This document shows, piece after piece, positions 1 to 64,000 of a stretch of 64,000 nucleotides of DNA. The position numbers and the translations under genes were made by a program. Each line of letters opens with the position of its first letter. The stretch's first letter is position 1. The notes below the pieces were generated by a model. That model saw only the letters and a list, made by a program, of their open reading frames with translations. It was not told the origin of the DNA and did not search any database. Origin of the DNA: Ornithinimicrobium murale (GTDB lineage: Bacteria; Actinomycetota; Actinomycetes; Actinomycetales; Dermatophilaceae); assembly GCF_003352835.1 (NCBI RefSeq), contig NZ_QLVD01000015.1:124001-188000 (forward strand). The letters run 5' to 3'.

Positions 1-14
1 CCCGGAGGCTGGTC

Positions 15-752
15 GTGGCCGGCCAGATGACTAGCATCGAGCGCGTGACCCGTGAGCCGTCGACCCGCGTGACCAGTGAGCCGACCCTGCCCGCCGCCGT
101 GCTCTGGGATATGGACGGCACCCTCATCGACACCGAGCCGTACTGGATGGCCGAGGAGCGCGAGCTGATCGCGCGGGCAGGCGGCACCTGGACCCACGAG
201 GACGCCCTGGATCTGGTCGGCAACAGTCTGCTGCGGTCAGCAGAGATCATCCTGGCCCGCACCCCGGTCACCGGCTCACCAGAGGAGATCGTGGAGATCC
301 TCCTCGGCGGGGTGGTCGCCAGGACCCGGGAGAGTATGCCGTGGCGCCCGGGAGCGCGCGAGCTCCTCGAGGAGTGTGCTCGCCTGGGCGTGCCCAATGC
401 GTTGGTCACGATGTCGTGGGCACCACTGGCGGATGTGCTGCTGGAGAACCTCCCCGGCGGGATCTTCGCGGCGGTGGTGACCGGCGACCAGGTCACGCAC
501 GGCAAGCCCTCGCCCGATCCCTACCTCCTGGCCGCCGAGTTGCTGGGCGTGGACCCTGCGAACTGTATCGCCGTGGAGGACTCACCGACCGGGGTGCGTT
601 CGGCGACCGCTGCAGGAGTTCCCACCATCGCGGTGCCGCACGTGGTGCCCATCCCGGAGATGCCGGGCATGGTGACCGTGCCGGGCCTGGACCAGCGACG
701 GCTGGAGGACCTGATCGCCCTGACCCAGCCGTTGCGCGAGCACACCGGATAG
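15..752 (+). CDS. HAD-family hydrolase (phosphatase/phosphoglucomutase-like)
   Basis: A 245-residue haloacid-dehalogenase-type phosphohydrolase. Motif I is DMDGTLID with the likely nucleophile Asp32 and the general acid Asp34. Motif III lies in HGKPSPDPY and motif IV in EDSPTG, the usual Mg2+ site. The helical cap between motifs I and II fits subfamily IA (beta-phosphoglucomutase or phosphoglycolate-phosphatase type). GTG at 15 is preferred because GGAGG lies six bases upstream; ATG at 27 is the alternative. The first 25 residues precede the fold and contain a small repeat (RVT-EPST-RVTSEPT). The substrate cannot be told from sequence. In related actinobacteria a HAD gene often lies near this nuclease/protease/proteasome neighbourhood. 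Confidence 0.85.
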   Translation: MAGQMTSIERVTREPSTRVTSEPTLPAAVLWDMDGTLIDTEPYWMAEERELIARAGGTWTHEDALDLVGNSLLRSAEIILARTPVTGSPEEIVEILLGGVVARTRESMPWRPGARELLEECARLGVPNALVTMSWAPLADVLLENLPGGIFAAVVTGDQVTHGKPSPDPYLLAAELLGVDPANCIAVEDSPTGVRSATAAGVPTIAVPHVVPIPEMPGMVTVPGLDQRRLEDLIALTQPLREHTG

Positions 753-802
753 GCGGCAGGGCTAGCCCCTGCCGATGATCAGGCCCCGGTCAGCCCGTCG
801 CG

Positions 803-1789
803 TCACTCTGCAGCATCATCGGCCGGGTCTGCCTGACCCGTCGCTCGCGGGTCCACGGCACGCTGCTCAGCATCGGCCGGCAACGGCGGTGGTGTGCCGC
901 CCCAGGCTGGGCAGATCGGCTTGTGGTGGCACCAGTCGCACAGCCGGTTGCGCCTCGGGCGCCAGTCGCCGGTGTCGGCGGCCCTCTCAATGGCCGTCCA
1001 CAGCGCCCTGATCTTGCGCTCCGTCGCCAGCAGCTCCTGCTCGTCGGGGGAGTACCGCAGGATCTGGCCGTCCCGCAGATAGACCAGCTGGAGCAGGGTC
1101 GGGATCACCCCACGGGTGCGCCACAGCACCAGGGCGTAGAACTTCATCTGGAAGAGGGCCTTGCCCTCCCACAGCTCGGACGGCGACCGACCGGTCTTGT
1201 AGTCGACCACGCGGAGCCGCCCGTCCGGAGCCACGTCGAGTCGGTCGACATAGCCGCGCATCGTGAGGCCGTCCACCTCGGCCTCGACATAGAGCTCGCG
1301 CTCGGCGGGCTCCAGCCGCGTGGGGTCCTCCAGGGTGAACCAGGTGCGCACAAAGCCAGCCGCCTCAGCGAACCAGGCGGCCTCGTCCGGGAGGGGTGGC
1401 TCGGCGTCGGCACCCTGGGCGGGCGCCGTCGGGTCGGGGACCGGCACGCCCGCGGCGACGTCGGAGACCGGCACGCCCTCGGCGACGTCGGGGACCGGCA
1501 CGCCCGCGGCGACGTCGGGGACCGGCACGCCCGCGGCGACCAGGGACGCCAACTCGGGCTCCTCCTCGACGAGGCGCGCCCACTGCTCCGGCAGGAGCGC
1601 GATCGTCGCCTCCGGGGTGCGCTCCGCCGCGGGGAGGTCGAAGACCCGCTCCAGGGCGGCATGGACCAGGGTGCCCCGGGCAGCAGCGGCACTCGGGGGC
1701 TCCGGCAGGCGGTCCACCACGCGGAAGCGATAGAGCAGGGGGCACTGCATGAAGTCCGATGCCCGGCTGGGCGACAGTGCTGGCGTCAT
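803..1789 (-). CDS. RecB-family PD-(D/E)XK exonuclease with Fe-S cluster cysteines
   Basis: A 328-residue nuclease of the RecB/Cas4/AddB C-terminal type. The active-site core is visible as an acidic region followed by VVDYKTGRSP, giving the D-x-K signature. One cysteine near the N-terminus (FMQCPLLYRF) and three near the C-terminus (LCDWCHHKPICP) match the split four-cysteine pattern that holds a [4Fe-4S] 'iron staple' in AddB/Cas4 nucleases. ATG at 1789 is chosen: it starts just before the conserved SPSRASDFMQCP segment and lies seven bases after a TAGGGT element (1797-1802), suggesting a leaderless mRNA. Longer versions would run into the divergent protease gene. An in-frame 27-bp repeat lengthens the middle of the protein. 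Expected role: DNA end processing or repair. Confidence 0.85.
   Translation of the reverse strand: MTPALSPSRASDFMQCPLLYRFRVVDRLPEPPSAAAARGTLVHAALERVFDLPAAERTPEATIALLPEQWARLVEEEPELASLVAAGVPVPDVAAGVPVPDVAEGVPVSDVAAGVPVPDPTAPAQGADAEPPLPDEAAWFAEAAGFVRTWFTLEDPTRLEPAERELYVEAEVDGLTMRGYVDRLDVAPDGRLRVVDYKTGRSPSELWEGKALFQMKFYALVLWRTRGVIPTLLQLVYLRDGQILRYSPDEQELLATERKIRALWTAIERAADTGDWRPRRNRLCDWCHHKPICPAWGGTPPPLPADAEQRAVDPRATGQADPADDAAE
1439..1546 (-). repeat. Four-copy 27-bp in-frame minisatellite inside the RecB-like nuclease
   Basis: Copies begin at 1439, 1466, 1493 and 1520 on the plus strand, exactly 27 bp apart. On the minus strand they encode repeats of the form GVPVPDVAA with small changes (one S for P, one E for A). 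They sit between the N-terminal cysteine region and the catalytic core, so they look like an expandable linker. Confidence 0.9.
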
Positions 1790-1796
1790 GTCACGA

Positions 1797-1802
1797 ACCC
1801 TA
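1797..1802 (-). promoter_or_regulatory. -10-like element (TAGGGT) for the RecB-like nuclease
   Basis: TAGGGT on the minus strand ends seven bases before ATG 1789, with no Shine-Dalgarno sequence between. This fits a leaderless transcript and supports the chosen start. Confidence 0.5.
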
Positions 1803-1896
1803 GGCAATGCCTCTGACAGGTGCCTGCTGCCGTCCACAACCTCCCGCTCGACCACGTCGTGTGCACTGGGCAACTGGCACGTCGTCGGGTCCGCCA

Positions 1897-1938
1897 CTCC
1901 GCACCGGTCCGGAGCAGGCACGGCGGACCGGTGCGGAG
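1897..1938. promoter_or_regulatory. Perfect 15-bp inverted repeat in a divergent intergenic region
   Basis: Arms 1897-1911 (CTCCGCACCGGTCCG) and 1924-1938 are exact reverse complements separated by 12 bases. Each arm also contains ACCGGT. It lies between the divergent nuclease and site-2 protease genes, about 18 bp upstream of the protease -10-like element, so a regulator site or a strong DNA/RNA hairpin is possible. Function is not known. Confidence 0.6.
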
Positions 1939-1955
1939 CGGGGCGCCGTCGCAGA

Positions 1956-1961
1956 TAGTGT
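1956..1961 (+). promoter_or_regulatory. -10-like element (TAGTGT) for the site-2 protease gene
   Basis: TAGTGT ends six bases before ATG 1968, with no Shine-Dalgarno sequence, consistent with leaderless initiation. Confidence 0.5.
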
Positions 1962-1967
1962 TGCCGC

Positions 1968-3065
1968 ATGACAGCGCCCTCGACCAAGGCGCCCGGGTGG
2001 CGCATCGGCCGACTCGCCGGCGCACCCGTCTACATCGGTCGCAGCTGGTTCCTGGTCGCTGGGGTCATCATCGTGCTGTTCGGCCCGGTGGTCCGGAACG
2101 TCCTGCCCGACCTCGGGGCCTCGGCCTACGTGGTGGCGGGGGCCTTCGCGATCCTGCTCCTGGTCTCCGTCCTGGTCCACGAGGCCGCGCACGCCCTGGT
2201 GGGCCAGGCCTGTGGATACCAGGTCAGCAGGGTGGTCGCCGACTTCTGGGGCGGCCACACGGCATACGACAGCCGGGACAGCACCCCCGGGCGCAGCGCC
2301 CTGGTCGCCATCTCCGGGCCCCTGGCCAACGCCGCGCTGGCCGGGGTGGGGTGGCTGTGGTTGCAGCAGACCCACACCGGGACCATCGCCTTCATGCTGG
2401 CGGCCGGCTTCACCTGGGCCAACGCCTTCGTGGCCGCGTTCAACCTGTTGCCCGGCCTGCCGCTGGATGGTGGCTTCCTGGTCGACTCGTTGGTCTGGAA
2501 ACTGACCGGCAGCCGCGCGCTCGGCATGATCGTGGCGGGCTGGAGCGGACGGCTGGTTGTGGTGGCGGTCGCGTGGTGGCTCATCGGTCGCCCCTGGATG
2601 AGCGGCCAGGAGTTTCAGCTGACCAGCGTGCTCTGGCTGGCGATCCTGGGTGGCTTCCTCTGGTTCGGCGCCAGCGACGCGATCAAGGTGGGCCAGGCGA
2701 GGCAGCGCCTGGAGTCGGTGCGCGTGCACGACTACCTCACACCCGTGGTGACCGTCCCAGCCGACGGGCCGCTGACACAGTTGCCTCCGCCGGTGGGCCA
2801 GCTGGTCGTGGGGACCGACCCAGCGGGCCAACCCGTCGGGGTGCTGGATCCTGCCGCGCTCGGCACCGTGCCCCGCGAGGCCTGGCCGACCACGCCCGTG
2901 AGCGCCGTGCTGCAGCACCTGCCGCCGGCCTGGGTGGTCGCCGGTGCCCCGGATGACGACATGACCGAGGTGGTGATCGCGATCCAGAGCGACCGGTTGC
3001 CCCTCGTCGCGGTCCGAGACCCGAGCGGTCACGTCCACGGCGTGATCCGGGCCAGCGACCTCTAG
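1968..3065 (+). CDS. Site-2 protease family zinc metalloprotease (M50, Rip-like)
   Basis: A 365-residue polytopic membrane protein. The zinc motif is HEAAH (His71, Glu72, His75) inside a hydrophobic helix, and the third-ligand motif is LPGLPLDGG near residue 165, so the intramembrane protease site looks intact. About six membrane segments fill residues 28-235. The last ~130 residues resemble a divergent CBS-type cytoplasmic module, as in Rip3-like M50 enzymes. Such proteases cut membrane-bound anti-sigma factors or transporters; the substrate here is unknown. The next gene, trmI, follows after 11 bases, and this order (protease, trmI, mpa) is a familiar actinobacterial arrangement. Confidence 0.88.
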   Translation: MTAPSTKAPGWRIGRLAGAPVYIGRSWFLVAGVIIVLFGPVVRNVLPDLGASAYVVAGAFAILLLVSVLVHEAAHALVGQACGYQVSRVVADFWGGHTAYDSRDSTPGRSALVAISGPLANAALAGVGWLWLQQTHTGTIAFMLAAGFTWANAFVAAFNLLPGLPLDGGFLVDSLVWKLTGSRALGMIVAGWSGRLVVVAVAWWLIGRPWMSGQEFQLTSVLWLAILGGFLWFGASDAIKVGQARQRLESVRVHDYLTPVVTVPADGPLTQLPPPVGQLVVGTDPAGQPVGVLDPAALGTVPREAWPTTPVSAVLQHLPPAWVVAGAPDDDMTEVVIAIQSDRLPLVAVRDPSGHVHGVIRASDL

Positions 3066-3076
3066 ACTCGGCGCCT

Positions 3077-4186
3077 GTGACTGACACCCAGCCCGCCCCC
3101 CAACCCGCCGACCCGACCGGTGCCCAGCAGCGCCGCGGTCCGTTCCAGGTGGGTGACCGGGTGCAGCTGACCGACGCCCGCGGTCGCATGCACACCATCG
3201 CGCTGGAGGCCGGCAAGCAGTTCCACACCCACCGCGGCCACATCAAGCACGACGACCTCATCGGGTCGCCGGACGGGTCGGTGATCCCGCACAGCTCGGG
3301 CGCGGAGTATCTCGCGCTCCGACCGCTCCTCTCGGACTATGTGCTGTCGATGCCCAGGGGAGCCCAGGTCGTCTATCCCAAGGATGCCGGCCAGATCGTG
3401 ACGATGGCCGACATCTTCCCGGGTGCCCGGGTGGTTGAGGCCGGCGTCGGTTCCGGAGCCCTGAGCCTGTCCCTGCTGCGGGCGGTGGGCGACGGAGGTC
3501 AACTGTTCAGCTTCGAGCGCCGCGAGGACTTCGCCGAGATCGCCCGCGGCAACGCCCGGATCTTCTTCGGCGCCGACCACCCCGCCTGGACGATCACCGT
3601 CGGGGACCTGGTCGAGGCACTGCCCCAGACCGTCGAGCCGGGCACCATCGACCGGGTGGTGCTGGACATGCTGGCGCCCTGGGACTGCCTGGACGTGGTC
3701 GGGGAGGCACTGGCCCCGGGCGGGGTGCTGATCTGCTATGTCGCCACCGCGACCCAACTGTCCCGTGTGGCCGAGGCAGCCCGCGCCGACGGCGGCTGGA
3801 CGGAGCCACAGGCCTGGGAGTCCATGGTCCGTGGGTGGCACCTGGAGGGCCTCTCGGTGCGTCCGGAGCACCGGATGCACGGGCACACCGGCTTCCTGCT
3901 CACCACCCGGCGGCTCGCACCCGACACCACGGCCCCGGTGCGCCGCACCCGCCCGGCCCACGGTGCCTACGGTGAGGACTACACACCGCCAGAGGAGGAG
4001 TGGACCCCCGAGGACGTCGGCGAACGGGTCATCTCCGACAAGCGCGTGCGCAGGACCCTGCGTGGCATCACCCAGGACGTCGAGCGCGTCACCGCGGCGG
4101 AACAGACGCCCGGTCCATCGGGCTCCGCCGCCCCGTCACCAAGCCGTGCCGCACAGGAGGACGACGATCGGGGCGACGACGTCTAG
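3077..4186 (+). CDS. trmI: tRNA (adenine-58-N1)-methyltransferase TrmI
   Basis: A 369-residue SAM-dependent methyltransferase expected to make m1A58 in the T-loop of tRNAs as a homotetramer. The SAM-binding glycine loop is VVEAGVGSGALSLSLL. The N-terminal beta-domain (residues ~15-75, containing the GRMHTIALEAGKQFHTHRG segment) is typical of TrmI/GCD14. The C-terminal ~90 residues form a charged tail beyond the fold. GTG 3077 is the start; a TAGACT element lies eight bases before it. The gene sits directly upstream of the proteasomal ATPase, a common linkage in actinobacteria. Confidence 0.92.
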   Translation: MTDTQPAPQPADPTGAQQRRGPFQVGDRVQLTDARGRMHTIALEAGKQFHTHRGHIKHDDLIGSPDGSVIPHSSGAEYLALRPLLSDYVLSMPRGAQVVYPKDAGQIVTMADIFPGARVVEAGVGSGALSLSLLRAVGDGGQLFSFERREDFAEIARGNARIFFGADHPAWTITVGDLVEALPQTVEPGTIDRVVLDMLAPWDCLDVVGEALAPGGVLICYVATATQLSRVAEAARADGGWTEPQAWESMVRGWHLEGLSVRPEHRMHGHTGFLLTTRRLAPDTTAPVRRTRPAHGAYGEDYTPPEEEWTPEDVGERVISDKRVRRTLRGITQDVERVTAAEQTPGPSGSAAPSPSRAAQEDDDRGDDV

Positions 4187-4216
4187 GCTGGAATGACACC
4201 ACTGCGAGGAGCCGAA

Positions 4217-5887
4217 GTGTCCGAAGAGTCCCAGGACCGTCCCGCCGTCGCCGGGCACGCCCGTGTCCGTCTGCTCGAGCAGCGCATCCTGCACCTGGAG
4301 ACGCGCCTCGGCAGCGTCACGGGCCAGAACGACAAGCTCAGCGACACCCTCCGACAGGCGCGTGCCCAGATCGTCCGCCTCCGCGAGGACCTGGACTCGA
4401 TGGGTGAGCCGCCCCTGAGCTATGCGACGGTGCTGCAGCGACTCCAGGACGGCAACGTCGAGGTGTCGTTCGCAGGCCGCAAGATCCAGGTCCGCGCCGT
4501 CTCCGACGTGTCGGTCGAGGAGCTCCAACCCGGTCGGGAGGTGCTGCTCAACGAGGCCCAGACGATCATCGGGATCGCGGACTACGAGCGCATCGGCGAG
4601 GTCGTCACCATCAAGGAGATCCTGGAGGACGGACGCATCCTCGTCCTGGTCCGGGGCGATGAGGAGCGGGTATGCCGTGTGGCTGGCTCCCTGCAGCCGC
4701 CCTACCGGGTGGGGGACGGGCTACTCATGGACGGCAGGTCCAGCTTCGTCTACGAGCGGATCGCCATGTCCGAGGTCAGTGACCTGGTCCTGGAGGAGGT
4801 GCCCGACATCTCCTACGAGGACATCGGTGGCCTCACCAAGCAGATCGAGATGATCAAGGACTCCGTCGAGCTGCCCTTCCTGCACACCGAGCTCTACGAG
4901 GAGCACGAGCTGCGGCCGCCCAAGGGCGTGCTGCTCTATGGCCCGCCGGGTTGCGGGAAGACGCTGATCGCCAAGGCCGTCGCGGCCAGCCTGGCCCGAC
5001 AGTCTGCCGCGCGCACCGGGCAGCAGGACGTCAGCAGCTACTTCCTGAACATCAAGGGTCCCGAGCTGCTCAACAAGTATGTCGGGGAGACCGAGCGACA
5101 CATCCGGACGATCTTCCAGCGTGCCCGGGAGAAGTCCAGCGAGGGCACCCCCGTCGTGGTCTTCTTCGACGAGATGGAGTCACTCTTCCGGACCCGCGGG
5201 TCCGGTGTCTCCAGTGACGTGGAGACCACGATCGTGCCGCAGCTGCTGGCGGAGATCGACGGGGTGGAGCGCCTCGACAACGTCGTGGTGATCGGCGCCT
5301 CCAACCGGGAGGACATGATCGACCCTGCGATCCTGCGCCCGGGTCGGCTCGACGTGAAGATCAAGATCGAGCGTCCGGATGCCGAGGGTGCCATGGACAT
5401 CTTCAGCAAGTACCTGACCTCCGGCATCCCACTGCACCCGGACGACCTGGGCGAGCACGGCGGCGACCGGGAGGCCACCGTGCAGGCCATGATCGCCGCC
5501 GTGGTGGAGCGGATGTACACCCAGATCGATGAGAACAAGTTCCTCGAGGTCACCTACGCCGGAGGGGACAAGGAGGTTCTCTACTTCAAGGACTTCAACT
5601 CCGGGGCGATGATCCACAACATCGTGGACCGGGCCAAGAAGATGGCCATCAAGGACCTCCTGGTGTCCGGGTCGCACGGTCTCCGCGTCGACCACCTGCT
5701 GCAGGCGTGCGTCGATGAGTTCAAGGAGAACGAGGACCTGCCCAACACGACCAACCCGGACGACTGGGCGCGGATCTCTGGCAAGAAGGGCGAGCGGATC
5801 GTCTACATCCGGACCCTCATCTCCGGCAAGGACGGCACGACCCCGGGGCGCAGCCTGGAGCGCGGCAACACCGGCCAGTACCTCTGA
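4217..5887 (+). CDS. mpa: Proteasome-associated AAA ATPase Mpa/ARC
   Basis: A 556-residue hexameric unfoldase that recognises Pup and threads pupylated proteins into the 20S core. N-terminal coiled coil at ~15-60 (the Pup-binding part), two OB-type domains at ~65-200, then one AAA module. Walker A is GPPGCGKT at ~242-249 and Walker B is VVFFDEME at ~313-320. The C-terminus is TGQYL, carrying the penultimate tyrosine of the HbYX-type tail that docks into the proteasome. GTG 4217 is chosen because GAGGAG lies six bases upstream; an in-frame ATG at 4193 sits only three bases after a TAGGCT element (4184-4189) and is less likely. Unlike in many relatives, dop does not follow immediately but lies about 10 kb away. 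Confidence 0.95.
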
Positions 5888-5975
5888 GGCCGGCTAGTAC
5901 CACTGAGCCCGTGCACCACCCCTGCGGCCGGGCAATCCCTCTGGGCAGCCAGTCCCTGAGGTGGGCAGCTGCCCG

Positions 5976-6383
5976 TCAGGCCTTGACCTGCTCCAGGTTC
6001 CAGAGCTGCCAGGCCGCGACGCCCGCGAGGACACCGCCACCGGCCGTGAGCACCAGGCCAGGGCCGGGAGTCCACCCGGTCATGCCGACCAGGCCGAAGA
6101 GGTGGACGAACTGCCAGACCGGGATCGCCACGCACACGGCGGCGGTCAGCGCCGCCTGGGCGATGGCTAGCCACCGGATCGGGACGAGGGCTCCGGCCAG
6201 GGCCAGCATGCCCACGGTGGCGGTCCACCGGCCGGGTCCGCCCATCCCGGTCAGATTGCCCAACGACGTATAGATCCAGGGCAGGAAGGCGCCGATCAGG
6301 ATCATCGCGCTGGCTCCCAGCAGCCGCCACTGGCCGGGCAGCTTGCGGCGCCGGGTGCGCACGGGTCTGGTCTGGGTGGCCAT
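5976..6383 (-). CDS. Four-helix membrane protein of unknown function
   Basis: A 135-residue protein with a basic N-terminus (about RTRRRK) followed by roughly four membrane segments. The second part is rich in Ala, Gly and Val and ends in a short polar tail (WNLEQVKA). I do not recognise a family. ATG 6383 follows a minus-strand TAGGCT element (6391-6396) by seven bases, suggesting a leaderless mRNA. It is convergent with mpa and lies about 130 bp beyond the symporter stop codon, so it may be transcribed alone. Confidence 0.6.
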   Translation of the reverse strand: MATQTRPVRTRRRKLPGQWRLLGASAMILIGAFLPWIYTSLGNLTGMGGPGRWTATVGMLALAGALVPIRWLAIAQAALTAAVCVAIPVWQFVHLFGLVGMTGWTPGPGLVLTAGGGVLAGVAAWQLWNLEQVKA

Positions 6384-6513
6384 CGGTGTCAGCCTAACGG
6401 TCGTCAGAGTGTTCGGGGCCCTGACGCGGGCACGAATCGGATCCGTGCCCGCGCCAGGGCGAGGGCGGGAGAGTCCCGCACCGGGGTGGTACGAGTCCCG
6501 GACCGGATAGTGC

Positions 6514-8259
6514 TCAGCGCGTGGGCGGGTCGTCCTCGTGCAACGGCTCCGCGTCGAGCTCGCCGGATGCGTGCGCCGCCACCAACGCGGTCGCGCCGGG
6601 GTAGCGCACGTCCTCGATCAGCTGCTGCACCGTCTCGGACGGCTTGGTCGTGAACTGCGACACGATGATCGTGATCACCAGGTTCACCACCATGCCGATC
6701 ACACCGAACCCGGTCGCGGCGATGTCCAGGATCCCATCGCCGTTGCCCCAGATCTCCACGGTCCAGAACATGTAGGCCAGCGTGACGGCCAGTCCAGCAG
6801 CCATGCCGGTCGCAGCACCGGCTGCGGTGCACTTCTTCCAGAAGATGCCGAGCACCAGCGTCGGGAAGAAGCTGGCACAGGCCAACCCGAAGGCCAACGC
6901 GACCACTTCTCCCGCGAAGCCCGGAGGGTTGATGCCGAGGTAGCCGGCCACGACGATCGCCCCGGCCATCGAGATCCGGGCGACCAGGAGCTGTCGCTTC
7001 TCGCTCGCCTGGGGGTTGATCCGCTTGTGGTACACGTCGTTCGCGACCGAGGCGGAGATCACCAGGAGCAGACCGGACGCGGTCGACAGCGCCGCAGCGA
7101 CACCGCCCGCTGCCACCAGGCCGACGATCGGGGCCGGCAGACCGCCGATCTCCGGGGAGGCCAGCACCAGGATGTCGTTGTTGATGAGCACCTCGTTGGC
7201 CGTCTGCGCGGCCGCCCCGGTGAAGTTGAGCAACCCGTCACCGTTGAGGTCGGCCGGCGTGCCACCGTCTGGCCCGGTGATCAGCCCGACATCGGTCCAC
7301 GTGGTGACCCAGCTCGGCAGACTGTCCATCGCGGTGTTGTTGAAGTCCTCCAGGATGTTCACCTTCGCGAAGGCCGCCACCGTGGGCGCGGTGGTGTAGA
7401 GCAGTGCGATGAAGAACAGGGCCCACAGTGCCGAGTAGCGCGCCGCGCGAACCGACTTTGCGGTGTAGAAGCGCACGATCACGTGCGGGAGCCCCGCGGT
7501 GCCGAACATCAGCGAGGCCGTCAGCAGGAACATGTTCAGCTGATCGGTGCCCGTCAGCGCCGAAGTGTAGGAACCGAAGCCGAGCTCGGCCTGGAGAGCC
7601 TCCAGCTCGGCCATGATCTGGGTGAACCCGACCTGCGGCACCGGGATGCCGGTCATCTTGTTGGAGATGGCAAAGGCCGGGATGAGGTAGGCGCAGATCA
7701 GCACGGAGTACTGGGCGACCTGGGTCCAGGTGATGCCCTTCATCCCGCCGAGCACGGCATACAGGAAGACGATCGTCATGCCGATGATGACGCCGACCGT
7801 GGTGTTGACCCCGAGGAAGCGGCCGAACACCACGCCGACGCCGGCCATCTGACCGACGACATAGGTGAGCGAGACCACGATCGCGCAGATGACCGCGATC
7901 AGCCGGGCGGTCTCGTTGTAGCGGTCACCCACGAAGTCGGGGATGGTGTACTTCCCGAACTTGCGCAGGTAGGGCGCCAGGAGCATGGCCAGCAGCACGT
8001 AGCCACCGGTCCAGCCCATCAGGTACGCCGAGCCGGAGTAGCCGTTGTAGGACAGGGCGATCAGCCCGGCCATCGAGATGAACGACGCGGCGCTCATCCA
8101 GTCGGCGGCGATCGCCGCACCGTTGGCCGGTGCCGGGATGCCGCCGCCGGCGACGTAGAAGCCGGCCGTGTCACTGACCCGGCTGCGATAGGCGATGTAG
8201 ATGTAGAGCGTGAAGGACAGGCCGACGAAGACGAGGGTCCAGAGCTGGATGTCACTCAC
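6514..8259 (-). CDS. Sodium:solute symporter (SSS family, ActP-like acetate/cation symporter)
   Basis: A 581-residue transporter with about 13 membrane helices. It has SSS hallmarks: the early DFYVAGGG-like segment (here GFYVAGGGIPAPANG), SAASFISMAGL, and TQVAQYSVLICAYLIP. The closest named group is the acetate/monocarboxylate permease ActP. GTG 8259 overlaps the stop of the small subunit by four bases (GTGA), so the two are translationally coupled. The pairing with a DUF4212 partner supports uptake of a small organic acid driven by Na+ or H+; the exact substrate is inference. The C-terminal ~30 residues are acidic and cytoplasmic. Confidence 0.85.
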   Translation of the reverse strand: MSDIQLWTLVFVGLSFTLYIYIAYRSRVSDTAGFYVAGGGIPAPANGAAIAADWMSAASFISMAGLIALSYNGYSGSAYLMGWTGGYVLLAMLLAPYLRKFGKYTIPDFVGDRYNETARLIAVICAIVVSLTYVVGQMAGVGVVFGRFLGVNTTVGVIIGMTIVFLYAVLGGMKGITWTQVAQYSVLICAYLIPAFAISNKMTGIPVPQVGFTQIMAELEALQAELGFGSYTSALTGTDQLNMFLLTASLMFGTAGLPHVIVRFYTAKSVRAARYSALWALFFIALLYTTAPTVAAFAKVNILEDFNNTAMDSLPSWVTTWTDVGLITGPDGGTPADLNGDGLLNFTGAAAQTANEVLINNDILVLASPEIGGLPAPIVGLVAAGGVAAALSTASGLLLVISASVANDVYHKRINPQASEKRQLLVARISMAGAIVVAGYLGINPPGFAGEVVALAFGLACASFFPTLVLGIFWKKCTAAGAATGMAAGLAVTLAYMFWTVEIWGNGDGILDIAATGFGVIGMVVNLVITIIVSQFTTKPSETVQQLIEDVRYPGATALVAAHASGELDAEPLHEDDPPTR

Positions 8260-8534
8260 GAGTGGTGCACCTCCTCCTCGTACTCTTCGACGCCGAACTT
8301 CTTGTCGAGCGCGTCCATCCGCCAGACATAGATGGCGATCAGGATCAGGAAGACGAGGATGGCGCCCTGCTGGGCGAACCAGAAGCCGAGTGGGACCCCC
8401 ATGAAGGAGACCGCATTGAGGGCGTCGGCGAACAGGATGCCGGCGCCGTAGGACACCAGGGCCCAGATGATGAGCAGGACCGTCATCAGGCGGAGATTGG
8501 CGCGCCAGTACTCCCGGCGCTGGTTCATGTCCAT
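8256..8534 (-). CDS. DUF4212 small subunit of the sodium/substrate symporter
   Basis: A 92-residue protein with two membrane helices. The N-terminal REYWRANLRL and the GVPLGFWFAQQG segment between the helices are hallmarks of the DUF4212 symporter-associated family. ATG 8534 is preferred over a GTG at 8552 because GAGGTGAC lies just upstream of it. It overlaps the symporter start by four bases, forming a two-gene unit. A CRP/GlxR-like palindrome lies about 90 bp upstream. Confidence 0.88.
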   Translation of the reverse strand: MDMNQRREYWRANLRLMTVLLIIWALVSYGAGILFADALNAVSFMGVPLGFWFAQQGAILVFLILIAIYVWRMDALDKKFGVEEYEEEVHHS

Positions 8535-8624
8535 GGGGTCACCTCGGGCCACGGCGGCGGCGGGGGAGCGGGGATCATCGAAGTCTCCTCAGCTGGGTAC
8601 GGACGCCGCGGCAGGCCACGACGG

Positions 8625-8640
8625 TGTGACTCCAGTCACG
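8625..8640. promoter_or_regulatory. CRP/GlxR-like binding site upstream of the acetate-type symporter genes
   Basis: TGTGA-CTCCAG-TCACG matches the TGTGA-N6-TCACA pattern of CRP-family regulators with one mismatch. It also contains a perfect GTGACT/AGTCAC inverted repeat. It lies in the 283-bp gap between the two symporter gene pairs, about 90 bp upstream of the DUF4212 start. cAMP control of acetate uptake is known in actinobacteria (GlxR in corynebacteria); its use here is inference. Confidence 0.5.
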
Positions 8641-8817
8641 CTAGGGCTCACGGGGTGGCCTCGGGAGGGCGACACGGGGACCGCGCGGCGAGTGGCGGGA
8701 GCAGGCGATAGTCGGCCACGGCGACCGCGACGAACGGTCCATCACGCGGGATAAACGGTCCTCGGTATGCCGCATGGTTGGCGGAGCGGGTCCGCCTGAG
8801 GCCCAAGCCTCTGGGGC

Positions 8818-10575
8818 CTAGGTCCGGGACCTCCAGCGGTCCTCGGGGTCCCAGTCGCCGCGGTTCAGGTCGACGCTCTCGGGGGTGTGCAGGCGAATCA
8901 TCGTGCGGGTGACGCCGGCGGCGATCCGGCGCGGCGTGGCCAGCGACACCCCCACCATCGCCAGGAAGGCCAGGGGCATCGTCCACGCGGCGGGCTGGGC
9001 CAGCAGTGGCCCCCACCAGCCGCTCTGCGGTGACCACAGGATCGTCCCCAGCACCGCCAGCGTGGAGAGCCCACCGCCGGTGACCAGCCCGGCGATGGCA
9101 CCCGCGTCCGTGAGCCGTCGCCACCAGATCCCGAGCACCAGCAGCGGACAGAAGCTGGAGGCGGCGACCGCGAAAGCCAGACCGACCACGTCAGCGATCC
9201 CGAGGGACGGGCTCGACAGGGCCAGGGTGATGGGGACGACCAGCGCCAGGAGAGCGCTGAGCCGGAAGGCCCGCACCGGGTTGCGCACCCGCCGTCCGAT
9301 GAGGTCCTGCGAGAGCACACCGGCCACCGAGATCGTGAGCCCGGAGGAGGTGGACAGAAACGCGGCGAAGGCGCCGGCGGTGACCAGGGCGGTCAGCGCA
9401 TCACCTGCCATCCCGTCGATGAGCCGTCCCGGCAGCAGCAGGACGACGGCATCGGTGCGTCCGGTGAGCAGCAGCTCCGGGGTGTAGATCCGGCCGATGG
9501 CTCCGTAGATCGTCGGCAGCAGGTAGAACAGGCCGAGCAGCCCGAGCACGGCCACCGTGGTGCGCCGAGCAGCCCGCCCGTCTGGGTTGGTGTAGAAGCG
9601 CACCAGCACGTGCGGCAGGCCCATCGTGCCGAAGAACAGGGCCAGGATCAGCGAGTAGGTCGAGTACAGCGGGTGCTCGCTGGCCGCCCGGAGGGGGAGC
9701 AGCCAGTCGTCGCCTGCCAGGGGGGTGAGGGAGTCGGCGTGCGGGATGAGCGCTCCGGCCGGGAAGGTCACCTCGGTGCCGGTGGTCAGGGTGTGGCTGC
9801 CGGGACCGAGCCGGAGAGCACCGTCCACCGGTTCCCCGTTCACGATCCCCTCCGCCCACACCTCGAGAGGCTCCTGGACGGCCACGGACACACTCGTGGC
9901 GATCTCGACCGAGGTGTCCGCGGCAAAGACCGGCGGGCCGTCCTGGTTGATCGTCGGGGTGCCCTGCGACTGCCAGACCAGCACGATGAAGATCGCCGGC
10001 AGAGCCAGGGCAGTCAGCTTCAACCAGTACTGGAACGCCTGCACGAAGGTGATGCTCCGCATACCGCCGGAGAGCACCCCCACCAGGACGACCACGGCGA
10101 CCAGGACCGGCCCCAGCCACTGGGGCGCACCGGTCACGGTGCGCACGGTGAGTCCGGCGGCCTGGAACTGGGGGAGCAGGTAGAGCCAACCGATGGTGAC
10201 GACCAGGACGCTGGCCGTCCGCCGGGCGGGCAGCGACTCCAGACGGGCCTCGGCGAAGTCCGGCAGGGTGTAGGCCCCGGATCGTCGCAGCGGGGCGGCG
10301 ACCAGGACCAGCAGGACCAGATAGCCGGCCGTGTAGCCCACCGGGAACCAGAGCATGTCGGCCCCGTAGGCCAGCACCAGCCCGGCGACACCGAGGAAGG
10401 AGGCCGCCGAGAGGTACTCACCACCGATGGCCGAGGCGTTCCAGAACGGGGTGACAGTCCGCGAGGCGACGTAGAAGTCGCTGGTGGTTCGGGCGGCGCG
10501 GATCCCCACGATGCCGACCAGGATCGTGGCCACCGCGGTGACCAGGATGGCGGCCATCCCGATCGTGGGGCTCAT
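8818..10575 (-). CDS. Second sodium:solute symporter (SSS family, ActP/MctC-like)
   Basis: A 585-residue transporter with about 13 membrane helices. SSS features include TSDFYVASR, GEYLSAASFLGVAGL and SITFVQAFQYWLKL. Compared with the first symporter it has a large extra loop at ~235-310, rich in acidic and small residues (EIATSVSVAVQEPLEVWAEG region), probably exposed outside the membrane. ATG 10575 is chosen because it overlaps the upstream small-subunit stop by four bases. The run kinase, regulator, small subunit, symporter is continuous on the minus strand, so its expression is probably controlled by the LytTR pair. A monocarboxylate such as pyruvate or acetate is a reasonable guess. Confidence 0.84.
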   Translation of the reverse strand: MSPTIGMAAILVTAVATILVGIVGIRAARTTSDFYVASRTVTPFWNASAIGGEYLSAASFLGVAGLVLAYGADMLWFPVGYTAGYLVLLVLVAAPLRRSGAYTLPDFAEARLESLPARRTASVLVVTIGWLYLLPQFQAAGLTVRTVTGAPQWLGPVLVAVVVLVGVLSGGMRSITFVQAFQYWLKLTALALPAIFIVLVWQSQGTPTINQDGPPVFAADTSVEIATSVSVAVQEPLEVWAEGIVNGEPVDGALRLGPGSHTLTTGTEVTFPAGALIPHADSLTPLAGDDWLLPLRAASEHPLYSTYSLILALFFGTMGLPHVLVRFYTNPDGRAARRTTVAVLGLLGLFYLLPTIYGAIGRIYTPELLLTGRTDAVVLLLPGRLIDGMAGDALTALVTAGAFAAFLSTSSGLTISVAGVLSQDLIGRRVRNPVRAFRLSALLALVVPITLALSSPSLGIADVVGLAFAVAASSFCPLLVLGIWWRRLTDAGAIAGLVTGGGLSTLAVLGTILWSPQSGWWGPLLAQPAAWTMPLAFLAMVGVSLATPRRIAAGVTRTMIRLHTPESVDLNRGDWDPEDRWRSRT

Positions 10576-10934
10576 CGGCGGTTGAGGATGTCCGCGAAGT
10601 CGCGCTCGATGCGCTCGGCGTTGCTGGCATAGAACCACGCGGCGCCGAGGAACGCGGGATAGACCACCACGCCCAGGATCAGCCACGGCAGGGTGATCCC
10701 GAGGACACTGATGGCGGTGATCTCAGGGAACACCCGGAAGACAAGTGGGAGGGCAGCCAGGACCCCTAGCGCGACCGTGAGCACCGCCAGGGCCAGGCGC
10801 AGCTGGGAGCGGATCAGCGAGGAGATGTAGACCTCACCGAGCTCGGTCTGCTCATCGATCTCGTGGGTCAGCGAGGCGGGGCGCATCCGGGGCCGCAGCC
10901 GGCTCGGGTGGGTGACAGTCACCCGCTCCCTCAT
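10572..10934 (-). CDS. Small membrane subunit paired with the second symporter (DUF485-like)
   Basis: A 120-residue protein with two hydrophobic helices at about residues 48-70 and 78-100 and a charged C-terminus (NAERIERDFADILNRR). It resembles the small partners encoded beside SSS monocarboxylate transporters (DUF485 type), although similarity is loose. It overlaps the response-regulator stop by four bases at its start and the symporter start by four bases at its end, so it is locked into the operon. The N-terminal ~40 residues are basic and may begin at a later start. Confidence 0.7.
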   Translation of the reverse strand: MRERVTVTHPSRLRPRMRPASLTHEIDEQTELGEVYISSLIRSQLRLALAVLTVALGVLAALPLVFRVFPEITAISVLGITLPWLILGVVVYPAFLGAAWFYASNAERIERDFADILNRR

Positions 10935-11659
10935 CGGCTCGCCCGCTTGACCAGCAGGTCCCGCAGCTCGCGGGTGTGGCGCCGGCTGACCGTCAGGCCC
11001 TGACCGCCCACGACGACGGTGTAGCGGCCACCGTCCACCCGGATCTCCTCCACGTGCTGCAGCGAGACCAGGTGGCTGCGGTGGATCCGGACGAACCCGG
11101 CGTCGGCCCAGCGCTCCTCCAGGGCCGCCAGCGGGGCACGCAGCAGGTGGCTGCCGTCGGAGGTGTGCAGCCGGGCATAGTCACCCTGCGCCGTGACATA
11201 GCGGATCTCGCTGCGACGCACGAACCTGGTGACCCCGGCGAGCTCGACGGGGATCGACTCATCCGGTGGGTCCTCCGAGCCGGGGGAGGCCACGCCCTCG
11301 ATGTGCTCCAGCGCCCGGCCCAGGGCCGCGCTCAGCCGCGCGGGACGGTAGGGCTTCATCACATAGTCGACGGCCTGCACGTCGAAGGCGTCCACGGCGT
11401 GGTTCTCATAGGCCGTCACGAAGACGACGGCCGGGGGCCGGCGGAAGCGCGCGAGCACGCGGGCCAGGTCCAACCCCGACAGGCCAGGCATGCGGATGTC
11501 GAGGAAGACGATGTCGACGTCCTCCTGCTCCAGGAGGCGCAGCGCGCCGGCGCCCTCGGTGGCGGTGAGGACGCGGTCGACACGGTCGTCGGCCGACAGC
11601 AGGTGCGCTATCTCGCGCAGGGCTGGCGGTTCGTCATCGACGGCGAGGACGCACGGCAT
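10931..11659 (-). CDS. LytTR-family response regulator
   Basis: A 242-residue two-component regulator. The receiver domain covers residues ~3-120, with acidic pocket Asp8/Asp9, phospho-acceptor Asp54 (VFLDIRMPG), a Thr in VTAY and the Lys of VMKPYRP. The LytTR DNA-binding domain covers ~140-238 (RYVTAQGDYARLHT, FVRIHRSHLVSL, LTVSRRHTREL). The start ATG 11659 opens directly on the receiver fold; longer versions would overlap the kinase. It overlaps the small symporter subunit by four bases. Related pairs (BtsSR, YpdAB) sense pyruvate and switch on transporter genes, so direct control of the adjoining symporter is the likely role. Confidence 0.9.
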   Translation of the reverse strand: MPCVLAVDDEPPALREIAHLLSADDRVDRVLTATEGAGALRLLEQEDVDIVFLDIRMPGLSGLDLARVLARFRRPPAVVFVTAYENHAVDAFDVQAVDYVMKPYRPARLSAALGRALEHIEGVASPGSEDPPDESIPVELAGVTRFVRRSEIRYVTAQGDYARLHTSDGSHLLRAPLAALEERWADAGFVRIHRSHLVSLQHVEEIRVDGGRYTVVVGGQGLTVSRRHTRELRDLLVKRASR

Positions 11660-11724
11660 ACGAGGCAGGGTAGTCGGCTCGTCAAGATCGCGTCGGGAAT
11701 CATCCTGACCGTCGGGTGGCGGGC

Positions 11725-12906
11725 TCAGCTGGCGTGCACCCCGGGGGCGTACTTGGGCACCCGCAGGCTGATCCTGGTCCCGGCACCCGGGGCGGTCTCG
11801 ACGACCAGCCCGTGCTCGTCGCCGAAGACGCTGCGGAGGCGCTCGTCGACGTTGCCCAGCCCGACGTGGTCGCCGCTCTCGCCGACCAGGTTCTGCAGCA
11901 CCCGCTCGGGCTCCATGCCCACGCCGTCGTCCTCGATGCTGATGCTCGCCTCGTTGCCGGCGTCCTCGGCCACGATGGTGATCCGGCCGGTCCCCTCTCG
12001 TCTCTCCAGGCCGTGCCGCACCGCGTTCTCCACCAGCGGCTGCAGGCACAGGAAGGGCACCGCGACCGGCAGCACCTCGGGGGAGACGCGCAGGGTCACC
12101 TCGAGTCGCCCACCGAAGCGGGCCTGCTCCAGGGTCAGGTAGCGCTCGATGGAGCGCAGCTCCTCGGCCAGCGTGGTGAACTCACCGTGCCGCCGGAAGG
12201 AGTAGCGGGTGAAGTCGGCAAAGTCCAGCAGGAGCTCCCGGGCGTGCTCGGGGTCGGTGCGCACGTAGGACGCGATCGCCCCCAGGCTGTTGTAGATGAA
12301 GTGGGGGGAGATCTGCGCCCGCAGTGCCCGGATCTCCGCCTCGGCCAGCTTGGCGCGGGAGCGGTCCAGCTCCGCGAGCTCCAGCTGGCCGGACACGAAC
12401 CGCGCAACCTCCTCGACCGCGCGCACCAGACGCGCCGAAGGACGGCTGCCCGTGTAGGCCGTGAGCGCACCGACCACGTGGTCCTCGGTCGTCAGCGCCG
12501 CGGTGACGGCGTGCCGCACCAGGCACTCCGGGTCCGCGCAGGCCACGGGGGTCGGGCCGAGCACCCCCGTGGAGCCGTCCCGGACCGTCGCGCGGGCGTG
12601 GCTCACCGCGTGGTGGGCATGGGCGTCGGAGCCCGTCCCGTCCCAGGCCAGCAGGGTGGTGCCGTCGGTGAGCGCGATGGCCGGCACCCCCAGCAGGTCC
12701 CGCAGGTGTCGTGCGGCACGCTCGGCTCCCGCCTCGAGCCCGGCGCGCAGGGCGGGTGTGGCCAGACTGCTCATGTGCAGGACGCGGTAGGTTGCCTGGT
12801 CCTCGGTCGTCCCCAGCACCAGGCGCGAACGGACGAACCAGGTGAGCAACGCGGCACCGGCGGCGATGATGAGCAGCCCGATCCCGACGGCCAGCGCGGT
12901 GTCCAT
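11725..12906 (-). CDS. LytS-type sensor histidine kinase
   Basis: A 393-residue kinase with one N-terminal membrane helix (residues ~5-25), a GAF-like sensor region (~45-165), a dimerisation helix, and the His_kinase motif ISPHFIYNSL with His202. The HATPase domain follows, with the N box LQPLVENAVRHGLE and a G box around IEDDGVGM. Only one membrane segment is seen, so sensing is probably cytoplasmic through the GAF-like domain, unlike the many-helix BtsS. A TAGGCT element (12914-12919, minus strand) lies seven bases before ATG 12906. It is the first gene of the kinase-regulator-transporter unit, 65 bp before the regulator. Confidence 0.9.
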   Translation of the reverse strand: MDTALAVGIGLLIIAAGAALLTWFVRSRLVLGTTEDQATYRVLHMSSLATPALRAGLEAGAERAARHLRDLLGVPAIALTDGTTLLAWDGTGSDAHAHHAVSHARATVRDGSTGVLGPTPVACADPECLVRHAVTAALTTEDHVVGALTAYTGSRPSARLVRAVEEVARFVSGQLELAELDRSRAKLAEAEIRALRAQISPHFIYNSLGAIASYVRTDPEHARELLLDFADFTRYSFRRHGEFTTLAEELRSIERYLTLEQARFGGRLEVTLRVSPEVLPVAVPFLCLQPLVENAVRHGLERREGTGRITIVAEDAGNEASISIEDDGVGMEPERVLQNLVGESGDHVGLGNVDERLRSVFGDEHGLVVETAPGAGTRISLRVPKYAPGVHAS

Positions 12907-12934
12907 GGCCGGTCAGCCTAGAGCCAGACTCGAT

Positions 12935-13279
12935 CTAGGACCCGGCACGACGCAGCAGTATGCCGATCAGTCGCCATCCCAGGAGCCCGGCGCCGAGCGC
13001 CAGGGTCGCCACGACCAGGAACGGCAGGGCGGTGCCCTGGCCCGAGAGTGCACGCAGGCCGATCCCGCCGAAGAGGGTGACCAGCCACAGCAGGCCGCCG
13101 GCCCGGAAGGCTGCGTGGCGCAGTCCGAGGAGGTGGTTCGCAGCCCAGCCGATGACCAGGGCCGCCAGGAACGGCCAGAGCGCGTGCAGGGTGCCCACAG
13201 ACAGGACGCCCTCCTGGTGGGTGACGCGTCCGATGAGGACGAAGGCGAGGACCACGAGCAGGTCCGGGAGATAGCGCAC
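12935..13279 (-). CDS. DUF3054 membrane protein
   Basis: A 114-residue protein with four membrane helices filling almost the whole length. The start (YLPDLLVVLAFVLIGRVTHQEG) and the motif WAANHLLGLR match the DUF3054 family, which is widespread in actinobacteria and has no known role. GTG 13279 is the start. The next gene upstream is the divergent MFS pump, so the 157-bp gap holds promoters for both directions. Confidence 0.8.
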   Translation of the reverse strand: MRYLPDLLVVLAFVLIGRVTHQEGVLSVGTLHALWPFLAALVIGWAANHLLGLRHAAFRAGGLLWLVTLFGGIGLRALSGQGTALPFLVVATLALGAGLLGWRLIGILLRRAGS

Positions 13280-13317
13280 CGGCCCAGGGTGTCATAGCGA
13301 CACGCTAGACTCGGTGA

Positions 13318-13341
13318 GGAGGTGAACAGTTGTTCACCTCC
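13318..13341. promoter_or_regulatory. Perfect palindromic operator candidate upstream of the MFS-tetR unit
   Basis: Arms 13318-13328 (GGAGGTGAACA) and 13331-13341 are exact reverse complements with a two-base centre. It lies about 95 bp upstream of the MFS start and just downstream of a TAGACT -10-like element (13306-13311). A shorter inverted repeat, GTGTC/GACAC, lies at 13289-13303. The size and symmetry fit a TetR-dimer site, and the co-transcribed TetR is the obvious candidate. Confidence 0.7.
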
Positions 13342-13436
13342 CTGTTCGCCGGCATCGTTCATGAGCACCGCCGGGTGGCCGTCACTGGGGTTGGTCACCG
13401 TCGTCGTCCGTCCGTCACATCTTTCGCAGGAGCAGC

Positions 13437-15482
13437 GTGTCCAGGTCTGCCACCACCACTCGCCCCGACGCCACACCCGAGGCGGCCCGGGGAGTCGCCA
13501 CGGGCCTGATCATCACGGTGCTGGGCCTGTGCGGCACCCTGGTGTCCCTGCAGCAGACCCTGGTCCTGCCGCTGCTGCCAGACTTCCCGCAGATCCTCGA
13601 CACGAGCACTGACAATGCGTCCTGGCTGATCACCATCACCCTGCTCACCGGCGCCGTCGGCACGCCGATCGTGTCCCGCCTGGCGGACATGTTCGGCAAG
13701 CGGCTGATGTTGCTGGTCTGCCTCGGGGCGGTGATCCTCGGTTCGGCACTGGGGGCGGTGAGCGAGACCCTCGCTCCGGTGATCATCGCGCGCGGGCTCA
13801 CCGGCATCGGCACGAGCCTGGTGCCAGTTGGCATCAGCATCATGCGGGACCATCTGCCCAGCGAGAAGGTGGGCTCGGGTGTCGCCCTGATGAGCGCGAC
13901 CCTCGGCATCGGCGGAGCCGTCGGGATGCCGGTCGCCGGGGTGATCTACCAGAACTTCGACTGGCAGATGCTGTTCCTGGTCTCGGGCGGGTTCGCGGTG
14001 CTGATGTTCGTCCTGGTGCTCCTGGTGGTGCCGGAGTCCACCGTGCGCACCCGCGGACGGTTCGACTACGTCGGCGCGGTGCTGCTCTCGATCGCGCTGA
14101 CCAGTTTCCTGCTCGCCGTCTCCAAGGCCGGCTCGTGGGGATGGTTCGACCGGCTGACCATCTCCCTGGTCATCCTCGCCGGTCTGGTCCTGGCTGCCTG
14201 GGTGCCCTGGGAGCTGCGCCAGGGGCAGCCGCTGGTGGACATCCGCACCTCGATGCGCCGGACGGTGCTGTTGACCAACGCCGCCTCGATCCTGATCGGG
14301 TTGGCCATGTTCGCCAACTTCCTGACCAGCGCCCAGCAGGTGCAGATGCCGGAGGAGACCGGCTACGGCTTCGGACTGTCGGTGATCGAGACCGGCCTGG
14401 TGCTGCTGCCCCAGGGGCTCCTGATGGTTCTGATGTCCCCGGTGGCGGCCTGGCTCATCCGGGTCTACGGCCCGCGGGCGATGCTCATCGGTGGGGCCGT
14501 CGTCATCGCGGTCGGCTTCGTGCTGCGGGCGTTCCTGCACAGCTCCGTCGTGGAGGTGATGATCGCGGCCGGCATCAGCTCGTTGGGCACCGCCCTGGCC
14601 TTCGCCGCGATGCCCACCCTGATCATGCGCTCGGTGCCGATCACCGAGACCGCATCGGCCAACGGTCTGAACACCTTGTTGCGAGCCATCGGCACCTCCA
14701 GCGCCAGCGCCCTGGTCGCGGCCCTGTTCGCCGCGATGGCGATGGACGGGATGCCGACCGTGCCCCGCTTCGAGGCCTACCAGCTGGTCTTCTGGATCGG
14801 CGCGGCCGCCGCGCTGCTCGGGGCCCTGATCGCCGGCTTCATCGTCCGCCCGGTGGCCGTGGCGCGCGAGCCTGAGGTGCCGGGCCAGGTCCTGGCGGCC
14901 GAGCGGCACGAGCTGAAGGGCCCCGAGGCCGAGAACGAGGTCGTCGTCGGTGGGGTCGTGACCGACGAGCAGGACCGCCCGATCAAGCAGGCCGTGGTCA
15001 CCGTGCTCCAGCCGGACGGGCGACACGTCGACTGGGGGCGCACCGACAACGCGGGCCGCTACACCCTGGCGCTGCCGCAGGCCGGCCGCTACCTGGTCGT
15101 GGTCAGTGCGGACGGCTGGGGGCCGATGTCCGGTCTGGAGGACCTCGGGGACGCCGACCTGGACCAGATCCGGATGAACCGCCGGCTCCTGCTGACCGGT
15201 CACATCACTGACGACGGTGAGCCGCTGGGCGGGGTCATGCTGTCGCTGATCCGCCACTCGGGGGAGTACGTCGCGACCAAGCACGCCGATGACGAGGGCG
15301 GCTACGAGATCGGTCTGCCGCCCCCGGGGCGCTATGTCCTCACGGTCGTCGACCACGCCACCGCCCGGACCCGCTCGAGGGCGGTCCAGATCGGGTCGAC
15401 CTCGAGCACCCTGGACATCGACATCGTCACCGGGATCCCGCGCAGCCGTCCCCGCCCGACCGAGGCGACCCCGGTCCGGTGA
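13437..15482 (+). CDS. DHA2-type MFS drug efflux pump with C-terminal carboxypeptidase-regulatory-like repeats
   Basis: A 681-residue protein. Residues ~20-480 form a 14-helix EmrB/QacA-type major facilitator (RLADMFGKR in loop 2-3, motif C-like GGAVGMPVAGVIYQNF). After the last helix, ~190 residues contain two beta-sandwich repeats of the carboxypeptidase-regulatory/CnaB-like kind (GGVVTDEQDRPI with GRYTLALP, and a second copy with GGYEIGLPPPGRYVLTV). Fourteen helices put both ends inside the cell, so this domain should be cytoplasmic, which is unusual for such folds. GTG 13437 has AGGAG upstream. Its stop overlaps the tetR start by four bases. Expected role: export of a toxic compound, repressed by the partner TetR. 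Confidence 0.87.
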   Translation: MSRSATTTRPDATPEAARGVATGLIITVLGLCGTLVSLQQTLVLPLLPDFPQILDTSTDNASWLITITLLTGAVGTPIVSRLADMFGKRLMLLVCLGAVILGSALGAVSETLAPVIIARGLTGIGTSLVPVGISIMRDHLPSEKVGSGVALMSATLGIGGAVGMPVAGVIYQNFDWQMLFLVSGGFAVLMFVLVLLVVPESTVRTRGRFDYVGAVLLSIALTSFLLAVSKAGSWGWFDRLTISLVILAGLVLAAWVPWELRQGQPLVDIRTSMRRTVLLTNAASILIGLAMFANFLTSAQQVQMPEETGYGFGLSVIETGLVLLPQGLLMVLMSPVAAWLIRVYGPRAMLIGGAVVIAVGFVLRAFLHSSVVEVMIAAGISSLGTALAFAAMPTLIMRSVPITETASANGLNTLLRAIGTSSASALVAALFAAMAMDGMPTVPRFEAYQLVFWIGAAAALLGALIAGFIVRPVAVAREPEVPGQVLAAERHELKGPEAENEVVVGGVVTDEQDRPIKQAVVTVLQPDGRHVDWGRTDNAGRYTLALPQAGRYLVVVSADGWGPMSGLEDLGDADLDQIRMNRRLLLTGHITDDGEPLGGVMLSLIRHSGEYVATKHADDEGGYEIGLPPPGRYVLTVVDHATARTRSRAVQIGSTSSTLDIDIVTGIPRSRPRPTEATPVR

Positions 15483-16081
15483 GCGAGCGCCGTGACCCGG
15501 GCCGCGACACCGGCGCCGAGGTCCTCCAGGCCGCCCGCCGACTCTTCGGGGAGCGCGGCTACTCCGCGGTCACGATCCGGGAGATCGCGGCGGCGGCAGG
15601 AGTGTCGCCGGCGATGGTGATGAAGGTCGGCGGCAGCAAGGAGCAGCTGCACGCGCGGGCGACCCCCCTCGAGCCCGAGCCGCTGTCCGGTGACGTGCCT
15701 CTGGCCGGTCTCGGCGAGCTCCTCGTCCGGCGCATGCTGACCCGCCGCGAGCAGGCCGGCGCCGAACCATGGCTGCGGGCGCTGTACCTGCTGGCGGACG
15801 CCCCCGACCCCGTCGCAGCCCGGCGGGAGTTCCGGGAGCGCTTCCTCAGCCGGTTCGACGTGCCAGGGGCCGCCCCTGCGGTCGCCGCACACGTGCGTCG
15901 GCACAGCGACCAGCTGGCCTGCCTCATGCTGGGCCTGGCCGCGGGCACCAGGACCATGCACCTGCTGGACCCGGCCACGACGGACAACGAGGCCGCCATC
16001 CGGGAGTACGGCGCCATCGTGCAGCAGGTCCTGGACCGGATGGCGGACCACCCCGCGGCGACCGGAGTGTCCGCAACCTAG
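15479..16081 (+). CDS. TetR-family transcriptional regulator
   Basis: A 200-residue repressor-type protein. The N-terminal helix-turn-helix lies at ~12-55 (AARRLFGERGYSAVTIREIAAAAGVSPAMV). The rest is the helical ligand and dimer domain. GTG 15479 overlaps the MFS stop (GTGA), so pump and regulator are made from one mRNA. The perfect palindrome at 13318-13341 is its likely operator, giving self-control and pump control. The usual YYHF-like segment after the recognition helix is changed to VMKVGGSKEQL, but length and fold look normal. Confidence 0.88.
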   Translation: MSERRDPGRDTGAEVLQAARRLFGERGYSAVTIREIAAAAGVSPAMVMKVGGSKEQLHARATPLEPEPLSGDVPLAGLGELLVRRMLTRREQAGAEPWLRALYLLADAPDPVAARREFRERFLSRFDVPGAAPAVAAHVRRHSDQLACLMLGLAAGTRTMHLLDPATTDNEAAIREYGAIVQQVLDRMADHPAATGVSAT

Positions 16082-16084
16082 GCT
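16079..16084 (+). promoter_or_regulatory. -10-like element (TAGGCT) for dop
   Basis: TAGGCT overlaps the tetR stop codon and ends six bases before ATG 16091. No Shine-Dalgarno sequence is present, so dop is probably leaderless and has its own promoter. Confidence 0.5.
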
Positions 16085-16090
16085 CGACGC

Positions 16091-17605
16091 ATGACTGTGC
16101 GCCGCGTGATCGGGACCGAGACGGAGTACGGCGTCACGCGCCCGGGGGACCCCCGGGCCAATCCGGTGGGCCTCTCGGGCCTGGTGGTGCGCGCCTACGC
16201 CACCGGGGAAGGGCCGACCCGGGCCCTGCCGACCGGTTCCGGCTGGGACTACGCCGACGAGACGCCACTGCGGGATGCCCGAGGGTTCGAGATGGCCCGC
16301 GCGCTGGCCGACCTGAGTCAGCTCACCGACGTGGACGACCCCACCACGGCCAATTCCGTGCTCTCCAACGGGGCCCGCCTCTACGTCGACCACGCCCACC
16401 CGGAGTACTCCTCGCCGGAGGTGCTCAGCCCGCGGGACGCGGTCACCTGGGACCGTGCAGGGGATGAGGTCATGCTCAGGGCGCTGGCCCACCTCGCCGA
16501 ACAGGGGGACCAGCTGCGCCTCTACAAGAACAACGTGGACGGCAAGGGCGCCTCCTACGGCACCCACGAGAACTACCTGGTGCCGCGCGAGGTGCCCTTC
16601 CTGTCCATCGCGGCCGGTCTGGTGCCCTTCTTCGTGGCGCGGCAGGTGCTGGTCGGCGCCGGGCGGGTCGGACTGGGGCAGTTCTCGGAGCAGCCGGGGT
16701 TCCAGATCAGTCAGCGCGCCGACTACATCGAGACCGACATCGGGCTGGAGACCACACTCAAGCGGCCGATCGTCAACACCCGGGACGAGCCGCACGCCAC
16801 GGGCGCGAAATACCGTCGCCTGCACATCATCGTGGGCGATGCCACGCTGTGCGACGTCGGCACGCTGTTGCGGCTCGGGACCACCAGCCTCGTGCTGGGC
16901 CTGATCGAGGCGGGACGGTCGCCCGGGCTCGAGCTCGCCGACCCCGTGGCCGCGATCCGCGCCATCTCCCACGACCCGACGCTGCGCGCGACGGTTGACC
17001 TGGTGGACGGCCGCCAGCTGACTGCGCTGGAGATCCTGGCCGTCTACCGGGAGGCGATCCAGGATCACCTCGGACCGGCGGTCGATGCGGACACCCGGGA
17101 GGTCCTGGAGCACTGGGACTCGGTCGCCGCAGACCTGGCAACCGACCCGTCGCGGTGCGTGGGTCGCGTCGACTGGGTCACCAAGCAGGCCCTGCTGGAG
17201 GGCTATCGGCGACGCGACGGGATGGAGTGGGGTGACCCGCGGCTGACCGCGATCGACATCCAGTGGTCCGACCTGGACCCGAGCCGCGGGCTGGCCGCCC
17301 GGATGCGCGCCTCGGGCCGGTTGGTCAGCCTGGTCACGCCCGAAGAGGTCGCCGAAGCGGTCATCCGGCCTCCCCAGGAGACGCGGGCCTGGTTCCGTGG
17401 CGAGTGCATCAGCCGGTTTGCCGGATCGGTGCGGGCTGCGTCGTGGGACTCGGTCGTCTTCGAGCCGGCGCGCGGCACCAAGGGACTGCGACGAGTGCAG
17501 ATGCCCGAACCGTTGAAGGGGTCCATGGAGGACATCGGTCCGCTGCTGGAGTCGGTGACCGATGTGGACGACCTGTTGGGCCATCTTGTCGCCGGCGAGG
17601 ACTAG
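16091..17605 (+). CDS. dop: Pup deamidase/depupylase Dop
   Basis: A 504-residue enzyme of the carboxylate-amine/glutamine-synthetase-like fold. It converts the C-terminal Gln of Pup to Glu and also removes Pup from substrates. The N-terminal GTETEYGV provides the nucleotide/Mg site, and the catalytic aspartate is Asp100 in RLYVDHAHPEYSSPE. The long insert between them (residues ~40-88) is the Dop loop that PafA lacks, which separates the two paralogues in this window. Pup here ends in Gln, so Dop is needed. It lies 41 bp upstream of pup. A TAGGCT element directly precedes the start. Confidence 0.96.
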   Translation: MTVRRVIGTETEYGVTRPGDPRANPVGLSGLVVRAYATGEGPTRALPTGSGWDYADETPLRDARGFEMARALADLSQLTDVDDPTTANSVLSNGARLYVDHAHPEYSSPEVLSPRDAVTWDRAGDEVMLRALAHLAEQGDQLRLYKNNVDGKGASYGTHENYLVPREVPFLSIAAGLVPFFVARQVLVGAGRVGLGQFSEQPGFQISQRADYIETDIGLETTLKRPIVNTRDEPHATGAKYRRLHIIVGDATLCDVGTLLRLGTTSLVLGLIEAGRSPGLELADPVAAIRAISHDPTLRATVDLVDGRQLTALEILAVYREAIQDHLGPAVDADTREVLEHWDSVAADLATDPSRCVGRVDWVTKQALLEGYRRRDGMEWGDPRLTAIDIQWSDLDPSRGLAARMRASGRLVSLVTPEEVAEAVIRPPQETRAWFRGECISRFAGSVRAASWDSVVFEPARGTKGLRRVQMPEPLKGSMEDIGPLLESVTDVDDLLGHLVAGED

Positions 17606-17608
17606 GGT
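17603..17608 (+). promoter_or_regulatory. -10-like element (TAGGGT) before pup
   Basis: TAGGGT overlaps the dop stop codon, 38 bases before the pup ATG. The leader between contains AGGAGG (17636-17641), so pup would be translated from a normal ribosome site. A separate pup-prcBA-pafA promoter is possible. Confidence 0.35.
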
Positions 17609-17646
17609 CGTAGGTAGGCAGCACTCGACCGTCACAGGAGGCACCC

Positions 17647-17841
17647 ATGGCCGGCCAGGAGCAGAAGCGCCCACAGCGGCGTGAGGACGAGGACACGCCG
17701 GCGCCCGAGGCGCCGGCAGTGCAGCAGCAGGACACCGAGCGCAGTGCCGAGGTGGACGATCTGCTCGATGAGATCGACGGCGTGCTGGAGACCAACGCCG
17801 AGGAGTTTGTGCACGGCTTCGTGCAGAAGGGTGGCCAGTGA
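17647..17841 (+). CDS. pup: Prokaryotic ubiquitin-like protein Pup
   Basis: A 64-residue protein ending in KGGQ. The N-terminal half is polar and disordered-looking, and the C-terminal half ([20 protein letters not shown]) is the helix bound by Mpa and the Dop/PafA enzymes. The terminal Gln must be deamidated by Dop before PafA joins it to lysines. A strong AGGAGG precedes ATG 17647. Its stop overlaps the prcB start by four bases (GTGA), coupling tag and protease production. Confidence 0.97.
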
Positions 17842-18665
17842 GCACGGAGCACGGGCGCGGCCTGTCCCAGGAGTTCCTGGCCCCACGCAGCAGTTCGTTC
17901 ACCGAGTTCCTGTCCCAGCGGGCCCCCGAGCTGCTGCCCGGCGGTCTGCCCCGGGGCGGGGGAGAGGGCACGGTGGAGGCACCGCACGGCACCACCATCG
18001 TGGCGCTCACCTTCGCCGGCGGGGTGCTGATCGCCGGTGACCGTCGGGCCACCATGGGGTCCTTCATCGCCAACCGCGACATGGAGAAGGTCTTCGCCGC
18101 CGACGACTCCTCGGCGGTGGGCATCGCCGGCACGGCCGGGACGGCGATCGAGATGGTCAAGCTCTTCCAGGTCGAGCTCGAGCACTACGAGAAGATCGAG
18201 GGCACCCTGCTGTCCCTGGAGGGCAAGGCCAACCGGCTCGCGGCGATGATCCGCGGCAACCTGGCCAACGCCATGCGCGGGCTCTCCGTGCTGCCGGTCT
18301 TCGCCGGATACGACCTGGAGCAGGATCTCGGCCGAATTTTCTCCTATGACGTCGCGGGCGGGTGCTACGAGGAGCAACGGCACCACAGCGTGGGCTCCGG
18401 CTCCCTGTTCGCCCGGGGTGCCCTGAAGAAGCTCTGGCACGAGGACATGGCCGAGGCGCAGGCCCTGTCCGTGGCGATCGAGGCGCTCTACGACGCTGCC
18501 GACGACGACTCGGCCACGGGTGGTCCCGACGTGGGTCGGTCGATCTGGCCGACCTGCGCGGTCGTCACCGAGACGGGCGTGCGCCTGGTGGACGACACAC
18601 AGTTGGAGGAGCTGGCGCGCGCCGTCGTCTCCGCCCGCCAGAGCAACCCGGGAGGTGCCCGATGA
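17838..18665 (+). CDS. prcB: 20S proteasome beta subunit PrcB
   Basis: A 275-residue proteolytic subunit. A 51-residue propeptide ends at HG, and self-cleavage would expose Thr52 in TTIVALTF. The active-site lysine lies in the [18 protein letters not shown] region, as in other actinobacterial beta subunits. It assembles with PrcA into the 28-mer core fed by Mpa. GTG 17838 overlaps pup, and the stop overlaps prcA by four bases. Confidence 0.96.
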
Positions 18666-19525
18666 CGATGCCGATGTATGTCTCGCCCGAGCAGCTGATG
18701 AAGGACCGGGCGGACTTCGCACGCAAGGGGATCGCCCGCGGGCGGTCAGTCATCGTGGCCAGCTATGCCACAGGCATCGCGTTCGTCGCGGAGAACCCGT
18801 CCCGCACGCTGCACAAGGTCTCCGAGCTCTATGACCGCATCGGCTTCGCGGGGGCGGGCAAGTACAACGAGTTCGAGAACCTCCGCGTCGCCGGCATCCG
18901 CTACGCCGACCTGCGCGGCTACTCCTACGACCGCACCGACGTGACCGCCCGGGGCCTGGCCAACGCCTACACCCAGACGCTCGGGACGATCTTCACCCAG
19001 GAGTCCAAGCCCTACGAGGTGGAGATCGCCGTCGCGCAGGTCGGGGCGAGCCAGGACGAGGACCAGATCTACCGGCTGACCTACGACGGCTCGGTCACCG
19101 AGGAGCGTGGCTTCGTGGTGATGGGCGGCACCAGCGAGCCGATCGCCACCGCCCTGCGGGAGCACTGGGCTCCTGACCTGCCGCTGGCTCAGGTGCTGCG
19201 TCTGGCCGTCGGGCTCCTGGAGGGCCCCGACGGTGAGGGGCACCGAGACCTGTCGGCCACCGAACTGGAGGTCGCGGTGCTGGACCGCCGCCGTCCCCGC
19301 CGCACCTTCCGTCGGCTCGGCGGGCCGTTGCTGGAGGCGCTGCTCGACGCGGACAGCACCACCGCCGACGTGCCGACCCAGGACGACTCGCGGCCCGGAC
19401 TGCACGACACCCTCACCCAGCCCGGGACCGACGGCAACGGGACGCCGTCGGCGACTGACGGCATACCGGATGGCGGGGACGCACGGCACGAGCACTCCAA
19501 CCCTCAGACGCAGCGCGAGGACTAG
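18662..19525 (+). CDS. prcA: 20S proteasome alpha subunit PrcA
   Basis: A 287-residue non-catalytic ring subunit that forms the gate and binds the HbYX tail of Mpa. The N-terminal [24 protein letters not shown] matches the gate and helix H0 of actinobacterial PrcA. After the conserved fold (to ~residue 230) comes a ~55-residue acidic, Pro/Thr-rich tail that looks disordered. ATG 18662 overlaps the prcB stop (ATGA) with GGGAGGTG before it. pafA starts on the base after its stop codon. Confidence 0.95.
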
Positions 19526-20902
19526 ATGGAGCGCCGGATCTTCGGGATCGAGACCGAGTTCGGGGTGACGTGTGCTTTCCCCGGAGAGCGTCGCCTGGCG
19601 CCCGACGAGGTCGCCCGCTATCTGTTCCGCAAGGTGGTCAGCTGGGGTCGCTCGAGCAATGTCTTCCTGCGCAACGGCTCGCGGCTCTACCTCGACGTGG
19701 GGTCCCACCCGGAGTACGCCACCGCCGAGTGCGACAGCCTGCTCGACCTCGTGGCCCACGACAAGGCCGGTGAGGCGGTGCTGCACGACCTCGCCCTGGA
19801 TGCCGAGCACCGGATGGCGGAGGAGGGGATCGAGGCGCGGGTCTATGTGCTCAAGAACAATGTGGACTCGCGCGGCAACTCCTACGGGTGCCACGAGAAC
19901 TACCTGATCTCCCGCCGTGGCGAGCTGAGCAGGGTGACCGACACGCTCATCCCGTTCCTGATCACCCGGCAGGTGATCAGCGGCGCAGGACGCCTCAACG
20001 TCTCCGCGGGTCAGGCGACCTACCAGATCAGCCAGCGGGCCGACCACATCTGGGACGGCCTGAGCTCGGCGACGACCCGGTCCCGACCGATCATCAACAC
20101 CCGCGACGAGCCGCACGCGGACGCCGAACGGTTCCGGCGGCTGCACGTCATCGTGGGTGACTCGACCATGAGCGAGACCACGACGCTGCTCAAGGTGGGG
20201 GCCACCGACCTGGTGCTCAAGGCCATCGAGGGCGGGGTCACCTTCCCGGACTTCACCCTGGTCAGCCCCATCAGCGCGATCCGCGAGGTCAGCCGTGACC
20301 TGACCGCGCGGCACACCGTGGCGCTGACCGACGGCCGCCGAATGACCGCGGTCCAGATGCAGGGCGAGTACCTCCTGCGTGCCCGCCAACACGCCGAGCG
20401 GACCGGGCTGGCTCAGCAGGAGCCCTACCGGCAGGTTCTCGAGCTCTGGGAGCGGACCCTGAAGGCCTTTGAGGCCCAGGACCTGTCCATCGTGGAGCGG
20501 GAGATCGACTGGGTGCTCAAGTGGCGCACCCTGCAGCGGTATGCCGACCGGTCCGGTCTGTCGATGAGCGACCCCCGGCTGCAGCAGCTGGACCTGGCCT
20601 GGCACGACATCCACCCCGACCGGGGTCTGTTCAACATCGTGACCCGCCGCGACGGCGCCGAGACGGTGGTCACACCTGAGGCGATCGCCGAGGCCGGCCA
20701 CACTCCACCGCAGACGACACGCGCCAAGCTGCGTGGTGACTTCGTCCGCGCGGCCCAGGAGCACCACCGGGACTTCAGCGTCGACTGGGTGCACCTGAAA
20801 CTCAACGACTCCTCGCAGCGCACGGTGCTGTGCAAGGACCCGTTCGTCAGTGAGGACGCGCGAATCGATGACCTGATCGCCTCGATGGAGCGGGGGCACT
20901 GA
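19526..20902 (+). CDS. pafA: Pup-protein ligase PafA
   Basis: A 458-residue ligase, paralogous to Dop, that uses ATP to join the gamma-carboxylate of Pup's C-terminal Glu to substrate lysines. GIETEFGV is the nucleotide/Mg site and Asp57 in [14 protein letters not shown] is the catalytic base. The Dop loop is absent, as expected for PafA. The ATG directly follows the prcA TAG, so the whole pup-prcB-prcA-pafA run is probably one mRNA. Confidence 0.96.
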
Positions 20903-21049
20903 GGGTCGCCGGAGCACAGGTGCTGTAGGCACTCACGGCAGCGCCGACGGGCTCGTTCGCGGGGCGATTCGGGGGTGGTTCAGCAGTCACCCAGGGTCCG
21001 GGGGTTACCCTTGACTGTCCCACCAACTCCTCCCAGACAAGGATGGCGC

Positions 21050-22072
21050 GTGCGCTCTCCCAAGTTCCGGCTGCTCGGTCTTGCCGTGGCCCCCCTGATC
21101 TTCCTGTCCGCCTGCGGTTCTGACGACGGCGGTGCGGGCACCGACGACGCCAGCGAGAGCACCGGTGCCGACGACGCTGCGGCGACCTCGGTCGCCCCCA
21201 ACGGCACCGCCGAGGACGTCACGCTGACAGAGGCCGAGGTGGAGGGCGCCACGGTGCCCGCACTGGAGCTGGACAAGACGCCGCTGTCAGTGGCCGAGAC
21301 CTCCGTGCAGGAGATCGAGGCCGGCGAGGGCGAGGGGGCCACCGCCGAGCAGGACGTCGAGCTGCGCTACCTCGCGGTCAACGGGACCACCGGCGAGGAG
21401 ATCCTGTCCACGTTCTCCACGGACGAGACCGTCTCCATGTCCCTGGCCAACCCCAACCTGTTGCCCGGCTTCCTCAACACGCTGGAGGGCGCCAAGCCCG
21501 GCCAGTCGATGATCATTGCGATGTCGCCGGCGGACGGTTTCGGGGAGCAGGGCAACGCCCAACTCGGCATCGGCCCGTCCGACACCGTCGTCTTCTATGT
21601 CGAGGTCGTCGGCGCCACCACGCCGCTGACCCAGGCCGAGGGCGAGGAGGTCGAGCCCGAGGAGGGTCTGCCCACCGTCGAGGCCGACGGCACCTCCCCG
21701 GCGCAGATCACCATCCCCGAGGGCGAAGAGCCCCCGACCGAGCTGGTCGTCCAGCCGCTCATCAAGGGCGAGGGCAAGGAGGTCCAGTCGGGTCAGAACG
21801 TCCGGATGCAGTACACCGGCGTCCAGTGGTCCGACGGCGAACAGTTCGACACCTCGTTGCAGGAGGGCCGCCAGGCCTTCGAGACGGTCATCGGCGCCGG
21901 TCAGGTCATCCAGGGCTGGGACGAGGGTCTGGTCGGCCAGACCATCGGGAGCCGCGTGCTGCTGGTGATCCCGCCGGACATGGCCTATGGGGATGCACCC
22001 GAGGGCAGCCCGAGTGCAGACCTCAAGGAGGAGACCCTGGTCTTCGTCGTCGACATCCTGGCCGCGCAGTAG
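21050..22072 (+). CDS. FKBP-type peptidyl-prolyl isomerase lipoprotein
   Basis: A 340-residue exported lipoprotein. GTG 21050 has AAGGA upstream and gives a clean signal peptide with the lipobox LSAC, modified Cys22. A low-complexity acidic linker (~23-60) is followed by two FKBP-like modules. The first (~75-195) is degenerate. The second (~225-340) keeps the FKBP pattern (VQSGQNVRMQYTGVQWSDG, FETVIGAGQVIQGWDEGL, LLVIPPDMAYG). It should catalyse proline isomerisation outside the membrane. It lies downstream of pafA, with the cytoplasmic FKBP following, an order seen near the proteasome locus in related genomes. Confidence 0.87.
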   Translation: MRSPKFRLLGLAVAPLIFLSACGSDDGGAGTDDASESTGADDAAATSVAPNGTAEDVTLTEAEVEGATVPALELDKTPLSVAETSVQEIEAGEGEGATAEQDVELRYLAVNGTTGEEILSTFSTDETVSMSLANPNLLPGFLNTLEGAKPGQSMIIAMSPADGFGEQGNAQLGIGPSDTVVFYVEVVGATTPLTQAEGEEVEPEEGLPTVEADGTSPAQITIPEGEEPPTELVVQPLIKGEGKEVQSGQNVRMQYTGVQWSDGEQFDTSLQEGRQAFETVIGAGQVIQGWDEGLVGQTIGSRVLLVIPPDMAYGDAPEGSPSADLKEETLVFVVDILAAQ

Positions 22073-22078
22073 TTCTGC

Positions 22079-22131
22079 GCCAGCAACACCCATTCCCGCC
22101 AGCAACACCCACTCCCGCCAGCAACACGCAG
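22079..22131. repeat. 19-bp direct repeat, just under three copies, between the two FKBP genes
   Basis: Copies start at 22079, 22098 and 22117 (core GCCAGCAACACCCA-TCCC); the third is partial. It begins straight after the lipoprotein stop codon and ends before the next ribosome site. No function is evident. Confidence 0.7.
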
Positions 22132-22155
22132 ATTCACCAGAGTGAGAGGAACCAG

Positions 22156-22533
22156 ATGAGCGACAAGACCAAGCCCGAGGTCGAGTTCCCCGGCGACACC
22201 CCGCCGGCCGACCTGGTCATCGAGGACATCGAGGTCGGTGACGGCACAGAGGCCACCACCGGATCCACCGTCTCGGCCCACTACGTCGGTGTCGCCTGGT
22301 CCACCGGCGAGGAGTTCGACGCCTCCTGGAACCGCGGCGCACCCCTGGACTTCCAGGTCGGCATCGGTCAGGTCATCCAGGGCTGGGACCAGGGCCTGCT
22401 GGGCATGAAGGTCGGCGGCCGCCGCAAGATCACCATCCCGCCGCACCTGGGCTACGGCGACCGCGGCGCCGGCGGTGTCATCAAGGGTGGCGAGACCCTG
22501 ATCTTCGTGGTCGACCTCGAGGGCGTGCGCTAA
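22156..22533 (+). CDS. Cytoplasmic FKBP-type peptidyl-prolyl cis-trans isomerase
   Basis: A 125-residue single-domain FKBP with no signal peptide. Active-site pattern: VSAHYVGVAWSTGEEFDASW, FQVGIGQVIQGWDQGLLGMKVGG and IPPHLGYGDRGAGG. This is the small FkpA/FkbP type common in actinobacteria. ATG 22156 follows GAGAGGA. It sits 83 bp after the lipoprotein FKBP and directly before a 32-bp repeat array. Confidence 0.93.
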   Translation: MSDKTKPEVEFPGDTPPADLVIEDIEVGDGTEATTGSTVSAHYVGVAWSTGEEFDASWNRGAPLDFQVGIGQVIQGWDQGLLGMKVGGRRKITIPPHLGYGDRGAGGVIKGGETLIFVVDLEGVR

Positions 22534-22544
22534 CCCGCCACCCG

Positions 22545-22717
22545 ACCGAGCGCGTGGAGACCTGGGTTTCCCCCCGACCGAGCGCGTGGAGACCTGGGTT
22601 TCCCCCCGACCGAGCGCGTGGAGACCTGGGTTTCCCCCCGACCGAGCGCGTGGAGACCTGGGTTTCCACGTCACCGAGCGCGTGGAGACCTGGGTTTCCA
22701 CGTCACCGAGCGCGTAG
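22545..22717. repeat. Repeat array A: 32-bp tandem units with ACCGAGCGCGTGG core
   Basis: Units start at 22545, 22577, 22609, 22641 and 22673, exactly 32 bp apart, with a sixth partial unit at 22705. Each opens with ACCGAGCGCGTGG followed by AGACCTGGGTTTCC; the last five bases vary (CCCCG in early units, ACGTC in late ones). It lies wholly between two genes and has no spacers, so it is not CRISPR. The same core and period recur in array B at 50059. Confidence 0.9.
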
Positions 22718-22749
22718 GGCGGAGCCTCGCGGCCTGACGCGATAACCGG

Positions 22750-22755
22750 TACGGT
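22750..22755 (+). promoter_or_regulatory. -10-like element (TACGGT) before the 167-residue membrane protein
   Basis: TACGGT ends seven bases before ATG 22763, with no Shine-Dalgarno sequence. It lies 32 bases beyond the end of repeat array A. Confidence 0.45.
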
Positions 22756-22762
22756 CCCTTCC

Positions 22763-23266
22763 ATGGGACGCAGAGTGGCGATCGTGGGGGCCGTGCTCGC
22801 TGTCGTGGGGGTGCTGCTGCAGATCTGGTGGCTCCCGAGCAGTCCGAGACTGGATCAGTCGGGACCGCTCAACGGCTTTTTCAACGACATTCTCTATTTT
22901 GTGCCGACGTTCGGCATCCTCTGCAGCACCGTGGGTGCCGTGATGGTTGCCCTGGCGTTGTTCATCGGGCTCGGTGGCCACGCTCCGGTGCCGCACGCCC
23001 TCCTGAACTTGCTGTGGCTCGGGCTTGGACTTGTGGTGGTGGTGACGGGCATCGAGTATTTCCTCCTGTCCTCCGACGGCCTCTATCAGCTGAGTCTGCA
23101 GATCCCGATGCGACTGCTCCACTCACTTTCCACCGCGGTGGGTCTCGTGCACCTACTAGGTGCAACGCTCATCGGGCTCGGGCTGACGGGTCTGATCACC
23201 AGCCCTCGTCACAAGGCGCAGCACGATCCGGAGAATCCAGCCCTGATTGAGAGCCGTCCCTTCTGA
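22763..23266 (+). CDS. Four-helix membrane protein of unknown function
   Basis: A 167-residue protein with about four membrane segments (residues ~5-25, 45-75, 83-105 and 120-150) and a polar tail (RHKAQHDPENPALIESRPF). The first loop is Pro/Ser-rich. I do not recognise a family. Its codon use has more A/T-ending codons than the neighbours in places (for example GGCTTTTTCAAC and TATTTT), which may hint at a different history. It probably has its own leaderless promoter. Confidence 0.65.
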   Translation: MGRRVAIVGAVLAVVGVLLQIWWLPSSPRLDQSGPLNGFFNDILYFVPTFGILCSTVGAVMVALALFIGLGGHAPVPHALLNLLWLGLGLVVVVTGIEYFLLSSDGLYQLSLQIPMRLLHSLSTAVGLVHLLGATLIGLGLTGLITSPRHKAQHDPENPALIESRPF

Positions 23267-23327
23267 CTCGAGTCAACGAAGCTTGGGCCGCCGGGCCGGT
23301 ACGGGCCAGATCCGCATCGTCGACCAT

Positions 23328-23333
23328 TAGGGT
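23328..23333 (+). promoter_or_regulatory. -10-like element (TAGGGT) for the DUF3866 gene
   Basis: TAGGGT ends six bases before GTG 23340, with no Shine-Dalgarno sequence, consistent with a leaderless transcript. Confidence 0.45.
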
Positions 23334-23339
23334 CAAGAC

Positions 23340-24509
23340 GTGATTCGATGGCGCGAGGGTGTGGTCGTGGGCGAGCAGGCCCGCTGGGGCGACGCCGTCG
23401 AGGTCCAGGTGCGACTGCGCGCGGGAAGCACTGCAGCACCCGTGCCGCAGGGGGCGGCACAGGGGGTCGCACCTGAGGGTGAAGTGGTTCGTGCTCTCGC
23501 CTACGCCTCCGTGACCGGAGTGCCTGCGGCCGGCGACCGGGTCCTGCTCAACACCAATGCTCTGGACAACGAGCTCGGCACCGGGGGAGTGGCGATGGTC
23601 GTGGCCCTGCCGGACCGGCTGCCGAGCGACGACGAAAGCACTGCTGCCCACCCGGAGGGCACCGGCCACTTGGTGAAGGCCCGGTATACCCCTCTGCAGA
23701 CGATGGTCTTCGGTGTCGACGAGCAGGACAGTCCGCACCACAGCACCCTGACCGACGCCGACGACCTGGCGGGGATGCCGGTCGTCGCCGCAGATCTGCA
23801 CTCCAGCCTCCCAGCGGTGCTGGCCGGACTGCGTGTTGACACACCAGAGGCCCGGGTGGCCTATCTGATGACCGACGGGGGAGCGCTGCCCGTCGCGTTC
23901 TCGCGTGCCTGCGCCGCACTCCGCGAATCAGGTTGGCTCGAGGCGGTGATCAGCTGCGGGCAGGCCTACGGCGGAGACCTGGAAGCGGTGAACACCTTCT
24001 CCGGACTGCTCGCCGCGCGGCACGTCGTAGGGGCCGATGTGGTCGTGGTCGCCCAGGGCCCCGGCAACCTCGGCACCGGAACGACCTGGGGCTTCTCCGG
24101 TGTCTCTGCCGGGGAGGCGCTCAACGCCGCGGCCCTCCTCCAGGGACGGGCCATCGCCACACTGCGCGTCTCCGGAGCCGACCCCAGGCAGCGCCACCGC
24201 GGCATCTCCCACCACAGCCGCACGGCATACGGCCGGGTGCTTAACCGGTCTGCCGACGTCCCGGTGCCTGATCTGGGAGGCCACCCCGGGATGGACCCGG
24301 GACTCGCGCAGCAGGTGGCCCGGCAGGCGGAGGAGCTGTTCGCCGCAGCGCCCCATCTGGTGCGCCACGACATCGACCTGGCCGGCATGGGCGCCGCGCT
24401 GGCCGCCACCCCGGTGCGGCTGTCCACGATGGGGCGAGGTGTGCGCGAGGACCCTGCGGCCTTCCTCGCTGCTGCCGCCGCCGGCCGACACGCGGCTTCG
24501 CTGCTGTAG
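23340..24509 (+). CDS. DUF3866 family protein
   Basis: A 389-residue soluble protein of the DUF3866 family, found mainly in actinobacteria and some Firmicutes, with no known function. Glycine-rich stretches such as GADVVVVAQGPGNLGTGTTWGFSGVSAGEALN and the segment RHRGISHHSRTAYGRVL are the most conserved-looking parts. It starts at GTG 23340 and ends 73 bp before pafB. Its place between the proteasome genes and pafBC recurs in related genomes, so a link to protein quality control or DNA damage is possible but unproven. Confidence 0.8.
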   Translation: MIRWREGVVVGEQARWGDAVEVQVRLRAGSTAAPVPQGAAQGVAPEGEVVRALAYASVTGVPAAGDRVLLNTNALDNELGTGGVAMVVALPDRLPSDDESTAAHPEGTGHLVKARYTPLQTMVFGVDEQDSPHHSTLTDADDLAGMPVVAADLHSSLPAVLAGLRVDTPEARVAYLMTDGGALPVAFSRACAALRESGWLEAVISCGQAYGGDLEAVNTFSGLLAARHVVGADVVVVAQGPGNLGTGTTWGFSGVSAGEALNAAALLQGRAIATLRVSGADPRQRHRGISHHSRTAYGRVLNRSADVPVPDLGGHPGMDPGLAQQVARQAEELFAAAPHLVRHDIDLAGMGAALAATPVRLSTMGRGVREDPAAFLAAAAAGRHAASLL

Positions 24510-24569
24510 GCGTCGCGACACGCCGCCGCTGCCGCCGGTGTGCGGGTCGGCCCCGGGCCGCTCGTCGGG

Positions 24570-24575
24570 TAGCGT
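24570..24575 (+). promoter_or_regulatory. -10-like element (TAGCGT) for pafB
   Basis: TAGCGT ends seven bases before ATG 24583, with no Shine-Dalgarno sequence. It supports that start for pafB. Confidence 0.5.
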
Positions 24576-24582
24576 CGGCCGC

Positions 24583-25629
24583 ATGGCCCGTCCCAGTTCT
24601 GCCGCGCTGAAGACCGAGCGGTTGCTCAACCTGGTGATCGCGCTGCTCTACACCCGGCAACCGATGAGCAAGAGCCGTCTCCGCACGGCGGTGCCGCAGT
24701 ATGCCGAGAGCTCCGACGAGGCCTTCGACCGGATGTTTGAGCGCGACAAGGACGAGTTGCGCGACCTGGGCATCCCGCTGCGCACCGAGGTCATCGACCC
24801 GTTGTTCGACGACGAGACCGGCTATCGCATCGACCGCCGCGAGTATGCACTCCCCGAGATCTCCTTTGAGCCCGACGAGCTCGCGGTGGTGGGCGTGGCC
24901 TCCCGTGCCTGGTCGCAGGCAAGCCTTGCGGGCCCCGCCGCCCAGGCCCTCCGCAAGCTCGAGGCCTCCGGCCTGGCCCGGGACAGTGAGTCGGTGGCCG
25001 GGGTGGAGCCGCTGCTGCACACCAAGGAGCCGGCCTTCGACGCCACGCGCGACGCCGTGCTGGCCCGCCGTGAGGTCACCTTCGACTATCGCCGCGGTGC
25101 CGCTGGCAAGGTCACCGAGCGACATGTGCAGCCGTGGGCCCTGACGTCCTGGCACGGACGGTGGTATCTCACCGGCCACGACCTGGACCGCGAGGCCCCC
25201 CGGGTGTTCCGGCTGGACCGGGTCGAGAGCACGGTGCGCGCCTCCGGCCGGTCGGGTGCCTACCAGGTGCCCGCGGACCATGACCCCCGCGCGATGATCA
25301 CCTCTTCCACTCGCGACGGCGAGGGCGCCACGACCGCGCGGGTCGCGCTGCGCCCCGGCACCGGTCACCAGATCCGCCGCCGTGGCCAGCTGCTCGAGGA
25401 GCGCGGTCCCCACAACTGGGACGTCATCGAGCTGCGGGCCGGGTCACTCTGGCCGGTCATCGAGGAGGTCTCCGGCCTCGGCCCCGACGCGATCGCCCTC
25501 ACGCCCCCCGAACTGGTCACCGGCGTGCGCCAGTCCTTGGAGGCCGTGCTGACCGGACGGCGCGGTCCGAACCTCCCCAAAAAGGCGCAGACACCGGTCC
25601 GAACCTCCCCAAAAATGGAGGGTGCGTGA
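24583..25629 (+). CDS. pafB: WYL-domain transcriptional activator PafB
   Basis: A 348-residue regulator. An N-terminal winged helix-turn-helix (residues ~8-80) is followed by a WYL domain (~145-225; PWALTSWHGRWYLTGHD) and a C-terminal WCX domain. With PafC it forms a heterodimer that activates the RecA-independent DNA-damage response of actinobacteria. The last ~20 residues (GPNLPKK and VRTSPKMEGA) are encoded by two copies of a 32-bp repeat read in two frames, so this tail is a recent add-on. Its stop overlaps the pafC start. Confidence 0.92.
   Translation: MARPSSAALKTERLLNLVIALLYTRQPMSKSRLRTAVPQYAESSDEAFDRMFERDKDELRDLGIPLRTEVIDPLFDDETGYRIDRREYALPEISFEPDELAVVGVASRAWSQASLAGPAAQALRKLEASGLARDSESVAGVEPLLHTKEPAFDATRDAVLARREVTFDYRRGAAGKVTERHVQPWALTSWHGRWYLTGHDLDREAPRVFRLDRVESTVRASGRSGAYQVPADHDPRAMITSSTRDGEGATTARVALRPGTGHQIRRRGQLLEERGPHNWDVIELRAGSLWPVIEEVSGLGPDAIALTPPELVTGVRQSLEAVLTGRRGPNLPKKAQTPVRTSPKMEGA
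25563..25615. repeat. Repeat C1: two copies, 32 bp apart, at the 3' end of pafB
   Basis: CGGTCCGAACCTCCCCAAAA(A) begins at 25563 and again at 25595. Both copies are inside the pafB reading frame and encode its C-terminal tail. The same sequence, with the same 32-bp spacing, occurs at 28768 and 28800. Confidence 0.9.
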
Positions 25630-26600
25630 TGGTGCAGGAGACGGCCACACAGCGCCTGTCCCGGCTGCTCACGATGGTGCCCTGGCTGATGAACCGGCAG
25701 GGCGTCGACATCGTCGAGGCCGCCCGCGAACTCGGCGTCAGCCAGGAGCAGATCGTCGATGACCTGCAGCTGCTCTTTGTCTGCGGCACGCCCGGGCACT
25801 ATCCCGACGACCTGATCGAGGCCAGCTGGGAGGGCGGCCGCGTCCACATCGGCAACGCCGAGGAGATTGCCCGCCCGCTGCGCCTGGGCCGCGACGAGGC
25901 ACTGGCCCTGATCGTGGCGCTGCGGGCGCTGACTACGACGCCGGGGGTCGGCGCGCAGGACGCCATCGAACGCGCGCTGGCGAAGCTCGAGAAGGCGGCT
26001 GGCGAGGCCGGCAGCGCCGCCGCGGCCCAGGTGAGCGTGAGCCTGGAGGTCGGCGAGGTCGAGCACCAGCGCCTGGAACAGATCCGCGAGGCTCTGGCCG
26101 GACCCCGACGACTCCACCTGCGGCACTACAACCCGACGCGTGATGAGACCACTGAGCGGGACGTCGACCCGATGCGGGTGCTCTCGCTGGAGGGCCGCTG
26201 GTATCTCGAGGGCTGGTGCCACCGCGTCGAGGATGTGCGGCTGTTCCGGCTGGACCGCATCGAGGAGCTCGACCTCCTGGACCAGGACGGCACCCCACCG
26301 CCACAGGCCCGGCCCCGGGAGCGTGGTGGCAGCGCTTTCCAGTCCGGCCCCGGGGACGTGCTCGTGGAGCTCGAGCTTGCGCCGTCTGCGGCCTGGGTCG
26401 CGGAGAACTTCCCGATGGAGTCGGTCGAGCGCCGCGAGGACGGGTCGCTGCGGGTCACCCTGCTGGCCACGGACGTGGCCTGGGTGCGTCGTCTGGTGTG
26501 GCGGTTGGGTGGGGCCGCCACCGTGCTGGCCCCTCACGAACTGGCCGAGGAGGTCCGGTCCGGAGCGGCTCAGGCGCTCGAGTCCTACCGCGTAGACTGA
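25629..26600 (+). CDS. pafC: WYL-domain transcriptional activator PafC
   Basis: A 323-residue paralogue and partner of PafB. Winged helix at ~5-75 (GVDIVEAARELGVSQEQIVDDL), WYL domain at ~155-225 (LEGRWYLEGWCHR), then the WCX domain. ATG 25629 is preferred: it overlaps the pafB stop by one base and has GGAGGG six bases upstream, which is partly supplied by the end of repeat C1. A GTG at 25626 is possible. The pair acts together in DNA-damage gene activation. Confidence 0.92.
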   Translation: MVQETATQRLSRLLTMVPWLMNRQGVDIVEAARELGVSQEQIVDDLQLLFVCGTPGHYPDDLIEASWEGGRVHIGNAEEIARPLRLGRDEALALIVALRALTTTPGVGAQDAIERALAKLEKAAGEAGSAAAAQVSVSLEVGEVEHQRLEQIREALAGPRRLHLRHYNPTRDETTERDVDPMRVLSLEGRWYLEGWCHRVEDVRLFRLDRIEELDLLDQDGTPPPQARPRERGGSAFQSGPGDVLVELELAPSAAWVAENFPMESVERREDGSLRVTLLATDVAWVRRLVWRLGGAATVLAPHELAEEVRSGAAQALESYRVD

Positions 26601-26611
26601 CCGCATACGCG

Positions 26612-26635
26612 GGGGCCACGTGAGCCAGTGGCCCC
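26612..26635 (+). terminator. Hairpin between pafC and tatA
   Basis: Arms 26612-26619 (GGGGCCAC) and 26628-26635 are exact complements with an eight-base loop, starting 12 bases after the pafC stop. No T-tract follows, so it may be a weak terminator, an mRNA processing or stability hairpin, or both. Confidence 0.5.
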
Positions 26636-26659
26636 AATCTGCATCGAGAGAGAGTTCGC

Positions 26660-27016
26660 ATGAGGCCGCAGCCCTGGCACATTGTCGTCCTAGTCATTGC
26701 CCTGGTCCTGCTGTTCGGCTGGAAGCACCTGCCCAACATGGCGCGCAGCCTGGGTCAGTCGATGCGGATCTTCAAGTCCGAGGTCGACCAGATGAAGGAG
26801 CCCAGCGCAGCCAGCAAGGACACGGTCCGTGGCGAGCAGGCCGAGCGCGACACCTCCACGAACGGCGACCCGAAGGCCACCGGCCTCGGTGACCGGGCCC
26901 GGGACACCGCCGAGGGCGTGAAGGACAAGGGCGCCAGCGTGCGCGACGAGTTCCGCGACGGCCTGGCAGGCGAGGACTCCGCGGACGCGACCCACCGCGA
27001 CGACCCGCGCGCCTGA
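26660..27016 (+). CDS. tatA: Sec-independent translocase subunit TatA
   Basis: A 118-residue protein with one N-terminal membrane helix (HIVVLVIALVLLFGWKHLP), the FGxKxLP hinge, and the amphipathic helix NMARSLGQSMRIFKSEV. With TatC it forms the twin-arginine export pore. The C-terminal ~75 residues are highly charged and contain an amphipathic repeat-like stretch (RARDTAEGVKDKGASVRDE) that resembles LEA/CsbD-type sequences. tatC follows 18 bp later. Confidence 0.93.
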   Translation: MRPQPWHIVVLVIALVLLFGWKHLPNMARSLGQSMRIFKSEVDQMKEPSAASKDTVRGEQAERDTSTNGDPKATGLGDRARDTAEGVKDKGASVRDEFRDGLAGEDSADATHRDDPRA

Positions 27017-27034
27017 CCAGCCCACCCCCGCTTC

Positions 27035-27841
27035 GTGGCACGTCGTGACCCCGAGGGGCGTATGCCCCTGGCCCAGCACCTCCGCGAGCTGCGCAACCGC
27101 CTGTTCCTCGCGATCCTCGGGGTCATCGCCTGTGCCGTCGTGGGCTGGATCTTCTATGAGCACCTGATCAACTGGCTGATCGAGCCACTGCGCAACGTGC
27201 GCGACTCCGAGGGCCGCGAGATCGTCAACATCAACTTCGGCGCGAGCATCACGCAGCCGTTCTCGGTGCAGCTCAAGGTCTCGGTCTTCGTCGGCATCGT
27301 CCTGTCCAGCCCGTTGTGGATCTGGCAGATCTGGGCCTTCCTGATGCCCGGGCTGAAGAAGCGGGAGCGGCGCATCGCGCTGGCCTACTTCTTCGCCGGG
27401 GTCCCGCTGTTCCTGGCCGGCGCCGCCCTCGCAGCGTGGGCCATCCCGCGCACCGTCGCGATCCTGTTGTCCTTCACCCCGGACGACGCGGCGAACCTGC
27501 AGGACGCGATGACCTACCTCAACTTCGTCCTCTACTTCATCCTCGCCTTCGGGCTGGCCTTCCTGATGCCCGTCGCGCTGGTCGCCCTCAACCAGGTAGG
27601 CGTCCTGCCCGTGCGGGTGATGGTCAAGGGCTGGCGGGTCGCGCTCATGATCATCCTGGTCTTCGCTGCCTTCGTCACCCCCGACCCGAGTGCCTGGACG
27701 ATGATCGCGCTGTCGATCCCGGTCTACATCCTCTACTGGGGCGCCATCGGCGTCTCGGCGATCCTGGAACGCCGCCGCAAGAAGAAGGACCCCAGAGCGG
27801 CGTGGAAGGACCTGTCGCCCGACGAGGCGAGTCCCCTATGA
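27035..27841 (+). CDS. tatC: Sec-independent translocase subunit TatC
   Basis: A 268-residue six-helix membrane protein. The cytoplasmic N-terminus has the conserved MPLAQHLRELRNRL that contacts the twin-arginine signal. The first periplasmic loop and the EPF/Glu regions (QPFSVQLKVSVFVGIVLSSP and the KKRERRIALAYF segment) fit TatC. It receives folded Tat substrates and recruits TatA. GTG 27035 is the start. The window shows no tatB, which is usual next to tatAC in this group. Confidence 0.95.
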   Translation: MARRDPEGRMPLAQHLRELRNRLFLAILGVIACAVVGWIFYEHLINWLIEPLRNVRDSEGREIVNINFGASITQPFSVQLKVSVFVGIVLSSPLWIWQIWAFLMPGLKKRERRIALAYFFAGVPLFLAGAALAAWAIPRTVAILLSFTPDDAANLQDAMTYLNFVLYFILAFGLAFLMPVALVALNQVGVLPVRVMVKGWRVALMIILVFAAFVTPDPSAWTMIALSIPVYILYWGAIGVSAILERRRKKKDPRAAWKDLSPDEASPL

Positions 27842-27872
27842 GGTGCGCTCCGGTTCACGGCGCCACCTGGGG

Positions 27873-27878
27873 CACAAT
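27873..27878 (+). promoter_or_regulatory. -10-like element (CACAAT) for the lipid kinase gene
   Basis: CACAAT ends six bases before ATG 27885. No Shine-Dalgarno sequence is seen. It supports that start over an upstream GTG at 27843. Confidence 0.4.
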
Positions 27879-27884
27879 CGCCCC

Positions 27885-28766
27885 ATGACTCGGTATGCCG
27901 TGGTGCACGGGCCGCGCTCAGGTCGCCGCGGTGCCGGGGCCGTGGGGGAGGAGGTGGTCCGGCAGCTGCGCGCCGCCGGCCAGCAGGTCACCGAGCTGGA
28001 GGCCGCCACCCGCGAGGGCGCCCAGGAGGCGAGCCGGGGTGCGGTGGCCGATGGGGTCGACATCCTCGTCGCGGTCGGAGGCGACGGCGTCGTGCAGGCC
28101 GCCGCCAACACCCTGGTCGGGAGCAGCACCGCGCTGGGCATCGTGCCCGCGGGCACCGGCAACGACAACGCCCGCTCCCTCGGGATCCCGCTATCCACCG
28201 ACCGGGCGATGCAGACCCTGCTCACCGGGAGGCGCCGGTCCATCGACCTCATCCACGTCGACCCCTACGACCTCCACGTGGTCGGCTCGGTGCCCTGCGG
28301 GCTGGATGCTCTCATCGCCTCCCGTGCCGCCACGCTGCCCCGGTGGCTGGGGGCCCAGAGCTACACCATCGCCACCCTGCCAGAGATCATCCGCCTGCGA
28401 CCGATGGACTACCGCCTCGAGGTCGACGACCGGGTCCTGGAGCTCACGGGGCTGGTCGTTGCGGTCTGCAACATGCCGATCTACGGCGGCGGGATGCGCA
28501 TCGCGCCCGACGCCGACCCCGCGGACGGGCTGCTGGACGTCATCATCATCGAGCCGGTCGGCGCCGCCTCGGCCCTGCGCCTGTTGCGCGGCGTCTTCTC
28601 CGGAAGGCACAGCAACCACCCCGCCGTCCGGTTCGAGCGAGCCCGCCGCGTCAGCGTCGCTGGGCCACAGCTGATCGCGCACGGAGACGGCGACCCACTG
28701 GGCCCGCTGCCGGTGGAGTGCACGGTTGCTCCCGCGGCCATCGAGATCATGGTCCCGGTGCGCTGA
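27885..28766 (+). CDS. Diacylglycerol/lipid kinase family protein (DgkB/YegS-like)
   Basis: A 293-residue kinase of the DAGK catalytic family. The signature GGDGVVQAAANTL and GIVPAGTGNDNARSLGIP binds ATP and catalytic Mg2+. The C-terminal beta-sandwich (GGGMRIAPDADPADGLLDV) is also conserved. It should phosphorylate a membrane lipid such as diacylglycerol or a related lipid. ATG 27885 opens directly on the fold. The order tatC, DAG kinase, HelY helicase is conserved in actinobacteria. The stop is followed at once by repeat C2. Confidence 0.9.
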   Translation: MTRYAVVHGPRSGRRGAGAVGEEVVRQLRAAGQQVTELEAATREGAQEASRGAVADGVDILVAVGGDGVVQAAANTLVGSSTALGIVPAGTGNDNARSLGIPLSTDRAMQTLLTGRRRSIDLIHVDPYDLHVVGSVPCGLDALIASRAATLPRWLGAQSYTIATLPEIIRLRPMDYRLEVDDRVLELTGLVVAVCNMPIYGGGMRIAPDADPADGLLDVIIIEPVGAASALRLLRGVFSGRHSNHPAVRFERARRVSVAGPQLIAHGDGDPLGPLPVECTVAPAAIEIMVPVR

Positions 28767-28767
28767 G

Positions 28768-28821
28768 CGGTCCGAACCTCCCCACAAAGGGTGACGGGGC
28801 GGTCCGAACCTCCCCAAAAAT
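28768..28821. repeat. Repeat C2: two copies, 32 bp apart, upstream of the helicase gene
   Basis: CGGTCCGAACCTCCCCACAA begins at 28768 and CGGTCCGAACCTCCCCAAAA at 28800. They lie between the lipid-kinase stop and the helicase start. Sequence and spacing match C1 inside pafB, 3.2 kb away, in the same orientation. The second copy runs into CCAAAAATTGG, a small palindrome. Confidence 0.9.
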
Positions 28822-28837
28822 TGGTGGGGGGAGCGCG

Positions 28838-28843
28838 TAACCT
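28838..28843 (+). promoter_or_regulatory. -10-like element (TAACCT) for the helicase gene
   Basis: TAACCT ends six bases before ATG 28850. The six bases between are GAGGAC, too close to act as a normal ribosome site, so leaderless translation is likely. Confidence 0.5.
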
Positions 28844-28849
28844 GAGGAC

Positions 28850-31768
28850 ATGTCCACTCCCGCCGAGCGGTACGCCGCTGCCCGCAAGCGGACCCGGCAA
28901 CAGGGCGGGGCCGTGGGCCGGTTCACAGCCGGCTTCGACTTCCCCCTCGACGACTTCCAGCTGGAGGCCATCGGGGCCGTCGACGCAGGTCAGGGCGTCC
29001 TGGTCGCCGCCCCCACCGGCGCGGGCAAGACGATCGTGGGGGAGTTCGCGGTCGCACTCGCTCTGGAGACCGGACGCAAGGCGTTCTACACCACGCCCAT
29101 CAAGGCCCTCAGCAACCAGAAGTACCACGACCTCGTCGCCCGACACGGCGCCGACCAGGTCGGGCTGCTGACCGGGGACAGCTCGATCAACGGCGAGGCT
29201 CCCGTGGTCGTGATGACCACCGAGGTCCTGCGCAACATGATGTATGCCTCCTCCCGCACCCTGGAGGGCCTGGGCTTCGTGGTGATGGACGAGGTCCACT
29301 ACCTGGCCGACCGGTTCCGGGGCGCGGTGTGGGAGGAGGTCATCATCCACCTGCCGGAGTCCGTGCAGGTCATCTCGCTGTCGGCCACGGTCAGCAACGC
29401 CGAGGAGTTCGGTGACTGGCTGCGGACCGTGCGCGGCAACACCGAGGTCATCGTCTCCGAGATCCGGCCGGTGCCGCTGTGGCAGCACCTGATGGTCGGC
29501 AAGGACCTGCTCGACCTATTCGTGCACACCGGTGACGGCCTGGTCGCCGACCCCTCGACCCAGGGCCAGCAGGCGCGCATCAACCCCGAGCTGCTCGAGC
29601 GGATCGGCAGCTATGAGCGCGACTCACGGTGGCGCCGCGACGACGCCGGGGGCCCGCGTGGGCGGCGGGGGAGACCGCACGGGCGGGACGACCGCGGACG
29701 CGGCAGCAGGGGACGACCGTATGCCGATCGCGGACGTGACCGGGACGCTGTCCAGGGCGTGGGCCGGGGGAGCGGGCCAGGCAGTCTGCCCGGTGGCACT
29801 GCCAGCCGTGCCGAGGTGATCGACCGCCTGGACCGTGAGGGCCTGCTGCCGGCGATCACCTTCATCTTCAGCCGGGCCGGGTGCGAGGGGGCGGTCACCC
29901 AGCTGCTGGCCAAGGGCACCCGCCTCGTGCCACCGGAGGAGGGCGCCCGGATTCGCCGGCTGGTCGAGGAACGGGTCGCCGAGGTCGACGAGCGAGACCT
30001 GCCCGTCCTCGGCTACCACGACTTCGTGGAGGGGCTCTCGCGGGGGTTCGCGGCCCACCACGCGGGGATGCTGCCGCTGTTCCGCGAGATCGTCGAGGAG
30101 CTGTTCACCGCTGGCCGGACCAAGGCAGTCTTCGCCACCGAGACCCTCGCCCTGGGCATCAACATGCCAGCTCGCACCGTGGTGCTGGAGAAGCTGGTCA
30201 AGTTCAACGGCGAGGAGCACGCGCCAGTCACGCCCGCGGAGTACACCCAGCTCACCGGGCGGGCCGGTCGACGCGGCATCGACGTCGAGGGCCACGCCGT
30301 CGTGCTGCACCGCCGTGGCCTGGACCCGGTCGACGTCGCAGGCCTGGCCTCGACCCGCACCTATCCCCTGAAATCCTCCTTCCGACCGACCTACAACATG
30401 GCCGTCAACCTGGTGGCCCAGTTCGGCCGCACCGTGGCGCATGAGCTGCTGCAGTCCTCCTTCGCCCAGTTCCAGGCCGACCGCGTCGTGGTCGGCCTGG
30501 CCAGCCAGGTGCGGCGCAACGAGGAGGCCCTCGAGGGCTATGCCGAGTCGATGCACTGTGACCTGGGCGACTTCCGGGAGTATGCCAAGCTCCGGCGCCA
30601 GCTCAACGACTCCGAGAAGGACGAGGCCCGCCGCCGCAGCGCCTCCCGCCGCGCCGAGATCGCCGTCAGCCTCGAGGAGCTCACGCCGGGGGACGTGGTG
30701 AGTCTGCCCGAGGGGCGCCGCAAGGGCATGGCGGTGGTCCTCACCGTGCCGACCAAGGCCGGGCGCACACCGGAGCCGGGGGTGCTCACCTCCGACGGGC
30801 AACTGCGGCGCCTGACCCCGACCGACCTGCGCGAGCCGGTCGAGCCGGTCGCGCGGCTCACGATCCCCCGCGGCTTCAACCCGCGCAACGTGCGCTCCCG
30901 AAAGGACCTCGCGGCCACGCTCCGCGCCCAGGTGCCCTTCGAGCCGCCGCCCTCCCAGCGCCCGACCCGGCACGCCGCCGAGGAGGCGCAGCCGACCCCT
31001 GACCGCGGTGAGCGACCTGGCCGGGGGGCGACTCGGCATACCGACCCCGACGAGCTGCGCCGCCAACTGCGCGCCCACCCGTGCCACCAGTGCCCCGACC
31101 GGGAGGACCACGCCCGGTGGGCCGAGCGCTGGTGGAAGCTGCGGCGGGAGACCGATGACCTGCAACGGCGGGTCAGCGGGCGCACCAACACGGTGGCCCG
31201 GACCTTCGACCGGATCTGCACGCTGCTGGCCGAGCTGGGCTACCTGACCGAGGATGGCACCGAGGTCACCTCGTCCGGGGAGAGTCTGCGGCGGATCTAT
31301 ACCGAGAAGGACCTGGTGGCCGCGCAGTCGATCACCCAGGGCACCTGGAGGCGGCTGGACGCGCCCTCGCTGGCCGCGGTCGTCTCCACACTCATCCACG
31401 AGCCGCGGGGCAGTGAGGAGACGCTGCAACCACGCTGGCCGAACGTCGAGGTCGACGAGGCCTACCGCGAGATGGTGGCGATCTGGTCCGAGCTGACCGA
31501 CCGCGAGGCCAGGCACACGCTGCCACTGACCGGTGAGCTCGACGCCGGCATCGCGTGGATGGTGCACCGGTGGGCCTCCGGGCGCTCCCTGGAGGAGGTC
31601 CTGCGCGACAGCGAGCTGTCCGCCGGTGACTTCGTGCGCCGGTCCAAGCAGGTGATCGACCTGCTCGGTCAGATCGCCCACGCCGCCGACGAGCCGGTGG
31701 CGGGCAACGCCCGGCGGGCCTCCGAGGCCATGCTGCGCGGGGTGGTGGCCGCCGACCGCCTCGACTAG
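28850..31768 (+). CDS. helY: Ski2/Mtr4-like DExH-box RNA helicase (HelY type)
   Basis: A 972-residue superfamily-2 helicase. Walker A is APTGAGKT near residue 60, the DExH box is VVMDEVHYL, motif III is SLSATVSN, and motif VI is QLTGRAGRRGID. The C-terminal part includes the rRNA-processing arch-like and DSHCT regions of Ski2/Mtr4 relatives. An arginine/glycine-rich insert of about 50 residues (~265-315, e.g. RGRRGRPHGRDDRGRGSRGR) lies between the two RecA-like domains and may bind RNA. Mycobacterial HelY is the closest named relative. Expected role: RNA unwinding or decay. Confidence 0.92.
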   Translation: MSTPAERYAAARKRTRQQGGAVGRFTAGFDFPLDDFQLEAIGAVDAGQGVLVAAPTGAGKTIVGEFAVALALETGRKAFYTTPIKALSNQKYHDLVARHGADQVGLLTGDSSINGEAPVVVMTTEVLRNMMYASSRTLEGLGFVVMDEVHYLADRFRGAVWEEVIIHLPESVQVISLSATVSNAEEFGDWLRTVRGNTEVIVSEIRPVPLWQHLMVGKDLLDLFVHTGDGLVADPSTQGQQARINPELLERIGSYERDSRWRRDDAGGPRGRRGRPHGRDDRGRGSRGRPYADRGRDRDAVQGVGRGSGPGSLPGGTASRAEVIDRLDREGLLPAITFIFSRAGCEGAVTQLLAKGTRLVPPEEGARIRRLVEERVAEVDERDLPVLGYHDFVEGLSRGFAAHHAGMLPLFREIVEELFTAGRTKAVFATETLALGINMPARTVVLEKLVKFNGEEHAPVTPAEYTQLTGRAGRRGIDVEGHAVVLHRRGLDPVDVAGLASTRTYPLKSSFRPTYNMAVNLVAQFGRTVAHELLQSSFAQFQADRVVVGLASQVRRNEEALEGYAESMHCDLGDFREYAKLRRQLNDSEKDEARRRSASRRAEIAVSLEELTPGDVVSLPEGRRKGMAVVLTVPTKAGRTPEPGVLTSDGQLRRLTPTDLREPVEPVARLTIPRGFNPRNVRSRKDLAATLRAQVPFEPPPSQRPTRHAAEEAQPTPDRGERPGRGATRHTDPDELRRQLRAHPCHQCPDREDHARWAERWWKLRRETDDLQRRVSGRTNTVARTFDRICTLLAELGYLTEDGTEVTSSGESLRRIYTEKDLVAAQSITQGTWRRLDAPSLAAVVSTLIHEPRGSEETLQPRWPNVEVDEAYREMVAIWSELTDREARHTLPLTGELDAGIAWMVHRWASGRSLEEVLRDSELSAGDFVRRSKQVIDLLGQIAHAADEPVAGNARRASEAMLRGVVAADRLD

Positions 31769-31879
31769 ATGTCGAGAGCCCACAGACCCGTGACACGGGC
31801 CGTGCGGGCGGACCTGTGACGCCAGCCGCCCGCCGGGGCGATCCGGAATACGTCGACGTTGCTCGGCCTTGACTTCCCC

Positions 31880-33190
31880 GTGCCCATCACCCACGAGCCC
31901 TCGAGGCTGACCCGACTGTTGATGTTCGGCGCCCTGGTCGCGATCGGGCCGCTGACGATCGACATCTACCTGGCGGCGTTCCCGACCATCGTCCAGGACC
32001 TGGAGACCACCGACGCAGCGGTCCAGCTGACGCTCACGGCCACCCTGATCGGTCTGGCGCTCGGTCAGCTGCTGATCGGTGCCGTCGCCGATGTGATCGG
32101 GCGTCGGCGTCCGCTGCTGGTCGCCCTGGGCGCCTACGTGGTCGTCTCGGTCGTGATCGCCCTGTCCTCCTCCCTGGAGGCGCTCCTGGTCCTCCGGTTC
32201 CTGCAGGGTCTGACCGCTGCCTCGGGCATGGTGCTGGCCAACGCGATGGTGCGTGACCTCTATGACGGCGCCCAGATGGCCACCTTCATCTCCCGGCTCT
32301 TCCTCATCGTCGGTGTCGCTCCCATCCTGGCGCCCACTCTCGGCGCCCAGTTCCTGCACTTTGGCACCTGGCGGACGATCTTCTGGGCGCTGGCCGTGTT
32401 CGGCCTGATCCTGGTGTCGGTCGCTCTCTTCCTGGCGCCGGAGACCCTGCCGCAGGAGCGCCGGCGCCGCGGGGGAGTGCTACCTGCCCTGCAGTCCTAC
32501 GGCGTCCTGCTCTCCAGTCGCCGCTTCGTCGGCCTGATGTTGACCGCCGGAGCCGCGATGGGCGCGCTCTTCGCCTACATCAGCTCGGCAACATTCATCT
32601 TCCAGGACCTGTACGGCATGTCCACCCAGGGGTACGCGCTGGTCTTCGCCGCCGGCGCCGGGTCACTGACGATCGCCAGCCAGGCCAACGGTTTCCTGGT
32701 CCAACGTGTCCACCCGGTCCGTATCCTGCGGGTCGTCCTGCCCACGACGGTGCTCATCTCCGGCCTGCTCCTGGTGGCGGCGCTGCTGGATCTGGGGGTG
32801 GTCGCCATCGTCGCGGGTGTCGTGCTCGTCCTGGGCGCCACGGGCTTCGTGATGCCCAACGCCCCGGTCATCGCCCTGCACGACCACGCCGAGCGGGCCG
32901 GGTCGGCCGCGGCCCTCCTCGGAGCCGGCAACTTCCTCTTCGGAGCCCTGATCGCGCCGGTCACCGGAGCCTTCGACACCAACTCTGCCGTCCCGATGGC
33001 CGGCGTGATGGTCGGCTGCGGGCTCCTGGCGGTCCTGGTGTTCTGGACGCTCGCCAGGCCGGGCGAGATCCTGGCCGGTATGCCGTGGCGCGGGTCAGAC
33101 CGGTCCGGTGGCGGCCCCGAGGGGCGGGGTCAGACGGACGCACCAGCCCCACCGGAACGGGCCGTCGAGACCGCCGTCTCAGGGGTCTGA
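31880..33190 (+). CDS. MFS multidrug transporter, Bcr/CflA type (DHA1)
   Basis: A ~436-residue transporter with 12 membrane helices. TM1 carries the Bcr/CflA signature GPLTIDIYLAAFPTI. Loop 2-3 has ADVIGRRRPLLV (motif A), and GVAPILAPTLGAQF is the motif-C-like antiporter segment in TM5. The C-terminal ~35 residues are polar. GTG 31880 is given as start; TTG 31859, seven codons earlier, is possible. It should export drugs or metabolites by proton antiport. A second Bcr/CflA gene lies at 58720. Confidence 0.88.
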   Translation: MPITHEPSRLTRLLMFGALVAIGPLTIDIYLAAFPTIVQDLETTDAAVQLTLTATLIGLALGQLLIGAVADVIGRRRPLLVALGAYVVVSVVIALSSSLEALLVLRFLQGLTAASGMVLANAMVRDLYDGAQMATFISRLFLIVGVAPILAPTLGAQFLHFGTWRTIFWALAVFGLILVSVALFLAPETLPQERRRRGGVLPALQSYGVLLSSRRFVGLMLTAGAAMGALFAYISSATFIFQDLYGMSTQGYALVFAAGAGSLTIASQANGFLVQRVHPVRILRVVLPTTVLISGLLLVAALLDLGVVAIVAGVVLVLGATGFVMPNAPVIALHDHAERAGSAAALLGAGNFLFGALIAPVTGAFDTNSAVPMAGVMVGCGLLAVLVFWTLARPGEILAGMPWRGSDRSGGGPEGRGQTDAPAPPERAVETAVSGV

Positions 33191-33299
33191 TGCGGAACAC
33201 TCACCGCGGCGGGTGTCCCTGAGGCCCGACACGTGCTAGCGTTTGAGATGACTTGCCGTACCCGTGTCCAACGAGGTTTCGCGCCCGGGTGGACTCGGA

Positions 33300-33378
33300 G
33301 TGTTGCCTCAAAGGTGGATCGGCAGCTCGGAGGGTCCGCACACGTGGGCCCCGCCAACGAACAAGAATGAGGCAACAC
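33300..33378 (+). promoter_or_regulatory. Long-range stem in the cold-shock gene leader covering the ribosome site
   Basis: GTGTTGCCTCA at 33300-33310 is perfectly complementary to TGAGGCAACAC at 33368-33378. The right arm includes the only Shine-Dalgarno-like GAGG and ends two bases before the GTG start at 33381. An mRNA carrying both arms could hide its ribosome site at one temperature and expose it at another, as cold-shock leaders are known to do. Confidence 0.55.
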
Positions 33379-33380
33379 CA

Positions 33381-33584
33381 GTGGCTACAGGCACCGTGAA
33401 GTGGTTCAACTCCGAGAAGGGCTTCGGTTTCATCGAGCAGGACGGCGGCGGCGCTGACGTCTTCGTGCACTACTCCGCCATCGAGAGCTCGGGTTACCGC
33501 GAGCTCCAGGAGGCACAGAAGGTGGAGTTCGACGTCACCCAGGGTCCCAAGGGTCCGCAGGCCGAGAAGGTCCGCCCCCTCTGA
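33381..33584 (+). CDS. cspA: Cold-shock protein (CspA family)
   Basis: A 67-residue single cold-shock domain. RNA-binding motifs RNP1 (KGFGFIEQ) and RNP2 (VFVHYSAI) are intact, and [15 protein letters not shown] is the classic start. It binds single-stranded RNA/DNA and melts mRNA structure in the cold. GTG 33381 starts exactly on the domain. The gene has a structured leader with an 11-bp long-range stem over the start region and ends at a perfect terminator hairpin, so it is a one-gene unit. Confidence 0.96.
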
Positions 33585-33604
33585 GCTGAGCTCAACCGAC
33601 TCAC

Positions 33605-33640
33605 CACGAAGCCCCGCGCAGAACTGCGCGGGGTTTCGTG
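33605..33640. terminator. Strong terminator hairpin after the cold-shock gene
   Basis: An almost perfect inverted repeat: 33605-33621 (CACGAAGCCCCGCGCAG) pairs with 33624-33640 around a two-base centre; one central-outer G-T position is a wobble pair. The right arm ends GGGGTTTCGTG. It starts 21 bases after the cspA stop. Confidence 0.9.
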
Positions 33641-33682
33641 CGTCCCGGACAGAATCGGTCGCCAGGTGGCAAGATTCATCCC

Positions 33683-34231
33683 ATGGGACTCAAGGACAGT
33701 CAGCTCGCCCACGGCGAAGAGGTCGTTCTCAGCATCCGGACGCACTGGAAGGCACTGGCCGAGCCGGTGGCCCTGGCGATCTTCCTGGTGGCTGTGGTGT
33801 GGGGCGGTTGGTGGTTCACCCGCGACCTGTCCTACGGCATGTGGATCACGCTGGCCCTGGCTGTGCTTGCCGCCGTCATAGCGCTGTTCTTCGTGGTCAT
33901 CCCGATCCTGCGCTGGTCCACGGAGCGCTACACCATCACGACCCGGCGGATCAGCCACCGCACCGGCATCCTCACCAAGATTGGCCGGGACATCCCGTTG
34001 CACCGGGTCAACGACATCGGCCTGGAGAAGGGGCTGCTCGACCGGGTGCTGGGATGCGGGACCCTCACGGTCTCCGATGCCACTGACAAGGCCGGCATGG
34101 ACCTGCACGACGTGCCCAGGGTCGAGGCCGTGCACGTGCAGCTGCAGAACCTGCTCTACTCCCGGGACGACGGATCGGACGACGGGGAGTGGCCCCCGAA
34201 CGAGCCTCCGCGCTCCCGCGGACGCAACTGA
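33683..34231 (+). CDS. PH-domain (bPH2/DUF304) membrane protein
   Basis: A 182-residue protein with two N-terminal membrane helices (residues ~32-52 and 58-80), then a bacterial PH-like domain of the bPH2 type (RWSTERYTITTRRISHRTGILTKIGRDIPLHRVNDI). Such proteins are common in actinobacteria; their roles are mostly unknown, possibly in membrane stress or secretion. The C-terminal tail is Pro/Arg-rich. ATG 33683 is chosen because it precedes the conserved part; there is no clear Shine-Dalgarno sequence. Confidence 0.82.
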   Translation: MGLKDSQLAHGEEVVLSIRTHWKALAEPVALAIFLVAVVWGGWWFTRDLSYGMWITLALAVLAAVIALFFVVIPILRWSTERYTITTRRISHRTGILTKIGRDIPLHRVNDIGLEKGLLDRVLGCGTLTVSDATDKAGMDLHDVPRVEAVHVQLQNLLYSRDDGSDDGEWPPNEPPRSRGRN

Positions 34232-34284
34232 AGGCTCGGTCCCAGGAACGCAGCTGACGGCCACGTTCCAGGAACGCCCACGTC

Positions 34285-35229
34285 TCAGTGCAGCTTCAGC
34301 GCCTGCATCAGCCGGGTGATCGGTCCGGAGATGCCGTAGGTCTCCACGATCTGCTGCAGCGTGCCTGGATCGGCGAGCTCCCGGGGCAGGGAGAGCGGCC
34401 GGTCCTCCAGGGCTGCGTCCCGGGCCACCAGCACCACGCCCGGCGCCACGTCAAGATAGTCGGAAGCCGCCTCCAGGTTCCTGCGGCGGGCCCCCTTGAT
34501 GGCGGGGTCGCCGTCCGCGAGGGCCTGGCGGACCCCGGCGAGCGAGCCGTAGCTCGCGATCAGGGCCGCCGCGGTCTTCTCCCCGATGCCGACCACTCCC
34601 GGCAGGCCGTCGCTGGTGTCCCCGCGCATGATCGACATGTCGGCATACGCCGCCCCGGAGGCCACGGCATACCGCTCCTGCAGTCCCGCCTGGTCGATCA
34701 CCTCTGCGTCCCGGACCCCGGCCCTCGCCGTGTAGGCCACGGTGATCTGGTGCTCGTCATCGACGAGCTGGAACAGGTCCCGGTCACCGGTCACGACGGT
34801 CACCGGCATCACTCCCGTATGCCGATGCACCAGCGTCCCGATGACGTCGTCGGCCTCGAAGCCGGGAGACCCCAGCACCGGGATGCCGAAGGCCTCGAGC
34901 GCGGCGCGGATGACGGGGACCTGCACCTGCAGGTCGTCGGGCACCTCCTCCTGGTCGGCCGACCCCTCGACCAGTCGGTGCGCCTTGTAGGACGGGATGG
35001 CCGCGGTCCGGAAGGCAGGTCGCCAGTCGTCGTCCCAACAGGCGACCAGGTGAGTCGGCTCAAACCGGTTGAGCAGGGTCGCCGTCATGTCGAGCAGCCC
35101 CCGCACCGCGTTGGTCGGTGTGCCGTCCGGGGCGGGGGAGGTGTCCTTGACCCCGAAGAAGGCCCGGAAATAGAGGCTGGCGGTGTCCAGCAACAGAAGA
35201 CGCTGGCCTGGACTCATCTGTGCGCTCAT
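34285..35229 (-). CDS. 5'-3' exonuclease (PolA N-terminal-like/FEN family)
   Basis: A 314-residue stand-alone 5' nuclease. Metal-binding acidic residues lie in LLLDTASLYFRAFF, GFEADDVIG and TGDRDLFQLVDD, and the helix-hairpin-helix DNA-binding motif is GLPGVVGIGEKTAAALI. It should remove RNA primers or flaps as a partner to a polymerase. ATG 35229 fits a leaderless start eight bases after a minus-strand TAGCCT; an in-frame ATG at 35217 is possible. It is divergent from the AsnC gene with only 21 bp between the start codons. Confidence 0.9.
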   Translation of the reverse strand: MSAQMSPGQRLLLLDTASLYFRAFFGVKDTSPAPDGTPTNAVRGLLDMTATLLNRFEPTHLVACWDDDWRPAFRTAAIPSYKAHRLVEGSADQEEVPDDLQVQVPVIRAALEAFGIPVLGSPGFEADDVIGTLVHRHTGVMPVTVVTGDRDLFQLVDDEHQITVAYTARAGVRDAEVIDQAGLQERYAVASGAAYADMSIMRGDTSDGLPGVVGIGEKTAAALIASYGSLAGVRQALADGDPAIKGARRRNLEAASDYLDVAPGVVLVARDAALEDRPLSLPRELADPGTLQQIVETYGISGPITRLMQALKLH

Positions 35230-35236
35230 GGATCAC

Positions 35237-35243
35237 TAGGCTA
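35237..35243. promoter_or_regulatory. Shared divergent -10 element (TAGGCTA)
   Basis: Seven bases read TAGGCT on the plus strand (35237-35242) and TAGCCT on the minus strand (35243-35238). Each ends exactly eight bases before a start codon: ATG 35251 on plus, ATG 35229 on minus. One symmetrical element could therefore serve two divergent leaderless genes. Confidence 0.5.
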
Positions 35244-35250
35244 TGTCCTC

Positions 35251-35703
35251 ATGGAAGCCGTTGACCGCCAGATCGCCGCGCACCTCGCTGCCGATGGGCG
35301 GATGAGCTTCGCCGAGCTCGGGCGAGCCGTGGGCCTGTCCACCTCCGCAGTGCACCAGCGCGTCAAGCGGCTCGAGGAACGGGGCGTGATCACCGGCTAC
35401 CGCGCCGAGATCGACTTCGAGAAGGTCGGCCTCCCGCTCACCGCCCTGATCGCCCTGTCACCGTTCGACCCGGCAGCCCCGGATGACATACCGGAGCGCC
35501 TCGAGCACCTCCCACAGATCGACTCCTGCTGGTCGGTGGCCGGTCGGGAGAACTATGTGATCCAGGTGCGCCTCGCCAAGCCCTCCGACCTGGAGCAGCT
35601 GCTGGCCGACATCCGCGTGGCGGCCAACTGTGCCAGCAGCACCACCGTCGTGCTCTCCACGCCCTGGGAGGGCAGGCCCGTCCAGCTGCCGACCGAGGCA
35701 TAG
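35251..35703 (+). CDS. Lrp/AsnC-family transcriptional regulator
   Basis: A 150-residue regulator. N-terminal helix-turn-helix at ~5-55 (DRQIAAHLAADGRMSFAELGRAVGLSTSAVHQRVKRLEERGVI), then the ligand-binding RAM/ACT-like domain (VGLPLTALIALSPF, SVAGRENYVIQVRL). Such proteins respond to amino acids. It lies 1.4 kb from the lysine-degradation genes, so lysine is a possible effector, but nothing in the sequence proves it. ATG 35251 follows the shared TAGGCT element. Confidence 0.92.
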   Translation: MEAVDRQIAAHLAADGRMSFAELGRAVGLSTSAVHQRVKRLEERGVITGYRAEIDFEKVGLPLTALIALSPFDPAAPDDIPERLEHLPQIDSCWSVAGRENYVIQVRLAKPSDLEQLLADIRVAANCASSTTVVLSTPWEGRPVQLPTEA

Positions 35704-35706
35704 CCC

Positions 35707-36582
35707 ATGAACGGCGCTCTGCGCGTGGTCCTCTGGGCCGCGTTGGCGGTGGGTCTGGTGCTGGCCGTCGTCATCGCGGTCGGCCTCTTCCGGCTGAGCC
35801 AGACCTTCCCCGACGCTGACCAGGGCAGGGCACTGGGGGAGCAGCTCGAGAGCGAGCTCGGCACGGATCATCCCCAGTTCGTCACGGAGACCGCCGCGGA
35901 CCCCAGTTTCGCCGAGGTGCGCGTTGACATCCACCAGCGCGGCGGCGAGCTGACCGAGCCCGAGGTCTCCGAGCTGCTGGAGACGCTGCGGGAGGTCACC
36001 GTCGAGCACGCGGACTCCCGCTGGTCCCTGGAGATCAGCGTCGAAGGCAGGTGGGGCACCAGTCCGGTGACGATCACGGGCAGCGCTGCTGATCAGTGGC
36101 CCGAGCTGTCCCAGGCTCTCGAGCTGGCCGACAGCAACCGGACAGCGCTCAGTTTCTCCCTGGACACGGGTCGGGTGGCGCTCACGCGTGACGTGGACAC
36201 CGAGCGTCTCTGCGGGCCAGGCACGGAGCCGCTCGGCTTCTTCACCGACACGGTGGGCGAGGCAGGTGCGGTTCTCACCGAACTGGGGTGGGCCAACGCC
36301 GAGGCCCCCGTCCTGGTCTATCTGGCCAGCGGCTGCGACGGACCGCTGCGGACCTCTCTGGAGCTCTCCGGCAGCAACCGGCTGGAGAAGCTGCAGGACC
36401 TGGAGGCACTGGTCGCCTCGCTCCCTGCCGAGCACTCGTTCGTGGGGATCACAGTGCAGGACGCGGGTCACCTGGAGGTGGGCCTGGACCGGGAACCGAC
36501 AGGACCCGCCGCTACAGCACTGGCGGCGCACTGGCCACACGGCGAGGTGTGGATCAACGGCACCGCCGTGACATCGCCCTGA
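35707..36582 (+). CDS. Membrane-anchored protein of unknown function
   Basis: A 291-residue protein with a single N-terminal membrane helix (residues ~5-28, ALRVVLWAALAVGLVLAVVIAVGLF) and a soluble outer domain rich in acidic residues. It has no lipobox cysteine and no clear cleavage site, so it is probably anchored. No known domain is recognised; alternating hydrophobic strands and helices suggest a compact alpha/beta repeat (the VDTERLCGPGTEPLGFF segment resembles an internal hinge). It follows asnC by only three bases and is probably co-transcribed. Confidence 0.65.
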   Translation: MNGALRVVLWAALAVGLVLAVVIAVGLFRLSQTFPDADQGRALGEQLESELGTDHPQFVTETAADPSFAEVRVDIHQRGGELTEPEVSELLETLREVTVEHADSRWSLEISVEGRWGTSPVTITGSAADQWPELSQALELADSNRTALSFSLDTGRVALTRDVDTERLCGPGTEPLGFFTDTVGEAGAVLTELGWANAEAPVLVYLASGCDGPLRTSLELSGSNRLEKLQDLEALVASLPAEHSFVGITVQDAGHLEVGLDREPTGPAATALAAHWPHGEVWINGTAVTSP

Positions 36583-36597
36583 CTCAGCGGCCGACCG

Positions 36598-37089
36598 TCA
36601 GCGGGCGATCGCGGCCAGCCTGGCGCTTGTGAGCCGCGCCAGGTCATCGGGGGTCAACTCGACGTCGAGGCCGCGTTTGCCACCCGAGACCAGGATCGCC
36701 TCGAACCCTGATGCAGTGACGTCGAGCACGGTTGGCAGGGACTTCTTCTGGCCGAGGGGGCTGATGCCGCCGACGACGTATCCCGTCGTCCGCTCGGCGA
36801 CCGCGGGGTCGGCCATCACGGCGTTCTTCGCGCCGAGCGCGGCAGCCAACGCCTTCAGGTCCAGCTGGCGGTGCACCGGCACGATGCCGACGGCGAGACC
36901 GGTCTCGACCGAGACGAGCAGGGTCTTGAAGACGCGGGCAGGGTCCACACCGAGCGCGTGCGCGGCCTCCAGGCCAAAGGACTCGGCTGCTGGGTCGTGC
37001 TCGTAGGCGTGAGGTGTAAAGGCGACCCCGGCACGCTCCAGTGCAACGGTCGCCGGCGTGCCGCCCGTCGTGGCCCGATTCCTTGCCAT
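36598..37089 (-). CDS. ybaK: Cys-tRNA(Pro) deacylase YbaK/EbsC
   Basis: A 163-residue member of the YbaK/ProX editing family, which hydrolyses cysteine wrongly attached to tRNA(Pro). Typical segments are GVDPARVFKTLLV, the KALAAALGAKNAVMAD stretch and GYVVGGISPLGQKK. ATG 37089 is chosen because a minus-strand TAACCT (37097-37102) lies seven bases upstream, giving a leaderless start, and because it matches the family length. It lies between a convergent unknown gene and the kamA stop. Confidence 0.92.
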   Translation of the reverse strand: MARNRATTGGTPATVALERAGVAFTPHAYEHDPAAESFGLEAAHALGVDPARVFKTLLVSVETGLAVGIVPVHRQLDLKALAAALGAKNAVMADPAVAERTTGYVVGGISPLGQKKSLPTVLDVTASGFEAILVSGGKRGLDVELTPDDLARLTSARLAAIAR

Positions 37090-37096
37090 GGCGCTG

Positions 37097-37102
37097 AGGT
37101 TA
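37097..37102 (-). promoter_or_regulatory. -10-like element (TAACCT) for ybaK
   Basis: TAACCT on the minus strand ends seven bases before ATG 37089, with no Shine-Dalgarno sequence. Supports the chosen start. Confidence 0.45.
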
Positions 37103-37115
37103 GCCCAGCTGGAAC

Positions 37116-38570
37116 TCAGTCGAGCTGCGCCACCGAGGTCTCCCGGGAGGCCTGGGCCGCGGCCGTGGCCGCCTCGTGCGTCCCTGCCGCGTCGCTGTGC
37201 TGACGCCACCACGCCTGGCCCTCGGTCGAGAGGGTGTAGATCGGGTCGTAGTAGACGTACTCCGCGCTGGTGACGTCGACGTCCTCGGTCTCGATGGAAG
37301 TGCGGTAGTTCTTGCGCCAGTAGGAGATGCCGCGCTCGGTGTCGTAGGTGTCCACCTGGTGCACCCAGCGCTTACCCACGAACGGCACGTCGCACACGAT
37401 GCGGGGGGTCGCGAAACCTGGCAGGTATCCCATGATCGAGTGCTGCAGGTGCTGGGCCTCGGCCAGCGAGGTCCGCCAGTGCTCAGCGAACGGGATCATG
37501 TCGCACATGTAGAAGTAGTAGGGCGTGATCGAGGCGCCGTCGGCCAGCGCGAAGCACAGGTCGAGCAGGTCCTCGCTGGTGGCGTTGACCCCGCGCATCA
37601 GCACGCCCTGGTTGCGGACGTCGCGGATCCCTGCGTCCAGCATCGCCTTCGTCGCGTCCGCGACCAGCGGCGTGACCGACTGGGCGGCGTTGACGTGGGT
37701 GTGGATCGCCAGGCCGACACCTCGGCTGCGGGCCTTGGCCGAGACCCGCGCCACACCCTCGACGGTGTCGTCGGCCAACCAGTGCTGCGGCAGCCCCATC
37801 AGGGCCTTGCTGGCCAGCCGGATGTCCCGGATGTTGTCGACGTCCAGGACCCGGTCGATGAAGGACTCGAGGTTCTTCCACGGCATGTTGGCCACGTCCC
37901 CACCGGAGACGACGACGTCCCGGACCGTGGGGGTGCGCTTGAGGTAGTCGATGATCGCCTCGTGCCGGTCCATCGGCTTGCCCGCCAGCTTGAGCTTGGT
38001 GACCTGCGGCGTGGAGTTGCCCACCAGATCCATGCGGGTGCAGTGGCCGCAGTACTGCGGGCAGGTCGGGAGCAGCTCGGCGAGCACCTTGGTGGGGTAG
38101 CGGTGCGTCAGTCCCTCGGCCACCCACATGTCGTGCTCGTGCAGCGAGTCGCGCTGGGAGTTGGGGTGCGAGGGCCAGTCCGCGCGGCGGTCCGAGAACA
38201 CCGGCAGCATGTAGTTGCGCACCGGGTCGGCGTAGAAGGCCGCTGTGAACTCCTCGCCGGCCGCGGGCATCCGCCCCTCGGCCCAGGTCATCTCCGAGAC
38301 CATCGTGTTGATCATCTGCGGTGGGAGCAACATGGACATGGTGGCCCGCTCGGCCTGGTCGCGCTCCAGGTCGGCGTAGAACGCGTCGGTGAGCAGGTCG
38401 CCCATCAGCTCACGCAACTGCTTGATGTTCTTGATGCAGTGGACTCGCTGCCACTGCACACTGGCCCACTCCGCCGCGGTGACCTCGCGCCACCCGGGGA
38501 AGCGCGTCCAGTCCGGCTCGACCAGCTCACGTTGCTGGTAGTGGTAAGGCTGCTCGATCAGGCTGCTCAT
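37116..38570 (-). CDS. kamA: Lysine 2,3-aminomutase KamA
   Basis: A 484-residue radical SAM, PLP-dependent enzyme that moves the alpha-amino group of L-lysine to make beta-lysine. The [4Fe-4S] motif is CPQYCGHC (Cx3Cx2C). The two aspartates that select lysine appear intact (YFYMCDMIPF and RIVCDVPFVGK), and the lysine of the latter segment is the likely PLP site, so a glutamate aminomutase is less likely. ATG 38570 lies seven bases after a minus-strand TAGCAT element, a probable leaderless start. It is divergent from kdd and the rest of the lysine operon across 82 bp. Confidence 0.93.
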   Translation of the reverse strand: MSSLIEQPYHYQQRELVEPDWTRFPGWREVTAAEWASVQWQRVHCIKNIKQLRELMGDLLTDAFYADLERDQAERATMSMLLPPQMINTMVSEMTWAEGRMPAAGEEFTAAFYADPVRNYMLPVFSDRRADWPSHPNSQRDSLHEHDMWVAEGLTHRYPTKVLAELLPTCPQYCGHCTRMDLVGNSTPQVTKLKLAGKPMDRHEAIIDYLKRTPTVRDVVVSGGDVANMPWKNLESFIDRVLDVDNIRDIRLASKALMGLPQHWLADDTVEGVARVSAKARSRGVGLAIHTHVNAAQSVTPLVADATKAMLDAGIRDVRNQGVLMRGVNATSEDLLDLCFALADGASITPYYFYMCDMIPFAEHWRTSLAEAQHLQHSIMGYLPGFATPRIVCDVPFVGKRWVHQVDTYDTERGISYWRKNYRTSIETEDVDVTSAEYVYYDPIYTLSTEGQAWWRQHSDAAGTHEAATAAAQASRETSVAQLD

Positions 38571-38577
38571 ACATGGC

Positions 38578-38583
38578 ATGCTA
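38578..38583 (-). promoter_or_regulatory. -10-like element (TAGCAT) for kamA
   Basis: TAGCAT on the minus strand ends seven bases before ATG 38570. The same 82-bp gap must also hold the kdd promoter; a 6-bp inverted repeat TTGCGG/CCGCAA spans much of it (about 38592-38634). Confidence 0.45.
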
Positions 38584-38652
38584 CGGATATCTTGCGGTGA
38601 AAGCGAGTAACCACGGGATGATCTCCCGCAAATGTCGCATTACGGAGGATGA

Positions 38653-39738
38653 ATGACTGCCACCAGCCCCGTTGGGCTACACCGGGTCCTGGAGCCGACC
38701 GGCGCCTCGGTGAGCCTGCCGCAGGCCGCGCGCCGCTTGGACGCCCGGCCGGAGATCGGTGCCGATGAGGTCCGGATCGACGTCGAGGTGCTCAACCTGG
38801 ACGCCGCGTCCTACCGGCAGCTCGCCGAGAAGCACACGACCCGGGGGCACGTCGACGGCGCAGCGGTCCGCGCCGAGGTGCTGGAGATCATCACCGAGCG
38901 GGGCAAGATGCAGAACCCGGTGACCGGCTCCGGCGGCATGCTGATCGGGCGTGTCGCGAAGGTCGGGCCGGACAGCCCGCTGGGGCTGGCGGTCGGGGAC
39001 CACGTCGCCACGCTGGTCTCCCTCTCCCTGACGCCGTTGCAGGTGACCGACGGGCTCCGCGACTGGGACGGGCTGGGGGAGCGGGTCCCCGCCCGGGGGC
39101 ACGCGATCCTGTTCGGGCGCTCCATCGCCGCCCGGCTCCCCGAGGACCTGGACCCCCAGCTGGCGCTGATGGTGATGGACGTCTGTGGTGCGCCAGCCCT
39201 GGTCTCCCGCGTGGTGACCGAGCACCGGGACCGCGCCGGAGTCGCGCCGGTGGTCGCCGTCCTGGGCGGGGCGGGCAAGTCCGGCTCGCTGTCCCTGGCG
39301 GCCGCGGGAGCTGCGGGGGCCGCGCGGCGCATCGCCGTGGTGCCCGTCCAGCGCGAAGCCGACCTGCTCGAGGGCAGTGGCCTGGCCGACGAGGTGGCCA
39401 TCGCCGACGCCCGCTCACCGCTGGGCCTGCACGCGGCAGTGGAGCGGGCAGGGGGACCGGCCGACGTCACGGTGGTGTGCGTCGACGTCCCGGGGTGCGA
39501 GCAGCCCGCGATCCTGGCCACCGCCCAGGGCGGCACCGTGATCTTCTTCTCGATGGCCACCAACTTCGCGGCCGCGGCCCTGGGCGCCGAGGGACTGGCC
39601 GCGGACGTGCGGATGCTCGTCGGCAACGGCTACGTGCCCGGACACGCCGACCTCGCCCTGGATCTGCTGCGGACCACGCCCGGCGTGCGGGCGCTGTTCG
39701 AGTCCCGCCTCGCGGGGGAGCAGACTGGGGCCTCGTGA
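38653..39738 (+). CDS. kdd: L-erythro-3,5-diaminohexanoate dehydrogenase Kdd
   Basis: A 361-residue NAD(P)-dependent dehydrogenase that oxidises 3,5-diaminohexanoate to 5-amino-3-oxohexanoate, the step after KamDE. The fold resembles zinc-free medium-chain dehydrogenases: an N-terminal catalytic domain with DAASYRQLAEKH and GSGGMLIGRVAKVG, then a Rossmann domain with VAVLGGAGKSGSLSLAAA. ATG 38653 follows CGGAGGATG. Its stop overlaps the amidohydrolase start by four bases. Gene context with kamA, kamD, kamE and kal makes the assignment strong. Confidence 0.92.
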   Translation: MTATSPVGLHRVLEPTGASVSLPQAARRLDARPEIGADEVRIDVEVLNLDAASYRQLAEKHTTRGHVDGAAVRAEVLEIITERGKMQNPVTGSGGMLIGRVAKVGPDSPLGLAVGDHVATLVSLSLTPLQVTDGLRDWDGLGERVPARGHAILFGRSIAARLPEDLDPQLALMVMDVCGAPALVSRVVTEHRDRAGVAPVVAVLGGAGKSGSLSLAAAGAAGAARRIAVVPVQREADLLEGSGLADEVAIADARSPLGLHAAVERAGGPADVTVVCVDVPGCEQPAILATAQGGTVIFFSMATNFAAAALGAEGLAADVRMLVGNGYVPGHADLALDLLRTTPGVRALFESRLAGEQTGAS

Positions 39739-41330
39739 GCACACAGTCATCCTCCGAGGACACCCGCGTCCCCACCATCCTGCTGCGCGGCGGCCGTCTG
39801 CACGGCCACGACGGCGCCCAGGCCCTGCTGTCCCGCGGCGGCACGATCGCCTGGGTCGGCGACGACACCGCCGCCGAGGCCCACGCCGACACCGCTGACC
39901 GGGTCGTCGACCTGGACGGCGCCCTGGTGACCGCCGCGTTCTGCGACGCGCACGTGCACCTGACGATGAGCGGCCAGGGACTGGACGGCATCGACCTGTC
40001 CGAGACCGGTTCGGTGGGCGAGGCCCTGCGCCTGATCGAGTCTGCCGCCCGGACCCTGCGCGGACGCCCCGTCTATGCCCACTCCTGGGACGAGACGAAG
40101 TGGGTCGAGGGCCGTCCCGTCACCGCCCAGGAACTGGACCGGGCGACCTACGGCGGCGTGGTCTACATGCCCCGCGTCGACGCGCACTCCGCCAGCGTGT
40201 CATCCGCCATGGCGGCGGCTGCCCGCGTGCACGGGCTGGACGGGTGGGACCCGGCCGGCATCGCCACCCGCGACGCCTTCGCGGCCGTCACCAACGCCTT
40301 CACGTCCGCGATGACCGACGCGGACCGCGAGCACTACCTCGACCTGGCACTGCGCGCCGCGGCCGAGCGCGGCATCGGCCTGGTGCACGAGACCGGCGCC
40401 GCCCACCTCACGCCGTTCGCAGACGTGCGCCACGTCCTGGAGGCCGGGCGGCGACCGGCACGCACCGCCACCGTGGCCTACTGGGGTCAGCTGGTCGCCG
40501 ACGAGGCAGAGGCCGCGGAACTGGGTCAGTTCCTCGGCGTGGCCGGCCTGGCCGGAGACCTCTGTGCGGACGGCTCCTTCGGGTCACGGACCGCCCACCT
40601 GCTCGAGCCATATCTGGACGGCCCGGGACACGGCTTTGGCTATCTGAGTGCCGAGGAGATCTCCCAGCACGTCATCGCCTGCACCCGCGCGGGCCTGCAG
40701 GCCGGCATGCACGTGATCGGTGACGCCGCCCTGCACACCATGGCCGAGGGCTTCCGCCGGGCGGCCGAGGTCGTCGGGCGCGAGGCGATGATCGCCACCC
40801 GCCACCGCTGGGAGCACGTCGAGCTCCCCGACGCCGAGGTGCTCGCGACCATGGCTGACCTCGGGATCTGGGCCAGCATGCAGCCGGCCTTCGACGGCCT
40901 GTGGGGCGGCATCGAGAACATGTATGCCGCGCGGCTGGGGGAGGAGCGCGCGCTCGCCACGGTGCCGCTGCGCAGCATGCGGGACGCAGGCGTGCGCCTC
41001 GCCCTGGGCTCGGACAGCCCGGTCACCCGGATGCATCCCTGGCAGGCCGTGCAGTATGCCGTGTGGCACCACAACCCGGACCAGCGGCTGACCGTGGCCG
41101 AGGCGGTGCACGCCCACACGGTGGGCGGCTATGAGCTGGCTGGCCGGCCGGGCGGGACGCTCGCGGTGGGCGGCCCGGCGTCCTACGTCGTCTGGGACGC
41201 CCCGGACGGTGACCTGCCCGTGGGTGAGGCGGGGCTCCCGGACCTGGCCGCGGCCCCCGACCTGCCGCTGCCCGTGGCGCGCCTGACCGTCGTCGACGGA
41301 CACGTGACCTTTGACCGAGAAGGAGACTGA
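39735..41330 (+). CDS. YtcJ-like amidohydrolase embedded in the lysine operon
   Basis: A 531-residue metal-dependent hydrolase of the amidohydrolase-3 (YtcJ) family. Metal ligands appear as DAHVHL near residue 75, a later HVIGDAALH segment, and the catalytic aspartate of ALGSDSPVTRMHPW. GTG 39735 overlaps the kdd stop (GTGA), and the stop directly abuts the kamD start, so it is firmly inside the lysine operon. No step of the known beta-lysine route needs such an enzyme. It might open a cyclised (lactam-type) intermediate or supply lysine from an amide, but that is speculation. Confidence 0.85.
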   Translation: MSTQSSSEDTRVPTILLRGGRLHGHDGAQALLSRGGTIAWVGDDTAAEAHADTADRVVDLDGALVTAAFCDAHVHLTMSGQGLDGIDLSETGSVGEALRLIESAARTLRGRPVYAHSWDETKWVEGRPVTAQELDRATYGGVVYMPRVDAHSASVSSAMAAAARVHGLDGWDPAGIATRDAFAAVTNAFTSAMTDADREHYLDLALRAAAERGIGLVHETGAAHLTPFADVRHVLEAGRRPARTATVAYWGQLVADEAEAAELGQFLGVAGLAGDLCADGSFGSRTAHLLEPYLDGPGHGFGYLSAEEISQHVIACTRAGLQAGMHVIGDAALHTMAEGFRRAAEVVGREAMIATRHRWEHVELPDAEVLATMADLGIWASMQPAFDGLWGGIENMYAARLGEERALATVPLRSMRDAGVRLALGSDSPVTRMHPWQAVQYAVWHHNPDQRLTVAEAVHAHTVGGYELAGRPGGTLAVGGPASYVVWDAPDGDLPVGEAGLPDLAAAPDLPLPVARLTVVDGHVTFDREGD

Positions 41331-42920
41331 GTGAGCACCCCCAAGGTCCTGGAGCTGGACCGCGCAACCGTCCGCCGCGCCCGCTCGCACGCCGCCCGGC
41401 TGGGCAAGCCGGTCGTGGAGCTGGCCACCTCACACACCACGGTGTCGGTCGAGCGGGCGACCCTCCGCCTGGCCGGGCTCTCCGGAGCCGACCATGAGCG
41501 GGTGCCCTGGGTCAACCACCTGGTCGACGCGGTGCGGGACCAGGTCGGCATCGAGCACGGCGTCACCACACCGATCTGGGACGCACTGCGCCGCGACGAG
41601 GCGCCCGACCTGCTCACCCTGGCGCAGAAGGCCTCGTCCGGGTCGGTGAACTTCCGGATCCCCGAGCAGCGGGGCGAGGCGACCCGCGCCCGTCGTGCCG
41701 CGATGGCAGCGGTGCGCCCCGGCATACGGAGGATCGACCGGCAGCGGGCCGCCCGTGACCGGCAGATCGCCCGGTTGGGTGACCCGAAGCAGCGGCCCTG
41801 GATCTACCTGATCGTGGCTACCGGAGACATCTTCGAGGACATCCCACAGGCCCAGGCAGCCGCCCGCGAGGGCGCCGACATCATCGCCGTGATCCGCTCG
41901 ACCGGTCAGTCCCTGCTGGACTACGTCCCCGAGGGGGCCACCCGGGAGGGCTTCGCCGGCACCTACGCCACGCAGGAGAACTTCCGCCTGATGCGCGCCG
42001 CCCTGGACGAGGTCGGCAAGGAGCTGGGCCGCTACATCCGGCTGGTCAACTACGCCTCCGGGCTGTGCATGCCAGAGATCGCGGCCCTGGCCGGCCTCGA
42101 GCGGCTCGACATGATGCTGAACGACTCGATGTACGGCATCCTGTTCCGCGACATCAACCCGATCCGCACGTTCGTCGACCAGCGCTTCTCCCGCCAGGTC
42201 CACGCCCGCGCCGGGATCATCATCAACACCGGCGAGGACAACTACCTCACCACCGCCGACGCCGTCGAGGCCGCCCACACGGTCACGGTGTCGCAACTGA
42301 TGAACGAGTACTTCGGCAAGGAAGCCGGTCTGGAGGACTGGCAGCTCGGACTGGGGCACGCCTTCGAGATCAACCCCGACCTGCCGGAGAGCTTCCGGCT
42401 GGAGCTCGCGCACGCGCTCCTGGCGCGGCACCTATTCCCGGACGCACCGCTGAAGTGGATGCCGCCGACCAAGCACATGACCGGCGACATCTTCAAGGGC
42501 CATCTGCTCGACGGGTTCTTCAACCTCGCGGGCGCGATGACCGGCCAGTCCATCCTGCTCGTCGGGATGATGACCGAGGCCGTGGTCACCCCCTTCCTGT
42601 CCGATCGCGACCTGGCCCTGCAGAACGTGCGCTATGTCCTGAACTCGGCCGGGGGACTGGTCGAGGACTTCCACCCGCCACGGGACGGCTTCATCCAGAC
42701 GCGGGCACGGCACGTGCTGGACGAGGCCATCACGCTGATGGACGAGATGTCGGCCCGGACGCCGACCCGTGGGTGGTCGCCGCTGCTGGAGGCCATTGCC
42801 GATGGCACCTTCGGGCACATGAAGCGGCCCGCTGACCAGGGCAAGGGACTGGAGGGCGTGGCCCGGAAGGCCGACGACTACGACAACCCGGCCACCACAC
42901 TGCTGGAGGAGGGCAGATGA
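41331..42920 (+). CDS. kamD: Lysine 5,6-aminomutase alpha subunit KamD
   Basis: A 529-residue large subunit of the adenosylcobalamin- and PLP-dependent aminomutase that moves the epsilon-amino group of beta-lysine (or D-lysine) to carbon 5. It forms a TIM-barrel that binds substrate and PLP. Conserved segments include IRSTGQSLLDYVPEGAT, SGLCMPEIA and NDSMYGILFRDIN. GTG 41331 follows GAGAAGGAGA and directly abuts the previous stop. Its stop overlaps the first possible kamE start. Confidence 0.93.
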   Translation: MSTPKVLELDRATVRRARSHAARLGKPVVELATSHTTVSVERATLRLAGLSGADHERVPWVNHLVDAVRDQVGIEHGVTTPIWDALRRDEAPDLLTLAQKASSGSVNFRIPEQRGEATRARRAAMAAVRPGIRRIDRQRAARDRQIARLGDPKQRPWIYLIVATGDIFEDIPQAQAAAREGADIIAVIRSTGQSLLDYVPEGATREGFAGTYATQENFRLMRAALDEVGKELGRYIRLVNYASGLCMPEIAALAGLERLDMMLNDSMYGILFRDINPIRTFVDQRFSRQVHARAGIIINTGEDNYLTTADAVEAAHTVTVSQLMNEYFGKEAGLEDWQLGLGHAFEINPDLPESFRLELAHALLARHLFPDAPLKWMPPTKHMTGDIFKGHLLDGFFNLAGAMTGQSILLVGMMTEAVVTPFLSDRDLALQNVRYVLNSAGGLVEDFHPPRDGFIQTRARHVLDEAITLMDEMSARTPTRGWSPLLEAIADGTFGHMKRPADQGKGLEGVARKADDYDNPATTLLEEGR

Positions 42921-42958
42921 GCAACACTGCCGGAGGAGGGCACGTGAGCAGCACCCCC
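42905..42958 (+). repeat. 27-bp in-frame duplication of the kamE ribosome site and start
   Basis: GGAGGAGGGCAGATGAGCA begins at 42905 and GGAGGAGGGCACGTGAGCA at 42932. Each copy holds a full Shine-Dalgarno sequence and a start codon (ATG 42917 and GTG 42944) in the same frame, so kamE has two equal translation starts nine codons apart. Confidence 0.85.
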
Positions 42959-43756
42959 ACCCCGGGCGAGCGGTCCGGCACCCAGGGGTCGGTCGTCCGG
43001 CCCTACGGCGACATGACCGGTGACGGCATGATCCAGGTCTCCTTCACCCTCCCGGTGCCGCACGACAAGCGGGCCGAGGGGGCGGCTCTGCAGCTGGCCG
43101 GCAAGATGGGAATGTCCCCGGCCCTACTGGTCCATGCCAAGGCGATGGGCCCCGAGCACACCTTCTTCGTGGTCTACGGCAGCGTCACCCACCTGGTCGA
43201 GCTGGACAAGGTCGAGGTGCTCGAGCGGGACTTCCCGCTCCTGTCCGCCAAGGAGATCAACACCACGATCAAGAAGACCCTGCGCCGCCCGCTCGTCGTG
43301 GTCGGAGCCTGCATCGGCACCGACGCCCACACGGTGGGCATCGACGCCATCCTCAACATCAAGGGGTTCGCGGGGGAGAAGGGCCTGGAGTACTACTCCG
43401 AGGTGCAGGTCGTGAACCTCGGGGCCCAGGTCCTGGTGCCCGAGCTCGTCGAGCGGGCCCGCGAGGAGCAGGCCGACGCCGTGCTGGTGAGCCAGGTCGT
43501 CACCCAGCGCGACGCGCACATCCACAACACCACGGCGATGTCCGCGGCCTTCCGCGAGGCCTACCCCGCCGGGGCCGTGCCCATCCTGATCGCCGGCGGC
43601 CCACGCTTCGAGGAGGGCTCGGCCAAGGCGCTCGGCGTCGACCGGATCTTCGGCAAGGGCACCACGCCCTCCGAGGTCGCGTCCTATCTCATCCACGCCG
43701 TGGCCCAGCGCCACGGTGCAGCAACCCGCCAGCAGCCCGCGAAGGAGCAGCAGTGA
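42917..43756 (+). CDS. kamE: Lysine 5,6-aminomutase beta subunit KamE
   Basis: A 279-residue (or 270, from GTG 42944) small subunit. The C-terminal Rossmann domain has the cobalamin 'base-off' motif DxHxxG as DAHTVG in ACIGTDAHTVGID, so it carries adenosylcobalamin; the family also holds the PLP-linking lysine in this subunit. With KamD it forms the alpha2beta2 mutase. The first residues come from a duplicated ribosome-site/start region. The stop overlaps the kal start by four bases. Confidence 0.93.
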   Translation: MSNTAGGGHVSSTPTPGERSGTQGSVVRPYGDMTGDGMIQVSFTLPVPHDKRAEGAALQLAGKMGMSPALLVHAKAMGPEHTFFVVYGSVTHLVELDKVEVLERDFPLLSAKEINTTIKKTLRRPLVVVGACIGTDAHTVGIDAILNIKGFAGEKGLEYYSEVQVVNLGAQVLVPELVERAREEQADAVLVSQVVTQRDAHIHNTTAMSAAFREAYPAGAVPILIAGGPRFEEGSAKALGVDRIFGKGTTPSEVASYLIHAVAQRHGAATRQQPAKEQQ

Positions 43757-44145
43757 CCGCCTCAGAAGGCACCAGCGTCATCCACGCCCGCTACGTCCCC
43801 TACAGCCACGCCCACTACGCCGGAGACCTGGTCGACGGCGCCTACAGCCTCGGCCTGTTCGGCGACGTGGCCACCGAGCTGTGCATCCGCACCGACGGCC
43901 ACGAGGGCCTGTTCGCGTCCTACTCCGACGTGCAGTTCCTCGCGCCGGTGCGCGCCGGCGACTGCCTGGAGGTCAAGGCGACCCTGGTGCGGGTGGGGTC
44001 GCGCAGCCGCGAGATAGAGTTCGCGGTCCGCGTCACGGCCCGGGGCAACGCCGAGCGGGGCGAGTCCGCCGCCGACGTGCTGGACCCGCCCGTTGTTGCC
44101 ACGACCGCCCGGGGTGTGGTCGTTGTCCCGCGGGCGGAGAGCTGA
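43753..44145 (+). CDS. kal: 3-aminobutyryl-CoA ammonia-lyase Kal
   Basis: A 130-residue hotdog-fold protein that removes ammonia from L-3-aminobutyryl-CoA to give crotonyl-CoA. The N-terminal RYVPYSHAHYAGDLVDGA and the GLFGDVATEL segment match Kal. GTG 43753 overlaps kamE and has GAAGGAG upstream. It is the last gene of the run and is followed by a perfect 11-bp hairpin. The preceding step needs Kce (a DUF849 enzyme) to make aminobutyryl-CoA, and that gene is not in this window. Confidence 0.9.
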   Translation: MTASEGTSVIHARYVPYSHAHYAGDLVDGAYSLGLFGDVATELCIRTDGHEGLFASYSDVQFLAPVRAGDCLEVKATLVRVGSRSREIEFAVRVTARGNAERGESAADVLDPPVVATTARGVVVVPRAES

Positions 44146-44156
44146 TGGACCACGCC

Positions 44157-44200
44157 GCGCCGGTGGCGAGCGGATGACGCGCCGGTGACGACCGGATGAC
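44157..44200. repeat. 22-bp tandem direct repeat after kal
   Basis: Copies at 44157-44178 and 44179-44200 (GCGCCGGT-GCGA-CGGATGAC type) differ at three positions. They lie between the kal stop region and the terminator-like hairpin. Confidence 0.7.
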
Positions 44201-44209
44201 GAGGACTTT

Positions 44210-44235
44210 CCGGCGTGTCGTCGGCGACACGCCGG
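44210..44235 (+). terminator. Hairpin downstream of the lysine operon
   Basis: Arms 44210-44220 (CCGGCGTGTCG) and 44225-44235 are perfectly complementary around a TCGG tetraloop. Only a short GGGGAAGTTGT follows, without a T-run, as is common for GC-rich actinobacterial terminators. Confidence 0.6.
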
Positions 44236-44322
44236 GGAAGTTGTGCCGTTCGTCGAAAAAGTTGTCCCACAGCTCGGGCCGATGACCTGCGAGTATGCGC
44301 GAAGCTGCAGGTCAGGCCACGT

Positions 44323-44357
44323 TTGACAGTCCGTGTCAGAGGGCTAAGTTAGCCCTC
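44323..44357 (+). promoter_or_regulatory. Promoter with two overlapping palindromes (operator candidate)
   Basis: TTGACA (44323-44328) and TAAGTT (44345-44350) are spaced 16 bp. TGACA-gtccg-TGTCA (44324-44338) overlaps the -35 element, and a perfect 9-bp inverted repeat, GAGGGCTAA-G-TTAGCCCTC (44339-44357), covers the -10 element. It lies about 280 bp upstream of the aro leader peptide. A repressor bound here would block transcription; its identity is not known. Confidence 0.6.
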
Positions 44358-44572
44358 AGGTCCGCAACTGGTTCCGGTGCCCCCGGGGCCGCGCGGCCGC
44401 CCCAGACCGCAGTCGGGCGTCCGCTCCTCGGAGCGTGTGCCAACGCCTGGACTGTGCTCATGGACGGTCGTTTGAGCAAGATGCTGGACAAGTCAGGGCC
44501 CGCGCGCTCAGTAGACAACGGGACCACCAGCAGCACCCTGCTGCGGTGGGATCGGCACCAACGGCGCACGGG

Positions 44573-44614
44573 CCCTGACTCATGCCCGGACACCCCTGAC
44601 TCATTCCCGGACAC
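44573..44614. repeat. 21-bp tandem direct repeat before the aro leader
   Basis: CCCTGACTCATGCCCGGACAC at 44573-44593 is repeated at 44594-44614 with a single change (CATG to CATT) and a last-base difference. The second copy overlaps the expected -35 region of the leader promoter. Confidence 0.75.
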
Positions 44615-44620
44615 GGCATG

Positions 44621-44626
44621 TATTCT
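44621..44626 (+). promoter_or_regulatory. -10 element (TATTCT) of the aro leader/DAHP synthase transcript
   Basis: TATTCT, with TG just before it, ends six bases before the leader-peptide ATG 44633, placing the transcript start on or next to the A of ATG. A CTGACT at 44596-44601 could act as a weak -35. Confidence 0.5.
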
Positions 44627-44632
44627 CTTGGC

Positions 44633-44695
44633 ATGATCACCGCTGCGCAGTATTGGTTCTTTGGGTCGGCTCCGGCCGGCGCGAAGACCATCTGA
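44633..44695 (+). CDS. Aromatic-amino-acid leader peptide upstream of DAHP synthase
   Basis: A 20-codon open frame starting MITAAQYWFFGSAPAGA and ending TI before TGA at 44693. Codons 7-10 are Tyr-Trp-Phe-Phe, all three aromatic amino acids in a row, which is the pattern expected of a ribosome-stalling attenuator peptide. It has no Shine-Dalgarno sequence; a -10-like TATTCT six bases upstream suggests that it is leaderless. The stop codon lies inside a hairpin whose left arm begins four bases after the aromatic codons. DAHP synthase, the first enzyme of aromatic synthesis, follows 111 bases later. Confidence 0.8.
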   Translation: MITAAQYWFFGSAPAGAKTI

Positions 44696-44741
44696 CGCGC
44701 AACCGGAGCCGACCAGGGCGTGGACCACGAGGTCCGCGCCC
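44666..44741 (+). promoter_or_regulatory. Attenuator-type hairpins between leader peptide and DAHP synthase
   Basis: Hairpin 1: TCGGCTCCGG (44666-44675) pairs perfectly with 44703-44712; inside it GCGCG (44679-44683) pairs with CGCGC (44696-44700), enclosing the leader stop codon. Hairpin 2: GGGCGTGGACC (44716-44726) pairs with 44731-44741 with one G-U pair and an ACGA loop. A third small stem, CCTCC (44785-44789) with GGAGG (44796-44800), covers the aroG ribosome site. There is no T-tract, so control could act on transcription or on translation. Confidence 0.65.
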
Positions 44742-44806
44742 TCCGCTATTTCAGGCGGGCGCTCCGGGACTGCGGGGCGGACCGCCTCCAGACCAGGAGG
44801 AAACCC

Positions 44807-45898
44807 ATGAGCGCCACCCCCAGCGCAGCGACCGGGCGCACCAGCACCAACGACCTGCGCGTCCGGCGCATGGAGCCCCTGCCGACGCCGACGCAGGTGT
44901 TGGAAGAGCAGCCGCTGCCCGATGACCTGGCCGATCTCGTCGACCGGTCGCGGGGCGAGATCCAGGCCGTCCTGCACGGCGACGACGACCGCCTGCTCGT
45001 CGTGGTCGGGCCGTGCTCGGTGCACGACCCGGCGGCCGCAGTGGACTATGCCCGACGCCTCAAGGTCGTGGCCGACGCACTGGCCGACGACCTCGTCGTG
45101 GTGATGCGCGTCTACTTTGAGAAGCCGCGCACCACCACCGGCTGGAAGGGTCTGATCAACGACCCCGACCTGGACGGCAGCTACAACATCCCGCGCGGCC
45201 TGCGCCTGGCCCGTCAGGTGCTGCTCGACGTCCTCGGGACCGGGCTGCCGGCTGGATGTGAGTACCTGGAGACCACGACGCCGCAGTACATCGCCGACAC
45301 CGTGAGCTATGGGGCGATCGGTGCCCGGACCGTTGAGTCGCAGGTGCACCGGCAGCTCGTCTCGGGGCTCTCCATGCCGGTCGGGCTGAAGAACGGCTCC
45401 GACGGGAGCGTGCAGGTCGCGGTCGACGCCTGCGTCGCCTCGGCAGCCCCGCAGACCTTCCTCGGCGTCGACAAGGAGGGCCGCGCCGCCCTCGTGGAGA
45501 CCCAGGGCAACCCGGACGGCCACGTCATCCTCCGCGGTGGCCGTGCGGCCCCCAACAGCGACGCCGGGTCTGTGGCCGGTGCCCGCGCACTCCTGGAGAA
45601 CGCAGGGCTGGAGCCCCGACTGGTCATCGACGCCAGTCACGGCAACAGCCGCAAGGACCACGTGCGCCAGGCCCAGGTGGCCCGCGAGATCGGTGCCCAG
45701 GTCGCCGGTGGTGACGACACGGTTGTGGGGGTCATGCTGGAGAGCTTCCTGGTCGCCGGCAAGCAGGAGCCAGCCCCCGTCGACCTGACCTACGGCCAGT
45801 CCGTCACGGACGCCTGCATGGCGTGGGAGACCACCGCTGAGGTGCTCGCTGACCTGGCCCATGCCGTGCGCCAGCGCCGCTCGGGGGCCACGACGTGA
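44807..45898 (+). CDS. aroG: 3-deoxy-7-phosphoheptulonate (DAHP) synthase, class I
   Basis: A 363-residue enzyme joining phosphoenolpyruvate and erythrose 4-phosphate, the entry to the shikimate pathway. Class I (AroF/G/H) motifs: VVGPCSVHDP, YFEKPRTTTGWKGLINDP, the GLKNGSDG stretch and IDASHGNS, covering substrate and metal binding. The N-terminal ~20 residues are polar. ATG 44807 has AGGAGG six bases upstream. The Tyr-Trp-Phe-Phe leader peptide and hairpins suggest control by charged aromatic tRNAs. Actinobacteria often carry a class II enzyme instead or in addition, so this may be a regulated second isozyme. Confidence 0.95.
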   Translation: MSATPSAATGRTSTNDLRVRRMEPLPTPTQVLEEQPLPDDLADLVDRSRGEIQAVLHGDDDRLLVVVGPCSVHDPAAAVDYARRLKVVADALADDLVVVMRVYFEKPRTTTGWKGLINDPDLDGSYNIPRGLRLARQVLLDVLGTGLPAGCEYLETTTPQYIADTVSYGAIGARTVESQVHRQLVSGLSMPVGLKNGSDGSVQVAVDACVASAAPQTFLGVDKEGRAALVETQGNPDGHVILRGGRAAPNSDAGSVAGARALLENAGLEPRLVIDASHGNSRKDHVRQAQVAREIGAQVAGGDDTVVGVMLESFLVAGKQEPAPVDLTYGQSVTDACMAWETTAEVLADLAHAVRQRRSGATT

Positions 45899-45915
45899 TC
45901 CGGGGTCCGGTCGCC

Positions 45916-45921
45916 TAGGCT
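45916..45921 (+). promoter_or_regulatory. -10-like element (TAGGCT) for lnt
   Basis: TAGGCT ends six bases before GTG 45928, with no Shine-Dalgarno sequence; probably leaderless and separate from aroG. Confidence 0.45.
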
Positions 45922-45927
45922 GACCTG

Positions 45928-47466
45928 GTGCTGCTCCGCCTGGTCCTGTCGCTTGCCGCGGGGCTCTCCCTCTGGCTCGCCTTCCCCGCCTACGACCTGT
46001 GGTGGATGGCCTACCTGGGCATCGCTGCGCTCGCCCTGGCGACGGTCGGCGTGGGCCCGTGGCGCGGGCTCCTCCTGGGGTTCGTGACCGGAGTGGCCTA
46101 CTTCGTGCCTCTGCTGTCGTGGACGGGGATCTTCGTCGGGTCCCTGCCCTGGCTCGCGCTCTCGGTCCTCGAGGCCCTCTACATCGCCGGCATCGGGGCG
46201 GTCTGTGGGTTCCTGCAGCGCAGCCGAGTGCGCCCGCTCACGGTGGCGATCGCCTGGGTGGTCAGCGAGCTGGCCCGCTCCACCACGCCCTTCGGTGGGT
46301 TCCCGTGGGGCCGGGTCTCCTTCAGCCAGGCAGACGCCCCCCTGCTCGCGGTCGCGTCCCTGCTGGGCACCCCCGGGGTCACCTTCGTCGCGGCCCTGGT
46401 CGGCGCACTGCTCGCCCTCGTCGTCCAGCACCTGCTCACCTGGCGCCCCCGCTCTGTGGACACGAAGCAGCAGCCGGCACACGGCATACGAGCTGGTTGG
46501 CAGGCCCCCGTCGCCGCCGGGGCCGCCCTGGCCCTGCTCTTCACCCCCCTGGCCATCCCGCGTCCTACGGACGGCGAGCCGCTGCAGGTCATCGGGATCC
46601 AGGGCAACGTGCCGGAGATGACGCTGGAGTTCAACGCGCAGCGCCGCGCTGTCCTCGACAAGCACGTCGCCACGACCAAGCACGCGGCCGAGCTGGTGCA
46701 GGCAGGGGAGCTCCCGGAGCCAGATCTGGTGCTCTGGCCGGAGAACTCCTCGGACATCGACCCGTTGCGCAATGCCGACGCCGCCACCGTGGTCAACGAG
46801 GCGCTGGAGGCCGTCGGGGTGCCCCTCATCGTGGGCGCCGTGCTGCGCGAGCCGGAGGACCACGCCACCAACGCCAGCCTGCTCTACCTCCCGGGGGAGG
46901 GGATGGTCGATCGTTATGTCAAGCAACGGCCCGTGCCGTTCGCCGAGTACATCCCCTATCGCGACTTCTTCCGGATGTTCAGCGACAAGGTCGACCTGGT
47001 CTCGCGCGACTTCGTGGCCGGTCACGAGTCGGGGGCGATGTCCGTGCCGATCACCGGCGGGGAGGTGATGCTGGGCATCGCGATCTGCTTCGAGGTGGTC
47101 GTTGACGACCTGATGCGGGACAACGTCAAGCAGGGTGCGGAGGTGCTCTTCGTGCCCACCAACAACGCGACCTTCGGCTTCACCGACGAGTCCGAGCAGC
47201 AGCTGGCCGCCTCCCGGGTCAAGGCGGTCGAGCTGGCCCGCCCGGTGGTCCATCTGAGCAACGTGGGGGTCAGCGGTCTGGTGCTGCCCGACGGATCGGT
47301 GGTCGAGCGCACCGAGCTGTTCACCCAGGACATCATCAGCGGCGCTGTGCCGCGCCGCACCGACCTGACCCTGGCCGTGCGACTCGGTCCGTGGCCGGAG
47401 CGGGTGGCTCTGGTCGGGCTGCTGGTGCTGCTCGCGGGCGCGGTTCTGAGGGGGCGCACCCGGTAG
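45928..47466 (+). CDS. lnt: Apolipoprotein N-acyltransferase Lnt
   Basis: A 512-residue membrane enzyme that adds the third acyl chain to lipoproteins. Eight or so membrane helices surround a nitrilase-like domain (~190-480). The catalytic triad is visible as Glu272 (LVLWPENSS), Lys332 (VKQRPVPF) and Cys387 (GIAICFEVV). ppm1 follows 64 bp downstream. In mycobacteria, Lnt and Ppm1 are fused or adjacent, so this layout is typical. Substrates in this window include the FKBP lipoprotein. Confidence 0.95.
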   Translation: MLLRLVLSLAAGLSLWLAFPAYDLWWMAYLGIAALALATVGVGPWRGLLLGFVTGVAYFVPLLSWTGIFVGSLPWLALSVLEALYIAGIGAVCGFLQRSRVRPLTVAIAWVVSELARSTTPFGGFPWGRVSFSQADAPLLAVASLLGTPGVTFVAALVGALLALVVQHLLTWRPRSVDTKQQPAHGIRAGWQAPVAAGAALALLFTPLAIPRPTDGEPLQVIGIQGNVPEMTLEFNAQRRAVLDKHVATTKHAAELVQAGELPEPDLVLWPENSSDIDPLRNADAATVVNEALEAVGVPLIVGAVLREPEDHATNASLLYLPGEGMVDRYVKQRPVPFAEYIPYRDFFRMFSDKVDLVSRDFVAGHESGAMSVPITGGEVMLGIAICFEVVVDDLMRDNVKQGAEVLFVPTNNATFGFTDESEQQLAASRVKAVELARPVVHLSNVGVSGLVLPDGSVVERTELFTQDIISGAVPRRTDLTLAVRLGPWPERVALVGLLVLLAGAVLRGRTR

Positions 47467-47530
47467 GCTGGAGACCCAGACGCTGCGGCGTCGCTCACCT
47501 ATCGACCGGCAAGGCAGGGCCAAAGTCACC

Positions 47531-48325
47531 ATGAGCAGCACTCTCGGGAGGGTCCTCGTTCTGATCCCGACCTACAACGAGAAGGACTCCCTGCCCGGAG
47601 TCATCGCGCGACTGCGTGCGGCCGTGCCCTCGGTCGACATCCTGGTCCTGGACGACAACAGCCCCGACGGGACCGGCGCGGTGGCTGATGCTCTGGCGGC
47701 GGACGACCCCCAGGTGCGGGTGCTGCACAGGGAGGGCAAACAGGGCCTGGGACGGGCCTACCTGGCAGGCTTCGAGCAGGCCATGGAGCAGGGCTATGAC
47801 GCGGTCGTGGAGATGGACGCCGACGGCTCCCACCAGCCCGAACAGCTCGACCGGCTGCTGGCGGCGGCGCAGGGAGCCGACGTGGTCATCGGGTCGCGTT
47901 GGGTGCCCGGGGGAGCGACCCACAACTGGCCGCACCGTCGCAACATGCTCAGTCGGGGCGCCAACGTCTACACCCGTGCGGCTCTCGGCCTCGCCGTGCG
48001 CGACGCGACGGCGGGCTACCGGCTCTATCGCACCAGTGCCCTACGAGCGATGGACCTGGAGGGGGTGGCCTCAGCCGGCTACTGCTTCCAGGTCGACCTG
48101 ACCCTCCGGGCCGCCGACCGTGGCCTGCGGATCGTCGAGGTGCCGATCGACTTTGTCGAGCGCACGGAGGGCACATCCAAGATGGATGGCAGCATCGTCC
48201 GTGAGGCCCTGGGACGTGTGACGCTCTGGGGGCTGCAGCGGCGCGGCGAGCAGGTCGTCTCAGCCGCCAAGGGCTTCGGCCGGCGGATGACGTCAGGAGC
48301 GACGTGGCACGAACTGACGGACTGA
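47531..48325 (+). CDS. ppm1: Polyprenol monophosphomannose synthase Ppm1
   Basis: A 264-residue family-2 glycosyltransferase that transfers mannose from GDP-mannose to polyprenyl phosphate, giving the donor for lipoglycan and protein O-mannosylation. Motifs: LIPTYNEKDSLP, LDDNSPDGTG, the DxD-like EMDADGSHQPE, and FVERTEGTSKMDG. The C-terminus lacks the membrane helices of some DPM1 proteins, as expected when Lnt next door provides the anchor. Its 3' end overlaps the fxsA start by 22 bp. Confidence 0.93.
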   Translation: MSSTLGRVLVLIPTYNEKDSLPGVIARLRAAVPSVDILVLDDNSPDGTGAVADALAADDPQVRVLHREGKQGLGRAYLAGFEQAMEQGYDAVVEMDADGSHQPEQLDRLLAAAQGADVVIGSRWVPGGATHNWPHRRNMLSRGANVYTRAALGLAVRDATAGYRLYRTSALRAMDLEGVASAGYCFQVDLTLRAADRGLRIVEVPIDFVERTEGTSKMDGSIVREALGRVTLWGLQRRGEQVVSAAKGFGRRMTSGATWHELTD

Positions 48326-49110
48326 GCGGCCCCGTCCGGCCCGGTCACGGGTCGGGCAGCAGCAACGGGTCAGGCGACGCGGGTGGTCCCGGTCGCGGAG
48401 GCACGGGTGGCCCCGGTCAGCGTGGGCGCGGTGGACGTGACCCCGGCAGGCCACCAGGGAGCCGTCGGGCACCCCGTCGGCTTCGGTTCATCTTCGCCGG
48501 GTTCTTGCTGCTCCTTCTGCTGGAGATCGTCGTGCTGGTCGCCGTCGGCAATGCCATCGGCGGGTGGTGGACGCTGGGTCTGCTGCTCCTGTTCGTGGTG
48601 GCCGGGCTCTACCTGGTTCGCCGGGAGAGCGGTCGCGCCTGGAAGGCTCTGCGCCAGGCGGTCGACACCGGCAGAATGCCCGGCCGGGAGCTCGCTGATG
48701 CCAGCCTCGTGCTGCTCGGTGGAGTGTTTCTGGTCATCCCCGGCTTCATCAGCGACGTCGTGGGAATCTTCCTGATCCTGCCGTTCACCCGGACCCTGAG
48801 CCGGCGGTTGCTCGCCGTGCTGATCGGGAGCCGCATGCCACCGATGACGGTGACCGGCTTCCCGGGCGCGGGCCCCGGCGGATATCGTCCCAGGCCAGCC
48901 CCAGGTTCTTCCGGCCCATCCGGCAGTCCGGGCACCTTCGGTGGTCGGGGCGCCCCCGGCGGTCCAGGCACGTCCGGTGGTCGGGGCGCTCCGGGCGGTC
49001 CAGGCAGTTCGAGCGGGCCGGGGGGGACTGGAGGTCCGGGCCGCTCGCGTGGCTATGACGACATCATCGAGGGCGAGATCATCGACGAGGACCCGCCGCC
49101 CGGGCGCTGA
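48304..49110 (+). CDS. fxsA: FxsA-family membrane protein with Gly/Pro-rich tail
   Basis: A 268-residue protein. Residues ~60-180 are the FxsA core with three to four hydrophobic segments (RFIFAGFLLLLLLEIVVLV, WWTLGLLLLFVVAGLYLV, and GGVFLVIPGFISDVVGIFLI). In E. coli, FxsA overproduction stops phage-T7 exclusion by F plasmids; its normal role is unclear. The N-terminal ~55 and C-terminal ~90 residues are Gly/Pro/Ser-rich and low in complexity, much longer than in typical FxsA. GTG 48304 has AGGAG four bases upstream. It overlaps ppm1 by 22 bp. Confidence 0.85.
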   Translation: MARTDGLSGPVRPGHGSGSSNGSGDAGGPGRGGTGGPGQRGRGGRDPGRPPGSRRAPRRLRFIFAGFLLLLLLEIVVLVAVGNAIGGWWTLGLLLLFVVAGLYLVRRESGRAWKALRQAVDTGRMPGRELADASLVLLGGVFLVIPGFISDVVGIFLILPFTRTLSRRLLAVLIGSRMPPMTVTGFPGAGPGGYRPRPAPGSSGPSGSPGTFGGRGAPGGPGTSGGRGAPGGPGSSSGPGGTGGPGRSRGYDDIIEGEIIDEDPPPGR

Positions 49111-49380
49111 ACCCCAGCGGCAACCCACTGCTCCTGCCACGGAAGCACCGCGCGCCACCGTCGGCGTGTCGTGCACGGTGCCATCATCGTTGCGGCGTGT
49201 CGTGCGCCAGAGCACCGGGACGGTCGCGCCGTTCCCGCTCAGGGCGGCCGCAACCGACCGACTCAGCGCCCATCCGGTCGCTGCGACGCGAGGGTCGGGG
49301 CGACTCGTTCGTCAGCCGGGCTCGGCCACCATCAGGTCTGCACGGCGCGAGGACTCCGCTGTCGGGGGACTCTTTCAGGC
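49111..49380. other. Intergenic stretch without a recognisable gene
   Basis: Between fxsA and the shared terminator I see no convincing open frame. CGGCGTGTCGTGC occurs at 49162 and again at 49193, a 31-bp spaced pair. Nothing else stands out. Confidence 0.4.
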
Positions 49381-49424
49381 ACACAAAAAGCCCACCCGCT
49401 CAGGGCCGGGTGGGCCTTTTGTGT
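49381..49424. terminator. Bidirectional terminator between fxsA and rbpA
   Basis: Arms 49381-49398 (ACACAAAAAGCCCACCCG) and 49407-49424 are complementary apart from one A/C position, with an eight-base loop. AAAA on one side and TTTT on the other give a T-rich end in both directions. It lies 10 bases beyond the rbpA stop. Confidence 0.9.
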
Positions 49425-49434
49425 GGTGCGTTCG

Positions 49435-49794
49435 TCAGGCAGTGCGCTGACGGCGCGGCTTCTCGCCACGCTTCTCGCGCAGCAGCGCCAGGCGCTCCTC
49501 CAGGAGCTCCTCGAGCTCGGGGATGGAACGACGCTCCAGGAGCATGTCCCAGTGGGTGCGCGGAGCCTTGGTCGCCTTGAGCTCGGGCTCGGGGCCGTCG
49601 TTGAGCTTGCCGTCCTTGCCGCAGCGGCACTCCCAGATCGGTGGGATCTCGGCCTCGACGGAGAAGGGCAGCTCGGTCACGTGCCCCTCGGGGCACGTGT
49701 AGGCGACCATCTGTCGCTCGGAGAAGGTGACGCCCTCATCACTCTCGAAGGACAACCAGGAAAGGTTGGTGCCTCGTAGGGACCTCTCGGCCAT
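49435..49794 (-). CDS. rbpA: RNA polymerase-binding protein RbpA
   Basis: A 119-residue actinobacteria-specific factor that binds RNA polymerase and sigma-A/B, stabilises open complexes and influences rifampicin response. The N-terminal RGTNLSWLSFESDEGV, the core with CxxG and CRCG cysteines (YTCPEGH and WECRCGKDG), and the C-terminal sigma-interacting helix (THWDMLLERRSIPELEELLEERL) are all present. It has a long leader with vegetative and SigR-like promoter elements and ends in a strong terminator, so it is a one-gene unit. Confidence 0.96.
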   Translation of the reverse strand: MAERSLRGTNLSWLSFESDEGVTFSERQMVAYTCPEGHVTELPFSVEAEIPPIWECRCGKDGKLNDGPEPELKATKAPRTHWDMLLERRSIPELEELLEERLALLREKRGEKPRRQRTA

Positions 49795-49848
49795 GTCGAA
49801 CTCCCATCGTGTTGGTAAACACGGTCATACCTGCTGGCGGACTGTAGG

Positions 49849-49879
49849 TGTCAACGCTCTGGACGAGCGCAGTGTTCCC
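49849..49879 (-). promoter_or_regulatory. SigR-like and vegetative promoter elements for rbpA
   Basis: On the minus strand GGGAAC (49879-49874), 18 bases, then GTT (49855-49853) matches the GGAAT-N18-GTT pattern of SigR/SigH-type stress sigma factors closely. TTGACA (49854-49849) overlaps its -10 part and could be the -35 of a vegetative promoter with a downstream TATGAC 19 bases later. Streptomyces rbpA is known to be under SigR, which supports the reading. Confidence 0.55.
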
Positions 49880-50058
49880 AACCGCAGGTGCCGGTTGAAC
49901 GCGCGGAAACGTGGCGCGGTCCGGTCAGTCCGGCCTCGCGGAGACACCTTCAGTGGGGATAGCCCTATATGCTAGCGAACGCGAGGGTCACAGCGCCAAT
50001 CCGCAGGTCAACGGCCATTTCGGTATGCCGCGGGCCGGCTGTCCCATCACGTCACCAC

Positions 50059-50228
50059 GCGCTCGGTGGGCCCCAGGAACGGGCTCCGATGCGCTCAGTG
50101 GACGCCAGGAGCGCCTCACCATGCGCTCGGTCGGCAGCAGGAGCGCCCCACCATGCGCTCGGTCGGCAGCAGGAGCGCCCCACCATGCGCTCGGTCGGCA
50201 GCAGGAGCGCCCCACCACGCGCTCGGTG
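50059..50228. repeat. Repeat array B: 32-bp tandem units sharing the array A core
   Basis: GCGCTCGGT-type units start at 50059, 50091, 50123, 50155, 50187 and 50219, exactly 32 bp apart. Inner units read GCGCTCGGTCGGCAGCAGGA then GCGCCCCACCAT. On the other strand the unit opens with ACCGAGCGCRTGG, the same 13-nt core as array A at 22545; the other 19 bases differ. The end unit can form CCCACC-loop-GGTGGG. It lies between the divergent rbpA and csbD genes. Confidence 0.9.
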
Positions 50229-50322
50229 GGGGTGACGGCTAGGGGAGGGCCTACGAGTTGCGGCCCGTGAGGCTTCGCGCGAGTGTGGGAGACCACGCAG
50301 TTCATCGACCAGGAGGTTGCGC

Positions 50323-50508
50323 ATGGGTATCGGCGACAAGATCAAGAACGCGGCCGAGGAAGCCAAGGGCAAGGGCAAGGAGGTCATGGGCGACGCGACG
50401 GACGACCACTCACTTGAGGCTGAGGGTCAGGTCGACCAGGCCAAGGCCAACACCAAGCAGGCGGGTGAGCACGCCAAGGACGCCTGGAAGGACGCCACCA
50501 GGGACTGA
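50323..50508 (+). CDS. CsbD-family stress protein
   Basis: A 61-residue, highly charged, hydrophilic helical protein (GIGDKIKNAAEEAKGKGKEVMGDATDD) of the CsbD family. Such proteins are induced by general stress and entry into stationary phase; their molecular role is unknown. ATG 50323 has a perfect AGGAGG six bases upstream; a TTG two codons earlier is unlikely. Array B lies directly upstream and a hairpin lies directly downstream. Confidence 0.9.
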   Translation: MGIGDKIKNAAEEAKGKGKEVMGDATDDHSLEAEGQVDQAKANTKQAGEHAKDAWKDATRD

Positions 50509-50531
50509 GTTCTCTCCCGCAGGAACAGACC

Positions 50532-50561
50532 AGGGCCGCACCGGTTTTACGGTGCGGCCCT
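50532..50561. terminator. Hairpin between convergent csbD and the AI-2E transporter gene
   Basis: Arms 50532-50543 (AGGGCCGCACCG) and 50550-50561 are perfectly complementary with a GTTTTA loop. It starts 24 bases after the csbD stop and can serve both strands. Confidence 0.8.
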
Positions 50562-50618
50562 GGCACGTCCTGCCTCGCTGTCCCGTCCGACACCGTGCCT
50601 GGCCTGACAGTGCCGTCC

Positions 50619-51971
50619 TCAGCGGCGCCGTCTGCGGCGGTGGAGTCTGCCGAGCAGCGGGGAACCAGCGATGCGCCGGGTTGCCGGCTCAGCGTCGGGG
50701 TCCTCACCCACGACGAACTCCTCAGCGCCCGAGCGTTCCAGTTCGTCGCGGGTGCGCTGTCCCGCCTCCACCCCGTGACGGGCAGTGATGGCTCCCTCGG
50801 GCGTGGCCAGCTTGATCTCCTCGGGGTGCAGGTCTCCGGTGCGCAGGTCGATCTGCTCGGACAGATAGCGAAGCGCCACCACCACCGAGGCGGCGACCGG
50901 CACCGCCAGGAAGGCCCCGGGAATGCCGAACAGGGTGCCTCCGGCCGCGACGGAGAGCAGGATGATCACCGGGTGCATCTTCATGCTGCGGCTCTGCAGG
51001 AGCGGTTGGAGCACGTTGCCCTCGACCTGCTGGACGAGCAGCACGATGCCGAGCACCCATAGGGCGGTGACCCACCCGTTGGACACCAGGGCCACGAGCA
51101 CCGCGAGTGCCCCGGCCACGAAGGCGCCGACGATGGGGATGAAGCCAGCCATGAAGGTCAGGATCGCCAGGGCAGGGGCTAGTGGGACCGAGAGCACGAT
51201 CAGTCCGAGACCGATGAAGAAGGCATCGACGGCACTCACGATGGCCTGGGTGCGGATGAAGCCACCGAGCGTCACCCAGACCCTGGTGAGCATCTCGGTC
51301 AGGTGCTCACCCGCCGTGCGGCCCGCGGTGCGCCGCAGCCACGGCAGGAAACTTGGTCCGTCCTTGATGAAGAAGAAGGTCAGCACCAGGACCAGGGCCA
51401 GGGTCACGAAGGCCGAGGTGACGGCAGAGACCCCGGTGAAGACGCCGGAGGCGATATCACTGGCGCGCTCCTGTAGCCAGCCGGTGGCCTCCTTGATGGC
51501 ATCGTCCAGCTGCTCATTGTCAAGGTTGATCGGAGGACCGCCCAGCCACTCCCGCACCGTGACGATGCCCTGACTGGCCCGATCCACCACGTCGCCGGTC
51601 TGCGCGACGATCGAGGGCGCGATGGCTGCGAGTGTCCCGAGGACCAGCAGCAGAGAGACGATGAGCGTCACCGCAGCGGCCAGTGCTGCGGGAACACCTC
51701 GGCGTCGCATCCAGCCCACGGGGCCGGACAACACCGTCGAGACGATGAGAGCGAGCATGACCGGGAAGATCCCGACCCACAGCTTGGACAGCAACCAGAG
51801 CAGGAGCGCGGCAGCAGCACAGATGACGATGAAGCGCAGGGACCACTTAGCGGTCACCGCCATCGCGTCCCCCACGATCTTGCCGCGGTCTATGCCGACA
51901 TTGCCCTCCGGTGGAGTCGCGCCATAACGGCCCGATGCCTCATCGGTGGTCCCGGACCCGTCATCCCTCAC
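50619..51971 (-). CDS. AI-2E family transporter (PerM/YdiK-like)
   Basis: A 450-residue membrane protein with about eight helices. Family features: paired helices at both ends, a large central soluble region (~115-190), and the glycine/proline segments TFMAGFIPIVGAFVAG and GGTLFGIPGAFLAVPVAA. Members have been linked to autoinducer-2 export or Na+/H+ antiport; the real substrate is unclear. The C-terminal ~75 residues are charged and end in a run of arginines (LHRRRRRR). GTG 51971 is the start. Confidence 0.88.
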   Translation of the reverse strand: MRDDGSGTTDEASGRYGATPPEGNVGIDRGKIVGDAMAVTAKWSLRFIVICAAAALLLWLLSKLWVGIFPVMLALIVSTVLSGPVGWMRRRGVPAALAAAVTLIVSLLLVLGTLAAIAPSIVAQTGDVVDRASQGIVTVREWLGGPPINLDNEQLDDAIKEATGWLQERASDIASGVFTGVSAVTSAFVTLALVLVLTFFFIKDGPSFLPWLRRTAGRTAGEHLTEMLTRVWVTLGGFIRTQAIVSAVDAFFIGLGLIVLSVPLAPALAILTFMAGFIPIVGAFVAGALAVLVALVSNGWVTALWVLGIVLLVQQVEGNVLQPLLQSRSMKMHPVIILLSVAAGGTLFGIPGAFLAVPVAASVVVALRYLSEQIDLRTGDLHPEEIKLATPEGAITARHGVEAGQRTRDELERSGAEEFVVGEDPDAEPATRRIAGSPLLGRLHRRRRRR

Positions 51972-52007
51972 GTGCGCCTCCCGATGGTGCGGTGCTGTCG
52001 GCAGCCA

Positions 52008-52850
52008 TCATGACGCATTCGTTGAGATCACTGTGACCATTGTGGACAGCGTGTGCTCAGCACCGGGCTCCAGGGTTACCGCGTCATCACCCACGGCGGC
52101 GGCCTCGACGCAGACCATCTCGGTCCACTCCTGGTCACCGAAGTCATCCATCGCGGCAGCCTTCTCTGCCCAGGGGTTCCAGACCACAGTGGTGGGTGAC
52201 CCGGCCTTGTCAATGGTGATCGCGCGCTGGAGCACCGGGTCGTGGACGACGACGCTGCCGGCGCTGGTGTGCACGCGATCCGTCTCGCCGGTGAAGACCA
52301 GCTCGCCGTGCTGGGTCGCCTGGGACAGCAGCACCTTGTCCCAGTAGCTGGCTCCGTCCAGGCCACTGAGCCGGATCTGTCGGATGTCCCCGACGTGCAG
52401 GTAGGTGTGCAGCGCGGCCTCGTAGTCGAAAGGGTGGGAGTCGTCGTTGCGCACGGTGAGCGAGAGCGTGGCGCTCCCCGTCACCACGACCTCGAGGTGT
52501 GCCGTGAAGCGGTGCGGAAAGTGGTCGACACCGCCCCGGGACCGGACATCCAGGTCGGTCAGCTCCCACATCAGGCGGACGGACTCGCCGTCGACGGACT
52601 CATCCCCGACCAGGCGCCACGGCGCCACCCGTGCGAACCCGTGGTTCGGCTGCAGGTCACCGGAGCGCCCCGGCCCGAACCATGGCCAGCAGACCGGGAC
52701 ACCACCCCGGATCGGCTGCCCCTCGGCATAGTCCGACTGGCGGCTCGCCCAGATCACCGGAGTGTCACCGATGCGCCACTCGGCGACCTGCGCGCCCTGG
52801 TCATAGGCGATGACCTGGCCGGAGGGTGTGCGGTAGGTGCGGGGCTCCAT
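52008..52850 (-). CDS. D-hexose-6-phosphate mutarotase (YeaD-like aldose epimerase)
   Basis: A 280-residue galactose-mutarotase-like beta-sandwich protein. Signature parts are GGVPVCWPWFGPG, NHGFARVAPWRL (general-acid histidine), and a C-terminal VCVEAAAV with the catalytic glutamate. It should interconvert alpha and beta anomers of glucose 6-phosphate or related sugars. ATG 52850 overlaps the upstream stop by one base, which makes it the last gene of the operon beginning with the Lgt-like gene at 56106. Why it is coupled to a radical SAM enzyme is not clear. Confidence 0.9.
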   Translation of the reverse strand: MEPRTYRTPSGQVIAYDQGAQVAEWRIGDTPVIWASRQSDYAEGQPIRGGVPVCWPWFGPGRSGDLQPNHGFARVAPWRLVGDESVDGESVRLMWELTDLDVRSRGGVDHFPHRFTAHLEVVVTGSATLSLTVRNDDSHPFDYEAALHTYLHVGDIRQIRLSGLDGASYWDKVLLSQATQHGELVFTGETDRVHTSAGSVVVHDPVLQRAITIDKAGSPTTVVWNPWAEKAAAMDDFGDQEWTEMVCVEAAAVGDDAVTLEPGAEHTLSTMVTVISTNAS

Positions 52851-53353
52851 CACGGTCCTGTCTGGGAGAGATTGGCAATGAGAACGATGCAGACGCCCGC
52901 GAAGACGATCAGACCCACGGGGATACTCAGGAAGACCCCGATCAGCAGGCCCAGGCCCCAGCGACGCGTCACCGGGACCACGACCAGCACGATCACCACC
53001 ACGAGCAGGCCCATCACCGCCCACGGGAACAGGTCGGACTCGAGGGCCACGCCGGCATAGACCGCGCCGCCGACCAGCAGGAGGCCGAGCACTGCTCCGA
53101 GCCACAACGGCTTGGTGGACTTCTTGGGCGGTGCCCCATAGGGCACGTGGTAGCCCTGCGGGTAGTAGTAGCCGTGCCCCGGTGGTGCCTGACCGTAGGG
53201 CGGACCCTGTGGTGCCTGACCGTAGGGCGGACCCTGTGGTGCCTGACCGTAGGGCGGACCCTGTGGTGCCTGACCGTAGGGCGGACCCTGCTGGCCCGGC
53301 GGGGGAGGCGCGTAGGGGTCGAACGGTTCGTCGGGGGACTGGTCGTCAACCAC
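52850..53353 (-). CDS. Membrane protein with Gly-Gln-Pro-Tyr repeat tail
   Basis: A 167-residue protein. The N-terminal ~75 residues are low-complexity (repeats of GQAPQGPPY from 27-bp units spaced exactly, about 53184-53291). They are followed by three membrane helices (PLWLGAVLGLLLVGGAVYAGV, WAVMGLLVVVIVLVVVPV, LLIGVFLSIPVGLIVFAGV). It looks like the many actinobacterial proteins with disordered N-termini and short membrane cores; no family is named. It overlaps both neighbours by a few bases within the operon. Confidence 0.75.
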   Translation of the reverse strand: MVDDQSPDEPFDPYAPPPPGQQGPPYGQAPQGPPYGQAPQGPPYGQAPQGPPYGQAPPGHGYYYPQGYHVPYGAPPKKSTKPLWLGAVLGLLLVGGAVYAGVALESDLFPWAVMGLLVVVIVLVVVPVTRRWGLGLLIGVFLSIPVGLIVFAGVCIVLIANLSQTGP

Positions 53354-53663
53354 GGAAGACCTCCCACCAGATGCCCACGCCTGCCGCTACGACAAGCAGC
53401 GCGAGGTAGGCCAGGACGAGTCGGGTGTCGCGCAACAGGCACTTGGAACGGGTCAGGCCGGCGCGCCGAGCGCGCCAGTAGCCTGCGAAACCGAGACCTG
53501 CGAAGACGAGCAGCGCGAACGGCCCAGCCAGCCAGCCCAGCAGCGCGACCGTCGCAAAGATGCACAGGCGCAGCGGGTCGAGGGGCGCCTCCGCAGGGGG
53601 CGGGGGAGTCGGGGGCGTCCCGGGGGTGCCGGGCAGCGCGACGGGGTGGGACGGGTCACTCAC
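53346..53663 (-). CDS. Small two-helix membrane protein in the radical SAM operon
   Basis: A 105-residue protein. The N-terminal ~30 residues are Pro-rich (VALPGTPGTPPTPPPPAEAP). They are followed by two membrane helices (LRLCIFATVALLGWLAGPF... and LVLAYLALLVVAAGVGIWW) with a basic loop between (WRARRAGLTRSKCLLRDTR). GTG 53663 overlaps the radical SAM stop (GTGA). No family is recognised; it may help hold the enzyme complex at the membrane. Confidence 0.7.
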   Translation of the reverse strand: MSDPSHPVALPGTPGTPPTPPPPAEAPLDPLRLCIFATVALLGWLAGPFALLVFAGLGFAGYWRARRAGLTRSKCLLRDTRLVLAYLALLVVAAGVGIWWEVFRG

Positions 53664-55252
53664 GTGGAGGCCTCCAGCAGGTTCCGTCGACCACCGGTGG
53701 CGGTCGAGAGCCGGGTCCGGGACAACGGCGCCCAGGCCTGCACCGCGCAGAACGGAGCGCACTGGTGCGAGGCGTCCTGCTCGTTGACCGTCGCGACGTG
53801 CACGCAGCACTGGGTGAGCCGCTCCTCGATCATCGTGTTGATGTCCATGAACGGCTTGACGGTCACCCGAAGCACCCGCTCACCGAGCATCGCGCGCAGG
53901 CGGGCCTGGCCACCGGGCAGCTGAGCGGTGGCCAGGCGGCTGAGCGTCCCGATCCCGATGTCACAGTTGGTGCAGATGTCCCGCCAGATCGAGCCGATGT
54001 TGGGATGCGACAGCGAGGACTGCTCGCTGAGCAGGTCCAGCAGACTGTCCTTGACCACCCGGCGCAGCTGCGCGGGCAGCTCCTGGTCGGCGATCCGGTT
54101 GGCCAGGACGTCGGGTTCCAGGTCGAGGAACTCCTTGAGCCGGTCCGGCCCGATCAGCTGGACCAGCGATTGCCATGTGCCGGAGTCGTCGCGCAGCAGG
54201 TAGCCCACCGAGCAACAGTGCGGGTGTGAGCACGGCAGGGCGGTCAGGTCACGCCAGGTGACGCGGCCATCGGTCTGGCCCGCGAGACGGCTCAGCACGC
54301 CGGTGTGGGTGAGGCGCTCCATCGGGTCGACCCCGGCCGAGCGTCCGGAACCGAAGACCGGCTGGATGGTGACGCCTCCGACGTAGGGCGTGGCCAGCCC
54401 CAGATCAAGCACGGCGCCGATCTCCTCATCGTTGACGCCGAGCGCTGCGGTCATGGTCAGCGTGGTGAAGATGCCGTTCTCGGAGAGCCGGGCGATCGCC
54501 TGCTCCTTAAACCGTCGCAGGTCCGCGCCACGGTGGTGCCGTGAGGCGTCGGCGGTCAGCCCGTCGAACTGCAGGTAGATCTCGACCCGCTCCCGGTGCT
54601 TGCGCAGCAGGGCCAGCAGCGCGTCGTCCCGGGCGATCCGCAACCCGTTGCTGTTGACCAGGATCCGCACGATGGGGCGGGCCACCGCGGCCTCGAGGAG
54701 CTCCTCGAACTGCGGGTGCAAGGTCGGCTCGCCACCGGAGATCATGAGCACATCGAGGCGGTTGTTCTCCCGGGAGAGCCGGGTGTCGATGGAGGCGAGG
54801 ATCTGCTCCAGCGGTGCGGTCGCCGCGAGCTGGGGGGCCGACTCGGCGAAGCACGTCGGGCACTTCAGGTTGCAGTGGTCGGTGATGTCCTCGAGGAGGA
54901 TGCAGGTGTGCTGGGTCTGCATCTGGGGCAGGCCATCGGCGTATGCGGAGGGGACCGGTTTGAAGTTGCCCGCCAGGTCGGCGGTGTGTTCCTTGGTGGG
55001 GGCGGTCCACTCCTCGAGGTAGCGCAGGATCTGGGCGGACTCGTCGTAGAGCGTGCGCACGAACCCGTGGTCCGGACAGCCGCGCTCCAGGTAGACCGCG
55101 CCGTTGCGTTCGGCGAGCCAGCCGGACAGGCGACGGACGTGCTCCAGCGGCCGGTCCGGGTCCTCCTCGTGGCAGTGCGGGCAGAAGGCGTTGACATAGC
55201 GGTGCACCCGGAAGTCGCGCAGCGCGGCGCCCGGGCCGACCGGCGCGCCCAT
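53660..55252 (-). CDS. Multi-cluster radical SAM enzyme, MJ0619/tetraether-synthase-like
   Basis: A 530-residue enzyme. The radical SAM motif is CNLKCPTC (Cys127, Cys131, Cys134), followed by the SGGEPTLHP loop. Extra cysteines, CPHC at 24-27, Cys59, CSHPHCC, CTNC, and a C-terminal cluster (QCC, and QCAPFC), are enough for further [4Fe-4S] clusters, as in the archaeal MJ0619 family. That family includes the tetraether lipid synthase Tes. ATG 55252 overlaps the Lgt-like stop by one base. Lipid C-C coupling or another lipid change is the favoured guess because of the Lgt-like partner; a pterin methylase, once proposed for MJ0619, is the alternative. Confidence 0.75.
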   Translation of the reverse strand: MGAPVGPGAALRDFRVHRYVNAFCPHCHEEDPDRPLEHVRRLSGWLAERNGAVYLERGCPDHGFVRTLYDESAQILRYLEEWTAPTKEHTADLAGNFKPVPSAYADGLPQMQTQHTCILLEDITDHCNLKCPTCFAESAPQLAATAPLEQILASIDTRLSRENNRLDVLMISGGEPTLHPQFEELLEAAVARPIVRILVNSNGLRIARDDALLALLRKHRERVEIYLQFDGLTADASRHHRGADLRRFKEQAIARLSENGIFTTLTMTAALGVNDEEIGAVLDLGLATPYVGGVTIQPVFGSGRSAGVDPMERLTHTGVLSRLAGQTDGRVTWRDLTALPCSHPHCCSVGYLLRDDSGTWQSLVQLIGPDRLKEFLDLEPDVLANRIADQELPAQLRRVVKDSLLDLLSEQSSLSHPNIGSIWRDICTNCDIGIGTLSRLATAQLPGGQARLRAMLGERVLRVTVKPFMDINTMIEERLTQCCVHVATVNEQDASHQCAPFCAVQAWAPLSRTRLSTATGGRRNLLEAST

Positions 55253-56106
55253 CAGTCGGACCTCTCCGACGTGCCGGCGCCCACCTGCAGGCCTGCTCCG
55301 CCCGGTCGCTGCTGAGTCACGTTGTCCGTCTCCTGTCGTGAGTACACCCCGCGCCGAGCCTGCCACGCGATCCGGGCCAGCACGAGGGGAACCGCCGCGA
55401 GGAGGAACAGCTGGGGCCTGCTCAGTCCCATCCAGACCACCTCGTTGCCCCTCGTGAACTCCACGAGCAGCCGGAACACGGCATACGAGGCGATGTAGAG
55501 GACGAAGGTCTCCCCCTGGGGGAGCCGGCGCCGCGACAGGCTCCACCAGATGACCGCGAAGGCCACGGTGTGGAAGGCCGCCTCGTAGAGCAGGCTGGGA
55601 TGCAGCGGGACGCCGGCCACGCCACCGAGCCGGTCGGCAGTCGCCTGGTCCAGGACCGGACCGAAGCCCAGCGGGTTGGGCGTGCCGGGCAGCTCGGTGA
55701 GGTGACAGCCCCACCGGCCCACCGCCATGCCGAGGGCGACCGCGGGGGCGAAGAGATCACCGGTGCGTGCCGGGTAGCCGGTGAGGCGCTTGGCGACATG
55801 GACCCCGAGCCAGGCTCCCACCAGACCGCCCAGGATGCTGCGGTTTCCGTAGAGCCACTGCTCGACCAGGGAGGCGTTGGCCCGCAGGTCGACGTCCTGC
55901 AGCCAGGTGCCCAGCCGCATGAACACCGCCCCGCCCACGAGGGCACCGGCGATGATGTAGAGCATCCGTTCGTCGCGACCCGCCCGGGTCTGCACGAGAC
56001 GGATGCCCACCACCAGCAGACCCACGGCCACACCGAGACCGACGAAGAGCTCATGGGTGCCCACCGGGAGGTCGATCCCCAGCAGGTCGCCGAGCGTGGG
56101 ATACAT
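55252..56106 (-). CDS. Prolipoprotein diacylglyceryl transferase-like membrane protein
   Basis: A 284-residue seven-helix membrane protein related to Lgt. The Lgt signature arginine is kept in GRWGCHLTELPG, but the following Asn of canonical Lgt (GRxxNFxNxE) is His. The HGG segment of true Lgt is replaced by ILGGLVG. It therefore looks like a paralogue with altered substrate rather than the main Lgt. ATG 56106 lies seven bases after a minus-strand TAGGTT. It heads the overlapping operon with the radical SAM enzyme, which argues that both act on the same lipid. Confidence 0.8.
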   Translation of the reverse strand: MYPTLGDLLGIDLPVGTHELFVGLGVAVGLLVVGIRLVQTRAGRDERMLYIIAGALVGGAVFMRLGTWLQDVDLRANASLVEQWLYGNRSILGGLVGAWLGVHVAKRLTGYPARTGDLFAPAVALGMAVGRWGCHLTELPGTPNPLGFGPVLDQATADRLGGVAGVPLHPSLLYEAAFHTVAFAVIWWSLSRRRLPQGETFVLYIASYAVFRLLVEFTRGNEVVWMGLSRPQLFLLAAVPLVLARIAWQARRGVYSRQETDNVTQQRPGGAGLQVGAGTSERSD

Positions 56107-56113
56107 GAGCGCC

Positions 56114-56119
56114 AACCTA
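56114..56119 (-). promoter_or_regulatory. -10-like element (TAGGTT) of the Lgt-like/radical SAM operon
   Basis: TAGGTT on the minus strand ends seven bases before ATG 56106, with no Shine-Dalgarno sequence. It is the likely promoter for the five-gene operon. Confidence 0.5.
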
Positions 56120-56206
56120 GCGTCTCGCCCGGTGTGCCGGTCCCGTTGCGGGATCGGCCGACAGGTAGGCTGCGGCAGGAGTGGGGCACGACGTCGAGGG
56201 GACACC

Positions 56207-56920
56207 GTGAACGAGCAGACCGGACCGCAGCCGGGCCAGGGCCATCCGTGGGCGCCGCAGGGACAGCCCGGTGACCAGCAGGTAGGACCACAGGCAGGCC
56301 CGCCGGGCGCACCGGACCAGCTAGAACCGCAGGCTCGTCCCCAACCGGGCCACCCGCCGGGCGGCCAGCCGTCACACGGTGGCCAGACACCGTTGGGCGA
56401 TCAGCAGAGCGGGTCAGCACCGGGCGTGCCACCGCATCCGGGCTATGGGCAGCCGGCCGGGCCGGGTCACCAGAGCCAGCAGTTCGGTCACGGACCGGCC
56501 GGGCCGGGTCACCAGAGCCAGCAGTTCGGTCCCGGATCGACCGCACCGCCCGTCTCGGGGAGCAGTGGCATGTCCACCGGCGAGGTCGTCCGGCTTGTGC
56601 TGCACGTCCTCGCTCTGCTGTTGGTGGCCCTGGGCCTGTCGGCCGATCTGGATGACCGTGACTCCGTGCTGTGGAGCGACACCTGGACCTGGGCCGGCTT
56701 TGCGACACTGATGGCCCTGGCGCAGGGTGCCGCGCTGCTGCCCCGGACCGTGCTCTCCGGTGCCGGCTGGACGACCGGTGCTGTCGGCGCGGGCGGACTG
56801 CTGCTCTTCTGGACCCTGCTCATGCTGCCGTTGATCAGCACCAACATGGCCTTCCTGGTGACCCTCGGCACGGCGTGCGCGACAGCCGCGGTCCTACTCA
56901 GTCCCGACCGGAAGCTCTGA
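56207..56920 (+). CDS. Membrane protein with Gln/Pro/Gly-rich N-terminus
   Basis: A 237-residue protein. Residues 1-120 are low-complexity (Gln, Pro, Gly), with a 42-bp duplication (about 56453-56494 and 56495-56531) giving PAGPGHQSQQFGHG twice. Four membrane helices follow (VVRLVLHVLALLLVALGL, WTWAGFATLMALAQGAAL, GAVGAGGLLLFWTLLMLPL, MAFLVTLGTACATAAVLL). No known family. GTG 56207 has GAGGGG upstream. It is divergent from the Lgt-like operon, and the next gene follows after four bases. Confidence 0.7.
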   Translation: MNEQTGPQPGQGHPWAPQGQPGDQQVGPQAGPPGAPDQLEPQARPQPGHPPGGQPSHGGQTPLGDQQSGSAPGVPPHPGYGQPAGPGHQSQQFGHGPAGPGHQSQQFGPGSTAPPVSGSSGMSTGEVVRLVLHVLALLLVALGLSADLDDRDSVLWSDTWTWAGFATLMALAQGAALLPRTVLSGAGWTTGAVGAGGLLLFWTLLMLPLISTNMAFLVTLGTACATAAVLLSPDRKL

Positions 56921-56924
56921 CCCC

Positions 56925-57389
56925 GTGCTCGGCACGACCCGTGGACCCGTGGTCACTCTGACCCGGCACCGGGTCGCAGTCCTGGCCGCCGGTCTGCTGA
57001 CCGTCCTGGCCCTGGGGCTCCCGTGGACGGCGTCGACCGAAGTCACCACCGGAGGGTGGTATGTGGCCTCCACGTGCATCCCGAACTTCAATGACGGCAC
57101 CATCTGGTGCTCCGGCTCCTATGCCTCACCGGGGTTCACCACCGGATCCGCCGGGCTGAGCGGCAACGAGACGGTGGCCCGGGTCTTCCTCGTCGGGGCG
57201 CTCGTCCTGATCACCATCGCCTCGGTCCGGCAGAAGCCCCGACTGTTGCTGGTGGCCGGAGCCGCCCTGGTCCTGGGCATCCTGTTGACCGGACTCACCC
57301 TGCTGGGTGGCCAGGTCGCTGCGGTCCTGGCCGCTGCGCTGGTGCTGTATGCCTCCTTCAGCGCCGGGGTCGCACCAGCCAGAGCGTGA
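56925..57389 (+). CDS. Membrane protein of unknown function with a Cys-pair outer loop
   Basis: A 154-residue protein with four membrane helices. The first (RVAVLAAGLLTVLALGLPW) is followed by an outer loop of ~50 residues with two cysteines (STCIPNFNDGTIWCSG) that could form a disulfide. Three closely packed helices follow. No family is recognised. It is co-oriented with and very close to the previous gene, and its 3' end overlaps a small convergent gene by 32 bp. Confidence 0.7.
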   Translation: MLGTTRGPVVTLTRHRVAVLAAGLLTVLALGLPWTASTEVTTGGWYVASTCIPNFNDGTIWCSGSYASPGFTTGSAGLSGNETVARVFLVGALVLITIASVRQKPRLLLVAGAALVLGILLTGLTLLGGQVAAVLAAALVLYASFSAGVAPARA

Positions 57390-57525
57390 GGACGACACCG
57401 GCGATCAGGCCCAGCCCGAAGGCTGGCACCAGATAGTTCATCCGCCACCAGATCAGCTGCAGGCCCCACCAGGCCAGCAGCAGGACGATGGCGCCGATCA
57501 CGAGCGTCCACCCCCAGCGGCCCAT
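57358..57525 (-). CDS. Small two-helix membrane protein (55 residues)
   Basis: A 55-residue open frame from ATG 57525 to TGA at 57358, reading MGRWGWTLVIGAIVLLLAWW then a Trp-rich turn (LIWWRMNYLVP), a second helix AFGLGLIAGVVLTLWLV and the basic end RPRR. The start/helix/positive-end pattern and an AAGGGG upstream of ATG make it look real. It is too short for many gene finders. It overlaps the end of the convergent membrane protein gene by 32 bp. Confidence 0.6.
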   Translation of the reverse strand: MGRWGWTLVIGAIVLLLAWWGLQLIWWRMNYLVPAFGLGLIAGVVLTLWLVRPRR

Positions 57526-57622
57526 CAGCCAGGCCCCTTCTGTGGTGCACCGTCAGGCGTCCGTCGCCACGGAGGGGCAGAGGGAGCGGCGAGGGTCGGC
57601 ATGCCGCCGATCCTGCCACGAA

Positions 57623-58615
57623 CTATCCGGGCAACGGCGACACGGCAGTTGCCGTCGGGACGTAGACGATGGCGTTGATCGACTCACCCACCGGTCCGTT
57701 CTCAACGACCGCGTCCGCGTCACGTGCGGGGTCATAGCTCGGTCCGATCGCCCTGGTCCGCAACGGCCTGCGGAGCCATGACCGCACGATGGCGCTCTGC
57801 GCGGCGTCGCTCTCGAGTGCGAGCAGGACCGGCACGTCGCTGTACCGGAGCACTGCTTCGGTGAGGTCCGGCGGCGTGGGAGGAACGAAGAAGGGTACAG
57901 AGCCGGTCCCCATGGTGAGCACAGCTGCCGCATAGTCGGTGCCCAACGCCGCGCGTAGGTGGCCACCGGCGTTGCGATGAGTCTGCTCGGGCATTGCTGG
58001 GAGGTGTCGTTCGTCCGCTGCGACGGTGTGTGCGGTGCCTCCCCAGTGAGCGATGCGCTGCCCGGTGCGGTGCTGCCAGTCGAGGTTGCGGCGCGCAAGG
58101 TCGAGCTCGATCTCCGCGAGGTCATCTGGATCGGCGCCGACAGGCGCTCGGTCATGGACGATGCGGACGGGGTCGTCTGGGTGTGTGACGGCGTAGTGGC
58201 GCAGCCACCGGAAGACCGCCTCCGCCTCGTGGTTGTGGAGGAATCCCTGGCTGGCGTGCAGGAGGGTGCGCAGGTCCCCTTCTCCGCTCACCGTCCACCG
58301 ATCGAGGTCCGCCGCCGTGTTGAACGGTGCGTCGGTTCCCTCGATCGAGACGGCGCGCACACCTGGCGCACCTCCGTCGGTGTCTTGCACCAGAGCCCGC
58401 AGGAGCGCGTGGGTCGCCAACACCAGCTCCCGTGCCGATCGCACCGCCGACGCCAACCCCACCACCGTTGCTTCGCTGAGCACACGCGGAGGTGGCTGCG
58501 TCGCGTCATCGACGGGGAAGGCGACCGCGTGCTGTGCCACCCATGCGGCCAGGGAGGCATCGACATCAGCCGCTGGGCTCCGATCGTCTGCGGACTCGTG
58601 AGCCATTCCGGTCAT
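57623..58615 (-). CDS. Erythromycin-esterase-family protein with degenerate active site
   Basis: A ~330-residue protein with the scaffold of the erythromycin esterase/succinoglycan-biosynthesis family: a helical N-terminal part, the EAVFRWLRHYAVTHP segment (as in RxxLxWLRxYN), and the RRNLDWQHRTGQRIAHWGGTAH region matching NxxWL...RIxxWAHNxH. The N-terminal catalytic motif GExTHG is replaced by GLASAVRSARE, so the key Glu and His are missing. It is therefore unlikely to open macrolide lactones. The start is uncertain (ATG 58615 or 58606). Tandem 16-bp repeats lie just upstream. Confidence 0.7.
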   Translation of the reverse strand: MTGMAHESADDRSPAADVDASLAAWVAQHAVAFPVDDATQPPPRVLSEATVVGLASAVRSARELVLATHALLRALVQDTDGGAPGVRAVSIEGTDAPFNTAADLDRWTVSGEGDLRTLLHASQGFLHNHEAEAVFRWLRHYAVTHPDDPVRIVHDRAPVGADPDDLAEIELDLARRNLDWQHRTGQRIAHWGGTAHTVAADERHLPAMPEQTHRNAGGHLRAALGTDYAAAVLTMGTGSVPFFVPPTPPDLTEAVLRYSDVPVLLALESDAAQSAIVRSWLRRPLRTRAIGPSYDPARDADAVVENGPVGESINAIVYVPTATAVSPLPG

Positions 58616-58671
58616 GATGACATGGGTCACGCAGGTCGGCCGCCGCCGGGCGGACCCACCGCGCGACGGCT

Positions 58672-58703
58672 CTGCGACGTCGACCATCTGCGACGTCGAC
58701 CAT
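58672..58703. repeat. 16-bp tandem direct repeat upstream of the esterase-like gene
   Basis: CTGCGACGTCGACCAT occurs twice back to back (58672-58687 and 58688-58703). Each contains GACGTC. It lies in the ~100-bp gap between the MFS stop and the esterase-like start, about 60 bp upstream of the latter, and could hold a regulator. Confidence 0.75.
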
Positions 58704-58719
58704 CGGAGGAGCAGCAGGG

Positions 58720-59937
58720 TCAGTCGAGCATCACCCGCCGCTCGAGGTGCCGGTGCACCCACCAGAACCCGGCGCCCACCATCACGAACACGGTGCTCGA
58801 CAGCGCGAGGATGCTCAGTGAGCCGGTCACCAGGGGCGAGATGGCCCCGGCCAGCAGGGCGTTGAAGACCAGGCTGGCGAAGCTCGCCAGCGAGGCCGCT
58901 GCGCCACGGTGGTGTGGGAACAGGTCCAGCATGGCCAGCTGCAGGACGGGAAAGGCGATGGCCACGGACAGGGCCAGCAGGGCGGGCCCCAGGACGGCCC
59001 ACGGCAGCGCGGGAAGGGTCAACATCAAGGTGAGGTTGAGGCCTGCTGCCGCCAGAGCGGCCACGACCGCCCGGTCCACCAGGACCGAGCTGTCCACCCG
59101 TCCCGCCAGTCGACCCGACAGCCAGGCACCGATCACCATGCCCGAGATCAGGGGCACGAACAGCATCCAGAAGTCCTGCTCACCCTTGCCCAGCAGGTCC
59201 ACGACCATGATCGGGGCCGAGACGATGTAGACGAACTGTCCAGCGAAGATGAAGGTGGTGGCCAGGGCGAGCCGGACAAAGGCCGGGTGCCGAGCCACCT
59301 CGAGCAGGCTGGAGACGATCGGCCCCACCCGCAGCGGGTGTCGGTCCTCCCGGGGGAGCGTCTCGGGGAGAACGAAGGCGGTGGCCAGGGCGATCGCGAT
59401 GCCATAGCCGGCCATCGCCCAGAAGATGATCGGCCAGGGGCCCCAGGCCAGCAACAGCCCGCCTGCAACGGGGGCGACTGCCGGGGCGATGCTGAAGATC
59501 ATCATCACCTGACTCATCAGCCGGTGGGCCTCGGGACCGCTGAAGAGGTCGCGGATGACCGCGCGACTGACGATGGTGGCCGCTCCCGCACAGGCACCCT
59601 GGAGGGCGCGGAAGACCAGGAGCACCGGCAGCGAGGGGGACAGGGCACACCCGATGGTGGCCAGCACATACAGAGCCAGTCCGGTGAGCATGACGGGCTT
59701 GCGCCCCAGGGTGTCGGAGATGGGTCCGTGCAGGATGCTCATCACCGCAAAGGAGAGCAGATAGATGCTGGTCACCTGCTGCATCGCCGGGGCACCGACC
59801 TCGAAGTCCTGTCCCATGGACGCGAACCCCGGGAAGACCGTGTCGATCGTGAAGGGCCCGATCATGGCCAGGGAGGCCAGGACCGCGGTGATGACCAGCC
59901 CCGCGCGCCGCGCGCGAGGTGAACCGACGCTGGTCAT
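58720..59937 (-). CDS. MFS multidrug transporter, Bcr/CflA type
   Basis: A 405-residue transporter with 12 membrane helices. TM1 carries GPFTIDTVFPGF, loop 2-3 has SDTLGRKPVML, and TM5 has APAVAPVAGG, the Bcr/CflA pattern. It should pump drugs or metabolites out by proton antiport. ATG 59937 overlaps the patatin stop by four bases, so the two are co-translated. It is a second copy of the type at 31880 but only distantly similar. Confidence 0.9.
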   Translation of the reverse strand: MTSVGSPRARRAGLVITAVLASLAMIGPFTIDTVFPGFASMGQDFEVGAPAMQQVTSIYLLSFAVMSILHGPISDTLGRKPVMLTGLALYVLATIGCALSPSLPVLLVFRALQGACAGAATIVSRAVIRDLFSGPEAHRLMSQVMMIFSIAPAVAPVAGGLLLAWGPWPIIFWAMAGYGIAIALATAFVLPETLPREDRHPLRVGPIVSSLLEVARHPAFVRLALATTFIFAGQFVYIVSAPIMVVDLLGKGEQDFWMLFVPLISGMVIGAWLSGRLAGRVDSSVLVDRAVVAALAAAGLNLTLMLTLPALPWAVLGPALLALSVAIAFPVLQLAMLDLFPHHRGAAASLASFASLVFNALLAGAISPLVTGSLSILALSSTVFVMVGAGFWWVHRHLERRVMLD

Positions 59938-60830
59938 CTGGTGGCCAGGCCGAGGAAGTCCCGGATCGCCGGGATCTCGCGTCGGGCCTGAGCCAGGCCG
60001 GCGCGGTGGCTCGCCGCGAGCTTGCCGACATGGCGCTCGCCGTTGCCGACCGGCATCTGTTCCGGGACAAAGAGGTAGGCGGCACCCTGACGTTCCAGCT
60101 CGAACAGCTCGGCACGGGTCGCGTTGTAGCGCTCGGGGCGATGCATGAGGGCCTCCGCGACGGCGGGGTAGCGACGGAAGTGGCGCCGGAAGAACCACTC
60201 CGCAGCCTGCGGCGGCTTGACGTAGCTCCGCTCGCGAGTGAGCACCGCGAGGAACCTGCCGTAGCCGTCGGCGCGGGCGGCGTCCAGCGGAATGCCCCCG
60301 GCCGGGCCGAGTGCTCCGTCGACGTAGACCTGGCCGTCGATGGTGACCGGAGGCATCAGGATCGGCATCGTCGAGGACGCCTGCACCCGGATCATCAGAT
60401 CGTGGATATCGGTGACGTCCTCGCGCCCCCAATGCACCTGCTGACCGGTGGTGGCGTTGAAGCCGCCGATCCGGAACCGGGCAGGGTTGGCCGCATAGGT
60501 GCCCCAGTCGAAGGCCAGCGCCTGACCGGGCAGCCCGGCCTCCTGGTAGATGTAACGGGCGTTGAACAGTCCCTCGCCGCGCACGAACGTCCGCACGTTG
60601 CCGAACTTCGGGTCCGCGGCGAAGTCGGTGAAGGAGCGTCGGGCCCGGTCAGCATCTCGGGACAGGTAGTTGGCGGTGTTGCTGGACCCGGCGGAGATGC
60701 CGCCGACCCAGTCCAGGTGGATCCCCGCCTCCAACAGCGCGACCACGAGACCGGAGGTGTAGCTCGCGCGCATACCCCCACCCTCCAAGAGGAGGGCGGT
60801 GTCGGTGACGTTGGAGGAGAGGCCGGACAC
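59934..60830 (-). CDS. Patatin-like phospholipase
   Basis: A 298-residue serine hydrolase of the patatin family (cytoplasmic RssA/YlbK-like). The oxyanion hole GGGMR is near residue 19, the nucleophile serine is in GISAGSSN, and the partner aspartate is in VDGALGP; all three are present. It should cleave phospholipid or lysophospholipid esters. GTG 60830 lies seven bases after a minus-strand TACCGT. It is followed by an overlapping MFS gene and lies 27 bp from the DHA2 pump stop. Confidence 0.9.
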   Translation of the reverse strand: MSGLSSNVTDTALLLEGGGMRASYTSGLVVALLEAGIHLDWVGGISAGSSNTANYLSRDADRARRSFTDFAADPKFGNVRTFVRGEGLFNARYIYQEAGLPGQALAFDWGTYAANPARFRIGGFNATTGQQVHWGREDVTDIHDLMIRVQASSTMPILMPPVTIDGQVYVDGALGPAGGIPLDAARADGYGRFLAVLTRERSYVKPPQAAEWFFRRHFRRYPAVAEALMHRPERYNATRAELFELERQGAAYLFVPEQMPVGNGERHVGKLAASHRAGLAQARREIPAIRDFLGLATR

Positions 60831-60857
60831 TCCGCATACGGTAGTCGGGTCGTGCGT

Positions 60858-62345
60858 TCAGCGGCGGACCAGGTGACGAGGACGCTCGAAGAACAGCGCG
60901 GCCACGGCTCCGAGCAGGATGACGCCCATCGGGAGGTAGAGGGACTCGGCGAGCGCGCGCGACAACCCGTCGGCTACCACGGGCGGCAGTTCGGCAGAGG
61001 ACGCTGCACCTGCCGCTGGGCCTGCCGGGCCATCTGCCCCGAGGCGGGCGGTGATTCGTGCCTGCATCAGCACCGCGATCGCGGCACTGCCCAGGACGGC
61101 CCCCAGTTGACGGGTGGTGTTGTAGACGCCCGCCCCGGCCCCCGCCTGGGCCATCGGCAGGTTGCGGGTCGCGGTGGTGGACAGCGGCCCCCAGATCAGG
61201 GGGTTGGCCACGCCCAGGACGCCCGCGGCCACCAGTGCGTGCCACAGGGGCGCGGTCGGTGTCATGGCCTGCGTCATCAGCCACAGCCCCATTGCCAAGA
61301 GGGTGGTGCCGCAGCCGACGAGGATCCTCGGGTGGACCCGGTCGGTGAGCTGACCGGCATACCGCGCCAGCAGGAAGGAGAGCACCGACGAGGGTGCCAT
61401 CACCAGGGCGGCCTCGGTGGGGGACAGGCCACGCACCGACTGCGCCCAGATGTAGAACGGGAAGATCATCGCGGTGATGGTGAAGCCCATCGTGGTGATG
61501 GCGACATTGGCAAGGGAGAAGTTTCGGTCGCCGAAGAGCCCGAGCGGGACCAGCGGCTCGCGTCGGTTGTGCGCCTGCCACCCGATGAAGAGGGCCAGCA
61601 TGACCACCCCGACCGCAATGAGCAATGGCACCGAGACCCACGCCCAGATGGTGCCCCAGTCGTAGGTCTGTCCTTCCTGGATGCCGAACACGGCGCAGAA
61701 CAGGCCGACGGCGCTGAGCACGACACCGAGCAGGTCGAACCGGTGCGAGTGGGTCTGGAGCCGGGGGACCAGACGCCAGGCGAGCACCCACCCGATCACC
61801 CCGACCGGCAGGTTGACGAAGAAGATCCACTCCCAGCCCAGGGAGTCCAGCAGGAGCCCACCCAGCAACGGACCCGCCAGGGTCGCCACGCCCGCGGTCG
61901 CGCCCCACAACGCCATCGCCGTGCCGCGCCGCTCAGCCGGGAACGTCCGGGTGATCACCGTCATCGTCTGCGGGGTCATCAGTGAGGCACCGAGGCCCTG
62001 GACCACGCGGGCCGCGACCAGGCCGGTCAGGCCCAGGTCCAGCTCGCCGGACAGGCCGCACCAGAGGGAGGCGAGGGTAAAGACCGCCAGACCCGTCAGA
62101 TAGACGGGACGGGGACCGAAGCGGTCACCCAGTCGTCCGGTGACCAGGAGCGGGACGGCATACGCCAGGAGGTAGGCCGAACTGACCCACAGGACCCCGT
62201 TCACATCGGTGTCGAATGCCTCCATCAGCGTCGGGGTGGCCACCGACACGATGGTGGAGTCGACCAGGATCATGAAGAACCCGATCACCAGGGCCCACAG
62301 CGCGGGCCAGGGGCTGCCCTGCTCGGCGGGACGGGGTGCTGTCAC
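60858..62345 (-). CDS. DHA2-family MFS efflux pump (EmrB/QacA type)
   Basis: A 495-residue 14-helix transporter. Motif A is GRLGDRFGPRPVYL, TM5 motif C is TAGVATLAGPLLGGLL, and TM1 has DSTIVSVATPTL with its membrane aspartate. It should export drugs or toxic compounds. GTG 62345 is preceded by a minus-strand TACAGT at eight bases, suggesting leaderless initiation. It is divergent from the GNAT gene across 50 bp, so the two could share control. Confidence 0.9.
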   Translation of the reverse strand: MTAPRPAEQGSPWPALWALVIGFFMILVDSTIVSVATPTLMEAFDTDVNGVLWVSSAYLLAYAVPLLVTGRLGDRFGPRPVYLTGLAVFTLASLWCGLSGELDLGLTGLVAARVVQGLGASLMTPQTMTVITRTFPAERRGTAMALWGATAGVATLAGPLLGGLLLDSLGWEWIFFVNLPVGVIGWVLAWRLVPRLQTHSHRFDLLGVVLSAVGLFCAVFGIQEGQTYDWGTIWAWVSVPLLIAVGVVMLALFIGWQAHNRREPLVPLGLFGDRNFSLANVAITTMGFTITAMIFPFYIWAQSVRGLSPTEAALVMAPSSVLSFLLARYAGQLTDRVHPRILVGCGTTLLAMGLWLMTQAMTPTAPLWHALVAAGVLGVANPLIWGPLSTTATRNLPMAQAGAGAGVYNTTRQLGAVLGSAAIAVLMQARITARLGADGPAGPAAGAASSAELPPVVADGLSRALAESLYLPMGVILLGAVAALFFERPRHLVRR

Positions 62346-62382
62346 AGCCGGTCACTGTACGCCCGCTGTCAGCGGCGTCCCC

Positions 62383-62388
62383 TAACTT
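62383..62388 (+). promoter_or_regulatory. -10-like element (TAACTT) for the GNAT gene
   Basis: TAACTT ends seven bases before GTG 62396, with no Shine-Dalgarno sequence. The opposing DHA2 gene's TACAGT lies about 30 bp away on the other strand. Confidence 0.4.
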
Positions 62389-62395
62389 AGGCACC

Positions 62396-62890
62396 GTGAT
62401 TCGCGAGCGTCGACCCGAGGACTATGCGCCGCTGTGTCACGTGCTGGCCGAGCTCGGGTGGCCGCCCGGCGTCCGCACCGACGCTGACCGGCTCGTCTGG
62501 CTGCAGGAGCTGCGTGCCGAACGCGCGTGGGTCTTCGACGCGGCGCCGGTCACCGTGGCTCCCACTGGCAACGTCATCGGTCACCTCCAGATCGTGGCAC
62601 CGGGGGAGGCGCAGGCACAGCTGGTGGCCGCCACCGGGCTCGCGGCGAACCACCTGCTGGTCCTCACGCGCCTGCTCGTGCGCCCGGGAGGAGCGGGGGA
62701 GGAGGGGATCCGCCGGTTCCTGCTGCGGGAGTCGATCCGGTTCTGTCGCTCCCGGGGCAGGACCGCCATCGTGGATCTGGCGAACAGTCCGGGCCTGACC
62801 GGGAGTCTGTGTGGCAGATACGGCTTCACTGCGCTCGCCCTGTCCGCGACCGGCGACGCTGCCATGATCCTCCGCGAGAAGGACGAATGA
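62396..62890 (+). CDS. GNAT-family N-acetyltransferase
   Basis: A 164-residue GCN5-related acetyltransferase. It begins IRERRPEDYAPLCHVLAELGWP, a common GNAT opening. The acetyl-CoA loop is in LLVRPGGAGEEGIRRFLL (variant of the R/QxxGxG/A motif). A conserved-looking end with RYGFTALALSATG fits the fold. The acceptor is unknown. Its stop is separated by one base from the GyrI-like gene. Confidence 0.8.
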   Translation: MIRERRPEDYAPLCHVLAELGWPPGVRTDADRLVWLQELRAERAWVFDAAPVTVAPTGNVIGHLQIVAPGEAQAQLVAATGLAANHLLVLTRLLVRPGGAGEEGIRRFLLRESIRFCRSRGRTAIVDLANSPGLTGSLCGRYGFTALALSATGDAAMILREKDE

Positions 62891-62891
62891 G

Positions 62892-63515
62892 ATGACCGGG
62901 AAGATCGACGTCAAGAAGGAGCTGGACAGCTACCGGGCACGCAGTGGCGAGTTCCGGGTCCTGGACATGCCGCCACTGCGCTATCTCATGGTCGACGGCC
63001 ACGGCGACCCCAACACCGCCCCGTCCTTCACCGCGGCTCTTGAGTCCCTCTATCCGGTGGCCTATGCCGCGAAGTTCGCAAGCCGTCGCGAGCTGGGACA
63101 GGACTATGTCGTGCCGCCGTTGGAGGGGCTGTGGTGGGCGGAGGACATGGACGCCTTCACTGCGGCCCGGGACAAGTCACGGTGGGACTGGACGATGATG
63201 TTGCTGGTGCCCGACTGGGTCCCCGCCGAACTGGTCGCGCCTGCCGTCCAGCAGGTCGGTGCCAAGACGACGCGACCAGCCCGGCTCGACGAGGTCCGGC
63301 TGGGGACACTGACCGAACGGCGGTGCGTGCAGACGCTGCATGTCGGCGCGTTCGACGACAAGGCAGCCGTCCTGGAGCGGATGCACCACGAGTTCATCCC
63401 CGCCCAGGGGCTCACCATGACGGGCACCCACCACGAGATCTATCTCAGCGACGCCCGCAGGGTTGTCCCGGACAAGCGACGCACCATCCTGCGGCAGCCG
63501 GTGACCGAGGTATGA
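62892..63515 (+). CDS. GyrI-like small-molecule-binding protein
   Basis: A 207-residue protein of the GyrI-like family, a stand-alone version of the AraC effector-binding fold. It opens with IDVKKELDSYRARSGEFRVLDMPPLRYLMVDGHGDPN, matching this group. The paired strands and aromatic residues (GLWWAEDM, RWDWTMMLLVPDWVP) line the ligand cavity. Some relatives hydrolyse cyclopropanoid toxins, while others bind drugs. Next to a GNAT and a multidrug pump, a detoxification role is plausible. ATG 62892 lies one base after the previous stop. Confidence 0.85.
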   Translation: MTGKIDVKKELDSYRARSGEFRVLDMPPLRYLMVDGHGDPNTAPSFTAALESLYPVAYAAKFASRRELGQDYVVPPLEGLWWAEDMDAFTAARDKSRWDWTMMLLVPDWVPAELVAPAVQQVGAKTTRPARLDEVRLGTLTERRCVQTLHVGAFDDKAAVLERMHHEFIPAQGLTMTGTHHEIYLSDARRVVPDKRRTILRQPVTEV

Positions 63516-63613
63516 ACGCTGGCGAGGGCAGGAACTGCGGCCGAGGCCAGAGGACGCGACCCACCCTGAGCGCCGGCCAGGCACCGGGTCACCCGCACAC
63601 GGAGGAGCAGCAC

Positions 63614-64000
63614 GTGAGACCGCCGGATCGCCCGAACGCCCGCCGCGATCTGCCCTTTCTGCGGTCCGGACCGTTGTCCCACGTCCATGTGGACGCGTGG
63701 CCCCTGCTGGACGCCCACCTGGACCGGTGGGACTACACCCGGGTCGAGCTCGATGGACGCCGGATGACCTCGCGACCCGCGGCGCACCGGCACATCGGAG
63801 AGGCGTTCGGTTTCCCGGAGTGGTACGGCGCCGGATGGGACGCCTTCAACGACTGCATGGGCCAGTTCGTCGTCGACCACGATGGTGAGCGGGTGGCTGT
63901 GATCTGGCGGCACCTCGACGCGGCCGCGGCCACCGCTCCGGCCACGGTGGCGGAGGTCGGGTGGGGCCTTCTCGAGGTCCAGATCGGCGACCTGCCTGCT
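63614..64000 (+). CDS. Barstar-family protein (cut by window end)
   Basis: An open frame of 129 codons running off the window. GTG 63614 has GGAGGAG upstream. Residues ~60-85 read HRHIGEAFGFPEWYGAGWDAFND, the barstar signature (FP-YYG-NWDA-ND), so this is a relative of the barnase inhibitor. The N-terminal ~25 residues are an added basic stretch. True barstars sit beside a ribonuclease, and none is seen upstream; a partner could lie beyond the end. Many barstar-like proteins in actinobacteria stand alone with unknown targets. Confidence 0.75.
   Translation, partial: MRPPDRPNARRDLPFLRSGPLSHVHVDAWPLLDAHLDRWDYTRVELDGRRMTSRPAAHRHIGEAFGFPEWYGAGWDAFNDCMGQFVVDHDGERVAVIWRHLDAAAATAPATVAEVGWGLLEVQIGDLPA

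Follow-up and report, generated by a model that had tools for sequence, protein, structure and literature searches.

A conserved four-gene unit, encoding an Lgt-like integral membrane protein, a radical SAM enzyme of the Tes/TrsS superfamily and two small membrane proteins, lies in the window (the whole 64,000-nucleotide stretch of Ornithinimicrobium murale DNA analysed here), and we put at about one half the probability that its products form a membrane-bound lipid-modifying system. An earlier note on this DNA had singled out the pairing of an Lgt homologue with a Tes-like radical SAM enzyme; the observation is real and was understated. All genes are on the minus strand: the Lgt-like protein (284 aa, 55252..56106; Pfam LGT, 98.5 bits) is followed by the radical SAM enzyme (530 aa, 53660..55252; Pfam Radical_SAM, 73 bits, and HMPTM zinc ribbon, 43.5 bits), a two-helix small membrane protein (105 aa, 53346..53663; two hydrophobic regions by hydropathy), a protein with a Pro/Gln-rich N-terminus, three hydrophobic segments by hydropathy and a G-x-C near the C-terminus (167 aa, 52850..53353), and an aldose-1-epimerase-like mutarotase (52008..52850; Pfam Aldose_epim, 139 bits, 2.5e-40). 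The coordinates confirm the chain of overlaps that had been noticed: the radical SAM gene and the lgt-like stop codon have one base in common (55252), the start of the two-helix gene overlaps the end of the radical SAM gene by 4 bases, the three-helix gene overlaps the two-helix gene by 8 bases and the mutarotase gene overlaps the three-helix gene by 1 base. Neither small membrane protein matches a Pfam family above cut-off, and no RNA element reaches its gathering score across 50000-58000, around the operon.

The limits of the unit come from its relatives. Scanning one genome for each species yielded 139 of them, of which the best 80 served as loci. By profile search the Lgt-like gene lies beside the radical SAM gene in 79 of the 80, the other locus (L065) stopping at a contig end, and the cassette genes are co-oriented wherever a locus has two or more of them (79 loci). 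Gene order is rsam-small-lgt-mem in 39 loci, lgt-mem-rsam in 12, lgt-mem-rsam-small in 8, lgt-rsam-small-mem (as in the window) in 7 and something else in 14, single-gene L065 included; that linkage is kept despite such reordering argues for joint function. Among the other open frames within 6 kb, cassette and antisense frames set aside, the largest cluster occurs in 11 of the 80 loci. The mutarotase, which had been listed after the other genes, is present in a single locus (L011 among L011-L090); we therefore reject it as a member and judge its overlap incidental, and since no other cluster exceeds 11 loci, the unit consists of the first four genes. Named strains of Microbacterium, Knoellia, Ornithinimicrobium, Agromyces and Nocardioides carry the cassette among the best 80 of the 139 relatives, the closest named locus being that of O. 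cavernae (95% identity in the radical SAM protein).

Co-occurrence tells the same story at two scales. Within the genus, the radical SAM gene is present in six of 24 genomes. These six also have a divergent Lgt (LGT 84-99 bits) adjacent to it, which is absent from the remaining 18. Of 396 genomes sampled from the phylum, 22 give a radical SAM match with E<=1e-30. Ten of the 22 carry an enzyme of the same type as the window, with 53-100% identity across the matched segments, and exactly those ten have the Lgt-like protein at E<=1e-50; the two genes thus have identical genome sets, in genomes that are related and do not represent independent events. All four genes are under purifying selection: dN/dS is 0.03-0.17 for the radical SAM gene, 0.09-0.26 for lgt and 0.13-0.62 for the membrane gene (five pairs of relatives each), and 0.08-0.27 for the small gene (four pairs). 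Taken with the adjacency and shared orientation described above, this goes beyond coincidence.

The radical SAM enzyme is homologous over most of its length to the archaeal enzyme MJ0619/Tes (GDGT-MAS; PDB 7TOL, 7TOM): the predicted structure, of moderate quality (pLDDT 69.8), has the GDGT-MAS fold along the chain, and similarity to this lipid enzyme is far above that to peptide maturases. The motifs described for GDGT-MAS (rubredoxin CX2C...CX2H and RS CX3CX2C; PMC9433317) are present as a rubredoxin-like C24/C27/C59/H62 and an RS cluster C127/C131/C134, invariant in 81 of 81 aligned rows (the 80 loci and the window). The many extra cysteines that had been remarked upon are real, 16 cysteines being conserved in at least 96% of these rows, with C117, C341, C346, C347, C427, C430, C482, C483, C498 and C502 adding to those of the motifs. 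The enzyme nevertheless departs from Tes in several ways: where Tes has its N-terminal auxiliary-cluster ligands C73, C77 and C80 (the GCPxDCGLCPxH region), the window has SAYADGLPQMQTQH; C438/Met439 and Tyr459 of Tes correspond to V465/K466 and V486; C117, C341, C347, C427, C430 and C498 are extra; and the partner genes differ. The NCBIfam Tes model NF045702 gives 154.7 bits against a cut-off of 450. Tes was rightly taken as kin, but the equivalog level is missed, and of the expected cysteine pattern the rubredoxin and radical SAM motifs hold while the N-terminal auxiliary cysteines are absent. We accordingly reject orthology; as judged by these score and residue tests, the window enzyme is not a Tes orthologue. 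The missing hallmarks also weigh against a lipid-modifying system, although Met439 and Tyr459, reported as completely conserved among 1000 archaeal homologues (PMC9433317), are positions at which GDGT-MAS variants (Y459F, Y459L, M439A) are described as still active in vitro; the moderate quality of the structural model counts on the same side.

Could the cassette enzyme nevertheless be a genuine bacterial tetraether synthase, so that these actinobacteria would produce branched, GDGT-like ether lipids? Fold and superfamily would suit such a role, and bacterial Tes homologues have been proposed as a source of branched GDGTs (PMC8941075). In a tree of 44 rows, however, the cassette rows stand on a long branch of their own, separated from MJ0619 at 100/100 support (midpoint root, with a long-branch warning), and with the hallmark residues gone as well, we regard this explanation as highly unlikely. 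Ten of ten cassette genomes (one of them 75% complete) gave no match to DUF2229, the domain taken here as a marker of the anaerobic Ger/PlsA ether route. That route is rejected on this ground, and a tetraether product made through it is unlikely.

The best NCBIfam score belongs to another family, TrsS (NF045646), a radical SAM (seleno)protein for which we found no stated function: 202.8 bits over residues 39-504, against a cut-off of 490. TrsS orthology is rejected on this score and on residues. The QH-x-C and C341/C346 positions are common to the window enzyme and two TrsS-like relatives, L168 and L180, themselves below the TrsS cut-off, and both of these adjoin a methyltransferase instead of an Lgt, as do the copies on Mycolicibacterium vanbaalenii and Halorarius plasmids. 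One might thus imagine a TrsS-like enzyme of some other pathway, for example methylation or metalloid chemistry (the relatives L174 and L177, from a Chloroflexota set, neighbour an ArsP_1 permease as well as an Lgt homologue), in which the Lgt homologue would act as a membrane anchor or chaperone. The ranking of TrsS and the methyltransferase-linked relatives tell against a lipid-modifying system. The 80 cassette loci, however, lack the methyltransferase as a general neighbour, the ceiling of 11 loci for any non-cassette cluster leaving neither methyltransferase nor permease as a general partner, and a mere anchor would not need the phospholipid-site arginines that the Lgt partner keeps under purifying selection. 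Taken with the missed cut-off, this makes the TrsS-like explanation improbable.

The Lgt homologue itself has the Pfam LGT domain and the Lgt fold, scores 68.5 bits against a cut-off of 118.9 with TIGR00544, and is encoded in a genome that also holds a separate, higher-scoring Lgt. It shares with the phosphatidylglycerol:prolipoprotein diacylglyceryl transferase Lgt (PDB 5AZB) the two arginines reported as essential in E. coli, R143 and R239 (PMC4728403): of their equivalents, R131 and R212, the first is kept in all 107 paired rows and the second in 106, with a gap in the remaining one, some of these rows representing the same place twice (L087/L145, L078/L190, L152/L175, L159/L184, with further genome repeats possible). 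It differs at the other canonical positions, where C134 replaces N146 (Cys in 96 of 96 cassette rows), H18 replaces Y26 (His in 94 of 94) and the H103 position is never His in cassette rows, Leu standing for the HGG histidine; the higher-scoring Lgts of the relatives have Asn146 in 30 of 30 and, for their part too, His at H103 in only 9 of 30. The description of a paralogue lacking canonical catalytic residues is thus correct for N146, Y26 and H103 but not for the arginines; because these are conserved and selection is purifying, we reject a dead paralogue.

Both small proteins carry conserved cysteines. The two-helix gene was found by profile search in 66 of the 80 loci, and its product bears two of them in the motif DPLRLC ... 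RSKCLLxDTRxVLxYL, both cysteine motifs being present in 67 of 67 rows (66 loci and the window); the 14 loci without it are ten mycobacterial ones, L064, L065 (contig end), L068 and L088. By iterated profile, relatives of the three-helix protein occur in 71 of the 80 loci in addition to the window, and in 65 of 72 rows Gly stands two residues before the last cysteine that was scored. They are missing by profile in nine, in four of which (L013, L024, L055, L065) the stretch ends soon after and in five of which (L014, L061, L078, L087, L089) it continues. In L078 and L087, visual inspection shows a short frame for a membrane protein, with G-x-C at its end, that lies between the radical SAM gene and the Lgt gene. 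The conserved cysteines would also suit a protein-modifying system, in which the radical SAM enzyme, the Lgt homologue or both modify the cysteines of the two-helix protein or of the G-x-C close to where the last helix of the three-helix protein ends, to yield a lipidated or thioether-containing membrane protein, and they keep this explanation in play. The chain-long resemblance to a lipid enzyme argues against it, as does the lack of a SPASM domain by Pfam at E up to 0.1; moreover, the ten mycobacterial loci do without the two-helix protein and some other loci do without one small protein by profile, so that neither alone seems obligatory. On balance we consider modification of a protein rather unlikely.

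The association extends, with exceptions, beyond the phylum. Window-type enzymes occur in 6 of 301 genomes of a Chloroflexota set and in 2 of 200 of a Gemmatimonadota set, with a cassette-type Lgt adjacent in seven of these eight. The exception, G723 (Chloroflexota, many contigs), has a copy without Lgt in the 7.5 kb upstream and a contig end about 1 kb downstream, and a search of the genome found no cassette-type Lgt. Among more distant relatives, L174-L177, L184, L156 and L160 of the Chloroflexota set keep the N-terminal cluster motif and have a neighbouring Lgt homologue (L174, L176 and L177 also a relative of the Pro/Gln-rich membrane protein), and an Lgt homologue likewise adjoins a distant relative in the Gemmatimonadota set (L192/L207) and a Persicobacter plasmid copy (L187). 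The pairing thus recurs in some distant relatives of other phyla. On the 44-row tree the Lgt label needs three changes; the label "none" of L148 is wrong, its first stretch being short, and the longer stretch L205 shows an Lgt. Fourteen of 20 distant-relative stretches lack Lgt (ten are 12.5-17.3 kb long, four lie on contigs under 6 kb), as do five further relatives among eight stretches (L206, L208-L211); these and the G723 copy count against a lipid-modifying system. One IMG/VR scan for a viral or phage home returned 65 pattern matches, none of them a relative.

We still favour a lipid-modifying system, at the even odds given above: where an enzyme with the Tes fold is found again and again beside a transferase that handles phospholipids, action on lipids is the simplest reading. 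The earlier note's proposal of a bacterial lipid coupling or remodelling pathway is to this extent retained, but the identity with Tes is not, and tail coupling becomes just one possible chemistry. In the working that we infer, as to lipid substrate, pocket, order of steps and product, the Lgt homologue would bind phosphatidylglycerol or its diacylglycerol part through the conserved arginine pair. Its acceptor side appears altered (Asn146 has become Cys, Tyr26 His and the HGG histidine Leu), which suggests that it delivers or transfers the diacylglyceryl unit to a non-lipobox acceptor. The Tes-like enzyme would abstract a hydrogen from a lipid tail inside a hydrophobic pocket, an auxiliary cluster near the tail end may help to make a bond there, and the small membrane proteins could either keep the enzyme membrane-bound or use their conserved cysteines as lipid carriers. 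GDGT-MAS binds a single tail from each of two lipids and bonds the tail ends, a precedent that makes tail coupling the leading chemistry. Mss, the membrane-spanning lipid synthase, is a radical enzyme. It reportedly joins two fatty acids in bacteria (PMC11868695), as the coupling envisaged here would join tails. Coupling of two tails is the closest precedent for such a bond, with other tail modifications conceivable, and the altered cofactor set of the enzyme possibly allows different chemistries. A more specific scheme, which we hold to be quite improbable, has the altered Lgt moving diacylglyceryl to a membrane cysteine (its own C134 or the three-helix G-x-C), after which the Tes-like enzyme would join tails to give a protein-anchored or membrane-spanning lipid in actinobacteria.

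A literature search, largely of titles and the starts of abstracts, found no published account of an Lgt homologue paired with a Tes-like radical SAM enzyme; one match for Lgt and radical SAM in Actinobacteria concerns EVE domains, to judge by its title and the opening of its abstract. The available accounts describe the roles of bacterial tetraether-synthase homologues as not yet assessed and the producers of much branched tetraether as poorly identified (PMC11868695, PMC8941075). Through the cassette, many of these homologues gain constant partner genes and a lipid hypothesis open to testing. Our comparison suggests that bacterial "Tes homologues" include Lgt-linked and methyltransferase-linked kinds, a reason for caution when tetraether production is claimed from genomes. 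Found in numerous actinobacteria and in a few bacteria of other groups, the cassette points to a not yet described route of membrane-lipid modification; if lipid coupling proves true, tail-coupling chemistry would extend to common actinobacteria, and an Lgt homologue would have a function beyond lipoproteins.

The run of Lgt-like, membrane-protein and radical SAM genes is also plasmid-borne in mycobacteria: one copy (locus L185, NZ_CP076860.1) lies on a large plasmid of Mycobacterium avium (344 kb) and another (L186, NZ_AP022607.1) on a large plasmid of M. branderi (864 kb). In existing annotation, these two runs bear only the labels 'radical SAM protein' and 'prolipoprotein diacylglyceryl transferase family protein', alongside genes for hypothetical proteins. 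These plasmid copies, together with the patchy presence of the radical SAM gene within Ornithinimicrobium (6 of 24 genomes), suggest horizontal transfer of the run.

In the window, the GPPYGQAPQ repeats of the membrane protein's Pro/Gln-rich N-terminus are encoded by a 27-base unit in tandem (53178-53290; 4.2 copies, 98% matches). At another locus (L183:6333-7913), a membrane protein that has a similar N-terminal region and a G-I-C end occurs in three tandem copies, flanked by the Lgt gene on one side and the radical SAM gene on the other. A separate tandem array in the window (50053-50227; 32-base unit, 5.5 copies, 85% matches) occupies a region without a clear gene; no Rfam match to it was found at the gathering score.

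Neighbours differ among more distant loci. On a Persicobacter plasmid (L187:5232-7386), an Lgt homologue overlaps a Tes-like radical SAM gene; about 2 kb downstream of the pair lies a large frame (L187:9545-13102), by eye presumably polyketide- or PUFA-synthase-like. Two loci of the Chloroflexota set have a permease of the ArsP_1 family immediately after their Lgt-linked radical SAM gene (L174:9175-10071 and L177:7182-8081).

Finally, on two plasmids, one haloarchaeal and one from Mycolicibacterium, a methyltransferase gene adjoins a Tes/TrsS-like radical SAM gene (L189:4965-7128 and L188:5902-8270). PMC8941075 reports that no GDGTs were seen in haloarchaea having 'Tes homologues'; methyltransferase-linked Tes/TrsS-like copies of this kind may explain that lack.
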